Of a stretch of 42,712 bases of DNA, positions 1 to 42,712 are shown in pieces. The notes beneath the pieces were generated by a model. The model saw only the letters and a list, made by a program, of their open reading frames with translations, did no database searches and was not told the DNA's origin. A program made the translations under genes and the position numbers. Source of the DNA: Acidobacteriota bacterium (GTDB taxonomy: Bacteria > Acidobacteriota > Terriglobia > UBA7540); assembly GCA_902812365.1 (NCBI GenBank), contig CADDZC010000030.1, positions 1 through 42,712 of the forward strand, read 5' to 3'. The first letter of the stretch is position 1. Each line of letters opens with the position of its first letter.

Positions 1-79
1 CCCCCCAGTTGGACGGGTTCCTTCCCAGGACGACTCTGAGGTCGGGGCAGGCCGGGAGCGAGGCGAGAGAGCGGGGCAT
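1..79 (-). CDS. Possible 5' end of an off-window gene
   Basis: An open frame begins with ATG at 79 and runs leftward off the window, giving 26 codons starting MPRSLASLPAC. It is listed only because a near-consensus promoter (TTGACA-N17-TACTAT) sits just upstream on the same strand, with 10 nt between the -10 box and the ATG. That spacing suggests a leaderless or nearly leaderless message. The fragment is too short to assign a family, and the promoter could serve a start codon further left instead. Confidence 0.3.
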   Translation of the reverse strand, partial: MPRSLASLPACPDLRVVLGRNPSNWG

Positions 80-89
80 AGATTACCAA

Positions 90-118
90 ATAGTACACTG
101 CCATTGGGCCGGTGTCAA
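90..118 (-). promoter_or_regulatory. Sigma-70-type promoter, leftward
   Basis: On the minus strand a perfect -35 TTGACA (118-113) is separated by 17 nt from -10 TACTAT (95-90). This is one of the best housekeeping promoters in the window. It fires out of the left edge, so the rightward methyltransferase gene at 285 is divergent from an unseen neighbour. Confidence 0.6.
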
Positions 119-284
119 GAACCCATTTGCCCCCGAGCCAACCCGCCACCCCCGCGCGGCGCGCCCGCTTCGCTCCACGATTCCTCCGCGGCTCGGTGGT
201 TCCATCCTTAGGAAAAAGCCGCGATTGTAACCTGACTGGACTCGGCGCGTCAGCAAGGTTAAGCTCTTCTCGGGAAGCTCTCGG

Positions 285-1208
285 ATGGTGGCACCGGCGC
301 GCCCTCGGGCAAGAATCCGCGAGATTGTCAGTCCCGCCAACCCTTTGGTGAAGGTGTTCCGCCGCGCCTTGGCGCAGGGAACCACGGATGACGGCTGGCT
401 GGCGATCGAGGGTCCGCGCTGGCTGGAAGAGGCTTTGGAGACCTCGCGTGCCGGGGCGCGGGGATTGGGGGCGGCGGAGGTGGCGAAAGCCGTCGTCCGG
501 AGCGTCATCGTGAGCGAGAGCGGAGCCCGGAGATTCGGCCGCCTCGTCGAGAACTTGCCGGCGGAAGCGGAGATCGCCCAGGTGCCCGACTCCATTTTCG
601 CCGGCATCTCGCAAGTCGAATCCCCGCAGGGAATCGCCGCCCTAGTTGAGCTGCCGCCGTATGATTTGGAATCGATTCTCCGGCCGTCACCCACTTTGTT
701 GGTGGTCGCTTGCGGCCTCCAGGACCCCGGCAACCTGGGCACGATCATGCGCACGGCTCAGGCGCTCGGCGCGACGGGCCTGGCCACTCTCCCCGAGACG
801 GTGAGCCCGTTTAACGGCAAGGCGGTCCGCGCGTCGGCCGGCGCTGTGCTCCACCTACCCATCGTCCAGCGTGTCGGCGCGGACAGCCTTTTTGGCCGGC
901 TCCGCGGCGCCGCCGTGTGCCTGATCGCTGCCGACCGCCGCGCCCCCACCCCGGTCACCGACGCCGACTTGCGGCGTCCGTTGGCGCTGCTGATCGGCCG
1001 CGAGGCCTCCGGCCTCGACGACTCCATCGCGCGGCGGGCGGACTTGCGCGTCTCGATTCCCGTCCGGCCCGGAACGGATTCGGTCAACGCGGCGGCCGCC
1101 GCCGGCATCCTGATGTACGAGGCGGCCCGGCAGCGAGGATTCCCCTATCTGAGAGGGCGGAATGATGACCCCGGCCACGAGACGCCGGCTCGCGGCCAAG
1201 CGCCCTGA
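285..1208 (+). CDS. TrmH/SpoU-family RNA 2'-O-methyltransferase
   Basis: This 307-residue protein should transfer a methyl group from SAM to a ribose 2'-OH in rRNA or tRNA. The SPOUT trefoil-knot motifs appear in order: DPGNLGTIMRTAQALGA (motif 1), LALLIGREASGLDD (motif 2) and VSIPVRPGTDSVNAAAAAG (motif 3). The N-terminal 110 residues, with SPANPLVK near the start and an EGPRWLEEAL segment, match the substrate-binding domain of RlmB/TsnR-like enzymes. The ATG at 285 is preceded by GGGAAG. The gene ends 12 nt before rarA and is probably co-transcribed with it. The exact target nucleotide cannot be read from sequence. Confidence 0.9.
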   Translation: MVAPARPRARIREIVSPANPLVKVFRRALAQGTTDDGWLAIEGPRWLEEALETSRAGARGLGAAEVAKAVVRSVIVSESGARRFGRLVENLPAEAEIAQVPDSIFAGISQVESPQGIAALVELPPYDLESILRPSPTLLVVACGLQDPGNLGTIMRTAQALGATGLATLPETVSPFNGKAVRASAGAVLHLPIVQRVGADSLFGRLRGAAVCLIAADRRAPTPVTDADLRRPLALLIGREASGLDDSIARRADLRVSIPVRPGTDSVNAAAAAGILMYEAARQRGFPYLRGRNDDPGHETPARGQAP

Positions 1209-1220
1209 CGCCGATCGCAT

Positions 1221-2561
1221 ATGAGCCTTTTCGAACCTGCTCCCACGCCCGTATCCACGCCGGCTCCGCGACCGCTGGCCGACCGCATGCGGCCGCTGAC
1301 ATTGGACGAGTTCGTCGGCCAGCAGCACATCCTCGGTCCCGGCAAGCCGCTGCGGCGACAAATCGAGCGGGACGAGCTCAGCTCGATCATCCTTTGGGGA
1401 CCCCCCGGCTCCGGCAAAACCACGCTGGCCACGATCATCGCTCGCCAGACGCGCAGCGATTTTGTGAAGTTCAGCGCCGTGCTGGCGAGCATTAAGGATA
1501 TTAAGGAGGTCATGGCGGCGGCGGAGAAGGCGCGGGGATTGGGGCGCCGCACCATCCTGTTTATTGACGAAATTCACCGCTTCAACAAGGCTCAGCAGGA
1601 TGCCTTTCTGCCCTACGTCGAGCGCGGCGACGTGGTTCTGATCGGGGCCACGACTGAAAATCCCTCGTTCGAAGTCACTTCGGCGCTGCTCTCGCGCGCC
1701 AAAGTGTACAGCCTCGCGGCGCTTTCGACCGAGGAAATCCTCGCGCTGCTCAATCGCGCGCTCGCCGATCCGCGGCGCGGCCTCGGAGGCGAGCGGGTGG
1801 TGATCGCGCCCGAGCTTCTGCGTCAGATCGCCGTTTTCTCGAACGGCGACGCGCGCGCCGCCTACAACACGCTGGAAACCGCCGTGGCCGCGGCCGCGCG
1901 GGATGCCCAAGGCCGCGCCGTGGTGACCGAAGCGGTGATCGAAGACGCCATCCACCGCAAGGTGCTGCTTTACGACAAGGCGGGCGAGGAACATTACAAT
2001 CTCATTTCGGCGCTCCATAAGTCGGTGCGCAATTCGGACGCGGACGCGGCGCTGTATTGGCTGGGCCGGATGCTCGAGGCCGGCGAAGACCCCCTTTACA
2101 TCGCGCGGCGACTGGTTCGCATGGCCTCGGAAGATATCGGCCTGGCCGACCCGCAAGCCCTGCCCCTCAGCGTCGCCGCCATGCAAGCGGTTCACTTCGT
2201 CGGCATGCCGGAGGGGAACCTGGCGCTGGCCGAAGCCGCTGTCTATCTGGCTCTGGCGCCCAAGTCCAATGCCCTTTACACCGGTTACGGGGAGGTCCAA
2301 AAAGATGCCCGGCAGTCCCTCGCCGAACCCGTTCCGCTCCACCTCCGCAATCCTGTGACCGGACTGATGGCCCATTTCGGCTATGGCCGGGGATACGAAT
2401 ACGCGCATGATGCGCCCGATCACTGGACCGCCATGCCCTGCCTCCCCGAAAGCCTGAGAGATCGCCGCTACTATCGCCCGAGCGGCGAAGGCTTCGAGAA
2501 AACTTTGAAAGAAAAATTGGCGCAGATCGAAGAATGGAAGAAGAGATCCGCCCGCACTTAG
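1221..2561 (+). CDS. rarA: Replication-associated recombination protein A (MgsA/RarA AAA+ ATPase)
   Basis: RarA is a clamp-loader-like AAA+ ATPase acting at stalled replication forks. In this 446-residue protein the Walker A GPPGSGKTT lies at residues 60-68 and Walker B ILFIDEIHRF around 112-121 (D116, E117). Sensor and lid sections follow (TTENPSFEV, SNGDARAAYNTLE). The C-terminal tetramerisation part carries the family signatures DADAALYWLGRMLEAGEDP and AEAAVYLALAPKSN. Length is normal for the family. It starts 12 nt after the methyltransferase gene; rtcB follows 75 nt downstream with its own -10-like box. No defect is seen. Confidence 0.95.
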   Translation: MSLFEPAPTPVSTPAPRPLADRMRPLTLDEFVGQQHILGPGKPLRRQIERDELSSIILWGPPGSGKTTLATIIARQTRSDFVKFSAVLASIKDIKEVMAAAEKARGLGRRTILFIDEIHRFNKAQQDAFLPYVERGDVVLIGATTENPSFEVTSALLSRAKVYSLAALSTEEILALLNRALADPRRGLGGERVVIAPELLRQIAVFSNGDARAAYNTLETAVAAAARDAQGRAVVTEAVIEDAIHRKVLLYDKAGEEHYNLISALHKSVRNSDADAALYWLGRMLEAGEDPLYIARRLVRMASEDIGLADPQALPLSVAAMQAVHFVGMPEGNLALAEAAVYLALAPKSNALYTGYGEVQKDARQSLAEPVPLHLRNPVTGLMAHFGYGRGYEYAHDAPDHWTAMPCLPESLRDRRYYRPSGEGFEKTLKEKLAQIEEWKKRSART

Positions 2562-2606
2562 ACCCGGGCGACGGCAGGGCTTCTTCGGTTTCCCGCGGCG
2601 ATTCGC

Positions 2607-2612
2607 TATACT
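2607..2612 (+). promoter_or_regulatory. Candidate -10 box for rtcB
   Basis: TATACT lies 24 nt before the rtcB ATG in the 75-nt gap after rarA. The sequence 17 nt upstream (TTCGGT) is a poor -35, so this is a weak or activator-dependent promoter at best. A GGGGAAG/AAAGG purine stretch between it and the ATG can serve as ribosome binding site. Confidence 0.35.
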
Positions 2613-2636
2613 CAAAAGCAGGGGAAGAAGAAAGGT

Positions 2637-4085
2637 ATGGCATCGCCGAGCTACCGGTTGGAGAAGCTGGACGATTATCGCTGGCTCATCCCCCGCGGGG
2701 CGAAGCCCGGCATGTTGACCGACGCGTTGATTTACGCGGACGAGCGCCTGCTGAAAGACATCCTTCACGACCAGTCGCTCGAACAAGCCGTCAACGTGGC
2801 CATGCTGCCGGGGATTGCGGGGCGCTCGCTGGCCATGCCCGACATCCACCAGGGTTACGGATTTCCGATCGGCGGCGTGGCGGCTACTCGGCCGGAGGAG
2901 GGCGGCGTGATTTCGCCGGGCGGGGTGGGGTTTGACATCAACTGCGGCGTGCGCCTGCTGGCGAGCACGTTGACCCGCGACGAGGTTCAGGCCCGGCTGC
3001 GCGATCTGGTGGATCAGTTGTTTCGCGACATTCCCTCCGGGGCGGGCCGGGAGGGAAGCATCCGCATCTCTTATCAGGAGCTCGACCGCGTCCTCACCGA
3101 CGGCGCGGCCTGGATGGTCGAGCGCGGCTACGGCCGCGCCGAAGACCTCGCCACCTGCGAGGAGAGCGGCACCATCGAGGGTGCCGACCCCGGCCGGGTG
3201 AGTGACCGGGCCAAAAAGCGGGGCCTTCCGCAGTTAGGTACGCTCGGCTCGGGCAACCATTTCCTGGAAGTGCAATACGTCGAGCGCGTTTTCGAGCCGG
3301 CCGTCGCCTCCCTGCTCGGCCTTCATCTCGACCAGGTTGTAGTGCTGATTCACTCTGGCTCGCGGGGCCTCGGCCACCAGGTCTGCACGGACTATCTGCG
3401 GGATATGGGCGAGGCCATGCGGCGCTACGGCATTGATTTGCCCGACCGGCAACTCGCCTGCGTCCCCGTCCATTCTCCCGAGGGGCAGAACTATCTGGCC
3501 GCTATGCGCGCGGCGGCGAATTTTGCCTGGGCCAACCGCCAGGGGATCACTCATTTCACGCGCCAGGCCTTTCAGCGCATCTTCGGAGCGAACGTGGAAC
3601 TGCGCGTGGTCTACGACGTCTGCCATAACATCGCCAAGCTCGAGCGCCACGCCCTCGACGGCCGCGAGGCCGCGGTCATGGTGCATCGCAAGGGCGCCAC
3701 GCGCGCCTTCCCCGGCGGGCGTCCCGAGGTGCCCGCCGCCTATCAAGCCGCCGGCCAGCCGGTGCTGATTCCCGGTTCGATGGGCACGGCCTCGTACGTC
3801 CTGGTGGGCGCGGAGGGCGCCATGCGAGAAACCTTTGGCACCACCTGCCACGGGGCGGGCCGGGTGATGAGCCGCACGGCGGCCAAGAAATCCGCGTATG
3901 CCGCGAACGCGCGGCAGAGGCTGGAAGAGCGGGGCATCCTGGTGCGCGCCGAGACTCGCGACGGCATCACGGAGGAGATCCCCGAGGCTTACAAAGATGT
4001 CGACGCGGTCATCGAAGTGGTGCATCAGGCCGGGCTTTCGCGGCGCGTGGCACGGCTGAAGCCGATCGGAGTCATCAAAGGCTGA
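2637..4085 (+). CDS. rtcB: RNA-splicing ligase RtcB
   Basis: RtcB joins RNA ends with 2',3'-cyclic phosphate or 3'-phosphate to 5'-OH ends using GTP and Mn2+. The 482-residue protein carries DIHQGYGFPIGGVAA, then GFDINCGVRLL with metal ligand Cys103. Further metal-site histidines sit in GTLGSGNHFLEV and VLIHSGSRGLGHQ. The guanylylated histidine is expected at His405 in TTCHGAGRVMSR. All signature residues are present, so activity is expected. No RtcA cyclase, archease or sigma-54 RtcR regulator gene is nearby, unlike the enterobacterial rtc operon, which suggests general RNA repair or tRNA healing. The start is well supported by an upstream purine-rich site. Confidence 0.95.
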   Translation: MASPSYRLEKLDDYRWLIPRGAKPGMLTDALIYADERLLKDILHDQSLEQAVNVAMLPGIAGRSLAMPDIHQGYGFPIGGVAATRPEEGGVISPGGVGFDINCGVRLLASTLTRDEVQARLRDLVDQLFRDIPSGAGREGSIRISYQELDRVLTDGAAWMVERGYGRAEDLATCEESGTIEGADPGRVSDRAKKRGLPQLGTLGSGNHFLEVQYVERVFEPAVASLLGLHLDQVVVLIHSGSRGLGHQVCTDYLRDMGEAMRRYGIDLPDRQLACVPVHSPEGQNYLAAMRAAANFAWANRQGITHFTRQAFQRIFGANVELRVVYDVCHNIAKLERHALDGREAAVMVHRKGATRAFPGGRPEVPAAYQAAGQPVLIPGSMGTASYVLVGAEGAMRETFGTTCHGAGRVMSRTAAKKSAYAANARQRLEERGILVRAETRDGITEEIPEAYKDVDAVIEVVHQAGLSRRVARLKPIGVIKG

Positions 4086-4166
4086 GGGATGGCCGGAGAG
4101 CGTGGCGGGATGGCGGGCGCGACCTTGTCCATCTGGTGCAACGAACCTTACTGAACCGAGGTCATC

Positions 4167-6491
4167 GTGAAGCGAAGGCATTCCCTCCCGGCCGGGCTGC
4201 TCAAGCTCAAACGACCGATCGAGGCGATTCTGGCGAGCGGCAACCTGCCGGAGCGGCGGCCGGCGCTGAAAGCCCATTACGAGAGCAACATTCCCAACCT
4301 CTACGTCATCGGCGACCTCGCCGGAGCTCCGGTCATCAAGCTGGCGATGGCCCAAGGCGTCGAGGTGATTGACCACATCGCTTCCCAGCCCGACGCGCGC
4401 GGCTCGGATCCGAACGTCTATGACCTGCTCGTGGTGGGGGCCGGGGCGGCGGGACTGAACGCCGCGCTGGCCGCCCAGGACAAGGGCCTGCGCGTTCTCG
4501 TGCTCGAGAAAGAGAAGATCGCCAACACGGTGGAAAATTTCCCGGAGGGCAAATGGGTGTACGCCGAGCCCGACGAGCATCCGCCCCGCGGCAAGCTGTG
4601 GCTGGATGGCGCGCGCAAGGAGGATTTGATCGCCCGCTGGCACCAGATCGTCCGCGATAACCGGCTGAACGTTCACACCGAAGAAGGACTCCGGTCGCTC
4701 GAGCGCGGGAAAGACGGTTGGTTTCGCGCGGTGACGGAGAAGGGCGAGTATCGCGCGCGGCGGGTGGTGCTGGCCACCGGACAGCGCGGTAATCCTCGCA
4801 AGCTGGGCGTGCCGGGCGAAGACCAGGAGCGCGTCTATCATCGCCTGTACGCGCCCCGGCACTACCGGAACGAAGACATCCTGGTGGTGGGGGGAGGCAA
4901 CAGCGCCGTCGAAGCCGCCTTGGTGCTGGCGGAGCAGAACCGGGTCCGGCTGTCCTACCGCGGCGAGCGATTCGGGCGTCTGTTCAAGGAGAACGAGCGC
5001 CAGCTCGAGCAGGCGGTGGCGGAAAAGCGCCTCGAGCTCATCCTCAACTCCAACGTCAAGCAGTTCGGCGAGCGGGACGCCATTCTGGAAGTGGCGCGAG
5101 ACGGCCGGCGAGAGACGCTCGCCGTGCCTTGCGATCATGCCTTCGTGCTCATCGGAGCCGAGTTGCCCGTCACGTTCTTGAAGTCGCTCGGCATCCGGTT
5201 GGAAAACGAGTGGAGTGGCAGCCTGGCGCGTTCCCTGGCCCTGGTCATGCTCACTCTGTGCGGCCTCTGGGTTCTGGGCGGCCATGCCCAGGTCTTCGGG
5301 CACCGTCTCGCCGGCTCGGCGCGCTGGGCCGGAGCCGTCCTCGCCGCACTGGGGCTTGCCGGCCTCGCCGAGGGCGGCTGGCGGCGGCACGACCGTTACG
5401 CGGCCTTGGGCCTCTCTTTCCTCGCCGCTTACACCGTTTACGGAATCAAGGTCGGCAGCGGCAATGAATTCTGGCCTTATCGCGACTGGGGCTACGAATG
5501 GTTCTCGTTCTTCGGCCGCCCGTGGTCCTTCTGGTACACCGTGCTCTATACGGTCACCATGACCGGCTTCGGCATCCAGGCACTCAAGCGCTGGGGCATC
5601 GACCGCCGAGACAAGTTCCAGATTGGGCGCTATGTCAGCCTGCTCTCCTTCCAATGGGTCTTTTTCTTTCTCATTCCCGAGTTTCTGTTTCAGTGGGCCA
5701 TCCGCTATCAGTGGGTGGGAGAGCGGCTGGCCCGGGACCCCGTGTTTGCCGGGCAGGCTTGGCGCGCTTACGGCCTCGTCTACGCCTGGCCGCTCTTTTT
5801 TTACACGTTCATCGGCGACCCGAGCCGAATCTGGATCATTTGGGGCGCCGTGCTGTCGTTCGTGATCATCCCCATTTTCGTGCTCTTTCACGGTAAACGC
5901 TATTGTTCCTGGATCTGCGGCTGCGGCGGATTGGCCGAGACCCTCGGCGACCGCTGGCGGCACCTGGCTCCCAAAGGCCCGAAAAGCATCCAGTGGGAAT
6001 GGATGAACACCGCGATGCTGGTGGCGGCAGCGGCGGTGACGCTCATGATGCTGCTGCGCGACAGCGTCAGCTTCTTCCGCCAGCCCGCCGCCTGGGGCCT
6101 CGATGTCTACCACCTGGCCGCCGACGTATGGCTGGTGGGCATTTTGCCGGTTACGCTCTACCCCTTTCTCGGCGGCAAGGTCTGGTGCCGGTACTGGTGC
6201 CCCCTCGCCAAAATGATGCAGCTGCTCAGCCACGCGTACGCCCGGCTGGGCATCAGCCGATTCCAGATCGTCGCCAACGACAAGTGCATCAGTTGCTCGG
6301 AATGCTCCCGCTACTGCCAAGTCGGTATTGACGTGATGAGTTACGCCATCAAACAACAGGTGCTCGACAACGCCACCAGTTCCTGCATCGGGTGTGGCAT
6401 CTGCGTCACCGTCTGCCCCATGGACACGCTGAGTTTCGGAACCGGAAAGCTCGTCCAGATCGGTCCCGCCCCGGTCTCCGCCGCCCCCTGA
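4167..6491 (+). CDS. Permuted FAD/NAD(P) oxidoreductase fused to a polytopic 4Fe-4S membrane domain
   Basis: This 774-residue protein (GTG start) joins two modules. Residues 1-345 resemble thioredoxin-reductase/YpdA-like flavoproteins: GAGAAG at 91-96 binds FAD and GGGNSA at 242-247 binds NAD(P). The FAD-domain segment LYVIGDLAGAP, normally C-terminal, lies at residues 45-55, before the first Rossmann motif, which looks like a circular permutation. From about 350 there are eight or nine hydrophobic segments with NapH/CcoG-like cysteine motifs (RYCSWICGCGG, WCRYWCPLAK). A soluble tail has two ferredoxin clusters, CISCSECSRYC from 707 and CIGCGICVTVCP from 740. The inferred role is electron transfer from NAD(P)H through FAD to Fe-S centres at the membrane; the acceptor is unknown. 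It lies 81 nt after rtcB. Confidence 0.75.
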   Translation: MKRRHSLPAGLLKLKRPIEAILASGNLPERRPALKAHYESNIPNLYVIGDLAGAPVIKLAMAQGVEVIDHIASQPDARGSDPNVYDLLVVGAGAAGLNAALAAQDKGLRVLVLEKEKIANTVENFPEGKWVYAEPDEHPPRGKLWLDGARKEDLIARWHQIVRDNRLNVHTEEGLRSLERGKDGWFRAVTEKGEYRARRVVLATGQRGNPRKLGVPGEDQERVYHRLYAPRHYRNEDILVVGGGNSAVEAALVLAEQNRVRLSYRGERFGRLFKENERQLEQAVAEKRLELILNSNVKQFGERDAILEVARDGRRETLAVPCDHAFVLIGAELPVTFLKSLGIRLENEWSGSLARSLALVMLTLCGLWVLGGHAQVFGHRLAGSARWAGAVLAALGLAGLAEGGWRRHDRYAALGLSFLAAYTVYGIKVGSGNEFWPYRDWGYEWFSFFGRPWSFWYTVLYTVTMTGFGIQALKRWGIDRRDKFQIGRYVSLLSFQWVFFFLIPEFLFQWAIRYQWVGERLARDPVFAGQAWRAYGLVYAWPLFFYTFIGDPSRIWIIWGAVLSFVIIPIFVLFHGKRYCSWICGCGGLAETLGDRWRHLAPKGPKSIQWEWMNTAMLVAAAAVTLMMLLRDSVSFFRQPAAWGLDVYHLAADVWLVGILPVTLYPFLGGKVWCRYWCPLAKMMQLLSHAYARLGISRFQIVANDKCISCSECSRYCQVGIDVMSYAIKQQVLDNATSSCIGCGICVTVCPMDTLSFGTGKLVQIGPAPVSAAP

Positions 6492-6772
6492 CGGCCGCGG
6501 GCCGGGCCTTGCCGGCTTTGGAGGGCGCCGCCCCCTCGCCGCCCCGGATGTCCATACGAGCCGTTCAGCGTCTGTCCAGCGCCGCGTCCCGCCGCGCCCG
6601 GAACTCGCTAGCAGGGCGCGGGCCAGATGGCCGCCGCGACCACCCAACGTATCCGCCGCCGGCCGCCCGCGCTCCCCAAGGGCCCGGTAAGGATTGGAAA
6701 CGCCGCCACCGCCGAGTTAGCATCTAAGAGGTGGCCGGGAACGCGGAGGGTCTCCCCGGCCGGGCGGGCCTC

Positions 6773-7762
6773 ATGGTCATGTCGGCTCTGCGGGTTCATC
6801 GCCGGCTCCAGCGGATCAGCGGGACTGTCGTCCTGCTGGTCGGCCTGGGGGCGCCGCGCCTTGCGCGCGCCGACCTCAAACTCTACCTCCGCGACGGCAG
6901 CTTTCAGCTCGTCAAAAGCTACGAAGTGCGGGGCCAGCGCGTGCGTTATTACAGCGTCGAGCGCTCGCAATGGGAAGAAATCCCCGTCTCCCTGGTGGAC
7001 TTCGAGGCCACCCGCCGCGCCGAACAGCAGTCGAAGTCGGAGCAACAGAAGCAGCTCGAACAGGCCCGGGAGCTCGAGAAAGAGCGCTTCGACAGCATTC
7101 CGGCGAATACGGGCTTTGCGATCGCCCCCGGCGTCCGCCTGCCGGCCAGTGACGGCGTTTACGCGGATGACGGCGGGCGCGTCGTCTCCCTGATCCAGTC
7201 CGCGGGCCAGATCGTCACCGACAAGAAGCGCCGGGCGCTCACCATCGCGCTGCCGGCCCCGCTGTTGAAGAATCGGTCGCTCGTCGTGCTCGACGGGGCT
7301 CAAGCCGCCGTGCGCCTCCTCTATCCCCAGCCCACGTTCTACATCCAGTCCGCTGACAACTGGGGCGCGAAGGCCGAGCTGGTTCCCGTCAAGTCCACCA
7401 AGGACAGCCGCATCGTCGAGAAGATTCAGGGCGGCCTCGGTTTCGGCCGCCCAGGGGAGGTGCGCCAGGCCATCCCCACCGAACGCCAGCAGGTGGCGCC
7501 GGGCCTTTACCGGCTTCGCCCCACCCAGCCCCTCCGGCCCGGCGAATACGCCATCGCCGAGACCACCCAGAACCGGCTCAATCTGGATGTGTGGGACTTT
7601 GGCATCGAGGGCCCCTCCCGGAACAAGGCCCCGGCTCCGACGAACCGTCCGGGCTCCATGTCGGAACGGCCGCCCCTTCCCTCCTCGCAACCCCAAACCT
7701 CGGCACCGCTGCCGCGCGGCTCGCGCCCCGGACCCTACCCGCCCCCCGCCAATCCGCCTTAA
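6773..7762 (+). CDS. Secreted protein of unknown function with proline-rich tail
   Basis: I do not recognise this family. From the ATG at 6773 or 6779 there is a plausible signal peptide: basic VHRRLQR, a hydrophobic TVVLLVGLGAP stretch, then LARA before DLKLYLRDG. The mature start (LYLRDGSFQLVKSYEV) reads like a short beta-rich domain. A charged Gln/Glu/Lys-rich helix (EQQSKSEQQKQLEQAREL) follows, then a beta-rich middle and a C-terminal tail of Pro, Ser and Arg that is probably disordered. A GTG at 6731 would extend the N-terminus but places 30 residues before the hydrophobic core, so it is less likely. The stop is 17 nt from the convergent cyclase gene. Confidence 0.65.
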   Translation: MVMSALRVHRRLQRISGTVVLLVGLGAPRLARADLKLYLRDGSFQLVKSYEVRGQRVRYYSVERSQWEEIPVSLVDFEATRRAEQQSKSEQQKQLEQARELEKERFDSIPANTGFAIAPGVRLPASDGVYADDGGRVVSLIQSAGQIVTDKKRRALTIALPAPLLKNRSLVVLDGAQAAVRLLYPQPTFYIQSADNWGAKAELVPVKSTKDSRIVEKIQGGLGFGRPGEVRQAIPTERQQVAPGLYRLRPTQPLRPGEYAIAETTQNRLNLDVWDFGIEGPSRNKAPAPTNRPGSMSERPPLPSSQPQTSAPLPRGSRPGPYPPPANPP

Positions 7763-7779
7763 CCGGTCCACCGGCCGGC

Positions 7780-8592
7780 TCAAGGACTCATGGTCCGCAG
7801 AGCTTGTTTTTCCGCGTACATCCGCGCATCCGCCTCGGCCACATCCTGCTCGGCCGTCTGACCCGGCACGTGCAGGTAAAGGCCGAGACTGACCGAGATG
7901 GGCAAGTCGCCCGGCCGGCCGCTGCGATCCCACTCGGCCACCTTTTCCTGGATGCGCGCCCGAACCGCCAAGGCGCCGGCTTCGTCCGTCTCGGAAAGAA
8001 TCAGCAGAAATTCGTCGCCGCCGTAACGGACGACGTGGTCGGAGCCGCGCACGCAGGATTTCAGAATGCCGGCAATCTGCGCGAGCACTTCATCACCCAC
8101 CACGTGGCCCAGGCGGTCATTGACCTGCTTGAAGTTGTTGAGGTCGCACATGATCAAGGCCAGCGGGCGGCGGTTGCGCTCGGCGCGCGCGATCTCTTTG
8201 TGCAGCAGCTCGAGCAGGAATCGCCGGCTGAAGACGTTGGTGACCGCGTCGAACATGCTCGCCGTCTGTTCGGATTCCGCCTGGAGCGTCTGTTGAATGG
8301 TGACGAGGCTCAGTTTGCGCATCTCCAATTCCCGCCGCGCCAGATAGAGGACGAGCAGAATCACCGCGATCATGACCACAAAAAAAATCGGCGGCGGAAT
8401 CTTGATCTCCAGGCTCGGTTCATACCAGAAGCTGCCTCCGGCGAGCAGCGTGAAGCCTCCCAAGATCAGGACGGCGGCCGCCACCACCGTCAGCCAGCGG
8501 ATGTCGCGGTTGCGAGCTTCGAGTTTCGTCAGCTCGCTGCGCAGCCGGCTCTGCAACCCCATCTGCTCGGTCGGGTCCGGCTTTTCACGCAT
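7780..8592 (-). CDS. Membrane diguanylate cyclase (GGDEF domain)
   Basis: This 270-residue protein should make the second messenger c-di-GMP from two GTP. Two transmembrane segments (about 32-54 and 67-86) flank a short loop of roughly a dozen residues, so there is no room for a large sensor domain. A helix of some 25 residues leads into the GGDEF domain. The active-site motif RYGGDEF is intact (GGDEF 191-195), and the product-inhibition I-site RGSD sits at 182-185, five residues upstream as expected. The substrate helix reads CDLNNFKQVNDRLGH. c-di-GMP commonly controls motility, fitting the flagellar genes 2 kb away. A proximal promoter lies about 60 nt upstream. Confidence 0.93.
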   Translation of the reverse strand: MREKPDPTEQMGLQSRLRSELTKLEARNRDIRWLTVVAAAVLILGGFTLLAGGSFWYEPSLEIKIPPPIFFVVMIAVILLVLYLARRELEMRKLSLVTIQQTLQAESEQTASMFDAVTNVFSRRFLLELLHKEIARAERNRRPLALIMCDLNNFKQVNDRLGHVVGDEVLAQIAGILKSCVRGSDHVVRYGGDEFLLILSETDEAGALAVRARIQEKVAEWDRSGRPGDLPISVSLGLYLHVPGQTAEQDVAEADARMYAEKQALRTMSP

Positions 8593-8653
8593 ACACGGGC
8601 CTCGCGGGATTCAAAGATCGCCCGGCATCGGTCGTTACCACGGCGGCAACCTC

Positions 8654-8681
8654 ATTATAGGACGGCCTCGGCCGGCTGCAA
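8654..8681 (-). promoter_or_regulatory. Sigma-70-type promoter of the GGDEF gene
   Basis: On the minus strand, TTGCAG (8681-8676) is followed after 16 nt by a perfect TATAAT (8659-8654). Transcription would start near 8647, giving a leader of about 55 nt with GAGG ahead of the ATG at 8592. This makes the cyclase independent of the stronger promoter at 9334-9363. Confidence 0.55.
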
Positions 8682-8976
8682 GCTCCGGCAAGGCTCGGGC
8701 GCTCGGCCGGAGCTGGCAATGCCCCCGGCGCCGCGGCATCCGATGTTGGCATCGGAGCGAACCGGTGGGTTCGCATACCCTCCTATCAAAGCGCGTCATA
8801 TCATCGCGGGGGCCACGACGGAGATTCGGTTTGGCAGGCATGAGGGTACTTCCGCGCGAGCGACCCCGCCGCTGCTGGCCCGAGCCGCGTCCAAATCCCT
8901 GTAAGTCTCGGTGGCCGGCGGTTGTCGCGGAAGCCGGGAGAAGGGCGAGGCCGCGGTAAGAAATTATCTGATGTAG

Positions 8977-9197
8977 TTTCAACAACATAGCGGCCTTCCT
9001 GCCGGCCCGATTCCGAGCGTCGACGTATTTTCAACAACTTAGCAGCCTTTTGGGACCGCGATTTTTAGGCTAAAGCGCTTATTTTCAGTAACCTAGTGGC
9101 TTCCATCGATACCCTCTACGTATTTTCAACAACTTAGCGGCTTCGTTTTTTAGTCGAAGCCACTACGTTATTGATTTTCAATAACCTAGTGGCTTCG
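8977..9197. repeat. Cluster of five degenerate direct repeats
   Basis: Five copies of a unit of about 22 nt, close to TTTCAACAACTTAGCGGC followed by TTC, begin at 8977, 9029, 9083, 9124 and 9176. Start-to-start distances are 52, 54, 41 and 52 nt. Copies two and four also share ACGTAT just before the unit. Copies three and five form a variant with AATAACCTAGTGGC or AGTAACCTAGTGGC. A sixth, inverted copy lies at 9155-9173. The array lies in a stretch with no long gene between the cyclase and queA. Spacing and divergence do not fit CRISPR. It could be a protein-binding array, a REP-like dispersed element, or part of an RNA. Confidence 0.8.
9155..9197. repeat. Long hairpin built from an inverted repeat copy
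   Basis: The arms 9155-9173 (CGAAGCCACTACGTTATTG) and 9179-9197 are inverse complements over 19 nt with a single C-C mismatch and a 5-nt loop ATTTT. The left arm can alternatively pair with the end of repeat four (TAGCGGCTTCG, 9135-9145) over 11 bp with one mismatch, so two exclusive hairpins are possible. No T-run follows on either strand, so it is not a simple terminator. Confidence 0.75.
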
Positions 9198-9323
9198 TTC
9201 CTCCAAAAAAAAGATGTTTTGGCCGCATCCGCACCCCGCCTGCGAGGACGCCTTCGGCTTCCGCGCCGTCGCCACGCGGTGGCGGGGTATCGGGATTGGG
9301 GAGGAACGGTCACCGTAGCGCAT
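9186..9323 (-). CDS. Possible 45-residue leaderless ORF
   Basis: An ATG at 9323 lies 10 nt after the -10 box of the leftward promoter at 9334-9363, and the frame stays open for 45 codons. The product starts MRYGDRSSPIPIPRHR, is basic, has a CGCG cysteine pair and ends EERSH. Its TAG stop is supplied by the fifth direct repeat. The family is not recognised and there is no ribosome binding site, so translation would have to be leaderless. It may equally be a chance frame inside a non-coding RNA or a dispersed intergenic element. Confidence 0.3.
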   Translation of the reverse strand: MRYGDRSSPIPIPRHRVATARKPKASSQAGCGCGQNIFFLEERSH

Positions 9324-9333
9324 TAATAACGAC

Positions 9334-9363
9334 ATAGTACATGATCCGTCCCGGCCTTGTCAA
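9334..9363 (-). promoter_or_regulatory. Strong leftward sigma-70-type promoter into the repeat region
   Basis: On the minus strand, TTGACA (9363-9358) and TACTAT (9339-9334) are separated by 18 nt. Transcription from about 9327 would cross the repeat cluster. The only annotated gene downstream, the cyclase, has its own promoter 650 nt further on. The layout resembles the promoter at 90-118: same -35, same -10, and an ATG exactly 10 nt after the -10 box. Confidence 0.55.
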
Positions 9364-9401
9364 GGGCCATCGGCCCCGCGTCCCGGCCGGCGGCCCCGCC
9401 T

Positions 9402-9410
9402 TGGTACAAT
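9402..9410 (+). promoter_or_regulatory. Extended -10 promoter of queA
   Basis: TGG followed by TACAAT forms an extended -10 element (TGn plus hexamer). Only 9 nt separate it from the queA ATG at 9420, so transcripts would be leaderless or have a leader of a few nt. No clear -35 is seen, which is common for extended -10 promoters. It also rules out the longer in-frame start at 9357. Confidence 0.5.
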
Positions 9411-9419
9411 CGATGCGGG

Positions 9420-10505
9420 ATGCAGCTTTCGGAATTTGACTATCCACTGCCGCCCGAGCTGATCGCCCAGTATCCGCTTGCCGAGCGGGACGCGTCGCGC
9501 CTACTGGTGGTCGACCGAAGCGGTGGCGGGTTTCAGGATCACGGGTTTCGCGAGCTTCCCGGGTTGCTGAGGGAGGGAGACCTGCTAGTGTTCAACAACA
9601 CGCGGGTGTTTCCGGCTCGGCTGCTCGGGCGGCGGCGCGGCACGCGGGCACAACCCATCGGCCGGCACAATCCGGCGCGCCGGGAATACCTGAGCGGCGA
9701 GGTGGAAATGCTGCTCACGCGCCGCGAGAGCCAGGAGATTTGGCAGGCCCTCGTGCGTCCGGGCCGCAGGATTCGGACCGGCGAAGTGGCAGTTTTCGGA
9801 GATGGAGAACTCGAAGCCGAAGTGCTGGGCCGCGCCGAGTACGGCGTGCGGCGCATCCGCCTGCGGGTCCAAAGCGGCTCGGTGGAGGAGGCCATTGACC
9901 GCATCGGCCACGTGCCCCTGCCTCCCTACATTCGTCGGCCCGACGAGGCGCACGATCGCGCCCGCTATCAGACGGTGTATGCCAAGGCGTGGGGAGCGGC
10001 CGCCGCTCCCACGGCCGGGCTGCATTTTACGGAGCGCATTTTGCGGGAGCTGGCCGAGCGCGGTGTGGAGACTTGCGAAATTACGCTCCACGTGGGGCTC
10101 GGCACGTTCCAGCCGGTGCGCACGGAGCGCGTGGAAGAGCACCGGATGGAGGCGGAGCCGTACGAGGTTTCGCCGGAGGCGGCGAGCGCCATTAATCGCG
10201 CCCTCGAACAGGGGCGCCGGGTGGTGGCGGTGGGAACGACGACGGTCCGCACGCTCGAGCATCTGGCCACCGAGCACGGCGGGCGGATCGTCGCCGGACG
10301 CGGCGAAACCCGCCTATTCATCTACCCGGGATTTCGCTTCCGGGTGACGGCGGCCCTGCTGACCAATTTTCATCTGCCTCGGTCGACGCTGCTGATGTTG
10401 GTGTGCGCTTTTGGCGGGCGCGAGCTCTCGCTTCGCGCTTATCGCCACGCCGTCGCCGAGCGCTACCGATTTTACAGCTACGGTGACAGCATGCTGATCG
10501 TGTAA
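9420..10505 (+). CDS. queA: S-adenosylmethionine:tRNA ribosyltransferase-isomerase
   Basis: QueA transfers and isomerises the ribosyl part of SAM onto 7-aminomethyl-7-deazaguanine in tRNA, giving epoxyqueuosine at the wobble position of GUN anticodons. The 361-residue protein starts MQLSEFDYPLPPELIAQYP, as the family usually does. Signature segments are LVFNNTRVFPARLLG, IDRIGHVPLPPYIRR, YQTVYAKAWGAAAAPTAGLHFT, ITLHVGLGTFQPVR and LLTNFHLPRSTLLMLV. An upstream in-frame start at 9357 would add 21 residues not typical of the family and would precede the promoter. Other queuosine genes (tgt, queG) are not in the window. The gene ends convergently to fliS. Confidence 0.95.
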   Translation: MQLSEFDYPLPPELIAQYPLAERDASRLLVVDRSGGGFQDHGFRELPGLLREGDLLVFNNTRVFPARLLGRRRGTRAQPIGRHNPARREYLSGEVEMLLTRRESQEIWQALVRPGRRIRTGEVAVFGDGELEAEVLGRAEYGVRRIRLRVQSGSVEEAIDRIGHVPLPPYIRRPDEAHDRARYQTVYAKAWGAAAAPTAGLHFTERILRELAERGVETCEITLHVGLGTFQPVRTERVEEHRMEAEPYEVSPEAASAINRALEQGRRVVAVGTTTVRTLEHLATEHGGRIVAGRGETRLFIYPGFRFRVTAALLTNFHLPRSTLLMLVCAFGGRELSLRAYRHAVAERYRFYSYGDSMLIV

Positions 10506-10558
10506 CCGCTCTCGGGTCGGGTGGCGGGAGGGTGCGGGACGGCGCAAGGAACTCGCGG

Positions 10559-11014
10559 TCAGGCGCTCCAACGGGCGGAAGGCGGACGGGGAGCCGAGCC
10601 GGGCGCAGCGGCTTCGGGATTCGGCGTAGGCTCCGGGCGGTTGGCACGTTCCACCTCCTGCCAAGCCTCGCGGAGGGAGACGAAATGCCCCGCCACTTCG
10701 ACGATGGCGGGTGCTCGGCCGGCCGCGCTGGCCCGCAGAATCTCCTCGCGCATGACGGTGTAGAAGCGCTCCAGGTGGCGGGCCACCTCGCCCCCGGCAT
10801 CGAAATCGAGGGCGTTCTGGAGGTGGCTGACGATGAGCAGGGCGTGGTCGAGGTCCTGGGTCTTGCGCTCGATATCGCCGGCCTCCAGCGCCCGCGCCGC
10901 TGCGTAGAGCGAGTTGACAATCTGATCGTAACACTGGATGACCAAGCCCACCGCCGTCACGCCTTCGGCGGCGAGGCGGCGATAGGTTCGGGCGGGATGG
11001 CTGCTCATCAACAT
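10559..11014 (-). CDS. fliS: Flagellar export chaperone FliS
   Basis: FliS binds flagellin in the cytoplasm and prevents early polymerisation before export. The 151-residue protein shows the helical FliS pattern: an N-terminal YRRLAAEGVTAVGLVIQCYDQIVNSLYAAARALE segment (given here only as a landmark), then HALLIVSHLQNALDF and VARHLERFYTVM. The C-terminal 30 residues are rich in Pro and Ala and probably disordered. The ATG at 11014 follows the fliD stop by 3 nt; a second ATG at 11008 is possible. It is the last gene of flaG-fliD-fliS, a common order. Confidence 0.88.
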   Translation of the reverse strand: MLMSSHPARTYRRLAAEGVTAVGLVIQCYDQIVNSLYAAARALEAGDIERKTQDLDHALLIVSHLQNALDFDAGGEVARHLERFYTVMREEILRASAAGRAPAIVEVAGHFVSLREAWQEVERANRPEPTPNPEAAAPGSAPRPPSARWSA

Positions 11015-11017
11015 GGT

Positions 11018-12391
11018 TCACGGGAAGCCGGCCGCCGCGATGCTGCCGAGCGATCCGAGCTGGCTGTTGATCTGCGCGATGGTGACGGGCAGCGATTGCA
11101 AAATGGCGTTGACCTGGCTGAACTCCTGCAGCCAGGTCTGCTGCTGAAGCGCCAGGTTGGCGTTGAAATCGCTGATCGCCTGAGCGACGTCCCGCTGCTC
11201 GCTGCTGATACCCTGCAGATCGAGGGCGAGCGGGCCGCGCGTGGGATCGGTGAGTGTCGCAAGGTCGTTCGAAAACTGCACGGCAAAGCCGCTCGAGGCT
11301 CCGGTCTGCTGAAAGAAAGCTTGCACGTTGCTAAAGTTGCCGGCCAGCGCCGAATTGAGCGTGGCGGTGGTCACCTGCAAGGTACCGTCCTGCTGTACGT
11401 TGACGCCGATCGAGCCGAGGTTGGCGATGCCGCTGATCCCGGGCGGCGCGTAATTAATGTCACTATTCAATGTCTGCTGCACTTGCTGCAGCGAGCCGTC
11501 GGAAAACAGCGGCGGCTGCTGGGTTGTCCCGGGAGTATAGGTGAACTGGGTGTTGATGGCCTGCACGACGGCGTTATAGGCGGAGACGAAGGCATTGATG
11601 GCGTTGGTGGCCTGGGTGGTGTCGGGAGAGACGGTGAGGGTGACCGGGGAAGCGGACGTGCCGAGCAGATTGAGGGTGATGCCGCTGATGGCGTTGGTGA
11701 CCGTGTTGCTGCTGACGGAGGTGCTGACGCCGTCAATGGTCACCGAGCCGTTGGTGCCGGTAACCTGTTTGGTGAAGGTCAAGCCGGTGGTGTTATTGCT
11801 GATGGTCAAGTCGCCGGGCTGTCCGGACGTGTTGCTGACGATCGAGAGCGTGGCGCTGCTCGCGCCGTTGACCACGCTGGCCGTGACGCCGTAGTTCTGA
11901 CTGTTGATGTAGGAAGCCAGGGTGTTGAGCGTGTTGTTGGTGCCGCTCGTCACCGTCACCGTGACGGGCGCGCCGGTGCCCACCTGCAGGGTGAAGCTGC
12001 CCGGGCTGAAAGAGGTCGTGCCGCTGGCGAGCGAATTGGACGTGTAGGTGGAGGTCGTGGCCAGCGATGAGACGGTCACCGTATGGTTGCCGAGAGCGGT
12101 GCCGGCGGCGGCGGTGGCGGTGAGAACGCTGGTGTTCGAGGAGCTCACGGTGCGCGCGGCGAGCGCCCCCAGAGGGTCCTTCAAGGCGTTGACACTGTTT
12201 TGGAGGGTGGTCAGCAGATTGTTGATGTTGTTGAGCGCGGAAGTCTGATTGCTGTACAACTGCTGCTCTTGCAGATAGACCTGCTCGCCGGCCTGGGCCG
12301 CCTGAGTTAGTTGCGCCACCGTGCCTTGAACGTCGATGCCGGCTCCCAACCCGAGGCCGCTGGTGTTAAGGTTGACTCCAAACAGGCTCAT
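11018..12391 (-). CDS. fliD: Flagellar hook-associated protein 2 (filament cap) FliD
   Basis: FliD forms the cap at the filament tip and guides flagellin assembly. The 457-residue protein has the FliD N-terminal start (ATG at 12391; a TTG at 12397 is possible), a predicted coiled region LLTTLQNSVNALKDPLG, and a long Ser/Thr/Asn-rich beta middle. The C-terminal domain includes NAINAFVSAYNAVVQAINTQ and a final coiled coil ending near QINSQLGSLGSIAAAGF. AAGGTAAGG upstream of the start serves as ribosome binding site. The very high Ser/Thr content makes it a second possible target of the neighbouring glycosyltransferases. Confidence 0.9.
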   Translation of the reverse strand: MSLFGVNLNTSGLGLGAGIDVQGTVAQLTQAAQAGEQVYLQEQQLYSNQTSALNNINNLLTTLQNSVNALKDPLGALAARTVSSSNTSVLTATAAAGTALGNHTVTVSSLATTSTYTSNSLASGTTSFSPGSFTLQVGTGAPVTVTVTSGTNNTLNTLASYINSQNYGVTASVVNGASSATLSIVSNTSGQPGDLTISNNTTGLTFTKQVTGTNGSVTIDGVSTSVSSNTVTNAISGITLNLLGTSASPVTLTVSPDTTQATNAINAFVSAYNAVVQAINTQFTYTPGTTQQPPLFSDGSLQQVQQTLNSDINYAPPGISGIANLGSIGVNVQQDGTLQVTTATLNSALAGNFSNVQAFFQQTGASSGFAVQFSNDLATLTDPTRGPLALDLQGISSEQRDVAQAISDFNANLALQQQTWLQEFSQVNAILQSLPVTIAQINSQLGSLGSIAAAGFP

Positions 12392-12401
12392 CGGCAAAAC
12401 C

Positions 12402-12746
12402 TTACCTTTCGGCCGTCCCGGAGGCGTGGAGCTTCGCTTGCGCGTCCAGGTATTCGGCGATCCGGCGCTCTTCGTTGAGGACGGCGTCGGGAGGAACCTG
12501 CCGCAGCACCTCGCCCGTCTCTTCGTCGATCACCTGAAAGTAGAGGTGCCGGCCCTGCTCGGTAAAACGGTAGCTGACGATGAAAGCTCCCGGCAGAGGC
12601 CCCGAGGATGTATCGGCAGGATGATCGCTGCGGGTGAGCGGCGGCGAAGAGGCGGCCGGCTGAGAACGCGCCGGCGCCGAGCCCCGCACCACCAGCTCGC
12701 GGCTTGCCGAACCCGAGGTGGGCGGCGGCGAAAGTTCCACTTGCAT
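12402..12746 (-). CDS. flaG: FlaG family protein
   Basis: FlaG proteins influence filament length; their mechanism is poorly known. The 114-residue product has a disordered Pro/Ser-rich first half, then the family core: FQVIDEETGEVLRQVPPDAVL, with a conserved TGEV(I/L)RQ(I/V)P pattern, and a closing helix. GAGGGAG about 9 nt upstream supports the ATG at 12746. It sits between fliC and fliD, 10 nt before fliD, and downstream of the fliC terminator. Its transcription would depend on read-through from fliC or on a promoter not recognised here. Confidence 0.85.
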   Translation of the reverse strand: MQVELSPPPTSGSASRELVVRGSAPARSQPAASSPPLTRSDHPADTSSGPLPGAFIVSYRFTEQGRHLYFQVIDEETGEVLRQVPPDAVLNEERRIAEYLDAQAKLHASGTAER

Positions 12747-12764
12747 CGGCTACGGCTCCCTCTC

Positions 12765-12809
12765 TGAGAAAACCCGAGGGGGCAGAGCCCCCACCGCTCT
12801 GCCCCTCGG
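12765..12809 (-). terminator. Rho-independent terminator after fliC
   Basis: On the minus strand, CCGAGGGGCAGAGC pairs with GCTCTGCCCCCTCGG (14 bp with one bulged G, loop of about 7 nt), followed by GTTTTCTC. It lies between the fliC stop and the flaG start and should reduce read-through, helping keep flagellin in large excess over FlaG, FliD and FliS. Confidence 0.7.
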
Positions 12810-12834
12810 AGGGTCATCGCCCCAAAAGGCGAGG

Positions 12835-13653
12835 CTACCGGAACAGACCCAGAACCGACTGGGTGATCTGGTTGGCCTGAGTCAAGGCCGCGATACCCGT
12901 CTGGCTCAGCACCGAGAACTTCGAGAGGTTCGAGACCTCGGCCGGAATGTTCGCGGCGCGGATGCTGTCCTCGGCAGCGGTGACGTTCTGGACCTGAGTA
13001 TTGAGCACGTTCTGCGCCGACTGCAGCCGGTTCAGGGTAGCGCCGATGGTGCCGCGGTCCTGGGCGATCGTGCCCACGGCCGTATTAATAGCGGTCAGGG
13101 CCGATTGAGCGTTCGAAGAGGTCAGCAGATTGGTGCTGCCCAGTCCGAGACCTGACGAGCTCAGGGTGCCGATGTTGACGCCGATCTGGCTGCTCGAGGT
13201 GGCGTCGCTCAGGAAGATGCTGGTGGTGGTGGTGGTGAAGACGGAGGTGCCGTTGAACGTGGTGCTCGAGCCGATGCGGTCGATTTCCGCCTTGATCGCG
13301 GTAAACTCATTGTCCAGGGCGGACAGTTGCGCGGTGCTCAGCCCGCCGTTCGACGCCTCGGTGGCGATGGTCACGGCGCGGTCCAGGAGGTTGGTGACCT
13401 GGGCAAACGAGCCGTCGGCCACCTGCAGAGTACCGATACCGCTGTTGGTGTTGCTGACCGATTGCTGCAGCGCCTGAATACTGGCGTGCAACTCGTCGGC
13501 AATGGACAGTCCGGCTGGGTCGTCGGCGCCGCTGTTGAGCCGCGAGCCTGAGGACAGGCGAAAGAGCGTTGTCTGCAAGCTCTTGTTGGTGATCGTCAAC
13601 TGATTCTGGGCTTGAAGCGAAGGGATATTGTTGAGGATGCTGAGTCCTGCCAT
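12835..13653 (-). CDS. fliC: Flagellin FliC
   Basis: Flagellin is the filament subunit, exported by the flagellar type III system. At 272 residues this is a short flagellin with only the D0/D1 core. The N-terminus has the classic pattern (SLQTTLFRLSSGSRLNSGADDPAGLSIA read across residues 26-52 as the landmark), and the C-terminus ends in a helical SVLGLFR. The central section, residues 129-181, is dense in Ser and Thr, including a run of five Thr at 140-144, and is the obvious surface-exposed site for O-glycosylation. AAGGAGA upstream of the ATG is a good ribosome binding site. A sigma-28 promoter lies 119 nt upstream, and a terminator follows the gene. Confidence 0.95.
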   Translation of the reverse strand: MAGLSILNNIPSLQAQNQLTITNKSLQTTLFRLSSGSRLNSGADDPAGLSIADELHASIQALQQSVSNTNSGIGTLQVADGSFAQVTNLLDRAVTIATEASNGGLSTAQLSALDNEFTAIKAEIDRIGSSTTFNGTSVFTTTTTSIFLSDATSSSQIGVNIGTLSSSGLGLGSTNLLTSSNAQSALTAINTAVGTIAQDRGTIGATLNRLQSAQNVLNTQVQNVTAAEDSIRAANIPAEVSNLSKFSVLSQTGIAALTQANQITQSVLGLFR

Positions 13654-13771
13654 TCTCTATTCTCCTTGATCTCGTTTCCGTCTTCGGCGAGAGCCGTGGC
13701 CTGGGATGCCCGCGATGCTGCCGACCGCCCTGCGTTCTGCTCACGGAACGGTTCTTCTAAAAACAGCTACC

Positions 13772-13798
13772 TTATCGGCAAAGCGGGCGCGGCCTTTA
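13772..13798 (-). promoter_or_regulatory. Sigma-28 (FliA) promoter of fliC
   Basis: On the minus strand, TAAAGGCC (13798-13791), an 11-nt spacer and a perfect GCCGATAA (13779-13772) match the flagellar sigma-28 consensus TAAAGTTT-N11-GCCGATAA. The -35 box overlaps the stop codon of the upstream glycosyltransferase gene. The leader to the fliC ATG is about 110 nt. FliA-dependent, late-class expression is expected. Confidence 0.85.
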
Positions 13799-15148
13799 AT
13801 CGCCCGGGGACGAACGGCGGGAGGAGGTGGCAAATCCTGCGCGCGCTTCCAGTTCCGACCAAGCCTGGCGCAGTTTGTGAGCGTCGGGGAAGCGGCGCAA
13901 TCCTTCGGCCAGCAGCTCGGCGACGCGCCGCCAGTCTTGCAGATGCCCTCGAATGCTCGCCGCCCTGAGAAAAAACTCAGGAAGTGGATCGAGGGCCGCC
14001 AGCTTCTTCTCCGCTACCGCCGCCGCTTCCGGCAAGCGTCCCAGCCAGACGTAAGCCGTCACCAGACGGTCGTACGCTTCCCCGTCGCGCGGATCTCGGT
14101 CGAGGGCCCGTTGGAGACGGCTCAGGCCGGCGGAAGGGTCGCCCAGGCGGAGTTCGGTCAATCCGAGCTTTCCTTCGAGCGCAGCCTGATCGTTAGCGCG
14201 CTCTAAGGCGTGCCGGTAATGCCGGCGCGCGGCGGCGAAATCTCCGAGGTTATAACAGGCATCCCCCAAGGCCTCGGCCACGTGGAAGGTGTCCGCGCCG
14301 GTGGCTTCGGCCCGTTTCAGGGATCGGAGAGCTTCCTCGTATTCGCCCCGCCGCAGGTGGGCCATGCCGCGGAAAAACCACGCGGCGGAGAACTGGGGAT
14401 TCAGCTCGCAGGCGCGCCGCAAGCACTGGAGCGCGACCGAGTCATTGTGGAAATTGTCGAATTCCACCAGCCCCAGCTCGAAATGAGCCTGGGCGTTGGC
14501 CGGCATTTCGCGCACCTTGGCGCGCCCGAGCTCCCGGTAAAGAAGATTTTTGCGGGCGCGAGTCTCGGGGTCGGCGACCATGCCGAAGTGGTGGATCACC
14601 AAGTCGGCGCGAGCCAGTGTCCCCCGCGTTTCCGCGATGCTGGGCCCCACGCTTTCATGGACCCGGCCCACGAAGCGAACGCCGGGCAAACGGCGAAACA
14701 GCCGGACGTTCTCATGTTCGACGTAGGCGGGGTAGCCGCTGGCCGCCGGAATTCGACCCGGATTCGGCCGGGCCGGACGGTCCCACAAGCGCTCGGCGAG
14801 GCTTCCAACGTAATTCCAGATCGGTACCAAGTAGCCGGTCACGTCGGCCCGGGCGAGCAGGGCGGGGAGGGACGCGGCGGCCCCCGGATCGAGCCGTTCG
14901 TCGGCGTCGAGAGACAGTACCCAGGCGGAGTGCACCTCGGCCAGACAACGATTGCGCGCGGCGGCGAAGTCATTGTCCCAGGGAACAGAGAACCAACGAG
15001 CCCCGAAATCGCGCGCCACGCGCGCGGTCTGGTCAGCGGAACCGGTGTCGGCGATGACGATTTCGTCGGCCAGGCCGCGGGCGCTTTCGAGGCACGATGC
15101 CAGCGTGGTTTCGGCGTTTCGAACGATCATGGAGAGAGCCAAGCTCAT
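13796..15148 (-). CDS. Family 2 glycosyltransferase with C-terminal TPR repeats
   Basis: A 450-residue cytosolic protein. Residues 1-230 form a GT2 GT-A domain: LALSMIVRNAETTLASCLES at the start, EIVIADTGSADQTARVA, then SLDADERL with the metal-binding DxD-type motif. The C-terminal half is a chain of tetratricopeptide-like helices (AHFELGLVEFDNF, AAWFFRGMAHLRRGEYEEAL, ALGDACYNLGDFAAARRHY). GT2-TPR proteins are frequent in flagellin- and surface-glycosylation loci. The ATG at 15148 is chosen because the GT2 fold starts right after it and it lies 4 nt after the upstream stop; a longer start at 15190 would overlap the preceding gene. It directly precedes fliC. Confidence 0.8.
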   Translation of the reverse strand: MSLALSMIVRNAETTLASCLESARGLADEIVIADTGSADQTARVARDFGARWFSVPWDNDFAAARNRCLAEVHSAWVLSLDADERLDPGAAASLPALLARADVTGYLVPIWNYVGSLAERLWDRPARPNPGRIPAASGYPAYVEHENVRLFRRLPGVRFVGRVHESVGPSIAETRGTLARADLVIHHFGMVADPETRARKNLLYRELGRAKVREMPANAQAHFELGLVEFDNFHNDSVALQCLRRACELNPQFSAAWFFRGMAHLRRGEYEEALRSLKRAEATGADTFHVAEALGDACYNLGDFAAARRHYRHALERANDQAALEGKLGLTELRLGDPSAGLSRLQRALDRDPRDGEAYDRLVTAYVWLGRLPEAAAVAEKKLAALDPLPEFFLRAASIRGHLQDWRRVAELLAEGLRRFPDAHKLRQAWSELEARAGFATSSRRSSPGD

Positions 15149-15152
15149 ATGG

Positions 15153-17474
15153 TCAGATTCCGCGCGGGGTGAGCAGCGCCGCTCCCTCACCGGCCGCCGG
15201 GGATGGAGAATACCGCCCCAGTAGAGAGCGGATGCGCGTCAGATACATCGCCGTAATCGCCGGCCAGCTGTGCGAAACGCGAATTTTTTCGGCGGCCAGC
15301 CGCCCCCGACGGCGCGCTTCGTCGCGGTGCTCAAAGACGTACCGGAGTCGCTCGGCGAGAGCGTCGACGTCCGGCTCAAACCAGGCGAAAGGCTCGCTGA
15401 GTTCGCCGAAGGGAGGCGGATCGCCCGGGACAGGGCTGATCGTGGCGGGGATCAAGTAGGTCGTGTCGTCTGAGCAGAAGTCCCGTGAGGGACCGAGTTC
15501 GGTGGTAATCACCGGCTTTCCACAGGCCATCGCTTCGGCGATCGGCATGCCGAACCCCTCCCCGCGATAGGGAAGCACGAGAGCGTCGGCGGCCCGATAG
15601 AGAGCAGCAAGGGCGGGGTCATCCATTTCCTGGGTGAGCACGACCAGGCGGGGCTGAGTCGCATCTTCGGCAAGCCGTTGCAAGTCCGCGACTAAAGAAT
15701 TGTGCCGGTAAAAGGTGGTGGAGCCCAAATCTTTGACCACCAGGGTGACCTCGTCGGAGCGAGAGAAGGCCCGCCGGTACGCGGCTGCCAGCACATCCAC
15801 GCCTTTGCGCTGGATGGCGCCGCCGACGAAAAGAAAGACGAAGCCGCGGCAGCCTTCCGGAAGCCAGCGGGCGCCCTGTGGCGCGAAAACATCCGTATCG
15901 ACGCCATTCGGGATGACGCGCACCCGCGCCGGATCTAAACCGCCACGGATAAAAACCTCGCGCACAAAGGTCGAAGGCACCCAGAGCTCATCCACATGTC
16001 GCTCGATCTGATCAATCCAGCGGCGGGGAACGCCGCGAAACTCCCAGGGAACGATGACGGCCAGCTTTCCGCGCGCCGGTCGCTCGAATCGGGGAGGCCA
16101 GTGATGGCGAATGGTGAGTTCCAGAGATGCCACGTGATGATTCAAACCGGCGGTCAGTTGGCTGTGCCCGGAGATTAGGCGGGGCGCCGCCGTCGCATAT
16201 CCGTGAGGTTCCAGAGCCACGTCCAGGTCGGGCGCCTCGGCCAGGGCTCCGGCGAGGGCGCGATTGATGCGCGCGACGCTGGAAGCCACGAAGAAAGGAC
16301 CGGTCAGAATGACCCCGGGCTTACCGGCAACCACCGGGTTCCGGCGACCATGGGCGACCTCGTCAATGCGCCGGGTCATCGCCTCGCGTCGCGAGTCGGG
16401 GAGCTCGACGCTGGCCAGTAATCGTCGCGCCGCCTCGGTCTGTCGGTGCAGCAGGAGAAAATAGAAGACCGGATCGAAATATTTCGGCTCGCGCTGAACG
16501 AGCGCAAACAAGACGACGCGCAGCTGACTCACCAGTTCGTTGGGCAGTCTCTGCTTGAGGAGTCCGAACACAGAGGGCTCATAGGCGGGCTGACTTTTGA
16601 CTCCCGCCAGATACCCGGCGACCGCCGTCTGCTGCCTGCCAACCTGGTCGGCCAGGGTTGCGATCAAATAGTTCGCGCGATAAGACGTCTCTCCGCCACT
16701 GCCGACGTAACTGGGGCTCGCCTGTCTAGTCAGGTCCCGAAGCCACGACATCGCCTCGTCGCCACAGCCTTGGCTGATGCGCAACAACGCCATGATGTAC
16801 CGCAGTTCGGCGTATTCAGCGTAAAGGCCCATTCCTGTCTTCAGTAATTCTTCAGCGCCGCCGATATTTCCGTGGCGGATCATCATCACGGCCAGGTTTC
16901 TTAAAACCAGCGATTGGAGACTCGGGTGCCAGCTCTGCTCTTTCCAAAAACTTTGCAGCCGCTCCATTCCGCTTCCGGCACACCCTTTTTCCGCCAGCAG
17001 CGCCAGATACAGTCGCGACCACGGCTCTGGATTAGCCTCGAGCGCCTCGCGCGCCTGGGGCGAAAGTTCGGCGGAACCGCCAATCCGGAATCCACCATCA
17101 ATGATATCGACCCGCGGTTTGGCCGTGATAGCGCGCGGCTGCAAACCGACCAAATCCAGCTCGGTCAGATACGGGAGATGAACAGGCGCGAACGTGCGCG
17201 CGCCCGGCACCAACAGGTCTGCCCGAATCGTCTGGGCATTTCCATGCAGCAGCCGGTCTCCTCGCAGCCAGATGAGCGTCGCTTCGAACGTTCCGGAGAG
17301 GCCGCCCGCGCGCACGATCGAGAGGTCGCCCGCGGCCAGCTCGTCGGTCGCGGCGCGAATCTCGGGGGGGAGATTTTCCTCCTCGAGCGAATCGGCTACG
17401 AGGACGGTTTTTGGAGAGGATGCGAAGGCCCGCTCCGTCTCGCCCCTCCTCACGTTGACCGCATACACAGCCAC
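15153..17474 (-). CDS. Large GT4 glycosyltransferase with helical N-terminal half
   Basis: A 773-residue protein. The first 150 residues are a domain I do not recognise. Residues about 150-380 look like helical TPR-like repeats (YLALLAEKGCAGSGMERL, YIMALLRISQGCGDEAMSWL). From about 385 a GT-B family 4 transferase follows: VILTGPFFVASSVARINRAL, VIPNGVDTDVF, FLFVGGAIQRKGVDVLAAAY and the donor-site motif EGFGMPIAEAMACGKPVI. It should use a nucleotide sugar. The GTG start at 17474 is favoured by a strong GGGAGG site 7 nt upstream. Its stop is 4 nt before the GT2-TPR gene, so the two are probably translated from one message. Confidence 0.8.
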   Translation of the reverse strand: MAVYAVNVRRGETERAFASSPKTVLVADSLEEENLPPEIRAATDELAAGDLSIVRAGGLSGTFEATLIWLRGDRLLHGNAQTIRADLLVPGARTFAPVHLPYLTELDLVGLQPRAITAKPRVDIIDGGFRIGGSAELSPQAREALEANPEPWSRLYLALLAEKGCAGSGMERLQSFWKEQSWHPSLQSLVLRNLAVMMIRHGNIGGAEELLKTGMGLYAEYAELRYIMALLRISQGCGDEAMSWLRDLTRQASPSYVGSGGETSYRANYLIATLADQVGRQQTAVAGYLAGVKSQPAYEPSVFGLLKQRLPNELVSQLRVVLFALVQREPKYFDPVFYFLLLHRQTEAARRLLASVELPDSRREAMTRRIDEVAHGRRNPVVAGKPGVILTGPFFVASSVARINRALAGALAEAPDLDVALEPHGYATAAPRLISGHSQLTAGLNHHVASLELTIRHHWPPRFERPARGKLAVIVPWEFRGVPRRWIDQIERHVDELWVPSTFVREVFIRGGLDPARVRVIPNGVDTDVFAPQGARWLPEGCRGFVFLFVGGAIQRKGVDVLAAAYRRAFSRSDEVTLVVKDLGSTTFYRHNSLVADLQRLAEDATQPRLVVLTQEMDDPALAALYRAADALVLPYRGEGFGMPIAEAMACGKPVITTELGPSRDFCSDDTTYLIPATISPVPGDPPPFGELSEPFAWFEPDVDALAERLRYVFEHRDEARRRGRLAAEKIRVSHSWPAITAMYLTRIRSLLGRYSPSPAAGEGAALLTPRGI

Positions 17475-17504
17475 GGGTTTCCTCCCGTTTCGTTCGCTGA
17501 GCCG

Positions 17505-18518
17505 TCAGCGTCGGGTCAGCAGCAGATTGGAAATCGGTGTGGCCAGAACGCGGTCTGCGTCGAAAGGTTCCAGCACGCCCTCTTCCGTGATAATGGCTAT
17601 CGTAAAGCCGAAGTCGCCAAGTTGGCGCAAAAAAGCCGACGGATCGCCGCTGAGCTGAAGCAGCGAAACATTGAATTCCATCACGATTTTCAAATTGGGG
17701 CTGCGGTCAAGAATCTGTCGCATGCCGTTGAAGATCAGGGGCTCGCTTCCCTCGGCGTCGATCTTCATGAGGTGGACTTCGCCGCGGATCAGTTCGTCGA
17801 GGGGAGCCGCCTCCACGGTGACTCGCTGAACGGAAGGATGGCCCGCGTGTCGGTCGAAGAGGCTGTGGTCGCCGAGGAAACAGGCAATTTTTTTCAGCTC
17901 GACTTTCTTGCGCGTGTCGAGGGCCGCAAGCTGATACGCTTGAACCCGGCCTGCCAAACTGTTAACGTGCAGGTTCTTCTGCAGAATTGCAAAATTACGA
18001 GGGTCGGGCTCAAAGGAATAGACTCGGCCTTGCTGGCCGACGGCGGTGGCGGCCACCAGGGTGTAATAGCCCACGTTGGCTCCTACATCGACGGCGGTCA
18101 TTCCGGGTTGGAGCAAAGAGCAGAAGACTTTTGTGAGTCCCATTTCCCAGCAGCCGTTCATCAGCAGGTGTGGTGAGACGCTGATATCGCTCGTGTCAAC
18201 GTACATCAGGAGGCGATTCAGCACGCGCGTGAGAGCTAAACGGTCTCCCTGAAACACCGCAAAGCGTCCTCCGCGCGGCGTGGCTTCGTTCAGGTTGTTA
18301 ACCCACTCGCCAATCTGGCGCACCATGGTTTCGATGTTCATGATTCGCGTCGCCACGGTGCGGCTGAGTTCGGCCTGTAAAGAAAGATTTTGGATCGCGG
18401 CCTGTATCAATTCAGGCGTAAGGCCGGCATAGCCGGCTGCCTCCTGCGGCTCAGGGGCTGCCGGTATGCTCGCGTGCCCTTCTGTGGTCGAGCTGGAAGC
18501 TCTTTGATCGGTTGACAT
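17505..18518 (-). CDS. FkbM-family SAM-dependent methyltransferase
   Basis: FkbM-type enzymes typically O-methylate sugars or polyketides. This 337-residue protein opens with a disordered Ser/Ala/Pro stretch and a helical segment (residues 32-80), then has the SAM-binding motif AVDVGANVGYYTLVAA (about 142-157) followed by YSFEPDPRNFAILQKNL. The FkbM core continues with PLDELIRGEVHLMKIDAEGSE and ends near residue 300. AAAGGA 6 nt before the ATG at 18518 decides the start against an ATG nine codons upstream. It lies between two GT4 genes, so its natural substrate is probably the glycan they build. Confidence 0.82.
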   Translation of the reverse strand: MSTDQRASSSTTEGHASIPAAPEPQEAAGYAGLTPELIQAAIQNLSLQAELSRTVATRIMNIETMVRQIGEWVNNLNEATPRGGRFAVFQGDRLALTRVLNRLLMYVDTSDISVSPHLLMNGCWEMGLTKVFCSLLQPGMTAVDVGANVGYYTLVAATAVGQQGRVYSFEPDPRNFAILQKNLHVNSLAGRVQAYQLAALDTRKKVELKKIACFLGDHSLFDRHAGHPSVQRVTVEAAPLDELIRGEVHLMKIDAEGSEPLIFNGMRQILDRSPNLKIVMEFNVSLLQLSGDPSAFLRQLGDFGFTIAIITEEGVLEPFDADRVLATPISNLLLTRR

Positions 18519-18541
18519 CAGGGTCCTTTCCCCTCCGGCGC

Positions 18542-19789
18542 TCACGCCAGCAGGCGCTCGAACTCGCTAATCCAGAGCTGGATGACGACGTCCCAGTCCC
18601 AGTGCTTGACCATGAGGGCGCGACCTCGTTCGGCGCGCTGGCGAGCCTCCTCCCGATGCGTGAAGACGTGGCGCATCTGGGCACGCAAGTGGTCCACATC
18701 GGGCTCCGCCCATCGGTGGCCAGCGTAAAGCTCGACATCGACAGCGCGGGGCGTGGGCACCAGACGGCAATCCACCAAATAACTGTTTTCGTCAGTTAAA
18801 AAATCGAGGTGGCCGCTCCAGCGTGTTGCGATGACTGGACACGCCGATGAGAGCGCCTCCGCGTACGGCCGCCCCCACCCCTCGCCTCGCGTCGCTAACA
18901 CAAAGGCGTCGGCGGTGGCATAAAGACGGGGCATCTCGGCATTGGGAAGGAGACCGGTTAACAGAACTATCGGCGGAGTCTTCTCTAACGGGACGCCAAT
19001 CTCCCGTTCGACGCGCCAGAGTAACTCGGGCATCAGGTCGGCCGAAGGCCGATCTTTCGCATAGGTCTTCAGAATAAGCGTCACATCTTCGTCTGGCTTG
19101 AACTCGGTGACGTACGCTCGCAACAGGACATCCGGCCCTTTTCGTTGGGCCCACTCGAATACCGATAAGAATTTGAATTCTCGGGCATGAGGAATGCGGA
19201 GCGGCTCAAGCCCGGGCCTAAACTTGTGCGTGTGCAAGCCTTCCCGCACGTAGCGGACTCGATGCTCATCCACGCCGGCGGCCACAAACGTTTTCCAGTT
19301 AAAGCTGCTCGGCACCCAAACTTCATCCATGGCTTGGCAATAAGTGACCCAGTCCTCGGGTAAGCGATCGGTCTCAAACATGGTGCGTCCGACCCGGTAC
19401 CGCCCGTTGACGTCGAAATTGAAATCGCAGGCCGAAAGCAGTTCGAAGACGATGCTGCGAGCAGGATCTATCGGTCGGTGTTTGAGGCACTCGAGCGCGT
19501 CGCGAACTGCTGGTGCCAGCAGTCCGCGTGTGTCGCTCTGAAAATACATGGGCTGTAGGTGCACGGGCAGGCCGTTGCAGGCAAGGCCCAATGCCACCTC
19601 TAAGGCACCTTCGGCATAGCCGCTGCCGCCGTAGACGGGTCCCAAAAAATGAATTCCCGGGGGGGCGGTGCCACCAACCCCTTTATCCACCCGGAGCCGT
19701 TCCAAGGGCCAACCCTGGCTGGATCGCGAAGCCGCGGAGCATGGTGAGTGTGGTCGACCCACGCCAGCCGCTACGGAAGATTCAATCAT
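18542..19789 (-). CDS. GT4 family glycosyltransferase
   Basis: A GT-B transferase of 415 residues from the ATG at 19789. Motifs: GIHFLGPVYGGSGYAEGAL at the N-lobe, DEVWVPSSFNWKTFVAAGV, a KFLSVFEWAQRKGPDVLLRAY phosphate-binding start of the C-lobe, and the donor motif EGWGRPYAEALSSACPVIAT. It is the first gene of the probable glycosylation operon and lies 23 nt before the methyltransferase gene. The start is uncertain: an ATG at 19882 adds 31 residues of unusual Arg/Lys/Gly-rich sequence and has no ribosome binding site. A sigma-54-like element and a perfect palindrome lie between the two candidate starts or just upstream. Confidence 0.8.
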   Translation of the reverse strand: MIESSVAAGVGRPHSPCSAASRSSQGWPLERLRVDKGVGGTAPPGIHFLGPVYGGSGYAEGALEVALGLACNGLPVHLQPMYFQSDTRGLLAPAVRDALECLKHRPIDPARSIVFELLSACDFNFDVNGRYRVGRTMFETDRLPEDWVTYCQAMDEVWVPSSFNWKTFVAAGVDEHRVRYVREGLHTHKFRPGLEPLRIPHAREFKFLSVFEWAQRKGPDVLLRAYVTEFKPDEDVTLILKTYAKDRPSADLMPELLWRVEREIGVPLEKTPPIVLLTGLLPNAEMPRLYATADAFVLATRGEGWGRPYAEALSSACPVIATRWSGHLDFLTDENSYLVDCRLVPTPRAVDVELYAGHRWAEPDVDHLRAQMRHVFTHREEARQRAERGRALMVKHWDWDVVIQLWISEFERLLA

Positions 19790-19814
19790 TTTCACGGGTC
19801 GTCCCGAAATCTTT

Positions 19815-19831
19815 GGCCTGACCGTCAGGCC
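19815..19831. repeat. Perfect palindrome upstream of the GT4 gene
   Basis: GGCCTGAC, one central C, GTCAGGCC: an 8-bp inverted repeat with no mismatch. It lies 25 nt upstream of the ATG at 19789. It could be an operator or a short hairpin in the leader. No T-run follows. Confidence 0.55.
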
Positions 19832-19878
19832 TCGGCAGCCTTTCCTATCGGCAAGCCTGGGCGCTTGATTACCCTTTG

Positions 19879-19892
19879 GCATGCTGTGTGCC
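19879..19892 (-). promoter_or_regulatory. Weak candidate sigma-54 promoter core
   Basis: On the minus strand, GGCAC-ACAGC-ATGC gives the GG-N10-GC core spacing of sigma-54 promoters and shares GGCAC and TGC with the consensus TGGCAC-N5-TTGC. Flagellar middle genes often use sigma-54, but no activator site or activator gene was recognised, and the core also overlaps an alternative ATG. Confidence 0.25.
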
Positions 19893-20114
19893 TAGTGGTC
19901 GATGTCATGGCGATCGACGATCAGGTCAGAAACCTGTGTTTCAACGAAATAGCCAGCTCGGTTGATTTCGCTCGTCATCTTCTCCTAGGCAAGATTTGCC
20001 CATTCCCTGCCTCTGGCGCCGTCAGAGGCGGGCCCCGAGCCAAGTCTCTGTGCATTTTGAGTGCCAACAGCGGGTCCTCGATGTCGAGTCGGGTTGATCG
20101 ACACGCGCCGCTCG

Positions 20115-20141
20115 ACAAGTTTTCCGGTTAACCGCCGATAG
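20115..20141 (+). promoter_or_regulatory. Sigma-28 (FliA) promoter of flbD-motA-motB
   Basis: ACAAGTTT (20115-20122), an 11-nt spacer and GCCGATAG (20134-20141) match 6 of 8 and 7 of 8 positions of TAAAGTTT-N11-GCCGATAA. The leader to the flbD ATG would be about 67 nt. Together with the fliC promoter this indicates that filament and motor genes are late-class FliA targets. Confidence 0.75.
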
Positions 20142-20214
20142 TTAGGATCGAGGGGAAACGAGGTTCGCGAGCACGGCGCACCGGTTTCGGGACGCCATCG
20201 ATGAGAGGGACAAC

Positions 20215-20469
20215 ATGATTCAGCTTACCCGACTGAACCATCAACCTCTGGTAGTGAACTCGGACCTGATCGAATTCATTGAGAACGCTCCCGATACCGT
20301 CATCACCCTGGTGACCGGTGACAAGGTGGTGGTGCTGGAAAGCACGGAGCAGATTCTGGACCTCATTATTCAGTTCCGACGCCGCCTGCTGCCCGCGTCG
20401 CTGGCGATGATCCCCCCGCTGTCCGTTCTGGCGGCCAAGGCGGACGACAATGACGAGAAATCTTCGTGA
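20215..20469 (+). CDS. flbD: FlbD-family flagellar protein
   Basis: This 84-residue protein belongs to the short FlbD family found beside motA in many flagellated bacteria; here FlbD is the small protein, not the Caulobacter sigma-54 activator of the same name. The family core MIQLTRLNHQPLVVNSDLIE is followed by PDTVITLVTGDKVVVLES and an EQILDLIIQFRRR helix. The C-terminal 25 residues are less conserved. AGAGGGA sits just before the ATG. Its function is unclear in the family. It is first in a three-gene motor operon, 12 nt before motA. Confidence 0.85.
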   Translation: MIQLTRLNHQPLVVNSDLIEFIENAPDTVITLVTGDKVVVLESTEQILDLIIQFRRRLLPASLAMIPPLSVLAAKADDNDEKSS

Positions 20470-20481
20470 GGTTGACGCTCC

Positions 20482-21255
20482 GTGGATAAGGCCACAATCG
20501 GTGGGATCCTCCTGGCACTCGCCGGCATTCTGGGCGGCATGACCATCGAAGGTGGAAAGGTCAGCCAGATCCTCCAGCCGACCGCCGCCATGATCGTGTT
20601 TGGGGGAACGCTGGGCGCTATCCTCATCATGTATCCCCTGCCGATCGTCATGGGGGGCTTCAGCCGTTTGGCGCACGTTTTCTTCGAAAAGGGCAATAAT
20701 CTGGAGGGTTTGATCAAGGAAATCGTCGGTTACGCCAACAAGGCGCGCAAAGAGGGCATTGTGGCCTTGGATAAAGACCTGGACGGGATTAAAGACCCCT
20801 TCCTTAAGAAATCCCTGATGTTAGCCGTCGACGGTACCGAGCCGCAGGAGCTGCGCAAGATCATGGAGCTTGAAATGGATAACCAGGCCGAGCACGAGGA
20901 GAGGCTGCCCCAAGTGTTTGAGTCCGCCGGCGGCTACGCCCCAACTATTGGAATCATTGGGGCCGTGCTCGGCTTGATTCAAGTGATGCAGCACCTGGAC
21001 AACATCGAAGAAGTGGGCCGGGGCATTGCCGTCGCCTTCGTCGCCACCATTTACGGCGTTGCTTCGGCCAACATCTTTTTTCTTCCCGCCGGCGGCAAGC
21101 TGAAGATTCGCCTCCGCGAGGAGCAGTTGACGCGCGAAATGATCCTCGAGGGCGTGATCTCGATTCTGGAAGGCCTGAACCCGCGTATGGTCGAAACCAA
21201 GTTGCGCGGATTCCTGGCGGAGAGCGAGAAGCAGGCTGTGGAGACGAAGAAGTGA
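20482..21255 (+). CDS. motA: Flagellar motor stator protein MotA
   Basis: MotA is the ring-forming part of the ion-driven stator. The 257-residue protein has four hydrophobic segments: about 5-22, 32-55 (AAMIVFGGTLGAILIMYPL), 150-172 (GYAPTIGIIGAVLGLIQVM, with the conserved proline) and 182-204. The cytoplasmic loop between segments two and three contains the charged MELEMDNQAEHEERL that contacts FliG in the family. The start is a GTG at 20482 with GAGG upstream. Its stop overlaps the motB start (GTGA), so the two are translationally coupled. Confidence 0.95.
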   Translation: MDKATIGGILLALAGILGGMTIEGGKVSQILQPTAAMIVFGGTLGAILIMYPLPIVMGGFSRLAHVFFEKGNNLEGLIKEIVGYANKARKEGIVALDKDLDGIKDPFLKKSLMLAVDGTEPQELRKIMELEMDNQAEHEERLPQVFESAGGYAPTIGIIGAVLGLIQVMQHLDNIEEVGRGIAVAFVATIYGVASANIFFLPAGGKLKIRLREEQLTREMILEGVISILEGLNPRMVETKLRGFLAESEKQAVETKK

Positions 21256-22106
21256 GCCGGCACAAGAAGCACGCGGAACACGCCAATCATGAGCGGTGGA
21301 TGGTCTCTTACGCCGACTTCGTCACCTTGCTCTTTGCTTTCTTTGTGGTGATGTTCGCCGCTTCTCAGGTGGATAAGCGCAAGGTGGGAAAGATTGCTCT
21401 CGCCGTTCAGGTGGCCTTCCAACAGCTCGGCATTTTTGACAGCTCAAACACACACATGGCCCTCTCGTTGAGCGAGCCGATGCCTTTTTCCGATGTCCAA
21501 ATGGTGGAGAATGCCGTCCGCACGGAAGCCCTGGGGCGCGTCGTCTCGGAAACTCCGGGTCAGCCCGTCTCGGCAACCCATAACTCGACCGACGATGAGA
21601 TTCGCCGCCAGTTGGAAAAGGCGCTCGCTCCCGAGATTCGGCATCAGGAGGTTCTCATCCGCGCCACGCGCGAAGGACTGGTGGTGAGCCTTCGCGAAAT
21701 CGGCTTCTTTGATAGCGGCTCCGCCACACTCAAGGCCAGCGCCGAACCGGCCATCGCCAAGATTGCCGCCATCCTCGGCCCGCGCCGGGACAACCTGCGC
21801 ATCGAAGGCCACACGGATAACGTTCCAATCCACAACTCTGTATTTAAATCGAATTGGGAGCTCTCCACCGCCCGCGCTACCGGGCTCGTAGACCTCTTTG
21901 TGACGCGCTATCATCTTTCGCCCGAGCGCCTCTCGGCGGCCGGCTACGCCGAATACCATCCGGTTGCCTCGAATGCCACCGCTCAGGGGCGAGCCCTGAA
22001 CCGCCGCGTCGACATCGTGATCCTCAGCGGCAACACACCCGCCGGCCCGGCAGCCGCGGCCCTGCGCGCTCCCCCCGCCTCGACCAGCAATGAGCCTACC
22101 CGTTAA
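21252..22106 (+). CDS. motB: Flagellar motor stator protein MotB
   Basis: MotB pairs with MotA and anchors the stator to peptidoglycan. In this 284-residue protein a short basic N-terminus precedes one membrane helix, MVSYADFVTLLFAFFVVMFA, with the ion-binding Asp22. After a periplasmic linker an OmpA-like domain follows (about 145-265), including LRIEGHTDNVPIHNSVFKSNWELS (cited as a landmark, residues 178-201) and ALNRRVDIVIL. The hydrophobic residues around Asp22 do not settle whether protons or sodium are used. The C-terminal 20 residues are Pro/Ala-rich. GTG start overlapping motA. Confidence 0.95.
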   Translation: MSRHKKHAEHANHERWMVSYADFVTLLFAFFVVMFAASQVDKRKVGKIALAVQVAFQQLGIFDSSNTHMALSLSEPMPFSDVQMVENAVRTEALGRVVSETPGQPVSATHNSTDDEIRRQLEKALAPEIRHQEVLIRATREGLVVSLREIGFFDSGSATLKASAEPAIAKIAAILGPRRDNLRIEGHTDNVPIHNSVFKSNWELSTARATGLVDLFVTRYHLSPERLSAAGYAEYHPVASNATAQGRALNRRVDIVILSGNTPAGPAAAALRAPPASTSNEPTR

Positions 22107-22462
22107 GTCGAGAGCAAACCTACCTGATCGGCGACCCTGGCCGCCCACGGGTCGTCTGGCCTGTGCTGCACGTGCGGTAATGTCCATTGAAGTGTGGAAG
22201 AGTAAAAGGAGAATGGAAGTTGGGTTTTTCGCCGCCGAGCGAAGACCAAGGTCCTTTCAGAAAGGAGCTTACACCCAGTAGGGAAAATAACACCAATCAC
22301 GGAGCAATTCCGGCACTTCGTGTCGCATGTGAAGGAGACTTTCTGGGGAGGCCGGTACGGACGGGCGCATTCCACCCTGCGTGGAGGGGGCAATAGCAAC
22401 GGCGATCCAACGCCACCCCAAGTTAGGGCGAGCAGGGTCAGGGAGAGTTTTGCTGATCGCAT
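22103..22462 (-). CDS. Possible small secreted protein
   Basis: A 119-codon frame on the minus strand starts at ATG 22462 with an excellent ribosome binding site, GGGAGG followed by TTCCC. The N-terminus MRSAKLSLTLLALTWGGVGS resembles a signal peptide. The rest is basic, has five cysteines within about 33 residues, and matches no family I know. The stop lies inside the end of motB. Alternate frames nearby are also open, so it may be a decayed gene or a coincidence. Confidence 0.3.
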   Translation of the reverse strand: MRSAKLSLTLLALTWGGVGSPLLLPPPRRVECARPYRPPQKVSFTCDTKCRNCSVIGVIFPTGCKLLSERTLVFARRRKTQLPFSFYSSTLQWTLPHVQHRPDDPWAARVADQVGLLST

Positions 22463-22671
22463 GGGAACCTCCCGAGATCACGAATGATTCTGGATCACCC
22501 GATGGACGAAGCGTAGCGTAGCGCGTTGGGGGGTCTCAAGAGGCAAGTTGAGCGGAGCGATGAGCCGGCGCTCAGCCCCACGAAAACCGGCGCGGGGCGG
22601 GCGCTTGGCTTGACGATTCTGCGGTTTGTTTCTAGACTGATAGTGTCCCTACCTGGAGGTGGTTCCTCTCT
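22107..22671. other. 565-nt spacer between motB and the S55 peptidase gene
   Basis: On the plus strand no gene is convincing. The stretch holds a 7-bp perfect palindrome (TCCTTTC-A-GAAAGGA, 22252-22266), a possible minus-strand small gene (22103-22462) and a clear rightward promoter at 22610-22638. By eye it is less GC-rich than the flanking genes. Confidence 0.5.
22610..22638 (+). promoter_or_regulatory. Sigma-70-type promoter of the S55 peptidase gene
   Basis: TTGACG (22610-22615), a 17-nt spacer and TAGACT (22633-22638). Transcription from about 22645 gives a leader near 27 nt, which includes the GGAGGT ribosome binding site 11 nt before the ATG at 22672. Confidence 0.6.
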
Positions 22672-24540
22672 ATGCGTCGAGGCCGTTGGTGGGTGGTGCT
22701 GGTGGTATGGCTGGGCGCGATCCCCGGCTGGGCCGGCCAGAGCGGCAGCTCGTCTTTTTTTCCGCTTAGCGAGGTGCGTCCCGGGCTGAAGGGCGTGGGG
22801 CGCACGATCATTCAAGGCCGGAAGCCTTCCGAGTTCCAGGTGGAGATGCTGGGGGTGCTCGAGAACGTCCTGGCGCCGAAGCACAACGCGATTCTGGCGC
22901 GGTTTTCGGGGGCTGGCCTGGAAAACACCGGCGTGGTGGCGGGCATGAGCGGGAGTCCGGTTTACGTAGGGGGCAAGCTGGTGGGGGCGGTGGCGATTGC
23001 CTTCCCGTTTGCCAAGGAGCCGTACGGACTGATTACCCCCATTGCCGACATGCTCGACGTGGTGCCGGCGACGGACAGCGTCCCGAAGCGGGCGGCGGCC
23101 GCTAACCCGGGGATCGACTGGCGGCTGGTGCCAATTCCCGGCCGAGATGAGGCGCGGCTGATCCCCGACCCGCGCGCGGCGAGTCCGGTCTGGCCGTTGC
23201 CTGGGGGAGAGAACGGCGCCTCCGAGTGGGTAGCCAAGAGCCGGCTGCCGTTGCGCTTTGGTGGATTTGACAAGGCGGCGGTGGAAGCCTACGCCCCTTA
23301 CTTCCGCTGGATGGGCTTCGAACCGATGGTCGGCGGCGGGTGGTCGGGTGTTCTGCCGGCCGCGGCCGCGGGAGGTGAGCCGTTCGCGGATACTGACATC
23401 GAGCCCGGCTCGATGATCAGCCTGATGTTCGTGCGCGGCGACCTCAACTTAAATGCCGATTGTACAGTCACTTACACGAATGGCAAGGACCTTTACGCCT
23501 GCGGCCACCAGGTGTTCTTGACCGGCCCCACGGCCGTCCCGTTTGCCAAGGCGGAGGTTCTGGCCACGGTTCCGAGCCTGGCGACGTCGTTTAAGATCGA
23601 CGCTCCGGGCCCACTGGTGGGGACGATCCGGCAGGACCGGTTCGGGGCGATCTACGGGGTGCTGGGCGATCGAGCGTCAGGGATTCCCGTCCACATTCAT
23701 CTGAGCTCAACTCTTAACCGCAATGATGACTATAACTTCCAGGTGGCCGAGGTTCCGTTCCTTTCGCCTCTGCTGCTGAACTTGGGGATTGTCTCCGCCG
23801 TTCAGGCCACCGAGCGGACCATGGGTCCGTCGACGCTGGATTTGAGCGGAGCGATCCAGCTTTCGAACGGCGACTCGATCCGGGTGGATGATACCGTCTC
23901 ATCGGAGGCGGGGGCGGCGAACGGAGTGGGGGCCGTCATCGCCACGCCGTTGAACTACGTTTTGAATAGCGGCTTCCAAGGCCTTGAAATTAAATCAATT
24001 AACCTGAATATCCGGGCGGAGAATCAGAACCGCGTGGCCCGCGTCGAGCAGGTGTGGAGCACCGCCTCAGAGGTGCGTCCGGGTGAAAAAATTGAAGTGA
24101 CGGCTCTCCTGCGAACTCCTTGGGGCGAAACCCTCACGGAAAAAATCCCAGTCACCATCCCCGACAGCGTCACGGACAAGCGTTTATCCCTGGTGGTGGG
24201 CAGCGGCACCAGCCTGAATATGCTCGAAGGACGGCTGACGGCCCTCACCTCCCCACCCCGTGACGCCCACCAGCTGGTGAAGGCACTCAATCGGATGCGG
24301 CGGAATAATCGGGTGTACGCTCTGCTCATGGCCCCACAACGCTCGTTGGTGCTGCAGGGAGACGAGTTCCCGTCCCCGCCACCCTCCCTCCTGCAGATGT
24401 TCCTGGCTGACCCTGCCGCCTCCAGCCGAATGACCTTCAGCGGGACGTCGGTGATTGCGGATGACGAAACTGAACCGACGCCGTACACGATCCAGGGCGA
24501 TCAGACCCTCTACTTGAACGTGGCCGACACTGGACGATAG
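22672..24540 (+). CDS. Secreted SpoIVB-type S55 peptidase domain protein
   Basis: A 622-residue exported protein. The signal peptide is MRRGRWWVVLVVWLGAIPGW, ending near AGQ. Residues about 30-110 carry the S55 signature: FPLSEVRPGLKGVGRT, then VAGMSGSPVYVGGKLVGAVA with probable nucleophile Ser95. In Firmicutes SpoIVB this serine protease signals across the forespore membrane, but such domains also occur in non-sporulating Acidobacteria with unknown substrates. The remaining 500 residues are beta-rich, with a second block EPGSMISLMFVRGDLNLNADC resembling the rest of the S55 fold. No PDZ domain was recognised. It has its own promoter and lies 146 nt before a secreted beta-propeller gene. The protease may be structural if the catalytic triad is incomplete; His and Asp were not assigned. 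Confidence 0.8.
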   Translation: MRRGRWWVVLVVWLGAIPGWAGQSGSSSFFPLSEVRPGLKGVGRTIIQGRKPSEFQVEMLGVLENVLAPKHNAILARFSGAGLENTGVVAGMSGSPVYVGGKLVGAVAIAFPFAKEPYGLITPIADMLDVVPATDSVPKRAAAANPGIDWRLVPIPGRDEARLIPDPRAASPVWPLPGGENGASEWVAKSRLPLRFGGFDKAAVEAYAPYFRWMGFEPMVGGGWSGVLPAAAAGGEPFADTDIEPGSMISLMFVRGDLNLNADCTVTYTNGKDLYACGHQVFLTGPTAVPFAKAEVLATVPSLATSFKIDAPGPLVGTIRQDRFGAIYGVLGDRASGIPVHIHLSSTLNRNDDYNFQVAEVPFLSPLLLNLGIVSAVQATERTMGPSTLDLSGAIQLSNGDSIRVDDTVSSEAGAANGVGAVIATPLNYVLNSGFQGLEIKSINLNIRAENQNRVARVEQVWSTASEVRPGEKIEVTALLRTPWGETLTEKIPVTIPDSVTDKRLSLVVGSGTSLNMLEGRLTALTSPPRDAHQLVKALNRMRRNNRVYALLMAPQRSLVLQGDEFPSPPPSLLQMFLADPAASSRMTFSGTSVIADDETEPTPYTIQGDQTLYLNVADTGR

Positions 24541-24686
24541 CCAGGCTGGCAGGGCGGTGGAACGAGGCGGGGTGGAATCAGTTATGTTGTTGATAATTAT
24601 AAGTTTATACGGATCAATGCAGAGCTCGCTCGGAACCGAGTTTCGAGCCTGTCTGCTCCTCTAGGCGCAACGTGAAAGGGCACGAA

Positions 24687-26990
24687 ATGAAGGGCGTCAA
24701 ACGGACCTGGTGGCTGGCAGCGGCGATGATCAGCCTGCCGCTCATACTGGGGGCCACACAAACCGAGTTCTGGCAGGTCGGCACTTTCGGTGATTTTCTG
24801 AAGGGAAACCTCAAAGGCGTGTCGTTGTCGAAAGAGGGGGATCTGCGGCTGGCTCCTGCCGCCGAGGCCATCTTTAACCCAGAACAGACTCTGGCTCTAT
24901 CACTTACAGCCGATTCACGCGGTAACTTGTACGTGGGCACCGGCCACGAAGGCAAAGTGTTCCGCGTGGAACCGAATGGCCAAGGCAAGCTGCTTTTTCA
25001 GGCTCCCGAGCCGGAAATCCTGGCGCTAGCGATAGGACCGGACGGCGATCTCTATGCCGCGAGCTCGCCCGAGGGAAAGATATATCGGATCACACCGGAT
25101 GGTAAGTCCAGCGTTTTCTACGACCCACGGGCGAAATACATCTGGGCGCTGGCGTTTGACCGCGAGGGCCAGTTGTACGTCGGAACGGGCGATCATGGCC
25201 TCATCCTCAAAATCGATCCGACCGGCAAGGGTAACGTGTTTTTTGACAGCCACCAGACCCACATCATGTGTCTCACGTTTGACCACGAGGGCAACCTGCT
25301 GGCTGGCAGCGAGCCGAACGGTTTGGTGTATCGCCTGGACCCGACCGGCAAAGCTTTCGTGCTCTATCAGTCCAATCTACCGGAAATTCATTCTCTTGCA
25401 ACCGATTCACAGGGAAGGATTTACGCCGCCGCCCTGGGCGGCTTGGGCAATCGCGGTACCCCCCAGTTCTTCGCGCCCCGACCGGCCACGACTCCGCTCG
25501 AGGGCGGGGTGACGACGGTCACCGTCACCGCCTCCACCGACGATGAATCGGACGAGGCCGACCAGCCGCACCAGCAACCCCAGCCGCCCCCTTCCCAACC
25601 CCGTCCACCCGCCCGTCAGCAACCGGCTCCACCCAGTTTTAACCTGGCGAATCCAGCCGGCTCACCCTTCTCCCTCACCAATATGGCGCAAGGCAAGGGG
25701 GCGTTGATCGAGATTCTGCCCGACTATTCGATTGAAACGCTATGGAGTTCCGACCGCGAGAGCATTTTCGGATTGGCGGTGCGGGGGTCGGATATCGTGT
25801 TTTCCACCGATGGGGACGGCCGCATCTTTGAACTGAGGCCTTCACCGGATGGCCGGCAGTTGACGCTGATGACCGAAACCCGCGAATCGCTGGCCACCCG
25901 CCTGCTCCTTGCCGGCAACAACCTGTACGTGGCAACCAGCAATATCGCCAAGCTCTTCCGAATCGGCCCCGGACTCGGCCAGGAAGGGGAGTACGAGTCG
26001 GAGGTGAAGGATACGCGGTTTGTATCGCGCTGGGGCGTGCTGTCCTGGCGCGGTGAGGTTCCGGCGGGCACCTCACTTGAGTTTTTCACCCGTTCGGGGA
26101 ACTCCGAGCGTCCGGACGGCACCTGGAGCGAGTGGTCCGGCCCTTACGCGGGCCGAGACGCGGTCCCCATCAAGAGCCCGCCCGCTCGCTACATCCAATG
26201 GAAGGCGGTTTTTAAAGGCCGGGGCCAAGCCAGTCCGACGCTGAACGATGTGACCATTTCTTACTTGAACCAGAACCTGGCCCCCGAGATTCGATTTCTG
26301 AACGTATCGACCGCCGGCGAGCGCACCGGGCCGTCCGGCGCGCCGGGGCCTCCGGCCGTCACGACGGTCAACGGCGTTACCGTGTCCAGCGCGCCGCCCG
26401 GGACCTTCGATCCCCCAACCTCGCCCGCCGGCCCGCCCCCCAGGGTCACGACGACCATCAGTTGGCAGGCGGAGGATCCGAACGGCGATCAACTGGTCTA
26501 TTCGCTCTATTTGAAGTCGTCGAATGAGAGTGACTGGCACTTGGTGAAGGACAAGCTTCACGAGACCAGCTACACGCTCGACCCCGACTCCTTAGCCGAC
26601 GGCCAATATACGGCCCGGCTGGTGGCCTCCGACGCCCCATCGAACCCTCCTGGGGCCGCGCGGCAGGCCGAGCTGGTGAGCGCTCCGTTTTGGATCGATA
26701 ATTCCCCGCCCCGCATCCGCGAGGTCAGCCGGCAAGTGGCGGGACCGAGGGCCGAGGTGCACTTCGAGGCGGAGACTAATCTTTCGCCGTTGCGCTTTGC
26801 GCAGATATCGATCGATGGCGGGCCGTGGACGGACACCACCTCCGACGACGACATTATCGACTCGCGCCAGGAGACTTTTACGGTGAAGGCGGCCAACCTC
26901 AGTCCGGGCGAACACGTGATCTCGCTGCGGGTGTATGATATCGGGGGAAACGCCGGGGTGGGAACGGCTGTCGTGCGCATCGGCCGATGA
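24687..26990 (+). CDS. Secreted NHL/WD40-like beta-propeller protein with Ig-like C-terminus
   Basis: A 767-residue protein with a signal peptide (KRTWWLAAAMISLPLILGA). Residues 60-270 hold about five propeller blades of the form GxLYVGTGxxGxVYRxxPxG, for example GNLYVGTGHEGKVFRVEPNG and GQLYVGTGDHGLILKIDPTG. A low-complexity Pro/Gln linker near 285-325 is followed by more blades (IFGLAVRGSDIVFSTDGDGR) and then beta-sandwich domains, the last containing ISWQAEDPNGDQLVYSLYL and ending VYDIGGNAGVGTAVVRIGR. These folds usually bind proteins or glycans. The ATG at 24687 is preferred because AAAGGG lies 7 nt upstream; a GTG at 24672 is possible. It is probably linked in function to the S55 gene just upstream. 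Confidence 0.75.
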   Translation: MKGVKRTWWLAAAMISLPLILGATQTEFWQVGTFGDFLKGNLKGVSLSKEGDLRLAPAAEAIFNPEQTLALSLTADSRGNLYVGTGHEGKVFRVEPNGQGKLLFQAPEPEILALAIGPDGDLYAASSPEGKIYRITPDGKSSVFYDPRAKYIWALAFDREGQLYVGTGDHGLILKIDPTGKGNVFFDSHQTHIMCLTFDHEGNLLAGSEPNGLVYRLDPTGKAFVLYQSNLPEIHSLATDSQGRIYAAALGGLGNRGTPQFFAPRPATTPLEGGVTTVTVTASTDDESDEADQPHQQPQPPPSQPRPPARQQPAPPSFNLANPAGSPFSLTNMAQGKGALIEILPDYSIETLWSSDRESIFGLAVRGSDIVFSTDGDGRIFELRPSPDGRQLTLMTETRESLATRLLLAGNNLYVATSNIAKLFRIGPGLGQEGEYESEVKDTRFVSRWGVLSWRGEVPAGTSLEFFTRSGNSERPDGTWSEWSGPYAGRDAVPIKSPPARYIQWKAVFKGRGQASPTLNDVTISYLNQNLAPEIRFLNVSTAGERTGPSGAPGPPAVTTVNGVTVSSAPPGTFDPPTSPAGPPPRVTTTISWQAEDPNGDQLVYSLYLKSSNESDWHLVKDKLHETSYTLDPDSLADGQYTARLVASDAPSNPPGAARQAELVSAPFWIDNSPPRIREVSRQVAGPRAEVHFEAETNLSPLRFAQISIDGGPWTDTTSDDDIIDSRQETFTVKAANLSPGEHVISLRVYDIGGNAGVGTAVVRIGR

Positions 26991-27210
26991 ACCCGGCGTG
27001 CCAGGCCGCCGCCAGCCCGCCGTTTCATATTTTTTCTGAGCGGCTGAAACCGAGTTCGAACGGCCGAAAACGCAACCTCGGCGCGGCGGCCGAGCGCTGT
27101 GCGCCGGGTGACCGGAAACTGCCGGCGCCCGTCCTAAGCCCAAGGACAACTCTGACTTCGCGCTTCGCATCACAGCAAACGAGTCTGGGGTGCGGCGCTT
27201 GTAGAATCCA

Positions 27211-27852
27211 TTGAGCCCACACCAGAACGCAGCGCCCAAGACCGCGTCCGAGAGTCAACTGATCGCGCGGGCCCAGCAGGGAGACGAAGACGCGTTTGCG
27301 GCGCTTTTCGATTTGCACAAGCGGCGCGTTTATTCGCTCTGCCTGCGCATGACGGGCGATGCGGCGGAAGCTGAGGACCTGAGCCAGGAGGCGTTCCTCC
27401 AGCTTTTCCGAAAAATCGGAACGTTTCGCGGCGAGTCGGCGTTTACAACCTGGCTGCACCGGCTCGTGGTGAACGTCGTCCTGATGCACCTGCGCAAGAA
27501 AGGGGTGCAGCAGGTGTCGCTGGACGAACCTGAGGATTCTCAGGAAGGGTCGGTCAACCGCGAATACGGAGACGACGACAAAAGGTTGCTCCACTCGATT
27601 GACCGCATTACACTGGGGCGCGCCATCGAGCAGTTGCCCCGAGGCTACCGGGCGGTGTTCGTGTTGCACGACGTCGAGGGTTACGAGCACAACGAGATCG
27701 CGCAGATCATGAATTGTTCGGTCGGCAACTCAAAATCGCAGTTGCACAAGGCGCGGCTGAAACTGCGGGAGACGCTGCGGGCTTATCAATCGGGCGGCCA
27801 GACAACGACGGTCGCCGATCCAGCATCGGGTGAGAAGGGTAAGGGAAGGTGA
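27211..27852 (+). CDS. ECF-type RNA polymerase sigma factor
   Basis: A 213-residue sigma-70 family factor of the extracytoplasmic-function type. Region 2 spans about 28-95 ([54 protein letters not shown]). Region 4 spans about 140-190 ([20 protein letters not shown], then [20 protein letters not shown]). The start is a TTG at 27211 with no ribosome binding site. A TAGAAT at 27202-27207 lies only 3 nt before it, so either the real start is slightly different or that -10 is spurious. It overlaps the anti-sigma gene by 4 nt, the usual arrangement for a sigma/anti-sigma pair. Confidence 0.9.
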
Positions 27853-28556
27853 CCAGCCGTATGGACGAAAGGGGATCTGCAGGCGGACCGAGCGAGGGAT
27901 GCCGGCAATTCGATTTGGAGTTGGAAGCCTATCTGGAGGGAGAAAGCCGCCCCCAGGTCGAGGAACACGCGCGAAGCTGCCCATTTTGTCACTCCGTTCT
28001 CGCGGACCTCGAACAGATTCTGGCGATGACCCGCCACCTCACCGGCGAGGATGAACCTCCGGCGCGCCTGTGGACGAACGTCCGGGCGGTTCTGATTCAA
28101 GAAGGAATTATCCGCGAGCGGCGGCGGTGGTGGTCGGCGGGATTCTGGCTGCGGCCCGTGCCGGCGGTTTTGGCGGCCGCCCTGGTGGTGCTGGGCCTCG
28201 CTCTGTGGAAGCCTTCCGCTTGGTTTTCGTCCCATACCCATCGCCGCGGTATTTCCCCAGCCTCTGCTCCCTGGCTCGCCCCGGGCGCGGAGCTTTCCGT
28301 GCCCTCCGAGTATCAAGAGATGGCGAGCGCCGTGGACGAAATGCAGAAGGCTTATGAGGCTCAGTCGGCCTCTCTGGATCCGATGACCAAGGCCTCCTTC
28401 GAGAACGGGTTGCGTTCTTTGGACGACGAGATTCGGGAGTGCGCGCACGACGTGCAGCAAGAGCCGGCCGACACGGAGGCGCGCCAATACTTGGTGACGG
28501 CTTATCGCGCCAAGGCCGAGGTGCTCGAGTCCGCTTTGGAGTACACGGGCCGGTAG
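27849..28556 (+). CDS. Zinc-finger anti-sigma factor
   Basis: A 235-residue membrane protein. The N-terminal anti-sigma domain carries the HxxxCxxC zinc motif (His40, Cys44, Cys47 in HARSCPFC), preceded by LEAYLEGE as in ZAS-type proteins. A transmembrane segment follows near residues 107-125 ([16 protein letters not shown]), and the last 100 residues form a probably helical periplasmic domain ([28 protein letters not shown]). It should hold the co-encoded ECF factor at the membrane until a signal releases it. The signal and any protease are not known; the third gene of the operon follows 44 nt later. Confidence 0.85.
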
Positions 28557-28600
28557 GCCGAGTGGGGGGAAAGGTGGGGTCTGCGGTGCGGCATCGGCAG

Positions 28601-29479
28601 ATGAAAAGCAAACTCGTCGAGCGATGGAGCGCGGCCGCGGGGTGCGTGGCGCTGGCGGCGGCGGTGGTGGCCGCCAGCGAAACCGCCAGGCTCGATAAGA
28701 CGTATCCGAGCACGTCGTCGCCTCGGATCACGGTTTCCAACCTGGCCGGCAAGGTGACGGTGAAGGGTTGGGACAAGAACCAGGTCCATGCGGTCTGTAC
28801 GTCGGCTTCTCCGCACGTGGAAGTGGACACCGATGCCATGCCGGCCCACGGCGACGCTCAGACCATCCATTTCGCCACGCACGTGCTCGACCCGCAACCC
28901 GGCGCCCAAGACGCGGCGGCCGACTACACGCTGGAGATCCCGGCCGGCTCCAGCCTGGAGGTTCAGAATCCGGAAGGCAGCGTGACGATCGAAGGGTTGC
29001 GCGGTGATGTCTGGGTGGAGTCGGTGGGGGCGCCAGTTTCAGTGGCGGACGTTGCCGGCCACCTGGCCGTGCGCTCGGTCGGCGGGGCGATTGAAGTGAC
29101 GCGGCCTTCGGGGCGCGTCGAGCTCTTCTCGGTCACCGGAGACCTGCGCCTGCTGTCGCCGGCCAGCTCGCAAGTGCGGGCTGAAACGACCTCCGGCCAT
29201 ATTTTTTATCGCGGGGACTTTGCCCCCTCCGGCGACTACGTGCTGAGCTCTTACCGGGGCGATGTGGACGTGCTGTGCCCGTCAACAGCTTCGTTTCAGC
29301 TCCGAGCCCGCACCGTGCGCGGCAAGCCTGAGGTTGACCCGGCCCTTCGCCTGAACCGCCCGGAGCACCACATGCCCCAGGGATACGGCAGCGCCATCTT
29401 TGGTTTTCGGAATTCCGGCGCCGCCACCGTCGAACTGCGATCCTACAGCGGCAACATTCACGTGCGTGCCGACCGGTAA
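28601..29479 (+). CDS. DUF4097-type beta-repeat secreted protein
   Basis: A 292-residue protein with an N-terminal hydrophobic export signal (VERWSAAAGCVALAAAVVAA). The body is a repetitive beta-helix-like structure typical of the DUF4097/adhesin-like family: ITVSNLAGKVTVKGWDKNQV, GSVTIEGLRGDVWVESVGAP, SVADVAGHLAVRSVGGAIEV. Such proteins often follow ECF sigma/anti-sigma pairs in Acidobacteria and Bacteroidetes; their role is undefined. The ATG at 28601 is used; a GTG at 28586 with AGGTGGGG upstream is a fair alternative adding five residues. A terminator-like hairpin follows. Confidence 0.78.
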   Translation: MKSKLVERWSAAAGCVALAAAVVAASETARLDKTYPSTSSPRITVSNLAGKVTVKGWDKNQVHAVCTSASPHVEVDTDAMPAHGDAQTIHFATHVLDPQPGAQDAAADYTLEIPAGSSLEVQNPEGSVTIEGLRGDVWVESVGAPVSVADVAGHLAVRSVGGAIEVTRPSGRVELFSVTGDLRLLSPASSQVRAETTSGHIFYRGDFAPSGDYVLSSYRGDVDVLCPSTASFQLRARTVRGKPEVDPALRLNRPEHHMPQGYGSAIFGFRNSGAATVELRSYSGNIHVRADR

Positions 29480-29511
29480 AAGCGCCGGCTCGGGGCCGCC
29501 GTCGCGCTCGC

Positions 29512-29551
29512 CGGCGGGCAGGCCCGAAGGGCGGGCAGCCGTCTTTTTTTT
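29512..29551 (+). terminator. Probable terminator after the sigma/anti-sigma/DUF4097 operon
   Basis: A GC-rich structure (CGGC with GCCG outside, GCCC-GAA-GGGC inside, separated by an imperfect internal loop) ends 2 nt before a run of eight T at 29544-29551. The stem is imperfect but the T-run is long. Confidence 0.45.
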
Positions 29552-29578
29552 GCTCCAGCGTCCCCCAGAGTGTAGAAT
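29550..29578 (+). promoter_or_regulatory. Candidate aroK promoter
   Basis: TTGCTC (29550-29555), 17 nt, TAGAAT (29573-29578). The aroK ATG lies 11 nt after the -10 box with no clear ribosome binding site, suggesting a short-leader or leaderless mRNA. The -35 overlaps the T-run of the preceding terminator. Confidence 0.4.
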
Positions 29579-29589
29579 GTCGATCGGCA

Positions 29590-30102
29590 ATGTCTCGCCA
29601 TCGTCGCCGGCTCCTCTATCTGACGGGTTTCATGGGCAGCGGGAAGTCCACGGTGGGCGCCCTGGTGGCGGGGCGGCTCCACTGGCCCTTCATCGATCTG
29701 GACGCCACGATTGAAGCGGGCCAGGGCGTGACCATCCGCGACATTTTTGAGAACGCCGGGGAGGCCTTTTTCCGCGAGCTAGAGCGGGCCGCGCTCGTCG
29801 AGATCTCGAAAACCGAGCCGGCGGTGATCGCGCTGGGAGGCGGAACGATGGCGCAGCCCATGAACCTGGACCTGATCCGCGAGGCGGGCGGGGCCACCGT
29901 CTGGCTTGACTCGCCGGTCGAGGAACTGCGCCGGCGCTGCGAAGGCATGCACAATCGGCCTCTATTCCGCGACGCGGCGAGCTTCCACCGGCTCTATCAG
30001 GAGCGCCTGCCCTACTATCGCCTGGCCGATTACCGCGTCGCGACGGCGGGGCTGAGCCCGGAGGAGGTGGCGGAGCGGGTTTTGGAGTTGAAGATTTTCT
30101 AG
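29590..30102 (+). CDS. aroK: Shikimate kinase
   Basis: Shikimate kinase phosphorylates the 3-hydroxyl of shikimate with ATP in the aromatic amino-acid pathway. The 170-residue protein has Walker A GFMGSGKST (residues 13-21), the substrate-site FIDLDATIE, a RDIFENAGEAFFRELE segment, IALGGGTM, and the lid region with NRPLF. All key residues expected of the family are there and length is normal. It stands alone; no other aro gene is adjacent. It converges on the LuxR-type gene 28 nt downstream. Confidence 0.95.
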   Translation: MSRHRRRLLYLTGFMGSGKSTVGALVAGRLHWPFIDLDATIEAGQGVTIRDIFENAGEAFFRELERAALVEISKTEPAVIALGGGTMAQPMNLDLIREAGGATVWLDSPVEELRRRCEGMHNRPLFRDAASFHRLYQERLPYYRLADYRVATAGLSPEEVAERVLELKIF

Positions 30103-30129
30103 AGGCCGGGCCGCTCGAACCGGAAGGTT

Positions 30130-30900
30130 TTAGGCGGCGGGGGGAAGTTCGAGGCGGCGGTGGAGGGCGAAGAGCACCAGTTCCAGGCGGTCGGAGACGC
30201 CCACCTTGTCATAAATCGAGCGCAGGTGATTCTTGACCGTCTGCTCGGTAATCGACATCCGTTCGGCGATTTCGCGGTTCCGCCAGCCGAGGATGAGATA
30301 GCTGATCACCAGGCGCTCCCGCGCCGTCAGTAGGTCCACCGGCCGCGCGCCGGCTTGGGTCTGATCCAGCAACTTGGCGATTTGGGCCACCTGCTTTTTG
30401 GGCAGCCAAATCTCGTTGTCGACGACCTTGCGGGCGCACCGCACAAACAGCGCCGGATCCGTGGACCTCAGGATCACCCCGGAAGCGCTGCACTTCACGG
30501 CCGTTACCGCCTCCTCTTCGTTGAAGACCGACGCCGTCAGCATGATCTTGGACGCGGGCGAGGCCCGCCGCAGATCGACCAACAGCGGCGTGGGATTGTC
30601 TCCCAGAAGGTCGCGCTGAACGAAAACCACGTCGGGCTTGAGCCGCTCGACGAGGGCGAGCGCCTCGGCTCCCTCCTGGGCTTGGGCCACCACCCGCAGA
30701 TCGGGCTCAGCGTCAAAAATCTTGCCGAGACCGATGCGGAAAACGGTCTCGCGGTCGGCGATCAGAATGCGGATTGTGGGTCGGGCGCCGTTCCCATTCG
30801 CCCCGCCGGCCGCCGCCCGAACGGATTCCGCCGCCGGCCGCGACGCGGAGCGGCGAGCGCCGGAGGAGAGGGCGCGGGCGTGGGGTTTGGCGCTGCTCAT
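30130..30900 (-). CDS. NarL/LuxR-type regulator with degenerate receiver domain
   Basis: A 256-residue regulator. A disordered N-terminus of 40 residues precedes a receiver-like domain (about 42-160) and a LuxR-type helix-turn-helix (about 185-250; LTARERLVISYLILGWRNRE, then ITEQTVKNHLRSIYDKVGVS). The receiver lacks the usual phosphorylation residues: the acceptor Asp position is Gln95 (PDVVFVQ), the acidic pair is Asp49-Arg50 instead of Asp-Asp, and the conserved Lys is Arg145. It is therefore likely phosphorylation-independent. No histidine kinase gene is adjacent. Targets are unknown. Confidence 0.88.
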   Translation of the reverse strand: MSSAKPHARALSSGARRSASRPAAESVRAAAGGANGNGARPTIRILIADRETVFRIGLGKIFDAEPDLRVVAQAQEGAEALALVERLKPDVVFVQRDLLGDNPTPLLVDLRRASPASKIMLTASVFNEEEAVTAVKCSASGVILRSTDPALFVRCARKVVDNEIWLPKKQVAQIAKLLDQTQAGARPVDLLTARERLVISYLILGWRNREIAERMSITEQTVKNHLRSIYDKVGVSDRLELVLFALHRRLELPPAA

Positions 30901-31031
30901 CAGTGCCTGCTTGGTGCCCCGGCCTGCGGGATTGCCGCGCCCCCGCGTTCGTTGCTACGCTAGCGGAGGACCGCCGGCATCACGCCAGCCGTGGGGCATC
31001 CTCCTGATTATCGGCGGGCCGGGAGCGCATC

Positions 31032-32075
31032 ATGAGATTGGGTGAACTCGCGCAACGCTTGGGCTGCCAACTGGAAGGCCCGCCCGAGATCGAGATCAGC
31101 GGCGTGGCGGGACTCGAGGAAGCCCTGCCGAGCGAAGTCTCGTTCTTCTCCAATCGCCGGTATTACCGGCAGGCGCTGGAAACGCGGGCGGCGGCGGTGA
31201 TCGTGGGCCCGACAGAGCAACTGAGCGGCCGGCCGCTGTTGCGTTCGGCGAACCCCTATCTGTCATTTGCCCAGGCCATCGACCTGTTTCACCCTCCCCG
31301 GCGGCCGGCACCGGGCGTTCATCCGACGGCGGTGATTGCGCCGGACGTGAAAATCGGGCGGAACGCCTCGATTGGCGCCTACGTCGTCATCGAGGAAGGC
31401 GTCACGCTGGGGGACGACTGCGTGCTCAAGCCCTTCGTCGTCATCTACCGCGGCGCGCGCATCGGCCACCGCTTCTTCGCCCACTCCCACGCCGTCGTGC
31501 GCGAGGAGGTCGAGATTGGCGACGACGTGATCTTGCAGAATGGCGCGGTGGTGGGGGCCGACGGCTTCGGATTCGCCCGGCAGGATGACGGCTCGTATTA
31601 CAAGATCACGGCTGCGGGGTCGGCTATCGTCGAGGACGGGGTCGAAATCCAAGCCCATTCGTGTATCGACCGGGCTACGGTCGGCGTGACCCGGCTCCGG
31701 CGTGGCGTCAAGGTGGACAACCTGGTGCAGGTGGGGCACAGTTGCGACATCGGCCAAAATACGTTGATTTGCGGGCAAGCCGGGCTGGCCGGAAGCTGCA
31801 AAGTGGGGCGGCAGGTGGTGCTGGCCGGCCAAGTGGGCCTGGCGGGCCATCTCACGATCGGCGACCATGTGATCGCGACGGCCCAGACGGGCATTCCCTC
31901 CGACGTTGAATCTCACCGGATCGTCTCTGGGTCGCCGGCGATGGATCACGCTCGCTGGCTCAAATGCGTGGCCGGGTATGCCCGGCTGCCGGAACTTTAC
32001 GCCGCGTTTCGGAAGATGCGAGCAGGTCAAGCCAACAAGATGCCAGACGGGCCGGGATCGCCCGGCGAAGCCTAA
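31032..32075 (+). CDS. lpxD: UDP-3-O-acylglucosamine N-acyltransferase
   Basis: LpxD adds the second acyl chain, from acyl-ACP, to UDP-3-O-acylglucosamine in lipid A synthesis. The 347-residue protein has the N-terminal uridine-binding domain (MRLGELAQRLGCQLEG, EVSFFSNRRYYRQA) and a left-handed beta-helix of hexapeptide repeats from about 95 to 310. The catalytic histidine is expected at His236 (VDNLVQVGHSCDIG). DGFGFA near 177 and SCIDRATVG near 210 are family signatures. Its presence shows a Gram-negative envelope. No lpxA, lpxB or fabZ lies beside it, so this copy is outside the usual lpx cluster. It converges on plsC. Confidence 0.94.
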   Translation: MRLGELAQRLGCQLEGPPEIEISGVAGLEEALPSEVSFFSNRRYYRQALETRAAAVIVGPTEQLSGRPLLRSANPYLSFAQAIDLFHPPRRPAPGVHPTAVIAPDVKIGRNASIGAYVVIEEGVTLGDDCVLKPFVVIYRGARIGHRFFAHSHAVVREEVEIGDDVILQNGAVVGADGFGFARQDDGSYYKITAAGSAIVEDGVEIQAHSCIDRATVGVTRLRRGVKVDNLVQVGHSCDIGQNTLICGQAGLAGSCKVGRQVVLAGQVGLAGHLTIGDHVIATAQTGIPSDVESHRIVSGSPAMDHARWLKCVAGYARLPELYAAFRKMRAGQANKMPDGPGSPGEA

Positions 32076-32115
32076 GCGCGGGTGCCCGCCGGCGGCTTCT
32101 GGCGCCCGGCCGCCC

Positions 32116-32838
32116 CTACACCTCGCCGAGGGGCTGTTCATCGTCCGCCAAAGCCGACCGAATGGCGCGGCGAACCTCCGCCATGACGGCCGTGCGCTCC
32201 TCAGGGGCGCGACCCTGGGTCACGACAGGATCATGAAAAGTAATGTGAAGGGTGCCGGGACGCACGGCCAGACTGCCCTTGGGCATGATGCGGCGCGCCC
32301 CGGAAATGGAGACGGGGATGATAGGAGCGCCCGCGTCCATGGCCATCACGAACACGCCCTTTTTGAAGGGCTGGAGGCGGCCATCGAGACTGCGCGTGCC
32401 CTCCGGATAGGCAAGGAAGGAGTGTCCCGCCCGGAGCGCCGCCGCCGCCGCTTGCACCGCCCGGATCGCCCGGTCGCGGTGATTCCGGTCCACGGGGATG
32501 AATCCATAGAGCTTCATCGCTTGCCCTAAGACGGGAATACGAAAGAACTCCTTCTTGGCAAGCACCCGCACCGGGGGCAGAGTAACGAACACGGCCGGCG
32601 GGTCGCAGTTGCTCTGATGATTGGGCATGAACACGACGGCGCGGCCGCTGGGGATCTTTTCCCGCCCGCGCACCTCCAGCTTGATTCCTGAAACCCACAA
32701 AACCATGTGCGCGCCGAAACGCCCGGCTCGATACAGGGCTCGAGTGTTGCCGGTCGGCAGCGCATAGAGGAGGAACGGGATACCCAGAATGATGATGAGG
32801 AGCAGCGCAATCAGGATGGCGAGCAAGGTGCGCAACAT
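32116..32838 (-). CDS. plsC: 1-acyl-sn-glycerol-3-phosphate acyltransferase
   Basis: PlsC-type enzymes acylate lysophosphatidic acid to phosphatidic acid on the inner membrane. The 240-residue protein starts with a membrane segment (LLAILIALLLIIILGIPFLLY), then has the acyltransferase motifs NHQSNCD (His74, Asp79) and EGTRS (146-150), plus FIPVDRN between them. All are intact. Other lysophospholipid acyltransferases share these motifs, so the exact acceptor is inferred. It is the last gene on the minus-strand block, about 150 nt after the M61 peptidase gene. Confidence 0.9.
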   Translation of the reverse strand: MLRTLLAILIALLLIIILGIPFLLYALPTGNTRALYRAGRFGAHMVLWVSGIKLEVRGREKIPSGRAVVFMPNHQSNCDPPAVFVTLPPVRVLAKKEFFRIPVLGQAMKLYGFIPVDRNHRDRAIRAVQAAAAALRAGHSFLAYPEGTRSLDGRLQPFKKGVFVMAMDAGAPIIPVSISGARRIMPKGSLAVRPGTLHITFHDPVVTQGRAPEERTAVMAEVRRAIRSALADDEQPLGEV

Positions 32839-32987
32839 AACGTGATCGTCAAGGATCCCGGGGGGAGGTTTCGAGGCGGTTTCAAGGTCGCCGCCTCCTC
32901 TCCGCCTGGGCGCAGTTGGCCTCGCCAGCGCGGAGCCGGTCGCCTCTGCGGCGCCTCGGTTCTCTTAGCCAGGGTTGAGTCCGTGGT

Positions 32988-34850
32988 TCAGTGTTCATCG
33001 CTCTGGGTCGTTCCGCGCAACCAGTGGTCTCGCAGCCGAATTTGCGCCGGAGTGGCCGCCGGGTTCTCCTCAACGCGATAGACTCTCTCGAGCTTCGAGC
33101 CCAGCCGGATGACCGCGGAGAAGCTTTCGGAGCGGCGACGCGCCTCGATGGCTACGTCTTGGCCGGGTTGCAGCCCCACGATGTCTTGCGGGACGGTCAT
33201 CAACCGCTGTCCGTTGATTTTCAACAGGATGTCGCCCGGCGACAACCCGGCTTGCGCCGCGGGACTTCCCGGCTCCACTGCGCTCACCACGATGCGATTA
33301 TCGAAACCGCGCGCGGCGGCGAAACCCCAGTCGGCCAGGGGCTTCGTCGTCGTTTCCAACCTCAGGCCGGCGTAACCCAAGTAAGTCGAATAGTCGAGGG
33401 CACGCGTGCCGGTAACGTAATCACGAAAGAAATCGTCCGCGGACATCTCCGGGCCCGCCAACTGGCCGATCAGGGCGGACAGGTCATCGTCGGTAAAGAA
33501 GCGGCCACGCTGGGCAAACCGTTCGTTGAGTTCTCGCATAAGATCATCGAGACTGTGGCGATCGCCACTGGCGTGCCGGATAGCCAGGTCAAGCAGAAAT
33601 CCCACGAGCTCCCCTTTGTTATAGTAAGAGATGCTGCGCTCGGGTCGAAAGTAGTCGGGGTACCTCTCAAGCCATGCTTCCATCCCGGCGCGCTCGACCG
33701 TCTCGAAGTGACGCGCTGGCCGCTCTTCCAGAGTCTGAATAGCTGAGGCGAGGTGACGATAAAACGTCTGTCGCCCGATAATTCCCGAGCGGATTAGCGT
33801 CAGTTCCTCGTAGGTGTTCGTTACGCCCTCCGAGAACCACAGGTCACGCGTATCGTTACCGCGCACGTAATCGATCGGCTCGAGCCCGGCGGGCCGGATG
33901 CGCTTAACGTTCCAAAGGTGGAAAAACTCGTGCGCGACCAGAGCCTCAAAGTCTTGCCAATTGGAGCGCAGTCGTGCCGCTGAGAAGCTGATCACACAGC
34001 CGTTGACATGTTCCATGCCACCGCCGCCCTCATCAAAAAAGTGAAAAATAAACGTGTACCGGGAAAACGGGACGTCATGCATCAGTCCTGTCTCGGTGGT
34101 GGTGATCAGTTCGAGTGACTTCAGCAGGCGCTTCGCGTCGTAGACTGCCGGATCGGCTTCGACCACCGCCCGATAGATCGCTCCGCCTTGTCGGTAGGTA
34201 TATTCCTGAAAGCCGCCGGCTTCCAAAGGACTGTCCGCCAGGGCATCGTAGTTGGGCGCCGAATATTCACCCGGCAAGCCGGTCGAATTCAGAAGTGTCG
34301 CAGCGCGCCAACCCGCGGGCAACCTTACCTGTACAAGCTCGGGTCGCGAGCGTTCGGCGGGAACGTAAAACAAAATCTGGGCGAAGTTGATAAAGGCGTG
34401 CTTCTCATTCAGGATCGACGAGAAGGGACTTTCTTCATCCGCGTAGACTTGGTAGCGGACCTCAAGTGTGTCACAGGGCCCGTCCGGTATCTGCCAGGTC
34501 TCAAGATCGACTGGCTTCAGTTGAGCCATCTTACCGTCACAAGTGGCATTGAGCTCCTGAACGTCGCGCACAAAGTCGCGAATTTGATACAACGCGTTCC
34601 ACGCCGGAAACTGAATCTGAGTTGGCGGTGTCGTCGATGAAATTCTCATGGTGACGCCGATCAGATGCGTTGCCGTTCGAGTGAAGTCGATCCGATACAG
34701 AACGGAGGCACCCGTTTTCAATGTTGGGCAGCTTCGAAGCGGACCCACGCAATGTACGAGGGTGAGGAGCCCACCGAGAACATATCGGAAAGCAGGGTGG
34801 AACGCGGGGCACACACTGAGCCTGACGTTTCTCGTTAGAGCCGCAAACAT
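32988..34850 (-). CDS. M61 family metallopeptidase with PDZ domain
   Basis: M61 (glycyl aminopeptidase-like) enzymes are zinc peptidases. The 620-residue protein has a possible signal or anchor near residues 22-36, an N-terminal beta domain, and the zinc site HEFFHLWN (His307, Glu308, His311) with third ligand Glu341 in FSEGVTNTYEE. The GGMEH motif near 278 corresponds to the substrate-binding GxMEN-like region of M1/M61 peptidases. A PDZ domain occupies about 513-560 (VEPGSPAAQAGLSPGDILLK). Substrate unknown; the family prefers N-terminal Gly or Ala in studied cases. It starts 43 nt after the dapF stop and may be co-transcribed. Confidence 0.88.
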   Translation of the reverse strand: MFAALTRNVRLSVCPAFHPAFRYVLGGLLTLVHCVGPLRSCPTLKTGASVLYRIDFTRTATHLIGVTMRISSTTPPTQIQFPAWNALYQIRDFVRDVQELNATCDGKMAQLKPVDLETWQIPDGPCDTLEVRYQVYADEESPFSSILNEKHAFINFAQILFYVPAERSRPELVQVRLPAGWRAATLLNSTGLPGEYSAPNYDALADSPLEAGGFQEYTYRQGGAIYRAVVEADPAVYDAKRLLKSLELITTTETGLMHDVPFSRYTFIFHFFDEGGGGMEHVNGCVISFSAARLRSNWQDFEALVAHEFFHLWNVKRIRPAGLEPIDYVRGNDTRDLWFSEGVTNTYEELTLIRSGIIGRQTFYRHLASAIQTLEERPARHFETVERAGMEAWLERYPDYFRPERSISYYNKGELVGFLLDLAIRHASGDRHSLDDLMRELNERFAQRGRFFTDDDLSALIGQLAGPEMSADDFFRDYVTGTRALDYSTYLGYAGLRLETTTKPLADWGFAAARGFDNRIVVSAVEPGSPAAQAGLSPGDILLKINGQRLMTVPQDIVGLQPGQDVAIEARRRSESFSAVIRLGSKLERVYRVEENPAATPAQIRLRDHWLRGTTQSDEH

Positions 34851-34892
34851 AACTTGCCGTCGGCAACCCAGGGCTGGTCCGCCGCCGCCCGC

Positions 34893-35825
34893 TCACCGAG
34901 CGCTTGGGTAATAGACGCCGCGTTTCAAAAGTACGACCGGACCGACCAGCGTCAGTTCTCCGCTCCTCCTCCAGCTCACTTCCAACCGTCCGGCGGACGT
35001 GTGCACCTTCACCTCCCGGCCGGTCAGTCCGTTCAATACCGCGGCTACCACGGCCGCACAACTTCCCGTTCCTGATGACCTCGTCTCGCCGACGCCCCTC
35101 TCCCAGAACCGCACGGCAATGTCCTGACGGGAAAGGACCTTGACGAACTCCACGTTCGTTCGGTTCGGAAACAAGGGATGAGTTTCGATCTCACGACCGA
35201 TGATTCGCCATTGGATCGTTCGAAAATCGGTCACGAACAAACTGCAATGCGGATTGCCAATCGAGGTGATCGTCACATCAAATTCACCCTGCTCGGTCCG
35301 GAGTGGAAAGCCCACAACCGGGATGTCAACATCACGGCTGGCGAAAGGAATCTTTGGGGGGTCAAAAACGGGCTCACCCAGATTGACGCGAAATCGCCAC
35401 CGCTTCTTCCCAGCTGTCAGGGTGGTAATTGTTTTGACACCCGAGACGGTCTCAATGCTGAGCTTTTGCGTCCGGTTTCTCTTGATTTGGAAGATGAACG
35501 CTGCCGCGCACCGTATGCCGTTTCCGGACATTTCCGGCTGGCTGCCATCGGCGTTGAAAAACCACACTTGGGCGTCGTGACGCCGATCGCGAGGTGGCCA
35601 CACGACGATAAGGCCATCGGCGCCGAGCCCCCGGCGCGGATTGCACATGAGGCGCGTCAAGCTCGAGAGGTGGTCGTTCGCGCCCCTCGTGAACGGACCC
35701 TCCCTCCCCTTTAGGTCTGTCCATCCCAAGCCCTTGAGAAGGTCGCTCCCGTTCACTACAATCCATGTATTACTGAGCCCATGGAACTTCGCAAACGGAA
35801 TTTTAGTTCGAGCTCGAAGCGGCAT
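34893..35825 (-). CDS. dapF: Diaminopimelate epimerase homologue with Ser in place of both catalytic Cys
   Basis: The fold is that of DapF, which converts LL- to meso-diaminopimelate for lysine and peptidoglycan. In the 310 residues I see KFHGLSN, GLGADGL, FFNADGSQPEMSGNGIRC, SIGNPHC and ERGVGETRSSGTGSCAA. In canonical DapF the two acid/base cysteines sit in the (M/Q)CGNG and ACG(T/S)G motifs; here both positions are serine (Ser100 and Ser251), with codons TCC and TCA. The usual GND near the N-terminus reads SNT. The rest of the protein is well preserved, so this is not a decaying gene. It may epimerise a different substrate, work with reduced activity or be a variant clade. Upstream start at ATG 35825. 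Confidence 0.8.
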   Translation of the reverse strand: MPLRARTKIPFAKFHGLSNTWIVVNGSDLLKGLGWTDLKGREGPFTRGANDHLSSLTRLMCNPRRGLGADGLIVVWPPRDRRHDAQVWFFNADGSQPEMSGNGIRCAAAFIFQIKRNRTQKLSIETVSGVKTITTLTAGKKRWRFRVNLGEPVFDPPKIPFASRDVDIPVVGFPLRTEQGEFDVTITSIGNPHCSLFVTDFRTIQWRIIGREIETHPLFPNRTNVEFVKVLSRQDIAVRFWERGVGETRSSGTGSCAAVVAAVLNGLTGREVKVHTSAGRLEVSWRRSGELTLVGPVVLLKRGVYYPSAR

Positions 35826-35917
35826 AGTGGATTCTCATGGGATGGAGCCGGTCCCCCTGACAGGAGGCTGCGACAGTCAGCGACCTCATCATGCGCAAAG
35901 CTACTAATCTTACGATG

Positions 35918-36037
35918 TTACGGTGACCAGGACAAACTGGGATACTTCAACGGTCGACCTGCGAGGGTGAGCTGGCCCGATCGATCCACCATTTCGACGA
36001 TATCGAGCCGCAGCCCGCCCGGTATCCTCAAACTCAC
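35918..36037 (-). CDS. Possible 39-residue ORF coupled to the GT-C gene
   Basis: A GTG at 36037 overlaps the stop of the upstream glycosyltransferase gene as GTGA. The frame runs 39 codons to TAA at 35918-35920; the product begins MSLRIPGGLRLDIVEMVD and includes SGQLTLAGRPLKYPS. The composition is protein-like, and GGAAG lies about 4 nt upstream. No family is recognised. It could be a real small protein, a remnant of a longer gene or chance. Confidence 0.35.
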   Translation of the reverse strand: MSLRIPGGLRLDIVEMVDRSGQLTLAGRPLKYPSLSWSP

Positions 36038-37647
36038 TCGCTTCCGATCTCCCGCCGGTAAATCTGCACGGCCTCTTCCCCAGCAAAATGAAAATCGGCG
36101 ACACGCACAAAATCGTTAAAAGCTCTCGGATAGGCGCGCATCAGTTCATCGACCGGATCTCCTTCTCCGCGGATAACCCACCCAACCCAAGGACTGGCAT
36201 TGACCTGGAGCCGGTTCCAGTACTGGCGATTCATTTCCGTCAGAGTTCTCCGATAGTCGATGCCTACCTGAGGCATGACACACGGGTACTTCCCCGCAGC
36301 CATCAAAATGACCTGACCATCGAAGTGAGCACGTAGGTATTGGATGATCGACTGCTCATCCTTCGATCGGCAGGGCGTATTGAGAATGGCCTCCTTGGCA
36401 ACCACCAGTTCGCTCGCGCCTCTTCGTGCCATGGAAATATCTTGGAACAGAACGATGGCGACCAGCACCGGGAGCATTGCCCATCGTGCCCAAAACGGAA
36501 GTTCGGCGCTGAGCAAAAAGGTAGGCCAAAGGCTCATGGCGGGCAGCATTTCGAGACCATAGCGCAGGTTGTAATACGTGTGAGGAAACAAGGTTGGCAC
36601 GTAAATCGGAACGCCGGCATGAGCCATTGATTCAACATAGAACGCCAAGGGGACCAGGAACAGGAGCGCCGCCGATCGCCGTCCACGACGGCGGCGATCG
36701 GCAATCCAGGCAACGACTCCTAGCACGGCCAGCTCCAGCGGCCACACGCCGATCACTAGCTTCAAATCTTCAATATAGTAGCGTGTCGACAGCAGTAGGC
36801 TGCCGTCCGTAGGATATCGAAAGCCGGTGGTGGCCAGTTGGTGAGCGTAGATGGCTCGAGCTGAGTACGGGCCCTTATAAAACTCGAGCGGATTGCCGAA
36901 TCGCCAGGCGTTGTGAGCGACCCACAGCAGAGGCCCCGCCGCGGAAATCACAGAGAAGACGACCGCCCGGCGAAAACGAACCGTCCACGTTCCCCGGCTA
37001 ACCCACAGCACGAATAGCGCCGCAAAGGGTAACAAGAACCACCCGTCGTAACGCGTCCAACTCCCCAAGAATGCCGCTACCGACGCCAAAACCAAGGGCC
37101 CCCAACGTTGCAACTGTTGAAAGCAAAACAATTCATAAACCATCAGGACGGCCCACATGATAGCCAGCGGTTCCGTGAGCGGCGTGGAGGCAGCGTAGAG
37201 CATATTGGGCGCCAGCACGAACCCGGTGAGGGCCAACCATCCCGCCGCCCGGGTACCGTTCATTTTTGTCGCGAGTCGGAAAAGGAACCATCCGGAAACA
37301 GCGAAGGCGGCTTCGGACACCAGGCTTCCACCTAGCCCCGTGCGCCACAGATGGTCGTTCATGGCGAGTGGTCCTACCAAGACGTGAAACAGTGGGAGCC
37401 ACACGCTGCCAATCTCAGCGTAGCCGGGAGCAAGGGAGTCCGTCAACCGCCGCGCGCCTTCCATGTGGGCAATCGCGTCGCCGTAAATGTTAGTGAGGCC
37501 CCGGCTGTAAAAGAAATGCAGGCCCCCCAAAGCCGCACCTATGATTACGGCTCCAGCAACTGCGTCGTGGGCACGATCCCGGCATGCGTTCCGCGAAGAA
37601 TAGGCGAAAGTCGCCGAGCCTGATTGTTTGCAGGCAGGCTCAGACAT
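36034..37647 (-). CDS. GT-C (family 39-like) membrane glycosyltransferase
   Basis: A 537-residue polytopic protein with about ten hydrophobic segments. Near the N-terminus GLTNIYGDAIAHMEGARRL provides the conserved acidic residue expected in the first periplasmic loop of PMT/ArnT-like enzymes. Later features are LTEPLAIMWAVLMVYEL, SWTRYDGWFLLP and a C-terminal soluble domain of roughly 120 residues. These enzymes use lipid-linked sugars and act on the periplasmic side. Donor and acceptor are unknown. The start overlaps the PfkB-type kinase gene by 8 nt (ATGTCTGA), indicating translational coupling. Confidence 0.75.
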   Translation of the reverse strand: MSEPACKQSGSATFAYSSRNACRDRAHDAVAGAVIIGAALGGLHFFYSRGLTNIYGDAIAHMEGARRLTDSLAPGYAEIGSVWLPLFHVLVGPLAMNDHLWRTGLGGSLVSEAAFAVSGWFLFRLATKMNGTRAAGWLALTGFVLAPNMLYAASTPLTEPLAIMWAVLMVYELFCFQQLQRWGPLVLASVAAFLGSWTRYDGWFLLPFAALFVLWVSRGTWTVRFRRAVVFSVISAAGPLLWVAHNAWRFGNPLEFYKGPYSARAIYAHQLATTGFRYPTDGSLLLSTRYYIEDLKLVIGVWPLELAVLGVVAWIADRRRRGRRSAALLFLVPLAFYVESMAHAGVPIYVPTLFPHTYYNLRYGLEMLPAMSLWPTFLLSAELPFWARWAMLPVLVAIVLFQDISMARRGASELVVAKEAILNTPCRSKDEQSIIQYLRAHFDGQVILMAAGKYPCVMPQVGIDYRRTLTEMNRQYWNRLQVNASPWVGWVIRGEGDPVDELMRAYPRAFNDFVRVADFHFAGEEAVQIYRREIGSE

Positions 37648-38545
37648 CGAAATGTGTCATTTCCTTGAATTCATTGAAGCGCGCATCGATGTCGCTCCAT
37701 GCCAGGCTTAACAGACCTTCCAGGCCGAACCGTTCCACGGCGAAGCTGGCCATCACGGAGCCATAGACCAGCGCCCGACGCAGGTTCGGGGGGCTCAAGT
37801 CGTTCATGCGCGCCAGATGACCCATAAATCCACCGGCAAATGTATCGCCCGCGCCCGTCGGATCGAGCACCTCCTCCAGAGGGTAGCCCGGCGCAAAAAA
37901 AATACTGTCGTTTTGGAACAAGCACGAGCCATACTCGCCACGCTTCACCACGACCGTCCTGGGACCAAGAGCCCGGAGCGCTGCGGCCGCTCGCTTGAGG
38001 TGTCTAAAACCCGTCAGCAACTGCGCCTCCGTTTCGTTAAGTATCACCATGTCCACCGCGGCAAGCGTCTCTTTGAGATCGTCCAGGGCGCCGTTAATCC
38101 AGTAATTCATCGTGTCACACGCCACCAGCTTCGCGCGCGGTAGCTGGCGGCGGACGTGAAGTTGCAGTCTGGGATGAATATTGCCCAGGAAAACATACTC
38201 GCTCGTAAGATAAGCAGACGGAATCTTGGGTTGAAAGTGCTCGAAGACGTTAAGTTGTGTTTCGAGGGTCCGAGCTTCATTCATATCGCCGCTGTACTCG
38301 CCGCGCCAGCGGAAAGTCCTGCCCGCAGCACGTTCCAGGCCCTGAGTGTCGATGGGACGGTTTTTGAAGACTCGCATCTGGTCGTCGCCGAAGTCTTCAC
38401 CCACTACGGCCAGCACGTTAACCGGCGCAAAGTAGCTGGCGGCCACCGAAAAGTAGCTGGCCGAGCCTCCTAAAACCTCATCCGCCTGGCCGTACGGAGT
38501 CTTAAGGCTGTCAAAAGCCACCGACCCGACCACGAGCAAGGACAT
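37640..38545 (-). CDS. PfkB-family sugar or nucleoside kinase
   Basis: A 301-residue ribokinase-fold enzyme. It has the N-terminal LLVVGSVAFDSLKTPYG, GGSASYFSVAASYFA in the substrate lid region, NETEAQLLTG and the anion-hole/catalytic motif DPTGAGDTFAGGFMGHL with its catalytic Asp. Many acidobacterial and cyanobacterial genomes place such a kinase next to mtnP. That context hints at phosphorylation of a ribose or nucleoside compound from methylthioadenosine or adenosine salvage, but the substrate cannot be read from sequence. The ATG at 38545 with GGAAAGAG upstream is preferred over a longer frame that reads into the mtnP spacer. Confidence 0.82.
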   Translation of the reverse strand: MSLLVVGSVAFDSLKTPYGQADEVLGGSASYFSVAASYFAPVNVLAVVGEDFGDDQMRVFKNRPIDTQGLERAAGRTFRWRGEYSGDMNEARTLETQLNVFEHFQPKIPSAYLTSEYVFLGNIHPRLQLHVRRQLPRAKLVACDTMNYWINGALDDLKETLAAVDMVILNETEAQLLTGFRHLKRAAAALRALGPRTVVVKRGEYGSCLFQNDSIFFAPGYPLEEVLDPTGAGDTFAGGFMGHLARMNDLSPPNLRRALVYGSVMASFAVERFGLEGLLSLAWSDIDARFNEFKEMTHFDV

Positions 38546-38635
38546 CAATGTTCTCTTTCCGCACCTTTGATTTTGAAAGGTCGCCGCGCCTCTTCGGCCA
38601 TAACACAACCCTCGGCGAACGACCAGCAATCTCTG

Positions 38636-39496
38636 CTAGAGATAGCTTCCCACGATCAGGCGGAGTCTCTTCTTCGTCGCCGCGGGAATCTTTCGAGGAT
38701 CGGTCAGGATGGCGTGAGCCAACGCCGACCTACACTTGCAATGGCGCTCGGCCGGAATCGTCCGTACAGCCGCCCGCAGAATCTTCTGGGCATTCTCGAC
38801 GTTTTTATTCAGACACTCAATCACCTGCTCGACGGTGACGGCGTCGTGGCTCGGGTGCCAGCAGTCGTAGTCGGTCACCATAGCGAGCGTCGCGTAACAC
38901 ATCTCCGCCTCGCGGGCTAATTTGGCTTCCTGCAGGTTGGTCATGCCGATCAGGTCCATGCCCCAGGCACGGTACGTCTGTGATTCGGCCTTGGTCGAGA
39001 AGGCCGGACCTTCCATGCAAACGTACGTTCCGCCCCGATGGTAATTGCAACCAGTCACGGCGCAAGCGTTCGCCAATGCGTCCTGCAGCACCGGACACAC
39101 CGGGTCAGAAAAACTGATGTGGGCCACGAGGCCGCGCCCGAAGAACGTTGAGTCTCGGCCCTGGGTGCGATCAAAGAACTGGTCCGGCAGCACCATGTCC
39201 AGCGGCCGGTAGTCTTCGCGCAGCGAGCCGACGGCGCTGACGGCAACAATGCGCTCAACGCCCAGCTTTTTCATGCCATAGATGTTGGCCCGGAAGTTCA
39301 GCTCCGATGGCAGCAGAACGTGACCACGTCCGTGCCGCGCTAAAAACGCCACCTGGCGGCCTTCAAGTTGCCCGAGCACGAACAGATCCGAGGGCTTCCC
39401 GAAAGGGGTCGTCACCCTGACCTCACGCCGGCGGTCGAGGTCTGCCATCTGGTAAAGACCACTTCCACCGATGATGCCAATCTCCGCTTGGCGCAT
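38636..39496 (-). CDS. mtnP: S-methyl-5'-thioadenosine phosphorylase
   Basis: MtnP cleaves methylthioadenosine with phosphate to adenine and methylthioribose 1-phosphate. The 286-residue protein shows [10 protein letters not shown] at the start, [55 protein letters not shown] and [19 protein letters not shown], all purine-nucleoside-phosphorylase family 2 signatures. The MTA-specific choice over inosine or guanosine rests on overall resemblance and is likely. It lies 22 nt after the metallo-hydrolase gene and 90 nt before the PfkB-type kinase gene, and other mtn genes (mtnA, mtnB) are absent here. Confidence 0.92.
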
Positions 39497-39518
39497 GGTT
39501 TGTGTCCGTTGTTCTCCT

Positions 39519-40370
39519 TCAGCTATGATTCATCCCAGACAACCCGCTTACCAGAGCCGGGATAATCTTACCGTCTTTTTGTTCCAGCTTCGTCCAGGCA
39601 ATAGTTGGGTCATGGGGGAACACGACGATGGCACCTTCTTGCGCGAGCCGAGGCAGCAAACGCTTTTTGTTGGCAAGCGTTTCCAAGGGATAAAGATCGA
39701 AACTCATGATCCAAGGATAAGCTAAGTGAGCCTGGGTGGGCACAAGGTCGGAAATAAACAGCGCCCGCTGGCCTTCCGATTCAACCCATACGGCCTGCAG
39801 GTGCTGAGTATGCCCCGGGAACACCTCTACGCGGACACCGGGCACGATCTCGGCGCATCCTTCTAATAACTCCGTTTGGGCCTCAGCCGGGGCAAAAAAT
39901 TCCTCAATATAACTGGCGCGATCACGCTCCGTTGGCCGCAGCGCATGTTCCCATTCGCCCCGCTGGACATAATAGCGCGCCCGCGGGAACGTTGCTAGGG
40001 TGCGCCCGCCATCGCGCCGCGTGTTCCAGCCACAGTGATCGAAATGTAGGTGGGTGTTAATCACGACGTCGATATCGCCTGGCTCCAGCCCGCACCGCTT
40101 CAGTTCCCCGACTAGCGTGGTGGGGTGTTGAACCGCATATATATCCGCGAACTTGGCGTCGAATTTGTCGCCGATGCCGGTTTCGATGATGACGTTGTGC
40201 GTGCCCGTCTGAATCAATAAACAAGTGAGGCTCAACCGAACCCGATTGCGAGCGTCCGCGATCATCTTCTGCTCCCACAGTACTTTCGGCACCACGCCGA
40301 ACATCTGTCCCCCATCCAGGGCGAACGTACCGTCGAGAAGCGCCTGAATATTGAACCTTCCAAGTTTCAT
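39519..40370 (-). CDS. Metallo-beta-lactamase-fold hydrolase
   Basis: A 283-residue binuclear-metal hydrolase. The metal motif is THLHFDHCG (His107, His109, Asp111, His112), followed by the later histidine in [12 protein letters not shown] and Asp in [13 protein letters not shown]. The pattern with a [16 protein letters not shown] lead resembles N-acyl-homoserine-lactone-lactonase-like or cyclic-ester hydrolases, but many MBL proteins look alike, so the substrate is open. It is co-oriented with mtnP (22 nt apart) and may act on a side product of that pathway. Confidence 0.85.
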
Positions 40371-40527
40371 GCCATCTCTACCTTAAACGCTGCTCAAAGC
40401 CGTTGGCGACCACTGATTGCTAACCCCGCCGCCAGTTAGAAAGCGGCGAAACCATATGACACAACCGGCATGTCTGGTCAACTCGTTCGAGCCTGATCCA
40501 TCCCATATCAGCTAAGCCAGCCCAAAT

Positions 40528-40878
40528 TCACCTCCGAAGGTAATGATCTGTCTGGTGAATCCAATCTTCGCGCGGAGGATTGAAGACGTCGAAGCCGAGC
40601 GTATCCTCAATCGCCTCGGCCGAGTGGGGCAAGTCGGGTGGAATGCAAAGAACTTCGCCCGCCCGCACTACGATTTCCTTTCCGTCAATCAAGAACCTGA
40701 GCGCGCCTTCAAGTATAATGCTGATCTGCTCGTTGGGATGGCTGTGGACCGGCACGATGCAGCCGTTCTTCAGAAACAAGCGGGCGACCATGATGTTCTC
40801 GCCCACCACGAACTGGCGGTCCAACAGCGGATTCAGCTTCTCTAGTGCAACGTCCTTCCATCGAAAATGCTTTAACAT
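40528..40878 (-). CDS. Small cupin-domain protein
   Basis: A single-domain cupin of 116 residues. The two cupin motifs are visible: PVHSHPNEQISIILEGALRF (histidines and glutamate as metal ligands) and GEVLCIPPDLPHSAEAIED (final histidine). The ATG at 40878 has GGGGGAGAG just upstream; a longer frame to 41022 has a low-complexity Arg/Ala lead and is rejected. Small cupins bind metal and diverse small ligands; the function here is unknown. It lies between ftcD and the metallo-hydrolase gene. Confidence 0.8.
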   Translation of the reverse strand: MLKHFRWKDVALEKLNPLLDRQFVVGENIMVARLFLKNGCIVPVHSHPNEQISIILEGALRFLIDGKEIVVRAGEVLCIPPDLPHSAEAIEDTLGFDVFNPPREDWIHQTDHYLRR

Positions 40879-41056
40879 GCGCTCTCCCCCCGCGGGGTTA
40901 AAGGCACGAAGCCTGGAAACCCCTTCCGGACCCGGCCGAACTAGCGCAGCCGCCAGGGCAGCGACCGGCTCTACCATCCTGCCTCCCCGCGCGCGGCATT
41001 GAGCGGTGACAGCCTCGGCCAAATCTGTTACCCGTTCGGCCGGAGAGGCTCTCCGA

Positions 41057-41995
41057 TCATTTCATTGCCAAACAGTTATGAGGCCGGCGCTCGCGGAGGA
41101 GCTCAAGTCGGTTCTCGAGGATCAGGTCCGGGCCGAAGTTTCTGATCCTCAAATGCTGGACGGCTGCACGTTCAAGCGCCCGGCGCGGTACCAGACCTAC
41201 GACTTCACTATCCACAATATTAACGCCGTAGGCGGCTGCTTCTCGCGCCACCACCTCGAAAACCGCGGCCAGCGACGTCGTCTCAAAATCAGTCAGGTTC
41301 ATAGACACCTGAACGAGATTTCTGGTTCGGAGCTGCACGCCCATCGCCTTGACGCACGGCAGGCCGCCGCTCGAGGCCCTCACCCGCTTGGCCACCGACT
41401 TGGCGATGGCAAGCTCGGTCGTTCCGAGATTGATGTTGTACGCGACGAGAAATTTCCGGGCGCCCACAATCGTGGTACCCGCGGTGGCATGCAGGCTAGC
41501 CTCGCCAAAGTCCGGACGGCGATGAGGTTGGGTGGTAACCTCCTCGCGCAGACTTTCAAATTGGCCGCGCCGAATGTCTTCCAGGTCACGACGCTCCGGC
41601 CGTCGCGCCGCAGCTCCGTATAAGTACGTTGGAATACGAAAGCGTGTCCATACTTCTTCCGCGACCCACGTCGCGATATGCACGCAATCTTCGAGCGTTA
41701 CTCCCTGAATGGGAATAAAGGGCACGACGTCGGTGGCACCAATACGAGGATGGACACCCTCATGTATATTCAGATCGATGAGTTGCGCGGCTTTGCCGAT
41801 GCCCCGCAGCGCCGCCTCCCCGATCGATTGGCGCGTCCCAGCCAGCGTCAGGACTGACCGGTTGTGATCTCTATCCATGCCAGCATCAAGTAGATAGATA
41901 TCAGGACCGGCCAGACACGACCGAATGATCGCCTCTACCTTTCGAACGTTCCGACCTTCGCTGAAATTTGGCACGCACTCGACGATGCTGTCCAT
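41057..41995 (-). CDS. ftcD: Glutamate formimidoyltransferase
   Basis: The enzyme moves the formimidoyl group from formimidoglutamate, a histidine-degradation product, to tetrahydrofolate. The 312-residue protein corresponds to the transferase half of FtcD: VECVPNFSEGRN, then DRDHNRSVLTLAG, NIHEGVHPRIGATDVVPFIP, with the conserved His of HPRIGA, and KFLVAYNINLGT. The cyclodeaminase half is missing, so a separate FchA would be needed. No hut genes are nearby. An extended -10 element lies 6 nt upstream of the ATG, suggesting a leaderless message. Confidence 0.93.
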   Translation of the reverse strand: MDSIVECVPNFSEGRNVRKVEAIIRSCLAGPDIYLLDAGMDRDHNRSVLTLAGTRQSIGEAALRGIGKAAQLIDLNIHEGVHPRIGATDVVPFIPIQGVTLEDCVHIATWVAEEVWTRFRIPTYLYGAAARRPERRDLEDIRRGQFESLREEVTTQPHRRPDFGEASLHATAGTTIVGARKFLVAYNINLGTTELAIAKSVAKRVRASSGGLPCVKAMGVQLRTRNLVQVSMNLTDFETTSLAAVFEVVAREAAAYGVNIVDSEVVGLVPRRALERAAVQHLRIRNFGPDLILENRLELLRERRPHNCLAMK

Positions 41996-42001
41996 AGGAT
42001 C

Positions 42002-42010
42002 AATCTATCA
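42002..42010 (-). promoter_or_regulatory. Candidate extended -10 of ftcD
   Basis: On the minus strand, TGA followed by TAGATT (42010-42002) ends 6 nt before the ftcD ATG. Transcription would begin at or next to the A of the start codon. No -35 and no ribosome binding site are seen. Confidence 0.4.
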
Positions 42011-42630
42011 CGGGCCACTATGAATTTCCTGCCGGAACGGGCGACGTACCTCGAACGTGAGGTTCCAAATGGGGTTCTTGGGGAATTAAGTTGGCGGGTG
42101 GAACTGCCTGCGATTCCTTGTCCGTTAGGCTGTCGCCTCCAAGCCACCCGCCCCGTTGTCCGTCATCCTCCCATAAAAAATCAATAGATGTCAAGTAAGT
42201 AAATTAATTTCGATTAAAATTGCCTCATGTAGTGGTCATCGCGAACGACCCACAACCAGTCGTTGGTAACGTGTACTCTACAGTAAACCGACCGGCCCGG
42301 CGATCCCCGGCCGACGGAGATGGGAGCGGTGCCGCAAATTTGAACAAAAGGCGCCGGCATGATTATGCGTAGAGACTCACGAGCGACGGCGAGGTGAGAA
42401 GGTTCAACCTGCCTACAACGCCCCCCTTTGTCCTCTGCGGCGTCCTCGTGCACCCGCCTGCCAAGCACACGCTCGAATATTCTCGCCAATCCGACGCCGC
42501 TATCCTCGCAACCTTTGGCCTGCCCAAAGACGGCTGCTACTTACAAGCACCCGATCGCCAGTTTCGAGCGCATCTTCTACTCCACTGCGGTTGTCCCCTT
42601 GGGTGAGACAAACAATTAAGACACTGCCTG

Positions 42631-42672
42631 CCGTTCGCTGGAATCTGATTGTACTGCGAACGGGTTTTGTTG
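42631..42672 (+). terminator. Terminator-like hairpin
   Basis: CCGTTCGC (42631-42638) pairs perfectly with GCGAACGG (42656-42663) across a 17-nt loop and is followed by GTTTTGTTG. This suits a plus-strand intrinsic terminator, which implies an RNA made rightward within 42.0-42.6 kb, although no gene there is convincing. The loop is long for a typical terminator. Confidence 0.4.
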
Positions 42673-42712
42673 CAAGCTGAGCCCCGGCTGGTGAAGCGGA
42701 GGCAGGCCCTGC

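Follow-up and report, generated by a model that had tools for sequence, protein, structure and literature searches.

The window, namely the whole stretch of 42,712 nucleotides of contig CADDZC010000030.1 that was analyzed (assembly GCA_902812365.1), carries a gene for a protein of the diaminopimelate epimerase (DapF) type in which serine stands at both positions of the catalytic cysteines, hereafter called the Ser/Ser protein (table 1). Along the whole gene the minus strand is a single open frame, and stop codons break up the plus strand; the coordinates given for it in the first-pass annotation are right, and the strand, absent from that annotation, is minus. The two serines lie within the motifs NADGSQPEM-S-GNGIRC (Ser100) and GETRS-S-GTGSC (Ser251). 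Both direct reading and alignment on Cys75 and Cys224 of the cyanobacterial (Anabaena) DapF structure 9mro bear out the initial claim that the catalytic cysteines are replaced by serines, with codons TCC and TCA.

Table 1. Position of the Ser/Ser dapF gene, its key codons and its neighboring genes in the window
Feature	Position	Strand	Remarks
Ser/Ser DapF-type gene	34893..35825	-	encodes 310 aa from an ATG at 35825 to a TGA stop; PF01678 and TIGR00652 matches
Ser251 codon TCA	35073..35075	-	aligns with second catalytic Cys (Cys224 of Anabaena DapF, Cys217 of H. influenzae); phmmer alignment with 9mro
Ser100 codon TCC	35526..35528	-	aligns with first catalytic Cys (Cys75 of Anabaena DapF, Cys73 of H. 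influenzae); phmmer alignment with 9mro
Asn19 codon	35769..35771	-	equivalent to Asn13 in 9mro, ligand of the substrate alpha-amine; kept despite SNT for GND; role from PMC12039745
537-aa protein	36034..37647	-	no match in Pfam or NCBIfam; lies between dapF and the PfkB gene, same strand
PfkB-family sugar kinase	37640..38629	-	PF00294; recurrent upstream neighbor of dapF in relatives
S-methyl-5'-thioadenosine phosphorylase	38636..39496	-	TIGR01694, 329 bits versus cut-off 274.85; recurrent neighbor

Family membership and predicted structure

By curated family cut-offs the protein belongs to DapF across its full length, for it matches PF01678 in the Pfam scan (E=1.9e-47, 160.7 bits versus a cut-off of 34.7) and the DapF equivalog TIGR00652 of NCBIfam over residues 10-305 (221.4 bits versus a cut-off of 114.65). 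It departs from DapF in the two catalytic cysteines, namely the thiol/thiolate acid-base pair, in place of which it has Ser100 and Ser251. Because both catalytic cysteine positions are serine, we have not filed the protein as canonical Cys/Cys DapF and class it instead as a Ser/Ser DapF-type protein, the putative function of which is most likely like that of DapF. Related families do not accommodate it: Pfam gives PF01678 alone, and neither the proline racemase superfamily (PF05544, with motifs MCGHG and SPCGTG) nor PhzF appears in the scan, identity to PhzF structures being 13-14% with a Z of about 26 versus 39 for DapF. The further deviation reported in the first-pass annotation, SNT in place of the GND motif near the N-terminus, is real but private to the window's sequence; GND is retained by nearly all relatives, and none of them has lost the ligand Asn19.

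The AlphaFold2 model of the Ser/Ser protein (pLDDT 92.4, pTM 0.90, from 29 sequences) shows, by comparison with 9mro, the DapF fold of two domains in which two central helices oppose each other. Its best structural matches are this closed, aziDAP-bound DapF (Z 38.9, rmsd 1.9, 276 residues) and the Arabidopsis protein 3ejx, likewise closed and inhibitor-bound (Z 38.0); further matches include the O-ureidoserine racemase and other DapFs, among them the C73S and C217S mutants, and members of the proline racemase and PhzF families lie at Z of about 24-28. In the model Ser100 is positioned immediately before helix 101-115 and Ser251 immediately before helix 252-264, and helix N-termini are where the catalytic residues have been described in both DapF and HisR (PMC12039745, PMC11602996). 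The likeness to Cys/Cys DapF (9mro, 3ejx, H. influenzae 1gqz and E. coli 4ijz) thus extends to the fold (Z 32-39), the acid-base sites at helix N-termini, all the reported DAP ligands and the equivalog score. The differences are the replacement of both catalytic cysteines by serine and the residue at position 109, which is mostly Arg or Lys in the Cys/Cys forms and Ala in 86% of the Ser/Ser forms.

Partial precedents can be recognized for serine at these sites. The H. influenzae mutants C73S (2q9h) and C217S (2q9j) have serine at one catalytic site and their structures superpose on the model, but they are engineered single mutants, whereas the Ser/Ser form is a natural double replacement retained through the phylum. 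Acid-base serines are also found within the same fold superfamily in the proline racemase superfamily, which contains an active 4-hydroxyproline 2-epimerase with a Ser/Cys pair and a Ser/Thr trans-3-hydroxyproline dehydratase (PMC4113996). Unlike the Ser/Ser protein, with which they share about 12-16% identity, these enzymes act on other substrates and are Ser/Cys or Ser/Thr, none being described as Ser/Ser. The O-ureidoserine racemase DcsC (7vdy) has a DapF-like fold too (Z 36.2), with a different substrate. A search of open-licence papers found no natural Ser/Ser DapF, characterized or otherwise described. What is new, judged by sequence, is a natural Ser/Ser variant within a known DapF family that lacks the catalytic cysteines by which DapF is recognized.

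Conservation of the active site

A redundancy filter at 72% identity left 104 Ser/Ser and 32 Cys/Cys representatives, the latter set including plasmid outgroup sequences. All 104 Ser/Ser representatives have N19, D70, N91, S100, G101, N102, N191, N224, E242, R243, S251 and G252, and at position 253 they have T or S. The residues of 9mro reported to bind aziDAP are Asn13, Asn66, Gly76, Asn77, Asn164, Asn197, Glu215, Arg216, Gly225 and Thr226 (PMC12039745), the counterparts of which in the phmmer alignment of the Ser/Ser protein are, respectively, N19, N91, G101, N102, N191, N224, E242, R243, G252 and T253. Every reported ligand is therefore identical at its aligned position, covering both ends of DAP; since all ten align as identical, the reported DAP site is complete, with just the two catalytic sulphurs replaced. 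Serine at both sites is encoded by TCN in most Ser/Ser members and by AGY in some, and this use of both codon types argues for selection acting on serine itself.

A cysteine relocated within the active site was considered and rejected, because each of the cysteines is missing from part of the Ser/Ser set (C61 is present in 91%, C106 in 92%, C194 in 88% and C256 in 69%). Two of these four common cysteines are also common in Cys/Cys forms, several close relatives have another residue at position 61, and some Ser/Ser members have just two cysteines in the whole domain, as does L202 with one at position 61 and the other near the C-terminus. General cysteine loss or recoding was rejected as well, given that the Cys pair persists in proline racemase-like proteins, which separate genes encode in other genomes of this phylum.

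The change of both canonical catalytic groups might also be taken as the mark of a non-catalytic protein that persists because it serves in structure or regulation, and E. coli DapF is reported to take part in the regulation of RppH by direct interaction (PMC4227774). Had catalysis been lost, however, one would hardly expect serine specifically at both sites and every ligand to persist in 104 out of 104 diverged sequences, and no other candidate was found for a step that the organism requires (see below), so that we give this explanation a very small chance.

Distribution and origin in Acidobacteriota

In the order to which the window's genome belongs, 34 of 40 genomes have a homologue, and the 29 same-order relatives that were read, which are ~50% identical with a mean column identity of 53%, all have Ser at both sites. 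The scan of GTDB genomes used a Ser-containing pattern and indicates the spread rather than the frequency of the form; its best 80 loci are essentially all from Acidobacteriota (Terriglobia, Blastocatellia and Aminicenantes) and are Ser/Ser at every readable site. Exceptions among these 80 loci are such by label, being named 'uncultured bacterium', 'Acidimicrobiia' and 'Candidatus Versatilivorator', and share acidobacterial motifs. The locus titled Acidimicrobiia (L065, VFZK01000250.1) has the same Ser/Ser dapF motif regions as L129 (G060) of the Terriglobia-class sample, and the record is probably misnamed.

Searches with PF01678 in unbiased samples gave matches in 120 of 151 genomes of the same class and in 290 of 297 genomes of the phylum. 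The loci read from these samples are mostly Ser/Ser; a minority are Cys/Cys, and L177 and L224 are Cys/Ser; the Cys/Cys minority lineage shows a different motif style (GVPH, ERGVEGET). When the 297 phylum genomes were searched with a profile built from 39 diverse Ser/Ser proteins, ~165 of them matched at E of 1e-65 or better, and all the members read of this group are Ser/Ser. The weaker matches, where read, are Cys/Cys or Cys/Ser, apart from some fragments and another, divergent group of Ser/Ser proteins; the reading of profile matches covered families other than f37, f28, f44 and some more.

These data bear on the possibility of a sequencing error, a local mutation or a pseudogene in one genome, for which one could invoke the fragmented assembly of 123 contigs and the SNT change private to the window's genome. 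The same two serines recur, nevertheless, in independent assemblies from many families of the phylum, including several single-contig genomes, and such phylum-wide conservation rules this explanation out for practical purposes. The first-pass annotation had already judged a sequencing error to be unlikely, an opinion strengthened by the invariance of Ser/Ser in the 29 same-order sequences and in all 104 representatives.

We then considered the ancestry of the Ser/Ser forms with a tree of 69 rows, obtained by a quick search with the two trait columns masked and showing several long branches. In this tree 38 Ser/Ser rows cluster in a single group (support 90) and the remaining three form another group, close to the outgroups. 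Constraining all 41 Ser/Ser rows together is not rejected and gives a slightly better likelihood (p-AU 0.65); one origin of the Ser/Ser pair is consequently possible, and at most about two would be needed. Within the phylum, the Cys/Cys forms constitute a different lineage from the Ser/Ser forms. The check for a Ser/Ser clade that had been proposed at the outset was thus positive: the Ser/Ser forms make up one clade, two at the most, and within the data surveyed they are confined to Acidobacteriota.

Several variants were observed alongside the common forms. In family f6 of the class sample, many genomes of high completeness are without any PF01678 protein (e.g. G043, G051, G058, G065 and G071). 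Four f6 relatives (G082, G125, G128 and G146) keep a PF01678 match, and the three that were read (L128/L155, L140 and L156) are Ser/Ser with the altered motifs SGNA, GNPQC, and NAGF or NIGF. A Cys/Cys DapF is accompanied by an extra Ser/Ser copy in the same genome in G332 (L256/L284), G217 (L257/L285) and G295 (L260/L287), some of these belonging to family f33. The divergent second Ser/Ser type (L272, L273 and L288) has the motifs ERSGNGLTIFS and FERGEGPTLSSGSSATAV, and a protein of this type is the sole PF01678 match in G063 and G324. The two Cys/Ser forms, L177 (G170) and L224 (G222), in which only the second catalytic Cys is replaced by Ser, belong to the acidobacterial GVPH lineage. Ten plasmid-borne DapF genes comprise eight Cys/Cys and two Cys/Ser, the latter being DapF-like genes of Sphingomonas morindae (L298) and Burkholderia stagnalis (L299) with the further changes GDD and CGSATRG.

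Meso-DAP supply and proposed function

LysA decarboxylates meso-DAP, and the motif DNPR is a mark of the MurE that adds meso-DAP. Both proteins are encoded in the window's genome (96.7% complete, 123 contigs), LysA with 481 bits versus a cut-off of 297.9 and MurE with 525 bits and the DNPR motif. The PF01678 search returned one protein and no second DapF in this 96.7% complete genome; DAP dehydrogenase (Ddh) was not found in it, and its aminotransferases match the DapL model TIGR03540 with scores below the cut-off, a result that concerns the branch leading to LL-DAP (dapA, dapB, dapL or dapE) and not the epimerase step. The genome would need, in view of its LysA and DNPR-type MurE, the step from LL-DAP to meso-DAP, and neither Ddh nor a second DapF is there to bypass it. 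Because there is one DapF and no Ddh while LysA and a DNPR-type MurE are present, the Ser/Ser protein is, on gene content, the only visible source of meso-DAP. The suggestion of the first-pass annotation that the organism may obtain meso-DAP by another route is less likely, Ddh giving just two partial matches across the 297 phylum genomes.

LysA is found in 266 of the 297 phylum genomes and exceeds the cut-off in 168. Some LysA matches contain one or two internal stops (G223, G253, G302, G336, G342, G349, G356, G378 and G383, mostly of family f51), which may reflect a broken lysA or an alignment running past the true end. Open-licence papers yielded nothing usable on the peptidoglycan diamino acid of cultured Acidobacteriota.

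From sequence comparison and the structural model, we consider it quite likely that the Ser/Ser protein is the organism's putative diaminopimelate epimerase, with Ser100 and Ser251 replacing the Cys/Cys acid-base pair. The C-alpha proton to be removed has a pKa of about 29. LL-DAP would be bound as in canonical DapF, its alpha-carboxylate being held between the two helix N-termini, with presumably the same closed, water-excluding pocket and carboxylate clamp. Ser100 and Ser251 would then be the opposed acid-base residues that invert C-alpha to produce meso-DAP for MurE and LysA, one serine acting as the base and the other as the acid with their hydroxyls transferring the proton, and one of the two might perhaps be an alkoxide, to the stability of which backbone NH groups and the helix dipole would contribute. 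The reaction carried out in vivo would be DAP epimerization. Single Cys-to-Ser mutants hinder catalysis in DapF and other members (PMC12039745), and in HisR, the histidine racemase with DapF fold, such a change greatly cuts turnover (PMC11602996); the natural Ser/Ser enzyme would consequently compensate for the lost cysteines somehow, or be slow.

Alternatively, the protein might act on another substrate or carry out another C-alpha reaction (e.g. an elimination, or a reaction with lanthionine or a different diamino diacid), meso-DAP being made by an unrecognized enzyme. Substrate change is known in paralogues of the DapF fold such as HisR (PMC11602996) and the O-ureidoserine racemase 7vdy, itself a close structural match, and some clusters of the proline racemase superfamily in which the Cys pair is replaced carry out a different chemistry, as in the Ser/Thr dehydratase (PMC4113996). 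The few genomes with both Ser/Ser and Cys/Cys forms (G217, G332 and G295) point in the same direction and count against the DAP-epimerase reading, as their Ser/Ser protein could act otherwise. So does the gene neighborhood, because the Ser/Ser dapF does not adjoin lysine genes and instead, of 80 loci, 32 have PfkB-like homologues nearby and 23 have methylthioadenosine phosphorylase, according to neighborhood clustering (which included loci L074 and L081). A membrane protein is also recurrent, and over the 80 loci these three neighbors give no clue to the substrate. (In G337 a Cys/Cys form lies directly after lysA.) Against another substrate stand the ligands at the distal end, by which the second amino acid of DAP is recognized (N91, N191, N224, E242 and R243) and which are invariant in the Ser/Ser clade, and the fact that an alternative meso-DAP enzyme was not found, yet LysA and a DNPR-type MurE are present; overall, we regard this alternative as unlikely. 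Of the other interpretations offered in the first-pass annotation, a changed mechanism gains indirect support from the loss of both cysteines, from the lack of a universal replacement cysteine and from the protein being the sole epimerase candidate, while another substrate is disfavored by the retention of the DAP ligands.

Extending the proposal of a Ser/Ser epimerase beyond the window's genome, we think it reasonably probable that much of the phylum Acidobacteriota makes meso-DAP by a natural, cofactor-independent and thiol-free Ser/Ser epimerase, the change having occurred once or twice and then become fixed. Immunity to an active-site disulfide could be a benefit of the serine pair, but we advance this only as a suggestion, since Ser/Ser forms are also present in lineages such as Aminicenantes, which are believed to be anaerobic. 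The disulfide in question forms between the catalytic cysteines of C. glutamicum DapF and constitutes its redox switch (PMC5296763).

Annotation rules that demand two cysteines would miss this enzyme in Acidobacteriota. As an antibacterial target and the textbook case of an enzyme with two cysteines, DapF has alkylating inhibitors that require the catalytic cysteines, as does its redox switch. If our proposal is true, the thiolate would be dispensable for DapF chemistry and the rule on how such enzymes abstract protons would need widening; Ser/Ser DapF would be predicted to be insensitive to thiol reagents and oxidation. It would also offer a natural system for cofactor-free removal of the C-alpha proton, in one of the most abundant phyla of soil.
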